Source: a virus
Direction: 5' to 3' (one strand)
Virus record (IMG/VR): IMGVR_UViG_3300048687_000056
Span: 1 to 30,222 of that record
Length of the DNA: 30,222 nt
The notes below the pieces were generated by a model. The model saw only the letters and a program-made list of their open reading frames with translations, made no database searches and was not told the origin of the DNA. Below, in pieces: positions 1 through 30,222 of the stretch (position 1 is the first letter of the stretch; every line of letters begins with the position of its first letter). The translations under genes and the position numbers were made by a program.

Positions 1-1
1 C

Positions 2-445
2 AAGGTGTATGAGCTCAACAGTGGCTATACTCTAGGCGATGACATTACCCCAATAACTTTTAGCGTCATTACCAAGAACTTTAACCCATTCATTGAGGAT
101 GGTGAGTTGTGCAGGTTTGGCTATGTGGATCTGTTTATCTCTGCCGAAGAACAGTCTACCTTACGAGTGCAGTTCTATTTAAACGATCAGCTCTATATAG
201 ACAGTAACGACGAGCCAGCAGGATATTACCAAGAGTCAGTCATAACGCTTAATCCTAAAGACGCTATGAGTCCTACCACCAATCAGGTCAAGGTTTGGAA
301 ACGCATCTATGTAGGAGCCGTAGGAAAGACACACACGATACGGTTTTATCAAAAAGAGTCAGACCTCGAAGGCAACCCAGATCAGCCTATATACATACAT
401 GCGATGGTGTTATATATGAAACCAGCAGGGAGGATATATAACTGA
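2..445 (+). CDS. C-terminal end of a tail hub/nozzle-like structural protein (5' partial)
   Basis: The frame is open through the left edge, so only the C-terminal ~148 residues are present; the GTG at position 5 need not be the start. The residues are beta-rich with alternating hydrophobics (FGYVDLFISAEEQ, LRVQFYLND) and end in IHAMVLYMKPAGRIYN. This pattern is what I associate with the C-terminal barrel of podovirus tail hub or P22 gp10-type stabilisation proteins, but the match is by pattern only. It ends one base into the ATG of the next gene and leads a rightward block of virion genes, which supports a tail role. Any other beta-sandwich virion protein remains possible. Confidence 0.4.
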   Translation, partial: KVYELNSGYTLGDDITPITFSVITKNFNPFIEDGELCRFGYVDLFISAEEQSTLRVQFYLNDQLYIDSNDEPAGYYQESVITLNPKDAMSPTTNQVKVWKRIYVGAVGKTHTIRFYQKESDLEGNPDQPIYIHAMVLYMKPAGRIYN

Positions 446-906
446 TGGGCAAGCTACAACCTAATTTTAGCTGGCAGAAATACGAGGGGAAACCGGAAGA
501 CCAGAAGGAGCAGTTTCAGTTTCAGCTTCAGACGCAGCACATCATGGTAGCCAACGCTCTTAATACCACAATTGACGACCTGAGCTACTTTACCCGGGAG
601 AGACAGACAGGGTTTTCGTGGGTGGATAACAGGCCGATTTGGACAAAAACACTGATTAGCACGGTTGCATCCTCACCTATAGATCATGGGATTACAGGGA
701 TCAAGAAGGTTATAGAGTTAACAGGGTCAGCACAAAACGGAGATCCATTAGCAGGTTTTGCAGTGCCATTGCCTTACTTAGACACGACCACGCTGGCCAA
801 TGGGATCTCACTTGCTATGGACTTAACAAAAATATACTTAACTAACCCGGGTGGTACATTAGGTGCTTTTGTGTGCAGTGTAACAATTTATTATACAAAG
901 ATTTGA
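445..906 (+). CDS. Tail/fibre-associated structural protein with WVDNRPIW-type domain
   Basis: 153 residues. The N-terminal third is charged and helical (about residues 1-45, with a Q/F-rich run around 20-32). The rest is beta-rich and starts with FSWVDNRPIWTKTL at about residues 57-70. A [FW]-x-DGKPIYRK-like strand followed by a small beta-sandwich is a recurring domain in phage tail fibre, baseplate and neck proteins (family knowledge). The protein ends in SVTIYYTKI, typical for that fold. The ATG overlaps the previous stop, so the two are probably translated together. The exact part of the virion cannot be stated. Confidence 0.5.
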   Translation: MGKLQPNFSWQKYEGKPEDQKEQFQFQLQTQHIMVANALNTTIDDLSYFTRERQTGFSWVDNRPIWTKTLISTVASSPIDHGITGIKKVIELTGSAQNGDPLAGFAVPLPYLDTTTLANGISLAMDLTKIYLTNPGGTLGAFVCSVTIYYTKI

Positions 907-913
907 GGTCATC

Positions 914-1414
914 ATGCCTAAGTTAAATGAGTTTCTTTTCGGTACTAAAGACAAGATAAAAAAAGCATCTACAATGACTCCCGAGCAAGAGCAGCTGATG
1001 AAGTTGATTAGCGAGGGATTGACTAGCGGATCCGGTCCCTTGGCAGATTTGTTTGGAGACTTTAATGAGCAGGACTTTCAAAAGGGAGTGTCGGATCCAG
1101 CACTAGAAGAGTTTAAGAAGAAGACGCTACCGATGCTACAAGAGAAGTTTATAGCAGGGAATCAGACTCTAGGCTCGGGTATGCAAAACGCTCAGGCAGG
1201 GGCAGCTACGGACTTACAAGCACAGTTAGCAAAGCTCCTCTATGAAGCTAAACAAGGACATAAACAGAATAAATTGTCTGGTATGCAAACTCTCATGAAC
1301 ACTAAAGGTTTCGAGAATATCTATAAAAAAGGTAGCAAAGGTGCGGTGCAAGGCTTTGTCGAAGGGGTAGGCGAGGGAGTAGGCAAGGCAGCAGGCGCAG
1401 CAATAGCGGGGTAA
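914..1414 (+). CDS. Putative small DNA-ejection (internal virion) protein
   Basis: 166 residues. Helical, polar N-terminus with a TPEQEQLMKLI segment (about residues 22-32), Gln/Ala-rich centre, and a glycine-zipper C-terminus (about 141-166, GAVQGFVEGVGEGVGKAAGA). Such an amphipathic Gly/Ala tail suits insertion into a membrane and is seen in podovirus ejection proteins such as P22 gp7 and T7 gp14. It lies just before two larger helical proteins, matching the usual trio of ejection proteins. The start has a GAGGTCATC leader. Function is inferred from order and composition, not from a catalytic motif. Confidence 0.45.
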   Translation: MPKLNEFLFGTKDKIKKASTMTPEQEQLMKLISEGLTSGSGPLADLFGDFNEQDFQKGVSDPALEEFKKKTLPMLQEKFIAGNQTLGSGMQNAQAGAATDLQAQLAKLLYEAKQGHKQNKLSGMQTLMNTKGFENIYKKGSKGAVQGFVEGVGEGVGKAAGAAIAG

Positions 1415-1417
1415 CAA

Positions 1418-2434
1418 ATGGTGCAAGTAGTAGAATCAAGTAACGATTGGGCTGACGCTTTTCGCAAGATAGGCGGTGGAGTGTCGCAGGGATACACGCA
1501 GAGATCGGATGAAAATGCTGTCCAGAAAGCGGTTAGTGATTTAGGGCCAAACGCTTCTGCAAGGGACATACTCAATGCTCTGACTAACACAAAGACATAT
1601 TCGCCAGAAGCCAAGCAGAAGGCATTGCAGAACTATATGGGTGTAGAGAAGTTTGAGGAAGCAAAGAAAGAAGCGGCATCTAAACAGCAAGAGAGACAAG
1701 TGCAGGCGGTAAGAGAAGCTGCGGAGAAACAAAAGAAAGAGACAACAGAAAGAGCTAATGTTAAGTCTATTGTGAGCCAACTTGAAAGCATATCTCCTGA
1801 GCAGAAAGAAGAGTTTGGCAATACATTATCTCAAAAGACTGCCGAAGAGATGCTAAAGAATGAATGGAAGGCCAAGACAGCAGGACAGAAACCAGATGAT
1901 TTTGACAAGAGATTACAGACAGCACAAGCCGATGAATATGTCAAACTATCAGATTATATACCTAAGCTCGATTCTACTCTTGGTGATATCGCATATGTAC
2001 GGCAACTATCTGATAATTTTGGAGTAGGTGGAAGACTAGCGAACATGGTGGGATTATCTAAAGATGCGGCTGAGATGGAGAGTGTCGCATTTACTTTGAT
2101 AGATCCGATTGTAAAGATATTCAACCCATCCGGTCCTATTGCTCAACAGAAACTAAAAACAATCCAAGACAAGTATGCAATAAAAGCGACTGATTTCCAA
2201 GCTGTAAGAGATGCTAAATTGAATGCTCTAGAGAGGTTTGCAAAGCAGGCCAAAGCTAGAGCACAACAAAAGATGGACTTAATCAAGAAATACAAAGGTT
2301 TAGTGCCTAAAGAAGAGAGTGATAGATTTGATAAAGAGTCGGAAACAATAGCGGATGTGATGATTGATTATGATTTAGTAGGAGAAGAAGTTAAAGCTGA
2401 AAGACCTCCATTAGACTCATTTCGTAAAGGATAA
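1418..2434 (+). CDS. Putative DNA-ejection protein, coiled-coil
   Basis: 338 residues, almost entirely helical and rich in Lys, Glu, Gln and Ala. Residues about 75-130 form a strong coiled coil (KFEEAKKEAASKQQERQ, then AAEKQKKETTERAN). A short hydrophobic, glycine-containing patch (about 195-235) could touch membrane. It sits three bases after the preceding ejection-like gene and two bases before a giant helical protein, the order expected for the P22 gp7/gp20/gp16 or T7 gp14/15/16 group. No enzymatic motif is visible. The assignment to ejection is an inference from position, length and composition. Confidence 0.45.
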   Translation: MVQVVESSNDWADAFRKIGGGVSQGYTQRSDENAVQKAVSDLGPNASARDILNALTNTKTYSPEAKQKALQNYMGVEKFEEAKKEAASKQQERQVQAVREAAEKQKKETTERANVKSIVSQLESISPEQKEEFGNTLSQKTAEEMLKNEWKAKTAGQKPDDFDKRLQTAQADEYVKLSDYIPKLDSTLGDIAYVRQLSDNFGVGGRLANMVGLSKDAAEMESVAFTLIDPIVKIFNPSGPIAQQKLKTIQDKYAIKATDFQAVRDAKLNALERFAKQAKARAQQKMDLIKKYKGLVPKEESDRFDKESETIADVMIDYDLVGEEVKAERPPLDSFRKG

Positions 2435-2436
2435 AC

Positions 2437-5403
2437 ATGGCTAGTTTTGATTATAAAGCAGCACAGAAAGCAGGGTACTCAGAGGGCGAAATACTGGACT
2501 ACCTAGAGAAAGATTATCCTGATTTTGATGTAAAGAAAGCTAGGCAGGCTGGGTATTCGTTGGATGAGATCGGAAGCCACTTGAATCCTTCTAAGAAAGT
2601 AAAAGGCTATGATATTGATCCAAAGCTAGCAAGTGAGTATCCAGAAGAGACTATAGAACTCTATCCACACCTATTCAAGAAAAAACCTGCGAGAGATGAG
2701 AAAGCAATAAAAGAGAGACTAACCCTAGACGTACCTGCTGAGATGGTGAAAAAGGCTGTCGAAGAGAACCCAGACCTTGCAGGATACGAACCAGACTTTG
2801 CAGAGTCACAAGAAAGAATGATGGAAAGAGGCTTCGCAGAAAGGGGGCGAGGAATCTACTCTGGCTTTACGTTTGGTGCGTCTGAATCTCTCCCGGGCCT
2901 TGAAACATCTGAGGGAGAGGCTGCCATAACAGGAAAGATGATTGGCTCGTTCTTGCCTTTGTCTAAGATGATTGGGGTGATTGAAGGTCCAGTAATGACG
3001 CTTGCTACCAAAAGCCCGGTGTTTCAGAGACAGATCGCTTCCCTGCTTACCATGTTTGGAGTAGGCTCGGCAGACAAAGCTATTAACACTGTGCTAGAGA
3101 AAGGCGAAACACCCTCTGTAGACGAAGTGCTGGAACATGGAACTGCTTGGGCTGCCTTGGATGCTGTGCTTATGACTCTGGGCGCTACAGGGAGATTTGC
3201 TAAGTCCTTGCTATCCAAGTCGACAGAAACAGGACTATCAAGAACTCAGCTCGTCAATGAAGTAACCAGACAGTTAGAGGAATCTGGCGTGGACATGACT
3301 AATCCCGAGGCTGTGGGTAACAAGGCGTTCGAGATTCTAGATCAAATGGTTGCACAAGAAGAACAGTTAGCAGCCTTAGCAGTGAAGAAAGAGGCAGAGA
3401 GAGCGGCAGCGGAGAAGACAGAGAGGATTGCGGCAGGGAAAACAAGTCCGTTGGCAGGCAAATCACCTTTCGAGGGGGGAGCTCCTGAGCCTAAGCCGAC
3501 TGTAAGCCCGATGGAAGAGACAATAAAAGAGACAGAAGGTGTCGCAAAAGAAGCTATCAAAGAAGAGGTTATCACTCCCAAAGACCTAAAAACACGCAAG
3601 GTTAGTGACGAAGCAATCAATAGACTAACCACAGAGGTCAGAATCTTGTCCGAGGCTCATCAACCGGGCGAAGTAAACCTATCGAAAGAGGTAGAGAAGC
3701 TAGAGGAAACCACAGTACAGAACAAGCTAGAGAAGTCTGGAGAAAGAGCGCTTACTGAGGAAGATCTGGGTGCTGCGGTAAAACAGGATATTGAGACAGG
3801 ACTAGAAGCGGCAAAGGATGAATACAGGCCACTATACGACCAAGCAGAGAAAGCGGCAAAGAAGATACTACACAAGCCCAAAGGAACTGCGAAAGAGACT
3901 GGTAACAAGCTAAAGAAGATGAGCAAGCTAAAGACCAAGCCTGAAGGGTACGGATCAGTGCTGCAAAAGTTTGAGGATGTGTTGGAGGACGTTGGATATA
4001 AGGTTCAGAGAGACGAAGAAGGAGCTATAGAACATATCCTTGCTGAGAAGCCTGTGCTTGTGTCTGATAGCATAGAACTAGCCCGTAGACTGAACGAGAT
4101 CATCAACTTTGAAGCGGTTGAACCCACAGTGAAGGATGCTCTAAGAAGTGTGGTAAGAGCTCTGAAGAGAGACATACGCAAGGGGTTAAGCAGGGATCCC
4201 GATGCTTTAGCAGCCTTTGAACTCGCAGAAAAAGCCCATGCAGCAACAGCGAAACGGTTCAGCAAGGACAGCATACTACGGATCAGAGGCCAACAAGCAG
4301 AGGAAAAGATCGCTAAGATGGCACAGTCTCCTAGCACTTTCCGAGACTTAAAAGACGTTCTATCACCTAAACAAATGGCACAGGTAGAGAGAGAGCTTCT
4401 AGAGAGAATGAACAAGCAGAACTACGAGCAGGCAAAGAAGACACTAAGAGAGTTTGAGAAGCACATATCTGACAAGAACAAGAAGCTGGCAAGAGAGATC
4501 GTAGAAGCCAAGAACCCACAAAACACCCTAGGCAGGAAGAAGATCATACAAGAAGGGATCCTAGAGGATGTAAGTAATGCCTTCACAACGGGACAGAGGC
4601 CAAAGAAGACGTTAGATCTCTGGAAGACAACCAAGGGGCAGAAACTCGTCAAAGAGGCTTTTCACAACAGTCCGAACTGGCCGAAAGTAAAGAGCTATCT
4701 AGAGAAACAATCCTTTAACGACATGGTAGAATCAGTACTGAATAAAAACGGAAGGTTGGATGTAGAGAAGTTCAAGAAGTTTATGAAAGATCCTGCAAAT
4801 GTGAACAATATCGAGGCACTGGGAGGCGAAGAGGCAGTGGACTTCTTTCTTCAACTGGACTCCAAAGTAGCTCAAATGGAACGCAACTCTACAGCTCTAC
4901 TAGAAAAGTTCCCCAAAGATGAGACAGCACTTAGAGGCAAGGAGATTCTACGCAAGGGAAGGGAGCGTGTTGAACAGAGGGCGAGAGAAGCAGAAGAAGC
5001 GATAGAGGCCAAAAAGAAGCCAGCCAAAGTAGGAGAAAGAGCGCTCAAAGAACAGAGGGCGAGGAAGGAAGAAAGTACCGGAGAGATTGGCGATAGGATA
5101 CTGGAAAGAATGGTGCAAAAAGACTTCCCGATTCTCTCAAAGGCGAAGAAGTGGAAAGAGTGGTTTGCTGAGACTATGGGACTGACACCTAGAGGAGCGT
5201 TGAGCGTGTTTAGTCTGATGAAGTTTGGCATACCTAATACTGTCGCAACACTCATAGGATACAAGATCTTTAATACGATGGCTACCAGTCCTAGAGTACG
5301 CAAGGCATTTTTAGAAGCAGCCAAGCACCACACCGACCCACTAAAGTTTATGATAGCGATGGAGAGACTTGGCGAAGCAATAGACGAAGCAGAAGAGAAA
5401 TAA
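2437..5403 (+). CDS. Large (988 aa) internal virion / DNA-ejection protein
   Basis: The longest gene in the window. The N-terminus holds two copies of an AGYS-x2-EI-x2-(Y/H)L motif (about residues 11-23 and 36-47), a helical repeat common in phage structural proteins. A hydrophobic Gly-rich segment follows (about 160-250), then a very long charged helical region (about 260-900) rich in Lys/Glu, and a second hydrophobic stretch near the C-terminus (about 930-960, GALSVFSLMKFGIP). Length and layout match large podovirus ejection proteins that form a trans-envelope conduit. I could not see a lysozyme or transglycosylase active site, unlike T7 gp16. It is the last of three consecutive helical proteins, so it is probably the tip or core of the ejectosome. 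Confidence 0.5.
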   Translation: MASFDYKAAQKAGYSEGEILDYLEKDYPDFDVKKARQAGYSLDEIGSHLNPSKKVKGYDIDPKLASEYPEETIELYPHLFKKKPARDEKAIKERLTLDVPAEMVKKAVEENPDLAGYEPDFAESQERMMERGFAERGRGIYSGFTFGASESLPGLETSEGEAAITGKMIGSFLPLSKMIGVIEGPVMTLATKSPVFQRQIASLLTMFGVGSADKAINTVLEKGETPSVDEVLEHGTAWAALDAVLMTLGATGRFAKSLLSKSTETGLSRTQLVNEVTRQLEESGVDMTNPEAVGNKAFEILDQMVAQEEQLAALAVKKEAERAAAEKTERIAAGKTSPLAGKSPFEGGAPEPKPTVSPMEETIKETEGVAKEAIKEEVITPKDLKTRKVSDEAINRLTTEVRILSEAHQPGEVNLSKEVEKLEETTVQNKLEKSGERALTEEDLGAAVKQDIETGLEAAKDEYRPLYDQAEKAAKKILHKPKGTAKETGNKLKKMSKLKTKPEGYGSVLQKFEDVLEDVGYKVQRDEEGAIEHILAEKPVLVSDSIELARRLNEIINFEAVEPTVKDALRSVVRALKRDIRKGLSRDPDALAAFELAEKAHAATAKRFSKDSILRIRGQQAEEKIAKMAQSPSTFRDLKDVLSPKQMAQVERELLERMNKQNYEQAKKTLREFEKHISDKNKKLAREIVEAKNPQNTLGRKKIIQEGILEDVSNAFTTGQRPKKTLDLWKTTKGQKLVKEAFHNSPNWPKVKSYLEKQSFNDMVESVLNKNGRLDVEKFKKFMKDPANVNNIEALGGEEAVDFFLQLDSKVAQMERNSTALLEKFPKDETALRGKEILRKGRERVEQRAREAEEAIEAKKKPAKVGERALKEQRARKEESTGEIGDRILERMVQKDFPILSKAKKWKEWFAETMGLTPRGALSVFSLMKFGIPNTVATLIGYKIFNTMATSPRVRKAFLEAAKHHTDPLKFMIAMERLGEAIDEAEEK

Positions 5404-5420
5404 ACAACAAAGGAGACAAC

Positions 5421-5957
5421 ATGGGCTTATTTACCAACCCTTTAGGACATGCAGGCTACCCACCAAAAGTAACAGGCACACCAAAGACGCAACCCTCCGC
5501 AGTCAGGGCAGCCACAGCAGCAGAAGTGTTAGCAGGGGTACGAGATGATTGCTACATTGCCCCTGCGACAAAGACCTCTATCACCACTACAGCAGCAGAC
5601 TTTGCCTCTCCTCCAGCAACAGGCTTTGGCAACATAACTCCTAGACCTGTAGCAACGACTCAAATTACAATGACAGAGGGAGCAAACATCATAGGCGGCA
5701 CTGTTGTAGGTACAAAGATCGGTACTTCACCACAGCAAAAGTTCGGCTTCTTCGGTTCCACTCCAGTAGCAAGACAAGCTCAACCAACTATCATCAATAA
5801 CGTAGCTGCCGGGGGAGTCACAGGAACAATAGCTAACTACACAAACATGAACACTTACTCAGTAGACGCACCTGCAATACGCAATGACATCTACCAGCTT
5901 GCTCATGGCTTACAAGGGTGTATTGCTGCACTAAAAACATACGGCCTACTAGGGTAA
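5421..5957 (+). CDS. Tail fibre/appendage-type protein (IGTSPQQKFGFFG motif)
   Basis: 178 residues, rich in Ala, Thr and Gly with little charge. It carries two strings common in phage fibre and appendage proteins: ATAAEVLAGVRDDCYIAPAT (about 29-48) and KIGTSPQQKFGFFGSTPV (about 95-112). The second is a short motif seen in many phage and virus tail or surface proteins, often near a trimerisation region. The C-terminal helix (about 150-178) is mildly hydrophobic. An AAAGGAGACAAC leader gives a strong ribosome binding site. It opens the adhesin part of the structural block. Confidence 0.5.
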   Translation: MGLFTNPLGHAGYPPKVTGTPKTQPSAVRAATAAEVLAGVRDDCYIAPATKTSITTTAADFASPPATGFGNITPRPVATTQITMTEGANIIGGTVVGTKIGTSPQQKFGFFGSTPVARQAQPTIINNVAAGGVTGTIANYTNMNTYSVDAPAIRNDIYQLAHGLQGCIAALKTYGLLG

Positions 5958-5969
5958 TAAGGAGGTTTT

Positions 5970-6308
5970 ATGGCAGTAGCAAGAGCAGATTCACTCCGGT
6001 CTGTAGCGTTCGGGACTATAACGAATGCCTATACAGTACTAGGAGCTATTCTATCACACACTTGGAGGATGTTTAAGATCACAAACACTACCAATGCCAA
6101 CATGTTAATTAGCTTTGACGGCACGACTGATAACCTCATTGTTCCGGCAGGTAGTTTTACTCTTTACGATCTATCAACTAACGCACCTCCTTTGTCAGAG
6201 GTGGATAACTTGGTACTAGGAATCAACACGCAGTTCTACCTAAAATATTCTACTGCTCCTACATCCGGGTCAGTGTATCTCGAAGGTATTTATGCGAAGG
6301 GGGATTAG
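5970..6308 (+). CDS. Small beta-sandwich virion protein
   Basis: 112 residues. The core ITNTTNANMLISFDG, then LIVPAGSFTLYDLSTN and FYLKYSTAPTSGSVYLEGIYAKGD, is a compact beta-sandwich pattern that recurs in phage structural proteins located next to tail fibres. The leader TAAGGAGGTTTT directly before ATGG is identical to the leader of the gene at 7074, a sign of shared expression or duplication of the 5' signal. The product is likely a decoration or neck/tail accessory; the specific role is unknown. Confidence 0.5.
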   Translation: MAVARADSLRSVAFGTITNAYTVLGAILSHTWRMFKITNTTNANMLISFDGTTDNLIVPAGSFTLYDLSTNAPPLSEVDNLVLGINTQFYLKYSTAPTSGSVYLEGIYAKGD

Positions 6309-7064
6309 ATGAGTCAAGCAGGAAGTATCGGAGTAAGTAGCGGTGGGGGCGGTGCTGGAGGGATTACCAGTGTTGCATTGCAGGGCGGTGTTCTTTCGGT
6401 TGTCCCTACAGGAGCAGGAGTTCTTACCTTTAATAGCTCAGTAGTCCTGGCAGGAAGCACTCCATTACAAACCTTCGGAACTGGCCCAAATACAATGGAG
6501 ATTAGGGCACAGTTATCACAGGCTTTAGCCGCTAGTGATGCAACGAAAGTCGGGCTGGCTAACTTCAATTCAGCGGATTTTTCTGTAGATGCCAACGGTT
6601 TTGTTTCTGCCTCTCCTACAGGTGTTGGTAAAACTATTACAGGGGACTCTGGTGGGCCGCTACCCCCTTCTGGGAATAACTGGAGCATTTTAGGATTGTC
6701 AGGCTCTAAAGTCTCAGGTGCAGGAAGTACTTTAACCGTCAAAAGCCCACCATTTTCTCAAGTCGGAGCAACGGGAACAAGTGCTTTAAATAGTGGCGAG
6801 TTTGTTACAGCAGCAGTTACTAGGACACTCCCGGCTAGTGCAGGCTTGGACGATGGAGACCTTTTTATCTATGTACGTACAACAAACAATGCCTTGATTA
6901 TACAGTCTGTTGCCGCTCAAAAAATTAGGGTGGGAAATCAGCTTTCAGTAGCCGCTGGCACTCTTACAAGCACAGCGATAGGAGATTCTATTTCTCTAAG
7001 ATTTAATGCTGCGGACGGATTTTTTTACGCTGTCAGTGTGGTTGGAAACTGGACGATTTTATAA
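6309..7064 (+). CDS. Tail fibre-like protein, glycine-rich N-terminus
   Basis: 251 residues. A Ser/Gly-rich start (about 5-19) is followed by a low-complexity beta region. The string ATKVGLANFNSADFSVDANG (about 79-98) is typical of fibre shafts, and the C-terminal 110 residues form a beta-rich head with LPASAGLDDGDLFIYVRTT and RFNAADGFFYAVSVVGNWTIL. It begins directly after the stop of the preceding gene, so translation may be coupled. It is likely a receptor-binding or shaft component; the ligand cannot be read. Confidence 0.45.
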   Translation: MSQAGSIGVSSGGGGAGGITSVALQGGVLSVVPTGAGVLTFNSSVVLAGSTPLQTFGTGPNTMEIRAQLSQALAASDATKVGLANFNSADFSVDANGFVSASPTGVGKTITGDSGGPLPPSGNNWSILGLSGSKVSGAGSTLTVKSPPFSQVGATGTSALNSGEFVTAAVTRTLPASAGLDDGDLFIYVRTTNNALIIQSVAAQKIRVGNQLSVAAGTLTSTAIGDSISLRFNAADGFFYAVSVVGNWTIL

Positions 7065-7073
7065 GGAGGTTTT

Positions 7074-8111
7074 ATGGTATTCGCAAACGCAATCAATAGC
7101 AGCAATAACGATTTCGAACTTTTAACAGGCGCAAATCAGCTTGCTAATCGAGACAGGCTACTAGGTGGTTATACAGAAAATATTGGCATAACATATTCAG
7201 CAGGCACTTTTACGGTAAGAGCTGGTGATGGTAATGCCCTCTCTAGTACTAACCCAGGGTATGTCAATATACAATCTAAAGTGACTCCAGGTAAACAGAT
7301 AAAAATCGCCATTACAGCTAACCAGACTTTTACAGATGGAGCAGCAGGTGGTACTGACAATATGCGGTGGGGGCTAAGTACAGGCGTTAATGCTAGTGTG
7401 GATATGCCTTTTTTCCTTTATGCCGTTGTGGATGATACTGATACGTCAATAGCTTTCATGTTCTCAAGGATACCACACGCTTTTATATCCCCTATTTCAA
7501 CTAGAATCGGAAAAAGTGGAGCAGTGGTTAACGTAGGACAAGGGGATTTCTTTAGTTTAGCTAATATTACTGTCACTTCTTATGATGCTAATCCATGTCT
7601 ATGTATAGGAAGTTTTCGGATGCAATTTGTAGGTGCTACAGATAGTTGGACAGTCCAGACTATTACAAATCAAGATGGTGTTGGTATGTTTCAAGATGGC
7701 ATTGGATTTTTGTTTCCGAGAGGCCAATTTGGTGCTGCGGCAGGAAAGTATTATGCTGATAATGGAGGGACAGCACCTGACGATTCTTCTGGTAGTTATG
7801 TTTATATTATCGGTAAAAACGGACATTGTTTTTTATTTTTAGCCTTTCCCTCTATAACAACAGCAGGGGCAGCATCTGTTCAAACGAAATTAGCAATACC
7901 TTTTACGGCAGGAATTGGATCATTTATCATAACAGGTGTACAAATTGGTAGTGGTGTATACAGCAATTATTTAAGTGATATTGCCGCAGCATCAACGTTA
8001 ACAAACTCAACTATTTACATTAATTCTGTGGGATCGGGTCTATATACAAACGACATTTTTACAGTAGGATCGACACTAATATTTCAGGGATCTTATTACA
8101 TTACTAGATAG
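7074..8111 (+). CDS. Putative receptor-binding/tail fibre protein
   Basis: 345 residues, beta-rich, with low charge and many Gly, Ser, Thr and aromatic residues. No recognised catalytic motif, no collagen or leucine repeats. The position as the last virion gene of the rightward block, the strong TAAGGAGGTTTT leader and the composition suggest a fibre tip or adhesin. It ends eight bases inside the convergent gene at 8104. I do not recognise the family, so the assignment rests on context. Confidence 0.35.
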   Translation: MVFANAINSSNNDFELLTGANQLANRDRLLGGYTENIGITYSAGTFTVRAGDGNALSSTNPGYVNIQSKVTPGKQIKIAITANQTFTDGAAGGTDNMRWGLSTGVNASVDMPFFLYAVVDDTDTSIAFMFSRIPHAFISPISTRIGKSGAVVNVGQGDFFSLANITVTSYDANPCLCIGSFRMQFVGATDSWTVQTITNQDGVGMFQDGIGFLFPRGQFGAAAGKYYADNGGTAPDDSSGSYVYIIGKNGHCFLFLAFPSITTAGAASVQTKLAIPFTAGIGSFIITGVQIGSGVYSNYLSDIAAASTLTNSTIYINSVGSGLYTNDIFTVGSTLIFQGSYYITR

Positions 8112-8325
8112 ACTGAATCATTACGAATTTTATCTGTTCAAACGCTGATATTCTACCGTCAATATATTTCACTTCCTCAATAAGATATGGATTTTTCTCA
8201 GAGATCTGTCTCATCTGATAAAGATCATCAAGTGAAAAATCTATAAACTCTTTTGTCTTATCGCAGCGTGGACAAGCAACTAGAGTAGACATAGATAACG
8301 GTAGTAAAAAAAGTAGATATTTCAT
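8104..8325 (-). CDS. Small secreted protein, probable lipoprotein
   Basis: 73 residues. The N-terminus MKYLLFLLPLSMSTLVAC has a basic residue, a hydrophobic core and a lipobox-like LVAC, so Cys18 could be lipidated. A CPRC pair follows at 18-21, which could instead be a metal or thiol site. The rest is helical and charged. AGGAACTCT lies just upstream of the ATG. A phage-encoded lipoprotein next to fibre genes could alter the host surface or act in lysis; the sequence does not decide. Confidence 0.5.
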   Translation of the reverse strand: MKYLLFLLPLSMSTLVACPRCDKTKEFIDFSLDDLYQMRQISEKNPYLIEEVKYIDGRISAFEQIKFVMIQSI

Positions 8326-8357
8326 AGAGTTCCTGTTTACAATTTAAAGGATTTATT

Positions 8358-8498
8358 ATGCCACTTTCGAAAGGAAAAAGTAAAGAAGTTGTATCAAAAA
8401 ACATCAAAGAGCTACGACACTCCGGCTACCCAGAAAAGCAGAGTGTGGCCATAGCTCTTGACAAGGCACGCAAGTCTGGAGCCAAGAAGCCTAAGTGA
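8358..8498 (+). CDS. 46-aa basic phage microprotein
   Basis: Translation gives MPLSKGKSKEVVSKNIKEL, a middle HSGYPEKQSVAIALDKAR, and a basic tail ending GAKKPK. I recognise this pattern (SKNIKE...G.P.KQAVAIAL.KA) as a widespread tiny protein of tailed phages with no firmly assigned role. AAAGGATTTATT provides the ribosome binding site. Its last eight bases overlap the convergent membrane protein gene. Strong family resemblance outweighs the short length. Confidence 0.75.
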   Translation: MPLSKGKSKEVVSKNIKELRHSGYPEKQSVAIALDKARKSGAKKPK

Positions 8499-8667
8499 CC
8501 GGGTAGTATGCTAGAGCCATTCCCCAGAGCACAGAAAACAGCATTGCAAATATAACCTCAGTAATTCCATGCGTTCCCTTTCTTGGCTCTCCGATTCTAG
8601 CTAGACCTACTCCCAACGAAATCAGTACCAAGACAAATTGAGTTGCTATCATCCAATAAATAAACAT
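8491..8667 (-). CDS. 58-aa two-helix membrane protein, candidate holin
   Basis: The peptide has two hydrophobic helices, about residues 3-22 (WMIATQFVLVLISLGVG) and 37-54 (VIFAMLFSVLWGMALA). They are joined by a short basic, polar turn (RIGEPRKGTHG). A two-helix hairpin of under 70 residues is a common holin form. The ATG overlaps the stop of the small lipoprotein gene (TGATG), so the two are coupled. No endolysin is recognisable nearby, so the holin call is tentative; a simple membrane accessory protein is the alternative. Confidence 0.5.
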   Translation of the reverse strand: MFIYWMIATQFVLVLISLGVGLARIGEPRKGTHGITEVIFAMLFSVLWGMALAYYPVT

Positions 8668-8846
8668 CAGCGCATATCCTTGTTTTTAACGTCCACATTT
8701 ATCAACACATCGGTATTCTTCTGAAACGCATCTCTATCTACTTTGACTGTGATGCAATCGTCTGTCGCTATGTCATCTACTGTTTTAAACAACTCCGGCA
8801 TAGCAGTACAGCTTGTTAGTATCAGAGCTAAAAAAACCTGCTTCAT
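8667..8846 (-). CDS. 59-aa lipoprotein, candidate lysis/spanin-like
   Basis: I start the protein at the second ATG because AGAGGAAGGACAA lies immediately before it; an upstream in-frame ATG at 8870 would add eight residues that spoil the signal. The N-terminus MKQVFLALILTSC is a short signal ending in lipobox LTSC, giving a lipidated Cys13. The mature part is short and polar. The gene overlaps the ERF stop (ATGA) and the membrane peptide start (TGATG). A small lipoprotein beside a two-helix membrane protein resembles an outer spanin plus holin arrangement, but a spanin normally has Pro-rich or coiled-coil content that is not clear here. Confidence 0.55.
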   Translation of the reverse strand: MKQVFLALILTSCTAMPELFKTVDDIATDDCITVKVDRDAFQKNTDVLINVDVKNKDMR

Positions 8847-9445
8847 TTGTCCTTCCTCTTTGTATTCCACTTCTTAAATGCCGCTAGAAACTCCTCCGGC
8901 CTCTTAACTGCATCTCGCTTCAGATCCTCTATGTGTTTATCAAAAGACTTAGCACTGGCCTCCAAGAACTCTATAGCTCTCACACGCTCTTTGTCTGTTA
9001 AGTCCATAAGCACAGAATCGAAATCTTGGCACTTCTCAGGCTCATAGCACGCATTTTGGTCATGGTCTGGATCCTCACCTGTCTCTAAACAAAAAGCTTT
9101 CAGGCAGGCCATTTTAAACGCATACGATACAGCTTTGCCCGGTCCCTTGTCTCCGCTGTCGATGCCATAGCCTAGTGATCTCATGGTAAAGTGGTCTTCC
9201 GGCTTGTCTGCGTTAATGAAGTACACGAGCATTTTGACTGTCGTTCTGTTTCCGTCTTGCGTGGTCTCCTCGATGCTCGGAATAATCACAATGCCATGCT
9301 TTACAAGGAGTGGGTGTATCGCTGCGGTCACTTGGTCATGGCTTACATAGGAGTACTGCCCGTTGACCTTCTTTGCGCCCTTTTGGATGTACTTTAGTTC
9401 TGCCATTACCTTTAGTATGCGTTGATAGATATTAGTCTCTGTCAT
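8843..9445 (-). CDS. erf: ERF-family single-strand annealing protein
   Basis: 200 residues. The N-terminal half has the ERF pattern: YIQKGAKKVNGQYSYVSHD (about 18-36), a beta hairpin with TTVKMLVYFINADKPEDH, then YGIDSGDKGPGKAVSYAFK (about 93-111) and LKAFCLETGEDPD. This SGDKGxGKAxSYAxK block is diagnostic for the P22 Erf superfamily, which forms rings on single-stranded DNA and anneals strands. The C-terminal third is charged and helical. The upstream gene is an exonuclease overlapping by 14 bases, so the pair forms a two-component recombination system like Red or RecET. Host RecA independence is family knowledge, not seen. Confidence 0.85.
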   Translation of the reverse strand: MTETNIYQRILKVMAELKYIQKGAKKVNGQYSYVSHDQVTAAIHPLLVKHGIVIIPSIEETTQDGNRTTVKMLVYFINADKPEDHFTMRSLGYGIDSGDKGPGKAVSYAFKMACLKAFCLETGEDPDHDQNACYEPEKCQDFDSVLMDLTDKERVRAIEFLEASAKSFDKHIEDLKRDAVKRPEEFLAAFKKWNTKRKDK

Positions 9446-9992
9446 TATTCTTTTTCCCCTTATGAAAATAGTGCCAACAGTCTAGAGCAGCCAAGAACAC
9501 GTGCAATTCTGTGGTCATGTCGTCTAGCGAGTGTATTTTTGGATAGTCGCCTGTCTTGTCCAGATAAACCAGCATAGCCCCATCGACCTGCACGAGATGT
9601 TTGCGTAACAAGAAATCATAGGCTGCCATCTGTAACGGATATGTCTTTTGAGGTGATGCGCTTGTCTTGAGGTCAACTAGATAGAGCTTATCATCATGCC
9701 CGGCTATCACAAAGTCGAGCTGCCCAGTGTACTTCAGATCCTCATGGCAAAAACGCTTCTCGATAATTACAAACTTTTTTACCTGATCTTCTGCCCACTG
9801 ATCGAAGGAACGCACGTAACCCAAAAGCTCTTCTGATATCATGCTTTCGGGTATCCATTCTCCCTTGGCTTTCGCAGCACACAAGGCATGTACGGATGTC
9901 CCTCTTGCAGCAGCTCTTTCTAAAATATTCTCAGGAACATTGGAGTATCCCGTAAAAGGCTTAAGGATTTCTGTTACTCTAGGATAAGACAA
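9432..9992 (-). CDS. PD-(D/E)XK exonuclease (RecB/Cas4-like fold)
   Basis: 186 residues. The helix ILERAAARGTSVHALCAA (about 23-40) holds the conserved RGTxVH motif. YTGQLDFVIAGHD (about 88-100) supplies the metal-binding Asp, LYLVDLKTS (about 103-111) the D-x-K active site, and PLQMAAYDFLL (about 118-128) the Q-x3-Y helix. These are the motifs of PDDEXK nucleases used by phages to resect double-stranded ends. Directly downstream and overlapping is the ERF annealing protein, the usual partner. The start has only a weak leader; the AT-rich stretch upstream holds a likely operator. Confidence 0.85.
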   Translation of the reverse strand: MSYPRVTEILKPFTGYSNVPENILERAAARGTSVHALCAAKAKGEWIPESMISEELLGYVRSFDQWAEDQVKKFVIIEKRFCHEDLKYTGQLDFVIAGHDDKLYLVDLKTSASPQKTYPLQMAAYDFLLRKHLVQVDGAMLVYLDKTGDYPKIHSLDDMTTELHVFLAALDCWHYFHKGKKNNDRD

Positions 9993-10010
9993 TTTTTGAA
10001 ACCAAATGTA

Positions 10011-10028
10011 AAGTTAAATTTTAAACTT
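10011..10028. promoter_or_regulatory. Near-palindromic AT-rich operator candidate
   Basis: AAGTTAAATTTTAAACTT lies in the 131-base divergent gap between the exonuclease gene (leftward) and the RHH regulator gene (rightward). Its outer arms AAGTT and AACTT match and the core is AT-only. On the leftward strand a TTGCAC box about 17 bases from a TAAGTT would place the palindrome over a -10 region. The neighbouring RHH protein is an obvious candidate binder. No footprint evidence; composition alone could produce the symmetry. Confidence 0.35.
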
Positions 10029-10123
10029 AACATTTCATATCATAAAGTGCAAATTTTATTGTTATTATTCGACCTAAAGATTATTTTGTATAGTTTCTAC
10101 GTATTTATTAAGAGGCACTAAGC

Positions 10124-10357
10124 ATGGCAAGACCCCCCGTTTTGAAAGATAGCATGGTTGTATCTGTGAGATTAGAGAGAGAGATATATGACCAGCTAAA
10201 AGATATCGCAGCATTGGAAACTATAAATACTGATCGTAGTGTCACCCCTCAAGAGCTCATACGCAATGCCTTAAAGTTTGTGTATAGTGATAATGAAAAG
10301 CTCCGAGAGTGCTTCCGCAGAAGTCGAGCTCATATCGCAAAAAAGATGTTTAAATAA
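10124..10357 (+). CDS. Ribbon-helix-helix DNA-binding regulator
   Basis: 77 residues. After a short basic arm, VVSVRLEREIYDQLKDIAAL (about 12-31) fits the ribbon strand and first helix, and SVTPQELIRNALKFVYS (about 39-55) the second helix of the MetJ/Arc/CopG fold. The tail is basic (RRSRAHIAKKMFK). Divergent from the recombination operon across a palindrome, it probably represses one or both. Weak ribosome binding site (AAGAGGCACTAAGC). Antitoxin function is unlikely as no toxin adjoins it. Confidence 0.7.
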   Translation: MARPPVLKDSMVVSVRLEREIYDQLKDIAALETINTDRSVTPQELIRNALKFVYSDNEKLRECFRRSRAHIAKKMFK

Positions 10358-10401
10358 AAAACTTGAACTTTTACTGATAAAGGATTAGTTTAAAAAAGGG
10401 T

Positions 10402-10436
10402 AAAAAAAAGAGGAAACTTCGCTAAAAGTTCCCTCT
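10402..10436 (-). terminator. Rho-independent terminator for leftward transcription
   Basis: AGAGGAAACTT (10409-10419) pairs with AAGTTCCCTCT (10426-10436) with one G-U, loop of six bases. Read leftward the hairpin is followed by eight Ts (A-run 10402-10409). All genes immediately to the right are rightward, so it would stop antisense or read-through RNA from the leftward block beginning near 18.1 kb before it reaches the RHH gene. Confidence 0.6.
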
Positions 10437-10546
10437 ACTTATGACTTACTTGAGGAAACTATTAATTTCCCGATATGCCTTTAGAATGTGTGTTTGGTAA
10501 TATCATACTACAAGAAGTTCATAATTTATCCAATATTTTTATTATT

Positions 10547-10879
10547 ATGGGTAAAGAAAAGAGTACTTCGATTTATTTTGACCGTGTATCTAACCGTTTT
10601 GTCGGCCTCAATGACTCAATCTATCGCAGTCTAAAAGCCGCTCATACAAACATAGATATAGATGAAGAGCTAGGTAAAATGGTTCTTTGGCTTAACTCTC
10701 CTAAAGGGCAGAAGCGCAAGGGAACCTACAATTTTATCCTCAATTGGCTCTCAAATTCACGGCCACGCAAGTTACAAGAAACTCCCAACCTTACTCTCCT
10801 TTCAACGCTACAAGAATATCGCAAAGGTTTATGGAAAGGCAGGGAACACATACTAGCACTAAACAAGCAGAGGAGCTAG
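10547..10879 (+). CDS. Phage replication accessory protein with FILNWL domain
   Basis: About 110 residues from the second in-frame ATG. An upstream ATG at 10475 would add 24 hydrophobic residues; neither start has a clear Shine-Dalgarno, so the start is uncertain. The body DRVSNRFVGLNDSIYRSLKA, then IDIDEELGKMVLWLNSPKGQ and GTYNFILNWLSN, matches a small domain in which an F-x-G strand, a W-L-x-S-P segment and an NWL helix recur. It is commonly found at the C-terminus of phage replication O-like proteins. It overlaps the helicase start by 49 bases, pointing to a helicase loader or partner role. Confidence 0.55.
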   Translation: MGKEKSTSIYFDRVSNRFVGLNDSIYRSLKAAHTNIDIDEELGKMVLWLNSPKGQKRKGTYNFILNWLSNSRPRKLQETPNLTLLSTLQEYRKGLWKGREHILALNKQRS

Positions 10880-11733
10880 AGGCGTTTTTACAGTTCGGCA
10901 AGGCAACAAGTCATGCGCCCAATTGTATCACACCCCTCGCAAATCTCCCAATCGACTACAGACAGGAAATTGATCGAGGCTTTTCTACTGGCTGGGAGTG
11001 CTTAGATATGTACCTGCAGGGTTTACGCAAGGGAGAGATGACGGTCGTAACAGCAGACACTGGAGCAGGCAAGACCAGTTTCTGTACGCACTTATTAGTC
11101 AACTGTGCGATGCAAAACGTTCCTGTATGGATAAATAGCTGGGAAATGAAACCAGAAATAACCATGCGAAAGATAGCCTCTATTCTACTCCGAAAGCCCA
11201 TGAAGTTACAACGGTTCAGCCTGGCAGAGAGCGAGGAATTTGACAAGTTCGCCCGGCATTACAAGATCTACATCAACCCCCACACTATCGGCACTGACAT
11301 CAACTCACTTAGCCAGCAACTCATCATAGCCAAACGAATAGGCATAGAGATCGTTATGCTTGACCACCTTGACTATCTCGTTAGCTCGAAAAAAGAGAAG
11401 ATGCACGAAGCGATAGACGAAACAATTAAAAAACTGCACGAACTGGCTTTTGCTCTCGACATGCACTTTGTACTGATCTGCCACCCTAGACAAACTTTTG
11501 ACGGCAAAGAAGAGATCGGGATGCACTCGCTTAAAGGTTCGTCATCAATCAAACAGTACGCTGACAACATTATAACCCTCCATCGCTGCTCAAGAACCGA
11601 TGCACAAGCTGATCCGAGCAAGGTAAAGATCAAGGTCTGCAAGAACCGGCTCTTTGGTATCGAGGGCGTGACCTATCTGTACTATCAAGCTTCATGGGAC
11701 GGCTACTTAGAGCTAAAGGAATTTATGGAATGA
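10831..11733 (+). CDS. DnaB/Twinkle-like replicative helicase (RecA-fold)
   Basis: About 300 residues from the ATG at 10831, which follows GCAAAGG; an earlier ATG at 10744 would overlap the previous gene by 136 bases. Walker A TADTGAGKT lies at about residues 74-82, Walker B IVMLDHLDYL at about 174-183, then ICHPRQ (sensor/H3) and the H4 loop region SLKGSSSIKQYADNIITLHR near 233-252. These are the motifs of the DnaB/T7 gp4 helicase family that unwinds DNA at the fork. The N-terminal DnaB domain and primase domain are absent, so this is a minimal motor. Overlap with the preceding small gene suggests coupling. Confidence 0.85.
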   Translation: MERQGTHTSTKQAEELEAFLQFGKATSHAPNCITPLANLPIDYRQEIDRGFSTGWECLDMYLQGLRKGEMTVVTADTGAGKTSFCTHLLVNCAMQNVPVWINSWEMKPEITMRKIASILLRKPMKLQRFSLAESEEFDKFARHYKIYINPHTIGTDINSLSQQLIIAKRIGIEIVMLDHLDYLVSSKKEKMHEAIDETIKKLHELAFALDMHFVLICHPRQTFDGKEEIGMHSLKGSSSIKQYADNIITLHRCSRTDAQADPSKVKIKVCKNRLFGIEGVTYLYYQASWDGYLELKEFME

Positions 11734-11981
11734 GAGATCAAACCTGCAGCAGATGTAACACCTACAAGACAGGCAAGTGCTACATAGACAAAAGACCTGT
11801 ATGCCGGGCGTGTTTTACTGAAGAAGAGGTTACTGAGTATGTGCTGTCTGGAAGCATAAGCAGGGAGATGCTAGGGCTTACTATTAAACATAAACAAGCA
11901 ATCATCAAGGAGCTAGTTAGAGATGACAAGAGAAAGAAACAAGCCGAAAATAGTGAACAGAAACCTGATAGCAGTGGATGA
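11730..11981 (+). CDS. Small zinc-finger protein after helicase
   Basis: 83 residues from the ATG that overlaps the helicase stop (ATGA). CSRC (residues 6-9) and CRAC (about 25-28) form a four-cysteine zinc site. The middle EEVTEYVLSGSISREMLGL is helical and the tail is Lys/Glu-rich. A zinc ribbon followed by a helix could bind single-stranded DNA or the helicase. Not assigned to a named family. Confidence 0.6.
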   Translation: MRDQTCSRCNTYKTGKCYIDKRPVCRACFTEEEVTEYVLSGSISREMLGLTIKHKQAIIKELVRDDKRKKQAENSEQKPDSSG

Positions 11982-12228
11982 TGAAGATGATGATTGGGAG
12001 CTGACCGGGCAAGACGAGATGAATGAACTATACGAAGAATTCAAGCAGAAAAGAAGTGTTTTAGACGTAAGAGACGGGTTGAACAATGTGGTTGATCTAG
12101 TGAACTTGTGTAGTGACTGCCTAGAGAACTCACAGCTTATTGAAGTAAAAACCTTAGTATCTAGTGTCTTGCATTTTCAGGTTATCGAAGAGATTAAACG
12201 TTTAGAAGGGAGTTTAAAGGAAGTATGA
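11923..12228 (+). CDS. Hypothetical acidic helical protein
   Basis: 101 residues. Basic first 12 residues, then a very acidic patch (DDEDDDWELTGQDE, about 19-32) and two predicted helices up to the C-terminus. Overlaps its neighbours by 59 and 4 bases, as expected in a compact replication operon. I do not recognise the family. The acidic patch could mimic DNA or bind a basic partner. Confidence 0.55.
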   Translation: MTRERNKPKIVNRNLIAVDDEDDDWELTGQDEMNELYEEFKQKRSVLDVRDGLNNVVDLVNLCSDCLENSQLIEVKTLVSSVLHFQVIEEIKRLEGSLKEV

Positions 12229-12590
12229 ATGTAGAAGTTGGGCAATACCGAGAAGTTAACAAGGGCGCACTGAGAGCATTTTTTTCGTTAGTCATACACC
12301 CGGGAGGCCAGAAGATTATTGACTGCCGCCATTTCGTTCAGGGTGACAAAGAGTGGTTCAGTTTTCCGCAGAAAGAGATCAAGAGAGACGGTCAAAAGTC
12401 TGAGTACATCCCTATCGTGAGCTTTCTGGACAAAGAGTATTTCGAAGGACTCAAAGCAAGTATCATGAACGCAATAAGAACAAGGACACCGGAGAGCAAC
12501 TATGTCAAAAAAGTTTACCCAACTGAAGCAAGACAAGAGAGTCAGGTTCAAGCTAAAGCACCCTCAGACTGGGGAGATCTCGCTTTTTGA
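12225..12590 (+). CDS. SpoVG-like single-domain protein
   Basis: 121 residues. LRAFFSLVIHPGGQKIIDCR (about 16-35), then GDKEWFSFPQKEIKRDGQ and EYIPIVSFLDKEYFEGLKAS, follow the pattern of SpoVG-like nucleic-acid-binding proteins: strand, I-x-D/C-R strand, F-x-x-P-x-K/R segment, basic hairpin, and a final helix. The C-terminus is a polar tail ending DWGDLAF, which could be a protein-docking peptide like the acidic tip of SSB proteins. Start codon overlaps the previous stop (GTATGA). Role in phage DNA metabolism is inferred. Confidence 0.45.
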   Translation: MNVEVGQYREVNKGALRAFFSLVIHPGGQKIIDCRHFVQGDKEWFSFPQKEIKRDGQKSEYIPIVSFLDKEYFEGLKASIMNAIRTRTPESNYVKKVYPTEARQESQVQAKAPSDWGDLAF

Positions 12591-12741
12591 TAGCTGGACC
12601 GAGCTGTGTGAAACTGTCATGGATATCGCAGAGATAGCGGCCAAACAGCAATTGCATGGACAGCTCTTCGACACGATTTGCAGGATCTCTGACGACATAT
12701 TAGCAACCGTTGAAGAGGTAGATTGGGACTCAAGCAAATAA
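12502..12741 (+). CDS. Hypothetical 79-aa protein overlapping SpoVG-like gene
   Basis: GGAGAG seven bases before the ATG supports this start although it overlaps the previous gene by 89 bases in another frame. The N-terminal third is basic and the remainder is helical (SWTELCETVMDIAEIAAKQQ). It fills the otherwise empty space to the next gene, overlapping it by 19 bases. Family not recognised. Confidence 0.55.
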   Translation: MSKKFTQLKQDKRVRFKLKHPQTGEISLFDSWTELCETVMDIAEIAAKQQLHGQLFDTICRISDDILATVEEVDWDSSK

Positions 12742-13334
12742 TCAGGCAGCAAAAGATCTTAGAGTCTGGTGCAGTAGAGGCCATGCTGGAGCTACCCGGG
12801 GAGCCTATGATCTATAGCATTAAGTATAGCATAGGCAACAGGTCTCACCATGCTCAATTCTTTCGTAATAACAAATGGAAGTCCCTGCTTAAGTGCTTTT
12901 TCCGTGCGTTTATGAAGACCGAAGTGCCTGTCGTGCTGAATGTGACCTTTTACTTAACTCCCCCTGAGAAAGAGAAGGTCAGTGCAAGAGAGTTGAAGCT
13001 AGAGAAGCGCCCGGCAGTAAGGAGCTTTGAGCTGTGCGAGTACCTGCTTTCATTCCTAGAGCTATTGATGCACGTGCTAATTAACTCCTATAGGCAAGTA
13101 GTCAAGATTGAGACAGCCAAATTCTATAGTGCGAACCCGAGAACCGTTTTTAAGTTTATGAGGTATGAAGAACATGTTTACCTGCAAAATAAAGATCCCA
13201 ATAACTCCAAAAGCCAAGCAGGTGATAAAGCAAGGCAGGTTCGGCAATCGGTACAACCCAAGCAGCAGAAGCATGGGAGAGCTAAAAAAGTGTGTAACAA
13301 AGCTCTTGAAGGGTGCGAAGCTGCCACTAACTAA
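12723..13334 (+). CDS. RusA-fold paralogue without catalytic aspartates
   Basis: 203 residues if translation begins at the TTG preceded by GAAGAGGTAGA; an ATG at 12783 is an alternative. Residues about 68-147 follow the RusA layout: a strand (VPVVLNVTFYLTPP), a Lys-Arg-Pro (95-97), a helix, and IETAKFYSANPRTVFKFM, which parallels the Lys-containing strand pair of RusA. At the places where RusA has DxDN and DD this protein has AVRSFEL and INSY, so it lacks the metal ligands. The last ~55 residues overlap the true RusA gene in another frame and are basic. It may be a structural or regulatory partner, or an inactive duplicate. Confidence 0.5.
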   Translation: MGLKQIIRQQKILESGAVEAMLELPGEPMIYSIKYSIGNRSHHAQFFRNNKWKSLLKCFFRAFMKTEVPVVLNVTFYLTPPEKEKVSARELKLEKRPAVRSFELCEYLLSFLELLMHVLINSYRQVVKIETAKFYSANPRTVFKFMRYEEHVYLQNKDPNNSKSQAGDKARQVRQSVQPKQQKHGRAKKVCNKALEGCEAATN

Positions 13335-13674
13335 AAACGCTCTTCTTGTGATTGTCCATTGTAAGATACCTGTTCCTCTATCATTCAGGCAACACAAACG
13401 GGACAAGATGCACAACTTTCCTCACGTGAAGAGACCTGACGGAGACAATTTAGAAAAGTTTATTAATGACGCTCTCAAGGGTGTTCTCTGGCATGACGAC
13501 TCTTCAATCACTTGGATGCTGAGAAGCAAGACCCTGACCAAAGAAAAGAAAGGGGAGATCATTATCTTTATTAGAGAGCTTGAAAACAACTCAGCTCCTA
13601 ACTATGACCAAATACTAAACGATATAACAAACAATATTAACTTAAACTATGAGGTACATGATGAAGCTTCTTGA
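13165..13674 (+). CDS. rusA: RusA-like Holliday junction resolvase
   Basis: 169 residues (or 166 from the fourth-codon ATG, which has GAGGT better spaced). RPDGDNLEKFINDALKGVLW at about 90-109 carries D92, D94, N95 and K98, followed by HDDSS with D111 and D112. These are the acidic and lysine residues that RusA dimers use to cut four-way junctions. The final strand EIIIFIREL is also typical. It would trim branched replication or recombination intermediates before packaging. It overlaps the RusA-like paralogue by 170 bases and the next gene by about 14-26. Confidence 0.85.
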   Translation: MKNMFTCKIKIPITPKAKQVIKQGRFGNRYNPSSRSMGELKKCVTKLLKGAKLPLTKNALLVIVHCKIPVPLSFRQHKRDKMHNFPHVKRPDGDNLEKFINDALKGVLWHDDSSITWMLRSKTLTKEKKGEIIIFIRELENNSAPNYDQILNDITNNINLNYEVHDEAS

Positions 13675-13876
13675 TATATCCCGGCAGCAATTTGTTTATT
13701 CTTTATTACACTCTATTGTTATAATTAAAGAGCGTATTGATGAAGAGTTAGAAAACGATGAAGAACTAAGTGAAGAGCTTAATAATGATATGGTCGTATT
13801 GAGGTACGCACTATTCAATTTAATGACCCGGGCAGCCTTTGAACAAGAGAAGAAGAAAAAAAGTGTCTGTTATTAA
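13661..13876 (+). CDS. Hypothetical helical protein
   Basis: About 71 residues from the ATG that follows GAGGTACATG at a proper distance; ATGs at 13649 and 13658 are in frame. Entirely helical: MKLLDISRQQFVYSLLHSIV, an acidic Glu/Asn-rich middle and a Lys-rich tail. Overlaps both neighbours slightly, consistent with the replication operon. No family recognised. Confidence 0.5.
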   Translation: MKLLDISRQQFVYSLLHSIVIIKERIDEELENDEELSEELNNDMVVLRYALFNLMTRAAFEQEKKKKSVCY

Positions 13877-14039
13877 CTTCTCTGAGTCTGTTTATGTTAT
13901 CCTAGGTATCGACATACACGAGAATGATAGGGTCCTCTGTGTGTGTCGTACCTATGAAGAGGCTAGAAGATACTGTATTGAGTTGGTGCCAGAAACTGAA
14001 TACTACGATCTTTGGGTCGAGAAACACGCTATTCTTTAG
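13839..14039 (+). CDS. Small hypothetical protein, YVI..D.....EEA..Y type
   Basis: 66 residues. After a basic start, INFSESVYVILGIDIHENDR, then RTYEEARRYCIELV and YYDLWVEKHAIL make a strand-helix-strand unit common among small phage proteins. GTG at 13863 is an alternative start. It closes the rightward block and overlaps the convergent recombinase by 11 bases. Confidence 0.5.
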   Translation: MNKRRRKKVSVINFSESVYVILGIDIHENDRVLCVCRTYEEARRYCIELVPETEYYDLWVEKHAIL

Positions 14040-14943
14040 CTGCTTGTTTCTGTCTAGGGTGAAACTGCTTAAACATCTCTTGCATCTTGTTACTGGAAAG
14101 GTGCGTGTATCTCTGTGTTGAAGCAATCGAGCTGTGACCTAAAACCTCTTGTATCAGTCTCAAGTCCGCTCCGCTGTCAAGCAAATGGGTAGCGCAAGCG
14201 TGCCGGAGTGTGTGGGTAGTAACGCCATGCACTCCAACTTTTGCGGCATACTCACCTACTAGAGAACAAAGTAACTGCCTTTTGATCTGTTTCCCCATTA
14301 ACGTAACAAACAGCCACTTAGATTCATCCTCTTGTCTGTAAGTCGCTACGTAGTTAGTTATCTCATCTTGTGCTTCCTCTGTGATTGGCACGGTTCTTGT
14401 TTTGCTTCTTTTTCCGCATCTAATAATAATACAATTGCCTCGCCAGTCTTCAAGCTCCAAGTCACACAGTTCGCTAGCCCTCAAGCCTGACGAGTATAAC
14501 AAATGCAACATCGCCCGGTCTCTTACTCCGCTTTCAGTCTCATCACTTGGGGCGCTTAGTATCCTGTCTATTTCATCCTGTGACGGTACATAGGGCGCCT
14601 TGATTGAGCTCTTAGGTGGTGTTATGTCTTCAGTCAAGTCAGAGGTTACAAGCTTGTTTTTCCGCAGAAACTTGCAATAGCTCTTAATCGACATGAAATA
14701 ACGGTGTATGCTTGAATCGCTCTTCCCTCTCCGCTTGCACACCCCTAGATAGTCAATGATGTGTAGAGGTTTTAAAGTCGTTACACTCCGTAGCTTCTTT
14801 TCACTCACATAGACCAAGAAGTTTGTTAGGTCAAGCCCGTATGCCTCAATGGTCGGGGTGCTTTTGCTTAAAGACAACTCATTCAGAAAGCTCGATAGGG
14901 TCTGTTGTGCCCAGTTCGAAAGTGGTCGGGTTTGATTTATCAC
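14029..14943 (-). CDS. xerC-like: Tyrosine recombinase, XerC/XerD-like
   Basis: 304 residues, the normal length for XerC/D. The core-binding domain occupies about 5-105, and the catalytic domain about 118-304. It shows R155 (SGLRASELCDL), a Lys in CGKRSKTRTVP (178 or 181), H244 and R247 (HTLRHACATH), H270 (VLGHSS) and nucleophile Y279 (RYTHLS). All active residues are present, so it should cut and rejoin DNA through a 3' phosphotyrosine. In a phage-plasmid it could resolve multimers, or integrate into the host dif site as IMEX-type phages do. It is the last gene of the leftward block and overlaps the small protein gene before it by 65 bases. Confidence 0.9.
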   Translation of the reverse strand: MINQTRPLSNWAQQTLSSFLNELSLSKSTPTIEAYGLDLTNFLVYVSEKKLRSVTTLKPLHIIDYLGVCKRRGKSDSSIHRYFMSIKSYCKFLRKNKLVTSDLTEDITPPKSSIKAPYVPSQDEIDRILSAPSDETESGVRDRAMLHLLYSSGLRASELCDLELEDWRGNCIIIRCGKRSKTRTVPITEEAQDEITNYVATYRQEDESKWLFVTLMGKQIKRQLLCSLVGEYAAKVGVHGVTTHTLRHACATHLLDSGADLRLIQEVLGHSSIASTQRYTHLSSNKMQEMFKQFHPRQKQAAKE

Positions 14944-15103
14944 TTAGTAGTTTCCTTCTGTGGTGATGCTGCTTTTTTAGAAACTTTAGATACTGGATTA
15001 TACCCTCTTTTTTTGTAATCCCTAAGGTAATGCACAATTTGGCGTACATATCGTAGAGCTCCAGAGGCACGGCAGCGAAAAGGTCTCTTGTTGGCGCTGG
15101 CAT
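14879..15103 (-). CDS. Small helical, possibly DNA-binding protein upstream of recombinase
   Basis: 74 residues. AAVPLELYDMYAKLCITLGI, then TKKEGIIQYLKFLKKQ, has the strand-helix-helix rhythm of short RHH or regulator proteins, with a His/Lys/Arg-rich segment (HHHRRK) after it. AAGGAGAAAAAACA gives the ribosome binding site and the leader carries the ACAAACAAGG motif shared in this block. The 3' end overlaps the recombinase by 65 bases, suggesting coupling; it may act as a directionality or control factor for the recombinase. That role is a guess from position. Confidence 0.6.
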   Translation of the reverse strand: MPAPTRDLFAAVPLELYDMYAKLCITLGITKKEGIIQYLKFLKKQHHHRRKLLSDKSNPTTFELGTTDPIELSE

Positions 15104-15224
15104 TGTTTTTTCTCCTTGTTTGTAAAGTAACTTTTAATTCTATATATTCTTTCATTTTCTTGCATCCTGTTTGGCTAGCTCTCTATATAGACAACTAGCC
15201 CGTGTTTGTTTGATTATTGTTAGG

Positions 15225-15662
15225 TTATAGATATTCTGCGCCTTTCCCTTCTAAAGCCAATTCTATAAACTCAAGTATCTCCTCTAATTCTTTTTTATTA
15301 GTTCTGTGAAAGTCGTATTCTGAGGATTCTAATGATCCCCTAAAACCTAAAGCAGAGACTTTCCCTTCAATTCTTTTAATATTAAACTTATATTTTTCTA
15401 TGAACTTTAATATAAATTTCTTAGTTAGTTCTATATATTCTTTATTTTTTTCAGTTAGTTTAGTGTCTATGAAGTCAATTAATTTCTCCATGTCGCAAAT
15501 TAAAATACTCCACTTATGCAATTCTGTCATAGGGCATTTATCTATTAAAATGTGCTCAAAGTAACCCTTGTTGGCCTGTTCTCCTAGCGTCATTTTTAAA
15601 AGATTCATATTTGTCTTGTGGTAATCTATTTCTTTATTTATATATTGCTTTATTGATTCCAT
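15225..15662 (-). CDS. Hypothetical helical protein
   Basis: 145 residues from the ATG after AGAAGGAGAAACAAC; a longer frame starting at 15713 would run into the upstream gene. Highly AT-rich with many Lys, Ile and Glu; several amphipathic helices (MESIKQYINKEIDYHKTNM, then ELTKKFILKFIEKYKF). No motif recognised. The base composition is more AT-rich than the neighbouring replication genes, which may indicate separate acquisition. Confidence 0.55.
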   Translation of the reverse strand: MESIKQYINKEIDYHKTNMNLLKMTLGEQANKGYFEHILIDKCPMTELHKWSILICDMEKLIDFIDTKLTEKNKEYIELTKKFILKFIEKYKFNIKRIEGKVSALGFRGSLESSEYDFHRTNKKELEEILEFIELALEGKGAEYL

Positions 15663-15675
15663 GTTGTTTCTCCTT

Positions 15676-16002
15676 CTAGTAATCCATGTTAAAAATATGT
15701 AGTTCCCCGTCAAGCTCGATGCACCAGATTAACTCCCCTAGTGCCTGCTTAGCGTGCTGTTCACAAAATAGGTCAACAAAGTAAGCCTTGAGCCCTCTAT
15801 TAAAAAACCCTGGGTATCGCTTCTTTAGGTCTTGTTTTGCCCAATCATAGAGAGAATTAAACTGTCCGGCGTATGAGTCTAAAAATCTCCCGGCTGCATC
15901 CTCAATAGTGATATAGGTCAACCAGTCTTCAGATCTTACCCACTCATTGAAAAGTTTTAGGGGTATGTCAGAGTAAAACTGAGCTTGTTCTTGTGCTTGC
16001 AT
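15676..16002 (-). CDS. ArdA-like antirestriction protein (single domain)
   Basis: 108 residues. The C-terminal 70 residues read as the third domain of ArdA: a helix, DSYAGQFNSLYDWAKQDL (about 42-59, matching the Y-x-G-x-x-S-x-x-D-x-A motif), a YF-D helix (KAYFVDLFCEQHAKQ), and ending DGELHIFNMDY, like the G-x-V-H-V-F end of ArdA. Net charge is clearly negative (17 acidic against 10 basic), as expected for a DNA mimic that blocks type I restriction enzymes. The usual length is ~165, so the first domains are missing. It sits among other accessory small genes. If not ArdA, then an unknown acidic protein. Confidence 0.5.
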   Translation of the reverse strand: MQAQEQAQFYSDIPLKLFNEWVRSEDWLTYITIEDAAGRFLDSYAGQFNSLYDWAKQDLKKRYPGFFNRGLKAYFVDLFCEQHAKQALGELIWCIELDGELHIFNMDY

Positions 16003-16029
16003 GTTATTCCTTGTTTGTTTGATTAGTTT

Positions 16030-16332
16030 TTATCTGTGTTCTTTCTTTACTTCAGAGAGTTTTTTAGGTGCAAAATGTCTGTCCCTCTCAATCTTCAGAC
16101 CTAACGGGCCTTTTATTTCCTCCAGTTCTTCAAGGTCAAAGTATCCCAATTCCGCTTCATGACCTTCCACATATCCGAAACACAAATTTTCTTTAGGGTC
16201 GAACTCTATGATGTACCAATTCCAGTAAGACCAAGGAGTAAATAACTTAGCCCAACAAATAGGGTCTAGCGTGTTTTCTTGGCTATATCTTGGGGGTATC
16301 TGTTTTAATAGTTCTTTCGTTAATAGCTTCAT
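16030..16332 (-). CDS. DUF2958 family protein
   Basis: 100 residues. It fits the DUF2958 pattern throughout: start MKLLTKELLKQIPPRYSQEN, CWAKLFTPWSYWNWYIIEFD, FGYVEGHEAELGYFDLEELE, and GLKIERDRHFAPKKLSE. The family is common on plasmids, integrative elements and phages and has no settled biochemical role. It belongs to the leftward accessory block, preceded by the shared CAAACAGG leader (16341-16355). Confidence 0.8.
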   Translation of the reverse strand: MKLLTKELLKQIPPRYSQENTLDPICWAKLFTPWSYWNWYIIEFDPKENLCFGYVEGHEAELGYFDLEELEEIKGPLGLKIERDRHFAPKKLSEVKKEHR

Positions 16333-16349
16333 TGTTTTTTCCTGTTTGT

Positions 16350-16721
16350 TTAGTTGCTTGCTGATTCTGTTACTATAAATCCTTTAGTGCCGTACTTGGG
16401 CTTATAGACTGTTTGAACACTAACCCCTATTGCTTTAGCTATTTTCTGAATACAATCTAATCCGCAAGCACCGTCAAGCCTAATCCCTTTTCTATCGTAA
16501 GTTTTAAAAATACCGTAATACTCTAGGGGGTTAAGGGGTAATAATTTGTCATAGTAATTAGCTTGTAACCAATCCGCTAACACTGTGCCTATCATATCAT
16601 AACCACCCCCACAAGTTTTGAATCTCTTATCTCCGTCAATCAGGGAAACAATATTCCAACCGTAAGTTTCTCGGCCTTTTGATGTGGTGTATTTTAGTTC
16701 TAGATATTTAATTTTGTCCAT
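16350..16721 (-). CDS. Hypothetical phage protein with GGGYD motif
   Basis: 123 residues. ETYGWNIVSLIDGDKRFKTC, then GGGYDMIGTVLADWL (about 38-52), then RLDGACGLDCIQKIAKAIGV (about 80-99) are strings I associate with a recurring uncharacterised phage protein. The last helix region could act as a helix-turn-helix (IAKAIGVSVQTVYK). Preceded by AATACTAACATG and the shared ACAAACAAGG leader. Function unknown. Confidence 0.6.
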   Translation of the reverse strand: MDKIKYLELKYTTSKGRETYGWNIVSLIDGDKRFKTCGGGYDMIGTVLADWLQANYYDKLLPLNPLEYYGIFKTYDRKGIRLDGACGLDCIQKIAKAIGVSVQTVYKPKYGTKGFIVTESASN

Positions 16722-16783
16722 GTTAGTATTACCTTGTTTGTTTGATTAATTGTTAAGTCTGTTCTTTGCGATTAATTAACTTG

Positions 16784-16818
16784 AGCTACTAAGAGTTCAT
16801 GCTTTTAGTAGCTTTTTT
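16784..16818 (+). terminator. Perfect 9-bp hairpin plus T-run (rightward)
   Basis: AGCTACTAA (16784-16792) and TTAGTAGCT (16805-16813) enclose a 12-base loop and are followed by five more Ts and CC. Read rightward this is a plausible intrinsic terminator, but all nearby genes run leftward. It may block antisense transcription, or act as an RNA fold between two genes of the leftward operon. Confidence 0.5.
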
Positions 16819-16884
16819 CCTTCGTTATTGTGCGAAGATAGTCCATGTTATTCTAGCGTAAACTATTTTCCCTCGTTATGTGCG
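16814..16884. repeat. Imperfect ~20-bp direct repeat in an intergenic spacer
   Basis: TTTTCCTTCGTTATTGTGCG ends at 16834 and TTTTCCCTCGTTATGTGCG lies at 16866-16884. Read leftward both give a CGCACAATAACGAAGG-like segment ending in a purine-rich GAGGGAAAA that could serve as a ribosome binding site. The 157-base spacer (16733-16889) otherwise holds only the hairpin and a 13-codon peptide frame. Confidence 0.5.
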
Positions 16885-16889
16885 GGGCT

Positions 16890-17078
16890 TCAGTCTTTTA
16901 GCTTCTCATACTCCTCTATAGAGATAATTGAGCGTTTAATAATTCCCCTAGAATGAGATAACAAAGAATTTAAAGACTTCCTTGCGCCTTCTTTTGTTTT
17001 GTGTCTGCTTTCAATTCCAGCTAGTTTATTGCTCCAAACGCCATAGACAATATAATAATATTTGTTTCTTGTTTCCAT
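16890..17078 (-). CDS. Small hypothetical protein
   Basis: 62 residues from the ATG preceded by ACAAGGAGAAACAAGA; the frame is open 20 codons further but that part is the shared leader. KYYYIVYGVWSNKLAGIES, then HKTKEGARKSLNSLL, and a terminal helix suggest a compact alpha-beta fold. Basic overall. Family unknown. Confidence 0.55.
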   Translation of the reverse strand: METRNKYYYIVYGVWSNKLAGIESRHKTKEGARKSLNSLLSHSRGIIKRSIISIEEYEKLKD

Positions 17079-17109
17079 TCTTGTTTCTCCTTGTTTAATT
17101 GTTTCCTTC

Positions 17110-17325
17110 TTAAAATCTTGGTAGCCCGTAGTCTTCAAGCTCTGACTCTGGCACTAGCTCAATTTCACTATAGTCCGTGCAATCTTCTTCCCACATTAAT
17201 TCATCTCGGCTAATGTTATCGGCTATCTCTTCCGCTTCTCTCTCTGTCTCGGCTTGTATTATCGCTGAATACATGAGGGTCGCAAATTGTTTCACTAAGT
17301 AATAATTCTTTGTTTTTAGTTCCAT
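17110..17325 (-). CDS. Very acidic 71-aa protein
   Basis: A basic, hydrophobic N-terminal strand (KNYYLVKQFATLMYSAIIQA) is followed by a helix TEREAEEIADNIS and an acidic C-terminal half, with 19 Asp/Glu against 6 Lys/Arg overall. A strand followed by an EAEEIA helix is a common small phage protein layout. The charge fits a DNA mimic, and the neighbourhood includes an ArdA-like gene, so an anti-defence role is conceivable; this is inference. Confidence 0.55.
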   Translation of the reverse strand: MELKTKNYYLVKQFATLMYSAIIQAETEREAEEIADNISRDELMWEEDCTDYSEIELVPESELEDYGLPRF

Positions 17326-17349
17326 ATTGTTACCTTTTTTGTTTGTTTA

Positions 17350-17391
17350 ATTAACTAGCCCTGGAATTTACTGTTAACTAGCCTTGGAAAT
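17350..17391. repeat. Tandem 19-bp imperfect duplication
   Basis: TTAACTAGCCCTGGAATTT (17350-17368) is followed at 17373-17391 by TTAACTAGCCTTGGAAATT. The second copy contains the 3' end and stop of the gene at 17374, so the duplication copied a gene tail into the spacer. The AACTAGCCC string recurs near 15193 and, in reduced form, near 17642. Confidence 0.6.
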
Positions 17392-17619
17392 TGTCACAGT
17401 GTTATAGCACCAAGATACAACCTTCATGAAACTTTCTTTAGTCTCCAGATCTTTCATAAACTTGGCCTTACCTTTCTCTCCTAGTACATTGTAAACAGCT
17501 AAAAGATAATTGGCCGTTGTTAAATCTACTATCACCTTATTGCCTTCAGGAAACTTTATTATTTTATAGGTCTGAGTCTCCGCAATTTCTTTAAGTGTCT
17601 TGAGTATTTTTTCACTCAT
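17374..17619 (-). CDS. Small hypothetical protein
   Basis: 81 residues. MSEKILKTLKEIAETQTYKI, then FPEGNKVIVDLTTANYLLAVY and KGKAKFMKDLETKESFMKVV suggest helix, hairpin, helices. The string DLTTANYLLAVYNVL resembles a small domain found in plasmid and phage accessory proteins, but I cannot name it. Leader CAAGGAGAAACAAGA is shared with other genes of this block. Confidence 0.6.
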   Translation of the reverse strand: MSEKILKTLKEIAETQTYKIIKFPEGNKVIVDLTTANYLLAVYNVLGEKGKAKFMKDLETKESFMKVVSWCYNTVTISKAS

Positions 17620-17674
17620 TCTTGTTTCTCCTTGTTTGTTTAATTAGCCCTCAATTTTCATCAAGGGCTTGTGA

Positions 17675-17851
17675 TTATTTCCAGTCTCGTGTATTTGTTT
17701 CTAGCATCCTGTAAGCCATAATCCTTCCTTGGCAATAGCTTATTTGTCTTATATCTTCCAGCCTTCCACTTCCTTCCAGCCTCTTAATGCAAGCCTCATC
17801 AATAGCGTTTTGTTCATCCATATAGGTTCTTAGTTCTTCAATTGTGTCCAT
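17675..17851 (-). CDS. Small helical hypothetical protein
   Basis: 58 residues from the ATG after AAGGACTAAAACA; the longer frame start at 17899 lacks a signal. MDTIEELRTYMDEQNAIDEA and RLEDIRQISYCQGRIMAYRM are helices with regularly placed charges. The C-terminal helix with Q-GRI-AY recalls a fragment seen in many phage microproteins of unknown role. Confidence 0.55.
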   Translation of the reverse strand: MDTIEELRTYMDEQNAIDEACIKRLEGSGRLEDIRQISYCQGRIMAYRMLETNTRDWK

Positions 17852-17908
17852 TGTTTTAGTCCTTAGTGTTTGTGTTAAAAATACCCCTCGATTGCTCAAG
17901 GGTTTTGG

Positions 17909-18100
17909 TTAGTCGGCCATTAAGCAGTGTCCTTGTGGTAGAATAACGATATATCTTCTTGCTTCTAAGGGGTTTTTTATTCTCTCTTTCTCGACTCTAC
18001 CCCTAAACACATAGCTCCAGTTTTTATCACAATAAGCATCTAAGGCTGCCTGTGCTTCTTGCTCTGTGTCAAAGTATCTAGGCTTAAAATAACTAGCCAT
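17909..18100 (-). CDS. Small hypothetical protein, first of leftward block
   Basis: 63 residues. YFDTEQEAQAALDAYCDK then SYVFRGRVEKERIKN and ARRYIVILPQGHCLMAD resemble helix plus beta-hairpin accessory proteins. GAGGTAAGT sits before the ATG, and the shared TTAATCAAACAAACAAAC leader lies upstream. As the promoter-proximal gene it probably has the highest expression of the block. Confidence 0.55.
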   Translation of the reverse strand: MASYFKPRYFDTEQEAQAALDAYCDKNWSYVFRGRVEKERIKNPLEARRYIVILPQGHCLMAD

Positions 18101-18136
18101 ACTTACCTCATTGTTTGTTTGTTTGATTAACTTGTT

Positions 18137-18163
18137 TTGCTACAATTTAGTTAGTTGCTACAA
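18137..18163. promoter_or_regulatory. Two TTGCTACAA direct repeats in the leftward leader
   Basis: TTGCTACAA occurs at 18137-18145 and again at 18155-18163, 18 bases apart, in the 272-base non-coding gap between the leftward accessory block and the small terminase gene. The spacing suggests an operator or a duplicated -35-like TTGTAG box on the leftward strand. No confident promoter was found in 18164-18372, though one for the leftward block must lie there. Confidence 0.35.
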
Positions 18164-18372
18164 CCTAGCTCTTACTATGAGAAGCACAGGGAGACCACTA
18201 ACAAAACAACCTGATTAGCTACTACTAAAGTAAGGCCGCCTTGTAACATAAACTAATATAGCAAAATAGCTAGATTAATAGCAAGAACAAACACAAAGAA
18301 AGCTGAAAATATAGCTCTGGTAGTATTGTGAGGGCTATGGAATAGGAATAGAGGATTGATAAAGGGGGGTGT

Positions 18373-18816
18373 ATGAAGGGGCGTAAATTGAGCTTCCTAG
18401 AGAGACAAGCGAAAATCGAACAGGAAGCAAGCGAAAGAAGGAAAGTTTTCAAGGAACTCCTAACACATGTGTCGATGGGGTATAGTTTAGATTGTTTTGA
18501 ACCGATGAGTGTAACGACGATTAAGAAGTATCTAAAAGTCTTCAAAGAGGAGTTTATTGAGGAGGAACTTGAGCAAGCTATGAGGCAAGGCAAAAACTAC
18601 TGGGAAGGCTTAGGGCGGAGTCAGTCTAACGGTAGTTGTCTTGGCAACTCTCGGTCTTGGTATTACAATATGGCTAATCGGTATGGCTGGAGAGAGAAAC
18701 TTGATATAGAGGCCGAACACAAAGGCAATGTGCAAGTAAATATAGTCAGCTATGCACGGGGTCAAGCATCCAGTGATAGCAAGACAAGCCCTAGCGATAG
18801 CCAAGAAGCACAATAG
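18373..18816 (+). CDS. terS: Terminase small subunit
   Basis: 147 residues. After a basic helix, LLTHVSMGYSLDCFEPMSVT (about 29-48) followed by IKKYLKVFKEEF is an HTH-like DNA-binding unit. Then comes the string QGKNYWEGLGRSQSNGSCLG (about 72-91) and SWYYNMANRYGWREK (about 94-108) that typifies podovirus small terminases, ending with a beta strand VQVNIVSY and a disordered Ser-rich tail. TerS recognises the packaging site and loads TerL. It is isolated from TerL by about 8.6 kb, and is followed by the largest non-coding region of the window. AAAGGGGGGTGT gives the start signal. Confidence 0.8.
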   Translation: MKGRKLSFLERQAKIEQEASERRKVFKELLTHVSMGYSLDCFEPMSVTTIKKYLKVFKEEFIEEELEQAMRQGKNYWEGLGRSQSNGSCLGNSRSWYYNMANRYGWREKLDIEAEHKGNVQVNIVSYARGQASSDSKTSPSDSQEAQ

Positions 18817-19340
18817 CCATAACAACTATTATGAATACCTAGACACCCCGGGGGAAGTTAGCAGTCTCAAGGGGTGTAGTGCTAAGTAAATCGAGCGGCC
18901 TAACCAAGCCAAGCAACATGTAAATCTTTATTTGAAAAACCCCTGGAAACCGACCCCACTTGCCCCCATACTAGGCAGTGGTCCCCATAGTCCCGACCCC
19001 ACCAAAAATTTTCCCATTTCTAGATTAGTTTTTCCCTTTTCCACCAAAAATTTATCCAATCCTAGAGTCTTTTTTCCATTCCTAGAGTAAATTATCCCTT
19101 TCCATGCTTCTTTTTCTCTACTAACACCCCTCTCTACCTAACTCCTTAACACTAAACATCTTATATTCTCTCTGTTCAGACCCTTCCTTTCTTCTGTTTC
19201 TCTTTAGCTTCTACTCCCTGCTCTTACCTCTCTCCTTCCCTAACTCCTTGATACTAAACTCCTTGCGTCTCTCTTCATGGACAATTCTCGCTATCAATTG
19301 TTTTTTATGCTATAGTGCGTTGAGGTGGAGGTAATTACGA
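18817..19340. other. Pyrimidine-rich non-coding region, candidate packaging site or origin
   Basis: No gene is seen here. It opens with an inverted repeat ACACCCC (18843-18849) and GGGGTGT (18871-18877), which may end the terS transcript. From about 18930 to 19290 the given strand is strongly C/T-rich and holds short repeats: CCACCAAAAATTT twice, TCCTAGAGT twice, and CTCCTT-A-ACTAAAC twice. Sites recognised by TerS often lie beside or in terS, so a pac or cos signal is possible; strand asymmetry with repeats also fits a replication origin. The end near 19311 has TATAGT, a possible -10. Confidence 0.5.
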
Positions 19341-19796
19341 ATGTTTTATCATGAGTTGGAAATGATTATGAATGTTTTACCTAGTGAATGTGACTGTCAA
19401 AAGTGTAGTATGATGTGTAGGGCTCCTTGCTGTGGAACCCCTGAGGACATGATTTCTCTGATGCACGAAGGTTATGCCTCTCGATTGATGCTGGATGACT
19501 ACCCCGGAGCTCCTGATATGATAAAGCCGGCACTAAAGGGTTTCGAGGGAGATACTGCACCGTGGGAGGTTGCGAGTGAGGAGGGGTGTACATTTTGGAG
19601 TGAAGGGAAATGTGAGCTGCATAACTTGGGACTAAAACCTTTGCAGGGGAAGTTAGCTCTACATGGCGCAACAGTTGAAGAAAAGGACTATATAAGTAAG
19701 TTGGTATGTGACAGTTGGGAAGGGGAAAAGGCGAAAGAGGCTATTGACTTGTGGAGGTCTCTAAATACCCAAGAACCTAAGCTGTGCATATCCTAA
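19341..19796 (+). CDS. Cysteine-rich metal-binding protein, YkgJ-like
   Basis: 151 residues. CDCQKCSMMCRAPCCGTPED (about 18-37), then GCTFWSEGKCELH (about 82-94) and LKPLQGKLALHG, have the clustered-cysteine pattern of the YkgJ-like zinc or iron-cluster family: an N-terminal C-x-C-x2-C-x3-C-x3-CC set and a later G-C-T-F...G-x-C-x-L-H. A GGAGGTAATTACGA leader gives a strong start. Homologues in phages are uncharacterised; a role in metal or sulphur handling is family inference only. It stands alone, rightward, between the terminase region and a leftward block. Confidence 0.65.
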   Translation: MFYHELEMIMNVLPSECDCQKCSMMCRAPCCGTPEDMISLMHEGYASRLMLDDYPGAPDMIKPALKGFEGDTAPWEVASEEGCTFWSEGKCELHNLGLKPLQGKLALHGATVEEKDYISKLVCDSWEGEKAKEAIDLWRSLNTQEPKLCIS

Positions 19797-19827
19797 GTTC
19801 CTGAGTGTTATCTAGTTGGGGCGATCT

Positions 19828-19950
19828 TTACTCTACACAGCCCTTATTGTCTACTGTATAAGTTCCATTGTTAGGATCCACAGTTACGCAGGCTTGAAGG
19901 TTGTACACGACGCAGATCAGGCCCAAGAGTGCGATTCCGAATGCTTTCAT
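19828..19950 (-). CDS. 40-aa lipoprotein peptide
   Basis: Translation gives MKAFGIALLGLICVVYNLQA, then CVTVDPNNGTYTVDNKGCVE. A hydrophobic segment ends in lipobox LQAC, so Cys21 would be lipidated, leaving a mature peptide of about 20 residues with one further Cys. AAGGAGAATAGC precedes the ATG, and the previous gene stops one base upstream, so they form one unit. Tiny lipoproteins of this kind resemble lysis or entry-exclusion peptides. Confidence 0.65.
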   Translation of the reverse strand: MKAFGIALLGLICVVYNLQACVTVDPNNGTYTVDNKGCVE

Positions 19951-19951
19951 G

Positions 19952-20116
19952 CTATTCTCCTTTTTGTTTTATGATCTCATGCAGCTGTTCATACACGTTC
20001 AGCCAGTCGGGATCCCCGGTTTGGTCGGCTTTAGCTTTGATTAACTGTTTTATATTTAGTAGTTTGGTAAAAAATATGTTCATGCTATCTGTTATTGAGT
20101 GGGTTTCAGGTTCCAT
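19952..20116 (-). CDS. 54-aa helical microprotein
   Basis: Translation gives MEPETHSITDSMNIFFTKLL followed by NIKQLIKAKADQ, TGDPDWLNVYEQLHE and IIKQKGE. A textbook CAAGGAGGCGCCTCT leader stands before the ATG. The C-terminal DPDWLNVYEQLHEI string recurs in small phage proteins. Its last codons contain the ribosome binding site for the lipoprotein peptide. Confidence 0.6.
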   Translation of the reverse strand: MEPETHSITDSMNIFFTKLLNIKQLIKAKADQTGDPDWLNVYEQLHEIIKQKGE

Positions 20117-20220
20117 AGAGGCGCCTCCTTGTTTTTAATAGCACCTATAATGTACATCAAGTTATTTTTTGTCATGCGATATTTTTGGAGTGCTTTTTTT
20201 ACTGCTCAGGAGGTATTTTG

Positions 20221-20255
20221 GGGGTGTTTTTGTCTATTTCGGGGTGATTTTTGTC
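20221..20255. repeat. GGGGTG(T/A)TTTTTGTC direct repeat in a G/T-rich spacer
   Basis: GGGGTGTTTTTGTC (20221-20234) and GGGGTGATTTTTGTC (20241-20255) lie 20 bases apart in the 142-base spacer 20117-20258, which is strongly G/T-rich on the given strand. Only a 27-codon frame with a weak signal is found in the spacer. Possible protein-binding site; no further sign. Confidence 0.4.
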
Positions 20256-20258
20256 GTT

Positions 20259-20441
20259 TTACAGGGGATTTACTGCTGTAGAGTGCATTTCCAGCTTGTT
20301 ATAGTATTCGCAGCTCTGTTCTTGGTGGTTATATGGAGGATAGTCGAAATAAGACTGTAAATAGCTTGGTGAAGCAAGACAACGATAGCAGGTATCTTTG
20401 AGTGGGCAGTCGTCTCCGGAGCATTTCGTTATGTCGCTCAT
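20259..20441 (-). CDS. Small Cys-rich protein, SDITKCSGxxCPLKxxCYR family
   Basis: 60 residues. DITKCSGDDCPLKDTCYRCL (about 3-22), then SYLQSYFDYPPYNHQEQSC (about 26-44), is a well-conserved phage and host microprotein pattern: four cysteines able to hold a metal, followed by an S-YF-PP-C string. The initiation signal is weak; its ATG follows immediately on the stop of the upstream gene, so re-initiation is likely. The biochemical role is unknown. Confidence 0.75.
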   Translation of the reverse strand: MSDITKCSGDDCPLKDTCYRCLASPSYLQSYFDYPPYNHQEQSCEYYNKLEMHSTAVNPL

Positions 20442-20618
20442 TTAATTCACAGGTAAGTCAAATTTAATATAGTCACCACACACGCACTGTATATAAACAT
20501 AGGTGTAGTACTCAGGATAGTTGTCTCTTTGCGTTAGGACAGTACAAAATCTTCCACAATTCTTACATTCTTCTCTATATTCAAACTTATCTTCGTCTTC
20601 TATTTCATCAATCTTCAT
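20442..20618 (-). CDS. 58-aa zinc-ribbon microprotein
   Basis: Translation contains an acidic N-terminus (MKIDEIEDEDKFEYREE), CKNCGRFC (about 18-25), and a later CVCGDYIKFDLPVN (about 45-58). Two CxxC/CxC pairs about 20 residues apart form a zinc ribbon. The ATG overlaps the stop of a gene fragment (GAATGA). Confidence 0.65.
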   Translation of the reverse strand: MKIDEIEDEDKFEYREECKNCGRFCTVLTQRDNYPEYYTYVYIQCVCGDYIKFDLPVN

Positions 20619-20674
20619 TCTTGCCTACAGTCGAAACAATGAATTCCGTTATTATTGCTATATTTTTCATTTAA
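20615..20674 (-). pseudogene. Fragment duplicating the 3' end of the HAD-like gene
   Basis: In frame between two stops the sequence reads LNEKYSNNNGIHCFDCRQE. The last ten codons match the end of the gene at 20835 (NGIFCFDCRQE), including the GAATGA overlap with the next ATG. No start exists in this frame. It is best read as the remnant of a duplicated gene, or as the scar of a recombination that exchanged the downstream partner while retaining the coupling junction. Confidence 0.6.
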
Positions 20675-20838
20675 TCATTCTCGTGTTCACAATCAGTTAA
20701 ATATTCACCACAAGTTGTGCAAATATAACTTGGTATTAGTGTATCTAAAATCCATAATCTAGTTTTAGGTTCTATTTCAAGAAAAAGTTGATATATTTCA
20801 TTTGATATTAATAAACCTTTTTGTTCTTCTTTCATCAT
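20671..20838 (-). CDS. 55-aa microprotein with CxxC...C site
   Basis: Translation begins MMKEEQKGLLISNEIYQLFL, ends YICTTCGEYLTDCEHEND. The first half is a helix; the second has C40, C43 and C50, a partial zinc site with a nearby His. ATGA overlap with the stop of the HAD-like gene. Very AT-rich. Confidence 0.55.
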   Translation of the reverse strand: MMKEEQKGLLISNEIYQLFLEIEPKTRLWILDTLIPSYICTTCGEYLTDCEHEND

Positions 20839-21395
20839 TCCTGCCTGCAATCGAAACAGAATATTCCATTTTTACGCCATATTTTAATACTCTCTTCGTC
20901 ATTATCGAATGCCATTTCTATTTTTTCTTGTGATTCTTTTAGCCAATTTTCTTTTAGTTGGTGATATGGTTCTTTATTGTTCTCAGGACGCATTTTAATA
21001 CCATCAAAAAATAATTGATTATCTGTTAACCATTTTATAGTTTTTTCTCGATATGATTCAATTCTATCTGTCCAAATAAATATGTCAGACACATCATAAC
21101 CTCTTCGACCTCGTTTAAGTGTAGCAAACAAGTATTTCATTTCCTTTAGTTCAGCAATTACGGTATCTTTATCTATAGCGTCATAATAAGCTTGGTAATC
21201 AGGCTGCCAATTTTCTCCATTAAATTTATGTATCCATTTTTGAGGCAACCAAGTACTTTTTCTACAGGAACTAATTGGCATTTCATAATCAGGCACTAAT
21301 TCATACAGCTTTTCAAAATTGTGACATTCATTAGGATTTATAAAATGCCGTCTATGTGAATCATCTGCTAGGGTGCTTAGGTCAAAAATTATCAT
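20835..21395 (-). CDS. HAD-superfamily phosphatase-like protein (polynucleotide 3'-phosphatase type), altered motif I
   Basis: 186 residues. MIIFDLSTLADDSHRRHFI (1-19) is at the place of the HAD motif DxDGTLAD-x-x-HR, WTDRIESYREKTIKWLTDN (about 109-127) parallels the T/S-GR...R-x-x-T-x-x-WL motif, then FDGIKMRPENN, and FDNDEESIKIWRKNGIFC near the C-terminus. This order matches phage proteins related to the phosphatase half of T4 polynucleotide kinase. The usual second Asp of motif I is Ser7 here (DLS), and the late acidic pair is DND. Since the second Asp is the general acid/base, activity is doubtful. A nucleotide-binding regulatory role is possible. Confidence 0.6.
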   Translation of the reverse strand: MIIFDLSTLADDSHRRHFINPNECHNFEKLYELVPDYEMPISSCRKSTWLPQKWIHKFNGENWQPDYQAYYDAIDKDTVIAELKEMKYLFATLKRGRRGYDVSDIFIWTDRIESYREKTIKWLTDNQLFFDGIKMRPENNKEPYHQLKENWLKESQEKIEMAFDNDEESIKIWRKNGIFCFDCRQE

Positions 21396-21673
21396 TTGTT
21401 TCTTTTACCTTTCATTATGACATAATCTTTAATTTGTTCATGTAAAGGACGCCATTTTGTTACTGGATGTAGTAATATTTGCTCTTCTGTATCGTAAAAG
21501 TTATTATCAAAAGCTAAAAAAATTGCATCTTTAATTCTTTCCTGTTCTCCAAAAAAAGCATTATGTATACATACTCTCACGTTTTGCATATGGTAAGGTA
21601 ATCTATCAACTACTTTCACCCATTCGCCAGAATCAGGTTCGTCTTTTGTGCTATATATTAATTTTTCTCTCAT
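21392..21673 (-). CDS. DUF551-like protein
   Basis: 93 residues. GEWVKVVDRLPYHMQNVRVC (about 16-35), then FLAFDNNFYDTEEQ, and VTKWRPLHEQ (about 70-79) follow the DUF551 pattern: W-I/V-x-V-x-x-x-L-P start, a Fy-d strand and V-x-x-W-x-P-L-P end. The family is frequent in phages and prophages; role unknown. Overlaps the HAD-like start by four bases (ATGA). Confidence 0.65.
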   Translation of the reverse strand: MREKLIYSTKDEPDSGEWVKVVDRLPYHMQNVRVCIHNAFFGEQERIKDAIFLAFDNNFYDTEEQILLHPVTKWRPLHEQIKDYVIMKGKRNK

Positions 21674-21718
21674 ATTTCCTTTAACTTAGCGGAATGTATT
21701 GTTTTTATGCTGATTCCG

Positions 21719-21937
21719 CTAATTTGATTCATCTAATTTCCCATATTTTTTAGTAGGTTTAGATTGATATTTACGCCAAAATTGAACAGGTCTATATGCT
21801 GGGTGTAAATAAAAGCCAAAACCGTCATAATATAATACATCTACATTTTTTTTATCATTGGAAACTTCGTATAATCCATCTTTAGGTGGTAATTCTTTAT
21901 CTACTGATACCCATAGTGTTTCATCTTCAAATATCAT
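21719..21937 (-). CDS. DUF551-like short protein
   Basis: 72 residues. LWVSVDKELPPKDGLYEVSN (about 8-27), DVLYYDGFGFYLHPAY, and VQFWRKYQS echo the W-x-S-V-x-x-x-L-P-x-x-D-G-x-Y pattern of the neighbouring DUF551-like gene, suggesting an old duplication. A 45-base AT-rich gap separates the two genes. Function unknown. Confidence 0.6.
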   Translation of the reverse strand: MIFEDETLWVSVDKELPPKDGLYEVSNDKKNVDVLYYDGFGFYLHPAYRPVQFWRKYQSKPTKKYGKLDESN

Positions 21938-22091
21938 AAACTTTAAAATACTCTTTTGGTAATCGTGTATTTAATGCCACATGCACTGTTTCGCATTTAT
22001 GGCAAATCCAATAATCTTTAATGCTAGGCAAATCAGTAAGATATAGTTCTAATTCTGTATTACATTTTACGCATTTTCTATTTTCATTCAT
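21927..22091 (-). CDS. 54-aa zinc-ribbon microprotein
   Basis: Translation begins MNENRKCVKCNTELELYLTD and continues with DYWICHKCETVHVALNTRLP. C7/C10 and C30/C33 form a standard two-knuckle zinc ribbon about 20 residues apart. Overlaps the next gene by 11 bases and the previous one by ATGA. Confidence 0.65.
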   Translation of the reverse strand: MNENRKCVKCNTELELYLTDLPSIKDYWICHKCETVHVALNTRLPKEYFKVYDI

Positions 22092-22198
22092 TTTAAATGC
22101 CCGGTTTTTTTTAACAAAGATCTAATCCAAAGTGTGCTAGAGACATATCCTATAATAAAACCACTCAAAAACCTAACTAGAGACCATAATTCATCCAT
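22088..22198 (-). CDS. 36-aa single-helix membrane peptide
   Basis: Translation is MDELWSLVRFLSGFIIGYVS followed by STLWIRSLLKKTGHLK. Residues about 5-23 form one transmembrane helix, with a basic C-terminus. It links to both neighbours through overlapping ATGs and stops (GATGGATGA; AAAATGA), so it is likely translated. Role unknown. Confidence 0.5.
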   Translation of the reverse strand: MDELWSLVRFLSGFIIGYVSSTLWIRSLLKKTGHLK

Positions 22199-22409
22199 CT
22201 AATTTCTCATCAACTGTTTGTTTTAGATTAACAATTTGATCTGCATTATAGTGCACAAAGTGACGTGATTTTTTATTATAGTCTCTAATATATGTCATGC
22301 CATCTTCCTTAAAAGTAAACCCTAGCGTATCATCATCATTCCTGTCGTTCACCCATCCCCCATTAGTCATGTAGGAGACAATAATCTTTTCCCATTCGTC
22401 TTGATTCAT
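22191..22409 (-). CDS. Small hypothetical protein
   Basis: 72 residues, N-terminal helix MNQDEWEKIIVSYMTNGGWV, then an acidic loop and beta strands (TLGFTFKEDGMTYIRDY), ending in a helix. Its start overlaps the stop of the preceding membrane protein gene (ATGA) and its stop overlaps the start of the membrane peptide. No family recognised. Confidence 0.55.
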   Translation of the reverse strand: MNQDEWEKIIVSYMTNGGWVNDRNDDDTLGFTFKEDGMTYIRDYNKKSRHFVHYNADQIVNLKQTVDEKLDG

Positions 22410-22759
22410 AAATCCCTTATATATTCAATTAAAACTAACTTAGGAGCTACAACACATTTATAATAATGAATATAATTGTAAGTAGAAATGCCTATACTTG
22501 AAATAAATAACAAAAGACATACTAAAACCCCAACTACTGCTCCATCATTATCATACTCATTCTTAGTTGATTCATTGATGAACATTATCGTTAAAATGAA
22601 GAAAAAAATTGATAATATTACAAAACAAACAAATAATATATAGTGATAAGATGCGCACCAGTTAACAATCTCCGTGGCAAATTCGGGTAGCTTTTCACTA
22701 GCAATATTCTCCAAAGACTCTGCCCACTGCATTAGTTTTTCGAGTATTTTATCTTTCAT
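22406..22759 (-). CDS. Two-helix membrane protein with amphipathic N-terminus
   Basis: 117 residues. An amphipathic helix (ILEKLMQWAESLENIASEKL) precedes transmembrane segments at about 38-61 (HYILFVCFVILSIFFFILTI) and 73-93 (GAVVGVLVCLLLFISSIGIS). A short C-terminal tail follows. The N-terminal part resembles phage membrane proteins of holin-like type, but no partner lysin is adjacent. It follows the collagen-like gene in the leftward operon. Confidence 0.55.
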   Translation of the reverse strand: MKDKILEKLMQWAESLENIASEKLPEFATEIVNWCASYHYILFVCFVILSIFFFILTIMFINESTKNEYDNDGAVVGVLVCLLLFISSIGISTYNYIHYYKCVVAPKLVLIEYIRDL

Positions 22760-22783
22760 TTATTTTTCATCCAATTTGATAGA

Positions 22784-22807
22784 GAGGCACAACGTCAGTC
22801 ATGCCTC
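22784..22807. other. Hairpin after the collagen-like gene
   Basis: GAGGCA (22784-22789) and TGCCTC (22802-22807) flank a 12-base loop in the spacer behind the collagen-like gene. On the leftward strand no T-run follows, so it is at best a weak terminator or RNA-stabilising hairpin, allowing partial read-through into the microprotein operon. Confidence 0.35.
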
Positions 22808-22815
22808 GTGAAAGC

Positions 22816-23520
22816 TTATGGTAGCTCTTTAACCAGATTGATTGTGATACTTGCAGATGTGATAGGATAAGCAAGTTCAGGATGAATAGCGTTTAATACT
22901 AAGCCAGAGGTCATGTTGATGTTTCTTAGTCTTAAAACATCTCCAGCTTGTACTTCCAACGCTTTTACCATGACTGTGTTTTCTACTTGGTCATCAGGTG
23001 ATTGGGAAAAACCAGACTCACCAGTGCCATTTACAAACACACCATTGAGAAAAAGAGCCGCAGCCCATACAGGAACAGGTGAAGGAAAGGGAGGCTGAAG
23101 TCTTGCTTGTAAGTTAGCGAATACATTATAGATACCGTGCTTGAGAAACTTGATCTCTCCTAACAAAGCAGCATTAGAAGTATCAAAGTCTCCTGAATTC
23201 ACTCCATCAACTTCAAAGGTAGCATAGTCCGCACCCAAGTTGTATGGCGCTAACAGTTGGTTTTGCTCTGAGAACACGTTGAGGTAGCCAGCTTCGCACT
23301 TTCCATGATGACCTTCGCAATCCATACCCTTCGGACCCATCGGACCTCTTGGGCCTTGAATCCCGTCTTGTCCTTGGATACCTTGTGCTCCGGATACCCC
23401 TTGAACACCTTGTGGGCCTTGGTCGCCTTTCGGTCCTTGTGGCCCCTCTTGACAATACCAGCATCTACAATCGTGATGTTTGTCGTGGTGATGATTTTCT
23501 TTATATTCGTCTCTACACAT
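22816..23520 (-). CDS. Collagen-like protein with His/Cys-rich N-terminus and beta C-terminal domain
   Basis: 234 residues. Residues 1-25 are rich in His and Cys ([14 protein letters not shown]), a likely metal-binding or cross-linking patch. Residues about 26-65 hold 13 Gly-X-Y triplets (such as [23 protein letters not shown]). The rest, about 80-234, is a beta-rich domain similar in outline to the C1q/TNF-like or BclA C-terminal heads that trimerise collagen stalks ([32 protein letters not shown]). It should form a trimeric stalk with a globular head, possibly an adhesin or a particle decoration. It leads a leftward unit, with AGGAGCTTCTAT before the ATG and its own promoter. Confidence 0.8.
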
Positions 23521-23555
23521 ATAGAAGCTCCTATTTGTTGTTTTGTGACGATCTA

Positions 23556-23585
23556 TTTATAGACAAAAAACAAAGGTCAATACAA
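23556..23585 (-). promoter_or_regulatory. Promoter for the collagen-like gene
   Basis: On the leftward strand TTGTAT (complement of 23580-23585) and TATAAA (complement of 23556-23561) are 18 bases apart and 36 bases from the ATG. A TTGACC within the spacer could be an alternative -35 at too short a distance. Reasonable but unproven. Confidence 0.5.
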
Positions 23586-23597
23586 CGAAATAGTAGG

Positions 23598-23828
23598 TCA
23601 GTTTTGTGTTTGTAAATAATGCTCGAACTTTTTACTTTCTTTGCGCAACAGTCGATTGTCCCAGCATGTCTTACTGCAGAAGTTGAGAGGATCCCGGAGA
23701 TGTCTAAAGGTACGAGCGAAGATGTTGGTACATAAGGAGTTGCATTCAGAGCAGCGGCGTTTCTCAGGAGTTTCTAGTTCAGTGGGATTCCATAGCATTT
23801 CAGGAGGAGAGGTGTAGATATTGTTCAT
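23598..23828 (-). CDS. Cys-rich zinc-finger-like protein
   Basis: 76 residues. CSECNSLC (about 26-33) and FCSKTCWDNRLLRKES (about 50-65) provide C-x2-C and C-x3-C pairs about 20 apart, in the manner of MYND/TRASH-like fingers with a final basic helix. Preceded by AAGAGAATCCA and by a near-consensus promoter on the same strand. It is the first gene of its unit and may act in regulation. Confidence 0.55.
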   Translation of the reverse strand: MNNIYTSPPEMLWNPTELETPEKRRCSECNSLCTNIFARTFRHLRDPLNFCSKTCWDNRLLRKESKKFEHYLQTQN

Positions 23829-23857
23829 TGGATTCTCTTAATGTTGATTTTGTGTAA

Positions 23858-23886
23858 ATAATAGCAAATAGAGTGTATATTGACAA
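23858..23886 (-). promoter_or_regulatory. Strong leftward sigma70-type promoter
   Basis: Leftward TTGTCA (complement of 23881-23886) and TATTAT (complement of 23858-23863) are separated by exactly 17 bases and lie about 30 bases before the ATG at 23828. On the given strand the same bases contain TTGACA (23880-23885), so a partly overlapping rightward promoter (weak TATCTG, 19-base spacing) is possible. Confidence 0.65.
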
Positions 23887-23971
23887 AGATTAACTGCTAC
23901 TTCCTATCTGCTATGTTCTATATTGAATTAGGGCATAGTATAGCTAAAAGAAACCGGAAAAGAAAATCGAC

Positions 23972-24046
23972 CGAGACTATGAAGGATCCGCGGCCTCACT
24001 GAATCGGCCTTACCTTCACAGTCTCGATCTTACCTTCATTTTTTTC
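23972..24046. ncRNA. Nested long hairpin in the divergent gap, possible structured RNA
   Basis: The 340-base gap 23829-24168 has no gene. CGAGACTATGAAGG (23972-23985) pairs with CCTTCACAGTCTCG (24013-24026) with a single mismatch over 14 bases. Inside, GGCC (23992-23995) and GGCC (24006-24009) pair again. Rightward, a run of seven Ts follows after 13 bases; leftward, T-rich TCGATTTTCTTTT follows. TTACCTTC recurs at about 24010, 24030 and 24139. It may be a terminator, a small RNA, or a cruciform operator between the two divergent units. Confidence 0.45.
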
Positions 24047-24168
24047 GCTTGTCAAGTCTTTTCTTCATCCCTTCCCTACTTTTTTTATTTTATCGCATTT
24101 TGTTTAGTCTAAGTGATAGACATAAGAGGCATTAAGATTTACCTTCCTTGTTTATTTTATGGTAAGAA

Positions 24169-24384
24169 ATGCAAACACGAAGACATTTGCTAATAAAGTT
24201 TGGAGCAATGGTAAGGCTGAGGAGATATGCTATTGGTCTTACACAACTTAAACTGGCAGAAATGGTTGGATGTAGCTTGCAGGCCATAGGGAACTTAGAA
24301 AGAGGTGTTGCAAATCCGAGCTTGATTATGATATATCGCATAGCTGAAGCATTAAATATACCACCTAGAGACTTGATTCCTTGA
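24169..24384 (+). CDS. XRE-family (Cro/C1-type) regulator
   Basis: 71 residues, a single helix-turn-helix domain: VRLRRYAIGLTQLKLAEMVG (about 15-34), CSLQAIGNLERGVANPSLIM (about 35-54), and YRIAEALNIPPRDLIP. This is the compact Cro-like form with no sensor domain. It is divergent from the zinc-finger gene across a structured gap and next to the EUO-like gene, so it probably acts in the latency switch. The ATG lacks a clear Shine-Dalgarno. Confidence 0.85.
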   Translation: MQTRRHLLIKFGAMVRLRRYAIGLTQLKLAEMVGCSLQAIGNLERGVANPSLIMIYRIAEALNIPPRDLIP

Positions 24385-24446
24385 GTTAGTATGTGTTGCA
24401 AAAAAAGAAGGATATCACAACAATATTATAAGAAAAAAAAGGAAAA

Positions 24447-24866
24447 ATGGTTATGAGTAATAATTTTGTATCAGTAGTTGAGGCAGCGAGAATACAAGGG
24501 GTAAGCAGACAGGCTATCTACCTTGCTATAAGACTTATTCGACTCGGATCCTACAAGAATGGCAATAAGGTTAGAATCTTCCTGCAAGACTTAGATGCCT
24601 ACAACCAGAAAAAGTGGAATAGGGTCTATCATTCGACACTGCATAACGGAAAGCCTATATATAATGAGAATGAGGGATATTTTAGCGTAGACAAGGCAGC
24701 AGCTCTATTAAACATGTCAAAACAGAAAGTCTACTATGCTATCCGAACTAAAAAGTTAAAAGCGTCTAGGTGTCGTTGTGCTTTAGTCGTACATGTTAAT
24801 GACCTCTTCATCTATCAAAAGAAATATCTAAAACACAACTTTACAAACCAAATCAGTGTTGCATGA
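24447..24866 (+). CDS. euo-like: EUO-like double excisionase-type HTH regulator
   Basis: 139 residues. The N-terminal unit VSVVEAARIQGVSRQAIYLA (about 8-27) and a second unit YFSVDKAAALLNMSKQKVYY (about 78-97) are two excisionase/MerR-like helix-turn-helices. They are joined by DLDAYNQKKWNRVYHST and a short linker with G-x-P/L-x-Y/F-x-N. The arrangement, with RQAIY...AI, DL..Y, and YYAIRTKKL..., then VVHVNDLFIYQKKYL, closely recalls the chlamydial protein EUO, which binds and represses late developmental genes. The main difference is shorter termini. AAAAGGAAAA precedes the ATG. If correct it ties the element to Chlamydiota and could let it read or imitate host developmental control. Confidence 0.6.
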   Translation: MVMSNNFVSVVEAARIQGVSRQAIYLAIRLIRLGSYKNGNKVRIFLQDLDAYNQKKWNRVYHSTLHNGKPIYNENEGYFSVDKAAALLNMSKQKVYYAIRTKKLKASRCRCALVVHVNDLFIYQKKYLKHNFTNQISVA

Positions 24867-24932
24867 TGTTTAATTCACTCCTTTTATAAAAATAACTTGT
24901 CATATATAGATTTTTTTTGCATTCTTCTAGAT

Positions 24933-24989
24933 TAAAGCTTGTTGTTAGCCGCAGGTTTGCTTGTTTCGCTTGCCTTTCTACAAGCTTTA
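24933..24989 (+). promoter_or_regulatory. 10-bp perfect hairpin in the leader of a microgene operon
   Basis: TAAAGCTTGT (24933-24942) and ACAAGCTTTA (24980-24989) enclose 37 bases containing smaller complementary segments (GCAGG, CTTGCC). It lies in the 142-base gap after the EUO-like gene and 20 bases before the ATG at 25009, with TTCTTTGTT after it. It could end the EUO-like transcript, attenuate the following operon, or sequester its start. TTGTCA at 24897-24902 is a possible -35. Confidence 0.45.
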
Positions 24990-25008
24990 TTCTTTGTTAG
25001 GAGATGCT

Positions 25009-25122
25009 ATGGACTTTGCTGAATATGTAATTGTCAAAAGATCTAAAGAAGAAATCCAACAACTTATCCTCGAAATAAAAGAAAAGATGACGTGGGTTAG
25101 ACTATGCCTCGAGTCAGAATAG
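25009..25122 (+). CDS. 37-aa helical microprotein
   Basis: Translation is MDFAEYVIVKRSKEEIQQLI followed by LEIKEKMTWVRLCLESE. TAGGAGATGCT supports the start. Mostly one amphipathic helix. Overlaps the next gene by 19 bases. Coding potential rests on the ribosome binding site and the chained overlaps. Confidence 0.45.
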   Translation: MDFAEYVIVKRSKEEIQQLILEIKEKMTWVRLCLESE

Positions 25123-25244
25123 ATATTTGCCGGGAAGATGAGTGGTATCCGTTAAGAGATTGGCAGACAACATCAAAGATCTGGGAAGACGACGAGTTTG
25201 AAGACAGGGACGATAATGCAAAAGAAGAACAGCCAGATGAGTGA
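25104..25244 (+). CDS. 46-aa acidic microprotein
   Basis: MPRVRIDICREDEWYPLRDW, then QTTSKIWEDDEFEDRDDNAK and EEQPDE. A basic strand is followed by an acidic, Trp-containing tail. It overlaps both neighbours. The acidic end may suit binding to a basic partner; function unknown. Confidence 0.45.
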   Translation: MPRVRIDICREDEWYPLRDWQTTSKIWEDDEFEDRDDNAKEEQPDE

Positions 25245-25356
25245 CCAAACCTTAATAGATATCTACTTTGTTCTACGGGACATCAAACTTCAATTACTAG
25301 AGATACATCAACTTTTAAACGACAAACTAAATAGGAACAAAACAAATGCTCAATGA
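25237..25356 (+). CDS. 39-aa helical microprotein
   Basis: MSDQTLIDIYFVLRDIKLQL, then LEIHQLLNDKLNRNKTNAQ. A leucine/isoleucine-rich amphipathic helix that could dimerise. Start overlaps the previous stop and the end overlaps the next ATG by 11 bases, so it is probably part of the same translated unit. Confidence 0.45.
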   Translation: MSDQTLIDIYFVLRDIKLQLLEIHQLLNDKLNRNKTNAQ

Positions 25357-25753
25357 AGACGAGTTTAGATTATTAAAATTTGGTATTATTTTTATATGTA
25401 TAGCTGCTATTTCGTTATGGGTTTATTTCTCTTTCATTTCCCCACACATTAATATATGGCAACAGAGCATGGAAGGACAAGCAGAGTTAGCTCACGCAGA
25501 GTATAGCAGACAGATAGCGACATGCGAAGCCAATGCCAAGAAAGAGTCAGCAAAAGCCCTAGCGGATGCAGAGGTAATAAGAGCCGAAGGAGTTGCAAAG
25601 GCTAATAAGATCATAGGCGACTCGCTTTCCGGGAATGAAGGTTACTTGCGATACTTATGGATTCAAGGACTACAGACTAATCAGATGCAGGTAGTATATG
25701 TGCCTACAGAAGCCAACTTACCTATCATGGAATCACACAGACTAAAGAATTGA
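25346..25753 (+). CDS. Membrane-anchored SPFH/prohibitin-like phage protein
   Basis: 135 residues. One transmembrane helix near the N-terminus (about 12-32, FGIIFICIAAISLWVYFSFI). Next, W-x-Q-S-x-E-G-x-A-E-L-A and a long helix rich in Ala and Glu (IATCEANAKKESAKALADAE), then EVIRAEGVAKANKIIGDSL and NEGYLRYLWIQGL. It ends in YVPTEANLPIMESHR. This sequence order matches a recurrent phage protein resembling the helical stalk of SPFH/HflK proteins, predicted to assemble on the membrane. It lies just upstream of the partition promoter, whose -35 overlaps its stop. Confidence 0.7.
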   Translation: MLNEDEFRLLKFGIIFICIAAISLWVYFSFISPHINIWQQSMEGQAELAHAEYSRQIATCEANAKKESAKALADAEVIRAEGVAKANKIIGDSLSGNEGYLRYLWIQGLQTNQMQVVYVPTEANLPIMESHRLKN

Positions 25754-25776
25754 CTTATACGGAGATTTGATATACT
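25750..25776 (+). promoter_or_regulatory. parA promoter
   Basis: TTGACT (25750-25755) and TATACT (25771-25776) are near-consensus boxes, although spaced only 15 bases apart. The -35 lies on the stop codon of the previous gene. Three iterons begin immediately after the -10, so binding of the RHH protein there should block the promoter, giving autoregulation. Confidence 0.6.
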
Positions 25777-25847
25777 TTACACGTGGAATATATGCAAAAG
25801 ACACGTATTCTAAACGCAACATAAACATATTTAACACGTGAGAAACA
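25777..25847 (+). promoter_or_regulatory. Three CACGT iterons, partition operator/centromere (upstream set)
   Basis: Cores ACACGT begin at 25779, 25801 and 25834, with the extended pattern TTAACACGTGGAATATA in better copies; the first and third hold the palindrome CACGTG. Distances of 22 and 33 bases are multiples of 11, so the sites face the same side of the helix. They separate the promoter from parA and are the likely binding sites of the RHH protein. Confidence 0.7.
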
Positions 25848-25850
25848 AGT

Positions 25851-26504
25851 ATGATAGTAGTAGTAGGTGGGATCAAAGGTGGGTCAGGTAAAACGACTTT
25901 GGCGACAAACTTGGCTGTAATGAGGTCAAGCGATGGTCATAAGGTTTTGTTAGTAGATGCGGATGAGCAGAAGTCGGCATCGGATTGGTCGGAGCAGAGA
26001 GAAGGCTTAGGCATAAAAACAGATTGGACTACGATTCAGTTAGCAGGCAAGGCAGTCAATCTACAGTTACAAAAGATGGGTGCGGACTACGACGATGTGA
26101 TAGTAGATGTGGGTGGCCGGGATACGACTAGCCAGAGAAGCGCACTAACGATAGCAGATGTTTTTTTAGTTCCGTTTAAGCCAAGGAGTCTAGATATTTG
26201 GACGATTGGAGCTGTTAAAGCCATGATCTCTGAGATAAAAATAGTGAATCCTCAACTGCAATGTATAACGGTAATTAATCAAGCAGATTCGAGGGGTACA
26301 GACAATAACGAAGCATTAGAAGTGTTAAAAGAGTGTCCAGAGTTGATATGTTGTGAGCATTCTATAGGATACAGGAAAGTTTTTGGGAATGCTGCTGCGG
26401 ATGGGATGGGGATATGCGAACTTTTGCCTCTAGATAATAAGGCGGTACATGAGATGAAACTGCTTTACTATTCCGTATATAGCCCGTGTTTATTAAGCAA
26501 TTAG
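25851..26504 (+). CDS. parA: ParA partition ATPase (type Ib, no HTH domain)
   Basis: 217 residues. Deviant Walker A KGGSGKTT at 9-16 with signature lysine K9, Walker A' VLLVDADEQKSASDW with D36 and D38, and Walker B DDVIVDVGGRD with D86. The short N-terminus, directly at the Walker A motif, means a type Ib ParA that forms gradients on the nucleoid to position plasmids, working with a small RHH centromere-binding partner. The partner gene lies 36 bases downstream. The stop codon lies within an iteron. A cellular MinD/Soj role is less likely in this setting. Confidence 0.88.
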   Translation: MIVVVGGIKGGSGKTTLATNLAVMRSSDGHKVLLVDADEQKSASDWSEQREGLGIKTDWTTIQLAGKAVNLQLQKMGADYDDVIVDVGGRDTTSQRSALTIADVFLVPFKPRSLDIWTIGAVKAMISEIKIVNPQLQCITVINQADSRGTDNNEALEVLKECPELICCEHSIGYRKVFGNAAADGMGICELLPLDNKAVHEMKLLYYSVYSPCLLSN

Positions 26505-26541
26505 CACGTAGAATCAACATAATTAACACGTAGGATATACA
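26501..26541 (+). promoter_or_regulatory. Two further CACGT iterons between parA and the RHH gene
   Basis: TTAGCACGTAGAATCAACA (26501-26519) and TTAACACGTAGGATATACA (26523-26541) repeat the upstream pattern with a 22-base spacing of cores (26504 and 26526). They fill the gap between the two partition genes and may control the second separately or extend the centromere. Confidence 0.7.
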
Positions 26542-26756
26542 TGACAATACGTACAAAGATAGAAAGAGTGATAGATCAGGGCGCACAGGTAAAAGCAGAT
26601 GCAGACCCGGAGCAGTGGACCAACTTTACTTTGCGGATGAAGGTGAGGATGTCCAAAGAGATAGATGATGCTGTGGGGGAAATGGTTGGTTTATCTAAAA
26701 CTGGCTTTATCCTGCAGGCGATAGACGAGAAACTAAAGAGAATGCGTGAGTATTGA
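26541..26756 (+). CDS. parB-like: RHH centromere-binding partition protein (ParG/ParB-like)
   Basis: 71 residues. A flexible N-terminal arm with Arg/Lys (MTIRTKIERVIDQGAQVKAD) is followed by a ribbon strand (about 28-35, FTLRMKVR) and two helices (SKEIDDAVGEMVG and SKTGFILQAIDEKLKRM). ParG-type partners have the same layout, where an arginine in the arm stimulates the ATPase. Its position after parA and between phased iterons fits a type Ib partition cassette. The GTG of the next gene overlaps its end. Confidence 0.78.
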   Translation: MTIRTKIERVIDQGAQVKADADPEQWTNFTLRMKVRMSKEIDDAVGEMVGLSKTGFILQAIDEKLKRMREY

Positions 26757-27024
26757 GAACGAGATAAATAGCTTCCTAACGGTATGGGGCTCGGAGGAAT
26801 TGACATCTTTTTTACAGGATGCTCTTCCTCTGTTTGAGCTATACGATGTAGATGAAAACAATGACTGGGTAGAGGATGTCGTAGGGAAGGATAACGTTCT
26901 GAATGTGAGGCTAATCAGGACTGTCTACTTGTTGTCTCGGTTGGCTGCACATCATGCGGAAGGTTTGAGTAAACTAGATAGTAGGTTTAAAGACTTGTGG
27001 AAGAGGATGGAGGAATATGGATAA
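26746..27024 (+). CDS. Hypothetical helical protein with GTG start
   Basis: 92 residues from the GTG after AAAGAGAATGC, 11 bases before the previous stop. Acidic and helical: NSFLTVWGSEELTSFLQDAL, then a DVDENNDW loop and LIRTVYLLSRLAAHHAEGLS. C-terminal KDLWKRMEEYG. It belongs to the small set between partition and terminase and is not recognised. Confidence 0.55.
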   Translation: MSIENEINSFLTVWGSEELTSFLQDALPLFELYDVDENNDWVEDVVGKDNVLNVRLIRTVYLLSRLAAHHAEGLSKLDSRFKDLWKRMEEYG

Positions 27025-27151
27025 GAAGATCAAGAAGCTACAGAAAGATACTAAGAAGCTAGAGAAGCAAGAAGCTAGTCTATTAAAAGAAGATAAGAAG
27101 AGAGATAAGGTATGTGAGTACGGAGAGAAAATGATGAAGAAGAAGAAATAG
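27017..27151 (+). CDS. 44-aa Lys/Glu-rich coiled-coil microprotein
   Basis: MDKKIKKLQKDTKKLEKQEA, then SLLKEDKKRDKVCEYGEKMM and KKKK. The K-LEK/LLKEDKKRDK string recurs in tiny proteins near terminase genes of tailed phages. Preceded by GGAGGAAT, and its start overlaps the previous stop. Possibly a DNA-binding or assembly-factor peptide. Confidence 0.65.
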   Translation: MDKKIKKLQKDTKKLEKQEASLLKEDKKRDKVCEYGEKMMKKKK

Positions 27152-27454
27152 ATGAGTGAAATAAGATACGTACCTAAAGAAGTGTTGGATAAACTGAAGG
27201 ATTGCTTTTGTGATCTGGAAGAGTTGATGGATTTTGTCGTGCAGCTAGAAGTCATCGGAGAGGAAATAAGTTTTATCGCGAAACTGAAAGAGCGCTTGGA
27301 TGACGAAGACCACTACAAAAGCTGCATGGGACAAGTGGGTGTTTTTACTCTGTTTTGCCGGGATTACTTTGACGTGTTAGTGCAGTTAGTAAAGATGATT
27401 GAATGGAAGCTAATGACTGAGGATGAATTTAACAATACAGGCAAAGATGAATGA
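27152..27454 (+). CDS. Hypothetical helical protein before terL
   Basis: 100 residues, mostly helical: VPKEVLDKLKDCFCDLEELM, then FVVQLEVIGEEISFIAKLKE and FCRDYFDVLVQLVKMIEW. Starts directly after the previous stop and overlaps the terL start by four bases (ATGA). Because it sits immediately before terL it takes the place normally held by terS, but lacks the terS pattern, which is at 18373 instead. Confidence 0.55.
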   Translation: MSEIRYVPKEVLDKLKDCFCDLEELMDFVVQLEVIGEEISFIAKLKERLDDEDHYKSCMGQVGVFTLFCRDYFDVLVQLVKMIEWKLMTEDEFNNTGKDE

Positions 27455-28782
27455 GCAAGATAACGATACCCTACGGATATGAGCCAAGACACTATCAACT
27501 TAACATACTAGAGGCACTGGACAGCGGAGTTAGGAATGCTTGCTGGGTTGTACATCGACGAGGTGGGAAGGATACGACCATGTGGAACTATATGATTAAG
27601 AGGGCCTACTTGGAGCCGGGAACTTACTACTACTTTCTGCCTAGTTTCGCCCAGGCCAAGCGAGTTCTCTGGGATGGTATGACTAACGATGGAAAACGGA
27701 TGCTTGATTACATTCCGAAAGCGGTGATTGATGGCAACCCAAACAACACTGAAATGAAGGTTTGGATCAACGGTGCTAGGGGTCAATCGTTGGTGCAGTT
27801 GATAGGTGCGGATAGCTACGATAGCATAATGGGAACAAACCCTAGAGGCGTAGTGTTTAGCGAGTGGAGTCTGATGGATCCTATGGCCTACGACTTTGTT
27901 AAGCCTATCCTTGCTGCTAATGGTGGATGGTGCGCTTTTATCTATACTCCTCGTGGCAAGAATCATGGCTGGGACTTGGCTGAGATAGCGAGACTTAACC
28001 CTAGCGAGTGGTTTTATGAAGTGCTTACCGTGCGAGATACCGGAGTGCTTACCGAAGACCAAATTGAGTCCGAGCGTAGAAAGGGTATGCCGGAAGATAT
28101 GATCCAACAAGAATTTTATTGCAACTTTAACCGTGGACAAGAGGGATCCTACTATGGCAGACAGATAGAGGAGCTGCGAAAGAAAGGCCAAGTGTGCAGC
28201 GTACCCTATGATCCTGCTGTGCCCGTGCGTACCTACTGGGATTTGGGCATAGGAGACTCTACAGCTATTTGGTTTGCGCAGTTTGTTGGCAAGGAAATAC
28301 ATCTCATCCATTACTACGAAAACTCGGGTGAAGGATTAGCTCACTATGCACGGATACTTGATGATTACCGTCGTGAAACTGGATGCGTATATGATCTGCA
28401 CGTAGCTCCACATGACATTCAAGCTCGGGAGTTAACAACAGGTCAGACAAGACTACAAACAGCTCGTCGCTTAGGGTTGAACTACCGTGTTGCGCCAAAA
28501 CTGAGCTTAGAGTCTGGGATAGAAGCTGTACGTATGACTCTCTCAAGATGCTGGTTTGATGGAAAGAAATGCGAACACGGGATAAAGTGTCTGGAGAACT
28601 ACCGGAAGCAGTATAATGAGAAGTTTCGGGTCTACGGGGATAAACCTTTTCACGACTATACGTCTCACGGGGCTGATGCCTTCCGAATGCTTGCGATAAC
28701 TGAGTCTCAATTTCGTCCGGATCAGGGAGTGAGTGATTCTGACTACGATCACATGAAGCATCTATGGGGTTGGAAAGCTTAG
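27451..28782 (+). CDS. terL: Terminase large subunit (packaging ATPase and nuclease)
   Basis: 443 residues, a normal length. The ATPase Walker A variant HRRGGKDT lies at 35-42. The Walker B-equivalent GVVFSEWSLMDP at about 133-144 keeps catalytic Glu138 but has Ser137 where many terminases have Asp. The nuclease half starts at YWDLGIGDSTAIWF (about 262-275; D264, D269), then HLIHYYENSGEGL, and a late HGADAFRML (Asp about 409), as expected for an RNase H-like nuclease. TerL pumps DNA into the prohead and cuts concatemers. The gene ends at the convergent Rep-side region. Confidence 0.92.
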   Translation: MSKITIPYGYEPRHYQLNILEALDSGVRNACWVVHRRGGKDTTMWNYMIKRAYLEPGTYYYFLPSFAQAKRVLWDGMTNDGKRMLDYIPKAVIDGNPNNTEMKVWINGARGQSLVQLIGADSYDSIMGTNPRGVVFSEWSLMDPMAYDFVKPILAANGGWCAFIYTPRGKNHGWDLAEIARLNPSEWFYEVLTVRDTGVLTEDQIESERRKGMPEDMIQQEFYCNFNRGQEGSYYGRQIEELRKKGQVCSVPYDPAVPVRTYWDLGIGDSTAIWFAQFVGKEIHLIHYYENSGEGLAHYARILDDYRRETGCVYDLHVAPHDIQARELTTGQTRLQTARRLGLNYRVAPKLSLESGIEAVRMTLSRCWFDGKKCEHGIKCLENYRKQYNEKFRVYGDKPFHDYTSHGADAFRMLAITESQFRPDQGVSDSDYDHMKHLWGWKA

Positions 28783-28867
28783 TTATTTGTTCTCCTAGGC
28801 TTTGCAATCTGTCATTTATTGCTCTAAAGGTTTCCGTAAGCTCTTCACTCGTATAATAGTCGTTCAT
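28304..28867 (-). CDS. Doubtful leftward ORF largely antisense to terL
   Basis: 187 codons from an ATG preceded by CAGGGATAT. The first 33 residues lie outside terL and look coding (DYYTSEELTETFRAINDRLQ, then SLGEQITKLSNP, a likely coiled coil). The remainder is antisense to terL and has the Ser/His/Leu-rich composition of a shadow frame. It may be a genuine small gene with an altered 3' end, or chance. It is the only candidate in the 147-base gap 28783-28929. Confidence 0.25.
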   Translation of the reverse strand: MNDYYTSEELTETFRAINDRLQSLGEQITKLSNPIDASCDRSQNHSLPDPDEIETQLSQAFGRHQPRETYSREKVYPRRPETSHYTASGSSPDTLSRVRISFHQTSILRESYVQLLSQTLSSVLAQHGSSTLSDELFVVLSDLLLTPELECHVELRADHIRIQFHDGNHQVSVHSELILHPSFRSNG

Positions 28868-28929
28868 ATATCCCTGTCTATCGGTTGAAACTTGCTAAAA
28901 TATAGTTCGTTAGTGCCATTTTCTGCAAA

Positions 28930-29895
28930 CTAAATCTGTATGCCGCATTTATTTAAAATCTCAGTGAATTCGTTAACAAAATTCCTGGAGTCATGCCTAA
29001 CTGTATATGCTGTATATTGACCTTGACTACAAAGACTTACGCCAACATTATCAGAAACAAACTCGTATCCATTATAGGTCTGGAACTTCACAAACTTTGA
29101 TAGCAACTGTTCTTTCTTACTCATCTTGGCTACCGGGTTGTCTAGATTATCAATAGTCTCGGCAAAACTCTCTGGGTTCTTCAAAATGAATTGCATGTAC
29201 TTGAGTCTTCCGATAGGGCCGCCTTCCGTCTTCGTGCTTGGGTGATAGACGAGCTTGACTGCCCGATCGACTTCCTGCTCGGGATATTTCATTAGCAGTC
29301 GTTTTTGTGAGTCGGAGAAGTCATCACAATTCTTAAGAGAAGAATAAATAGAAAAATTATTATTGCCGTTAGGCTGCTTTGGTTTATCCGGTTCTTTTGG
29401 TGGCTCGTTTGGTTGCGCAATAATAATATGTTCTTTCTTAGGAGATATTATTTCTTCAGATGTTCTTTCTTTACTATCCTGATTTTCCGTATACTGGTCA
29501 CCCGTATCCTGAAAATCAGTAAGTCGAAAACATTTCTTGAATTTAGGCTCTTCACTCAAAAAATATCTATATCGTTTCATGTTGTTTTCAGTATAAGTTT
29601 CTCTCTTCATATATCCAAACTCAATGGCTTCAGTTATAATATTATACATAGCATCTCTGCCAATATGTTCTTTGAATTCATTGACTAGTTGAGGTACTCT
29701 AATATTCCATCCGTTTTGATTAGACAGTAGAAAGATAATAACCATCCGGCAATTCGGGGAAATTCTTTTGTCTCGGATCAGAGAATTGCGTACCATAGTA
29801 TACGGATTTTCTTTGTCGTGCGGACATCTTTCAATTGTGTCGCCTTCGAAGCGAGTATATTTTTTTGAGGATTTTTTTTGAGATTGAGTTTCCAT
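28930..29895 (-). CDS. Winged-helix replication initiator-like protein (Rep)
   Basis: 321 residues. After a basic tail, about residues 30-125 hold a winged-helix domain (MVRNSLIRDKRISPNCRMVI, then NGWNIRVPQLVNEFKEHIGR and IITEAIEFGYMKRETYT), seen in replication initiators and phage replisome organisers. A Pro/Lys/Asn-rich linker (about 160-180, PNEPPKEPDKPKQP) leads to a helical C-terminal domain (about 195-321). The two-domain layout is that of DnaD/RepA-like initiators that bind iterons and recruit the helicase. AAAGGAAATCCAA precedes the ATG. It stands alone, leftward, next to iteron-like repeats and an RNA gene, consistent with the plasmid Rep. A plain phage regulator is the alternative. 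Confidence 0.6.
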   Translation of the reverse strand: METQSQKKSSKKYTRFEGDTIERCPHDKENPYTMVRNSLIRDKRISPNCRMVIIFLLSNQNGWNIRVPQLVNEFKEHIGRDAMYNIITEAIEFGYMKRETYTENNMKRYRYFLSEEPKFKKCFRLTDFQDTGDQYTENQDSKERTSEEIISPKKEHIIIAQPNEPPKEPDKPKQPNGNNNFSIYSSLKNCDDFSDSQKRLLMKYPEQEVDRAVKLVYHPSTKTEGGPIGRLKYMQFILKNPESFAETIDNLDNPVAKMSKKEQLLSKFVKFQTYNGYEFVSDNVGVSLCSQGQYTAYTVRHDSRNFVNEFTEILNKCGIQI

Positions 29896-29932
29896 TTGGA
29901 TTTCCTTTTTTCACTGCCTACTCACATTTCCG

Positions 29933-29960
29933 TTGCAATTATTCTGGGATGCCCTATAAT
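29933..29960 (+). promoter_or_regulatory. Strong rightward promoter for a small RNA
   Basis: TTGCAA (29933-29938) and a perfect TATAAT (29955-29960) are 16 bases apart. No start codon with a signal follows before an intrinsic terminator about 70-100 bases downstream, so the promoter most likely drives a non-coding RNA. It points away from the Rep gene. Confidence 0.7.
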
Positions 29961-30020
29961 GGATGGAGCATCTAGTGTTCAGAATAATTGTACCGTTCTC
30001 AGGAGTAGCAATTTATTCAG
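29936..30020. repeat. Inverted and direct CAATTATTCTG repeats near rep
   Basis: CAATTATTCTG (29936-29946) and CAGAATAATTG (29980-29990) form an 11-base perfect inverted repeat around the TATAAT box. A third related copy, CAATTTATTCAG, lies at 30009-30020. Such a set could be the Rep or regulator binding site (operator or origin iterons). In RNA the second and third copies can pair to a hairpin. Confidence 0.6.
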
Positions 30021-30067
30021 AGTGTATTAAAGCTCAACTTTTCAAGGGGTTGGGCTTTTTGTTTTTC
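29967..30067 (+). ncRNA. Candidate ~95-nt small RNA, possible copy-control RNA
   Basis: The RNA would start about seven bases after TATAAT and stop at the terminator near 30062. It contains no usable reading frame. A first stem may form between AGAATAATTG (29981-29990) and CAATTTATTC (30009-30018), with a loop that exposes CTCAGGAG; a second stem is the terminator. Two hairpins with an exposed loop, transcribed opposite to an upstream Rep gene, is the form of plasmid countertranscript RNAs. If rep is transcribed from the box near 30155-30182 the RNA would be fully antisense to the rep leader; if rep starts closer, it would be only divergent. Confidence 0.55.
30030..30067 (+). terminator. Rho-independent terminator
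   Basis: AAGCTCAAC (30030-30038) and GTTGGGCTT (30049-30057) pair over nine bases with one G-U, loop of ten, followed by TTTGTTTTTC. It closes the short transcript from the promoter at 29933-29960. Confidence 0.8.
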
Positions 30068-30154
30068 TAATGCTTTCCAAGATAATCTGCTTTCATAAAC
30101 TTGTCAAATCAAATTTTCGTTCCCTCTTATTCCTTGCTATAAATTAAAAAAAAA

Positions 30155-30182
30155 ACTTTACTTTAAATAGAATACATGACAA
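30155..30182 (-). promoter_or_regulatory. Possible leftward rep promoter in an AT-rich stretch
   Basis: Leftward TTGTCA (complement of 30177-30182) and TAAAGT (complement of 30155-30160) are 16 bases apart in AT-rich DNA with a ten-A run. The transcript would have a leader of about 250 bases to the Rep ATG at 29895 and would run antisense to the small RNA. The rest of 30068-30222 contains no gene. Confidence 0.35.
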
Positions 30183-30222
30183 GTTACTTTTTTAATTCAT
30201 AGGTGAGAATGCCAACAGACTA

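Follow-up and report, generated by a model that had tools for sequence, protein, structure and literature searches.

A phage-borne variant of the chlamydial regulator EUO in tailed phages that probably infect chlamydiae

Euo is described in the literature as a vertically inherited protein, as the one conserved transcription factor found in Chlamydiae alone, and as the master regulator of the chlamydial developmental cycle (PMC4989314, PMC8242063). The question raised by the locus treated here is whether a member of this family can also be carried by a virus and, if so, what it would do there. The window, meaning the whole stretch of DNA that was analysed, is an entire IMG/VR record of 30,222 bases without an end repeat, in which an open reading frame (ORF) at 24447-24866 (+) encodes a protein of 139 amino acids. 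A sequence-only reading had taken this protein for an EUO-like developmental regulator on a phage element. In the open-licence literature, a search on chlamydiae, phage and EUO returned no report of a phage-borne EUO by title or abstract.

The features on which that reading was built are all present. It had proposed two excisionase-like helix-turn-helix (HTH) units, and both Pfam HTH_17 (54.1 bits) and the NCBIfam "excisionase family" profile TIGR01764 (47.6 bits) match the ORF in two stretches; the DL..Y region and the YYA-R-KKL and V-HV strings are found in the protein as L46-QDLDAY-52, YYAIRTKKL (96-104) and VVHV (114-117). An HMM trained on chromosomal EUOs only (118 proteins, none from phages) scored the ORF at 124.6 bits (E 1.6e-36, 11,284 six-frame ORFs), over residues 4-135, which take in both HTH units and the linker, and matched no second ORF anywhere in the window. 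Generic profiles reach 54 bits at most on the same ORF. Loci retrieved from chlamydial genomes by the generic TIGR01764 profile, used as excisionase-family decoys, peak at 12.7 bits with the chromosomal-EUO HMM, and the proposed EUO identity is borne out by this comparison. The C. trachomatis EUO sequence taken as a lead is 34% identical to the window protein over 127 residues, the linker between the HTH units included, and identity to environmental chlamydial EUOs rises to 46%. This lead sequence has a 99% identical counterpart in a 1.04-Mb genome, a gene flanked by gltX and recJ, the known context of euo; with this match and this position, the EUO reference is real. The ORF product is an EUO-family variant that a phage carries, and its membership of that family, on a tailed phage, is well supported.

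The predicted structure agrees with the domain assignment. In the AlphaFold2 model (mean pLDDT 87.5, the winged HTH (wHTH) units mostly above 90), the first unit (residues 7-55, 24465-24611, +) is made up of E7-9 H10-17 H21-29 E36-38 E41-45 H46-55, and the identical order of elements is repeated at residues 78-127 (24678-24827, +), so that the second HTH is present in the model, with confidence, while the mutual orientation of the domains is uncertain (pTM 0.57). A model of chlamydial EUO has a matching series of elements, and Foldseek gives the two models the same top match, TraN for the chain, and single-unit matches in common to BldC, RacA, RdfS and Pukovnik Xis. DNA binding of Waddlia Euo is impaired in the triple mutant Y31A/R47A/Y100A (PMC4989314). 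The corresponding residues of the window protein are Y25 and K41 in the first unit and Y96 in the second. Both tyrosines are kept in all 14 phage proteins and in all 118 chromosomal rows, and the spacing of 69 residues between Y31 and Y100 is also that from QAIY to the first tyrosine of YYA in the chromosomal proteins checked; the R47 position holds R or K in 7 of the 14 phage proteins. Conservation in phage EUO is highest in the recognition helices, where identity to the chromosomal consensus is 78% and 54% against 41% for the remainder; since these helices have stayed nearer to host EUO than other parts of the protein, a related DNA specificity is suggested.

The claim that the gene lies on a phage element has also held up, with phage genes around it and the gene kept in related phages. 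A terminase large subunit (27451-28782, +) defines the phage clade, with about 39 relatives at 75-91% identity, many of them in records of 38-41 kb. Because the relative G236 (39,251 bases) runs collinear with the window and continues past the window's right end with genes for portal, major head and tail proteins, the window represents only part of a tailed-phage genome of about 40 kb and lacks most of the head module. Further genes encode an Erf-like annealing protein (8843-9445, -), a PD-(D/E)XK exonuclease (9432-9992, -), a RusA-like resolvase (13165-13674, +), a replication-initiator-like (Rep-like) protein (28930-29895, -) and a collagen-like, tail-associated protein (22816-23520, -), as well as, by family matches, a DnaB-like helicase (10744-11733, +), an XerC/D-like tyrosine recombinase (14029-14943, -) and a ParA partition ATPase (25851-26504, +). 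A clade-conserved protein (18373-18816, +), which has homologues in 30 phage loci and no PHROG or Pfam family match, is possibly the terminase small subunit. In addition, an ORF on the strand opposite the terminase 3' end (28304-28867, -) has tblastn homologues in 41 phage loci and may be a gene overlapping the terminase or may merely reflect how well the terminase is conserved, and the relative G236 has an RNA ligase-like gene between ParA and terminase (L313, 3658-4614). EUO is otherwise chromosomal, and chlamydial plasmids also carry ParA and integrase genes (PMC7846284), as would fit a piece of chlamydial chromosome or plasmid misclassified as viral; however, the window encodes terminase, Erf, exonuclease and RusA, its gene order matches that of a 39 kb relative equipped with portal, major head and tail proteins, and its EUO gene has neighbours other than gltX and recJ, so that such a misclassification is hardly credible.

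The XerC/D-like recombinase bears on a different reading, in which the protein would be a recombination directionality factor, or excisionase, for that XerD-like enzyme, and would resemble EUO through the shared excisionase superfamily. The HTH_17 and TIGR01764 domains of the ORF agree with this, as does the likeness of the single wHTH units to Xis structures (Pukovnik Xis, TM 0.80; RdfS). However, an excisionase role is unlikely, because the recombinase lies 9.5 kb from the EUO gene in the window and is retained in relatives that lack EUO; two fused wHTH units joined by the EUO linker are atypical of Xis, and the EUO profile gives the ORF 124.6 bits against at most 12.7 for the excisionase-family decoys. 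Integrated copies of the phage clade, moreover, were not found among the chlamydial genomes searched, and DnaB, the Rep-like protein, ParA and the recombinase would together suit an episomal phage, or phage-plasmid.

The gene is not universal in these phages. Situated upstream of the terminase gene, it is present in 8 of the 19 clade records of at least 36 kb and missing from the other 11, so EUO is not essential to them. A second, diverged lineage of EUO-bearing phages, with terminases 46-49% identical to that of the window, has the order exonuclease (-), small HTH gene (+), EUO (+), RusA (+) in some, and terminase (+). These relatives surfaced only by way of the terminase clade, as the phage EUO protein alone as query found none in viral contigs or annotated phages; among plasmids there was none at relevant similarity, with one weak match to a Rhodococcus HTH protein.

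As the phages carry their own EUO, the clade probably infects chlamydiae. Of the 234 Chlamydiota genomes, 211 have EUO. Among GTDB contigs a scan picked up 177 EUO relatives; the best 80 all bear the titles of chlamydiae or of MAGs labelled Verrucomicrobia or "bacterium", and one genome so labelled (L058, identical to G006) is in the Chlamydiota set. A 14.7-kb contig of the second lineage with EUO and terminase (G042:C232) sits in a chlamydial genome bin that has a chromosomal-type EUO of its own on a separate contig, and another chlamydial bin (G129) holds a contig of 40.7 kb, without EUO, on which a related terminase (43%) is accompanied by a collagen-like homologue of the window's protein at 40% (E 5e-47). 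These MAG contigs and the Chlamydiota counts make a chlamydial host likely. No member of the window's clade was found in the sequenced chlamydial genomes (best terminase 49%), the clade-specific protein at 18373 is absent from all 234 chlamydial genomes, and binning errors could explain the MAG phage contigs. Searches of plasmids with DnaB, XerD, Rep and ParA revealed no connection to chlamydiae. As for a CRISPR-like or DNA-identity link to a host, the 33-bp matches in G209 are A/T-rich and were taken as chance, and the better matches fall within the genes for the recombinase, ParA or terminase, or within a lysine-rich reading frame. Such a lysine-rich frame at 27013-27155 (+), just upstream of 27152, has 71% DNA identity to the G129 phage contig. 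It was also seen that some chlamydial chromosomes have two EUO genes close together (e.g., G006, G124, G125, G127 and G147, and further G148, G159, G160 and G164), in contrast to the usual account of Euo as a conserved, vertically inherited single regulator.

The relationship between phage and chromosomal EUOs was addressed with an LG+G4 tree of 55 rows, in which the 14 phage proteins and the 41 chromosomal ones fall on opposite sides of a branch with support of 98/87, subject to the caveat of long phage branches. In a mixture-model tree, unfinished and with runaway branch lengths, this split takes three changes, and the second lineage and one odd sequence fall among the chromosomal rows; the LG+G4 tree was preferred. 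Given the long branches and the conflicting unfinished tree, a single origin of the phage EUOs is likely but not certain, and an attempt to root the EUO tree by its own two halves gave no root. The phage EUOs stand apart from all chromosomal EUOs as an old group of their own and are not recent pick-ups from a single host. The window gene, by its phage context, its place outside the chromosomal clade and its lack of gltX and recJ flanks, is not the orthologue of chromosomal euo.

The surroundings of the gene speak to its regulation. A Cro/CI-like HTH_3 repressor gene (24169-24384, +; PF01381, 3.8e-14) lies 62 bp upstream of EUO and has homologues of 56-63% identity at the equivalent position in related phages; EUO directly follows such a same-strand gene in the window and in four phages (L002, L003, L004 and L013), and the Cro-like and EUO genes may be inferred to form an early regulatory operon. 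In the second lineage the small HTH gene overlaps the start of EUO, and some EUO-bearing phages are without an HTH_3 neighbour. At one locus without a Cro-like gene (L034, 5393-5886, +), two short genes, one antitoxin-like and one for a RelE-like toxin, recognised by eye, stand upstream of EUO. A 22-bp element, TAGTYTANTTGGTATAYTTTAG, resembling an extended -10 promoter plus an additional conserved box, occurs as a single copy per genome on the EUO strand, 280-520 bp upstream, in five EUO-bearing phages, one of them without the Cro-like gene, and is absent from nine phages lacking EUO and from 1.66 Mb of chromosomal sequence; having been discovered in the same data, it draws its weight from this uniqueness and placement. 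The window has a degenerate copy (16/22) at 24105-24126 (+), a weak assignment, within which is the palindrome GTCTA-N5-TAGAC (24107-24121). The Cro-like/EUO operon is separated from the leftward genes by a region with a stable hairpin followed by a T-run (23969-24029, +; z = -3.0), where terminator calling gave no terminator and which may be terminator-like or structural; repeats of TTACCTTC are found in this region at 24010, 24030 and 24139.

This arrangement would also suit a regulator of lysis and lysogeny, of the kind of CII or a partner of Cro, that has kept the EUO fold but acts on phage promoters only and leaves host development unaffected. The adjoining Cro/CI-like gene in the window and the four phages, the small HTH gene preceding EUO in the second lineage and the phage specificity of the promoter-like element are all points in its favour. 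On the other hand, recognition helices nearer to host EUO than the remainder are unexpected if specificity were drifting freely, and the HTH_3 neighbour is missing in some of the phages concerned, which leaves a purely phage-directed switch with a modest chance of being right.

Whether the phages contain sites of the Euo type was approached with the published Waddlia 15-mer, allowing up to three mismatches in intergenic DNA. The EUO-bearing phages show a mild enrichment, with 23 matches against 13.1±3.2 expected, and the phages without EUO show none, with 11 against 9.2±3.0, the expectation being that of a dinucleotide shuffle, used because permuting the motif breaks A-tracts and overstates enrichment. 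The sites lie near EUO or ParA in some phages, with no constancy of place; those in intergenic DNA of the window are upstream of the Rep gene only, and minimal Euo boxes are nowhere significantly clustered in the window. Binding of phage EUO to Euo-type sites is, on these counts, plausible. In the A/T-rich divergent promoter region at 9993-10123, between the exonuclease gene (-) and a ribbon-helix-helix gene (+), there are five weak 15-mer matches (four mismatches) and eight minimal boxes against 4.1 expected.

The best explanation, held at a probability of about 0.6, is that the window encodes an early phage regulator of the EUO family, with a likely chlamydial host, Euo-type sites and a coupling to development. 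Phage EUO would be an early transcription factor that most likely reads Euo-type sites, with its two wHTH units binding A/T-rich boxes in clusters as host Euo does, and that most likely controls its own operon together with other phage promoters. As the recognition helices are best conserved, it would probably also read, or compete for, the Euo sites of the host, whereby late phage expression would be coupled to the replicating stage of the host, or that stage held. Such phages may steer or follow the developmental switch of the host, and the coupling is an attractive inference. A protein that instead occupies Euo boxes as a decoy, or mixes with host Euo as a dominant negative, relieving or blocking late-gene repression, would look the same as this early regulator by sequence. 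The fold shared with host EUO, the conserved Y25 and Y96, the altered R47 position and the dimerisation of Euo on DNA (PMC4989314) are all compatible with a decoy, a role that is nevertheless considered rather improbable. In its widest form, the early-regulator reading would have tailed chlamydial phages using EUO to read or impose the state of the host and the chlamydial regulator itself stemming from an ancient phage, the latter because the phage EUOs lie outside the all-chromosomal clade; this wider proposal is tentative. A phage-borne EUO means that the family resides on viruses too, draws attention to a tailed-phage clade whose hosts are probably chlamydiae, and raises the testable questions of whether the phage programme is tied to the RB/EB switch and where EUO originated.

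Among known systems, chlamydial EUO itself (C. trachomatis CT446, Waddlia Euo) is like the phage protein in its tandem excisionase-like wHTH units, linker and DNA-binding tyrosines, but the phage protein lacks most of the N-terminal extension, has a short C-terminus and K in place of R47, and its gene follows a Cro-like gene, whereas chlamydial euo stands between gltX and recJ. The excisionases TorI, Xis and RdfS share the fold of each phage EUO unit, but have a single wHTH and a far weaker sequence relation than EUO. BldC of Streptomyces, a developmental regulator with a MerR/excisionase-type wHTH, matches the fold with a TM of 0.77, but is a single unit, 15% identical in the structural match and without a close sequence relation. 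TraN of an Enterococcus conjugation system (PDB 4pm3, 4p0y) matches over the length of the chain, yet with a whole-chain TM of only 0.31-0.38, and is a conjugation protein. The Chlamydia phages of the Gokushovirinae (e.g., Chp2) are viruses of chlamydiae (PMC3091885) and small single-stranded DNA microviruses, whereas the phages of the window are tailed, with double-stranded DNA of about 40 kb.
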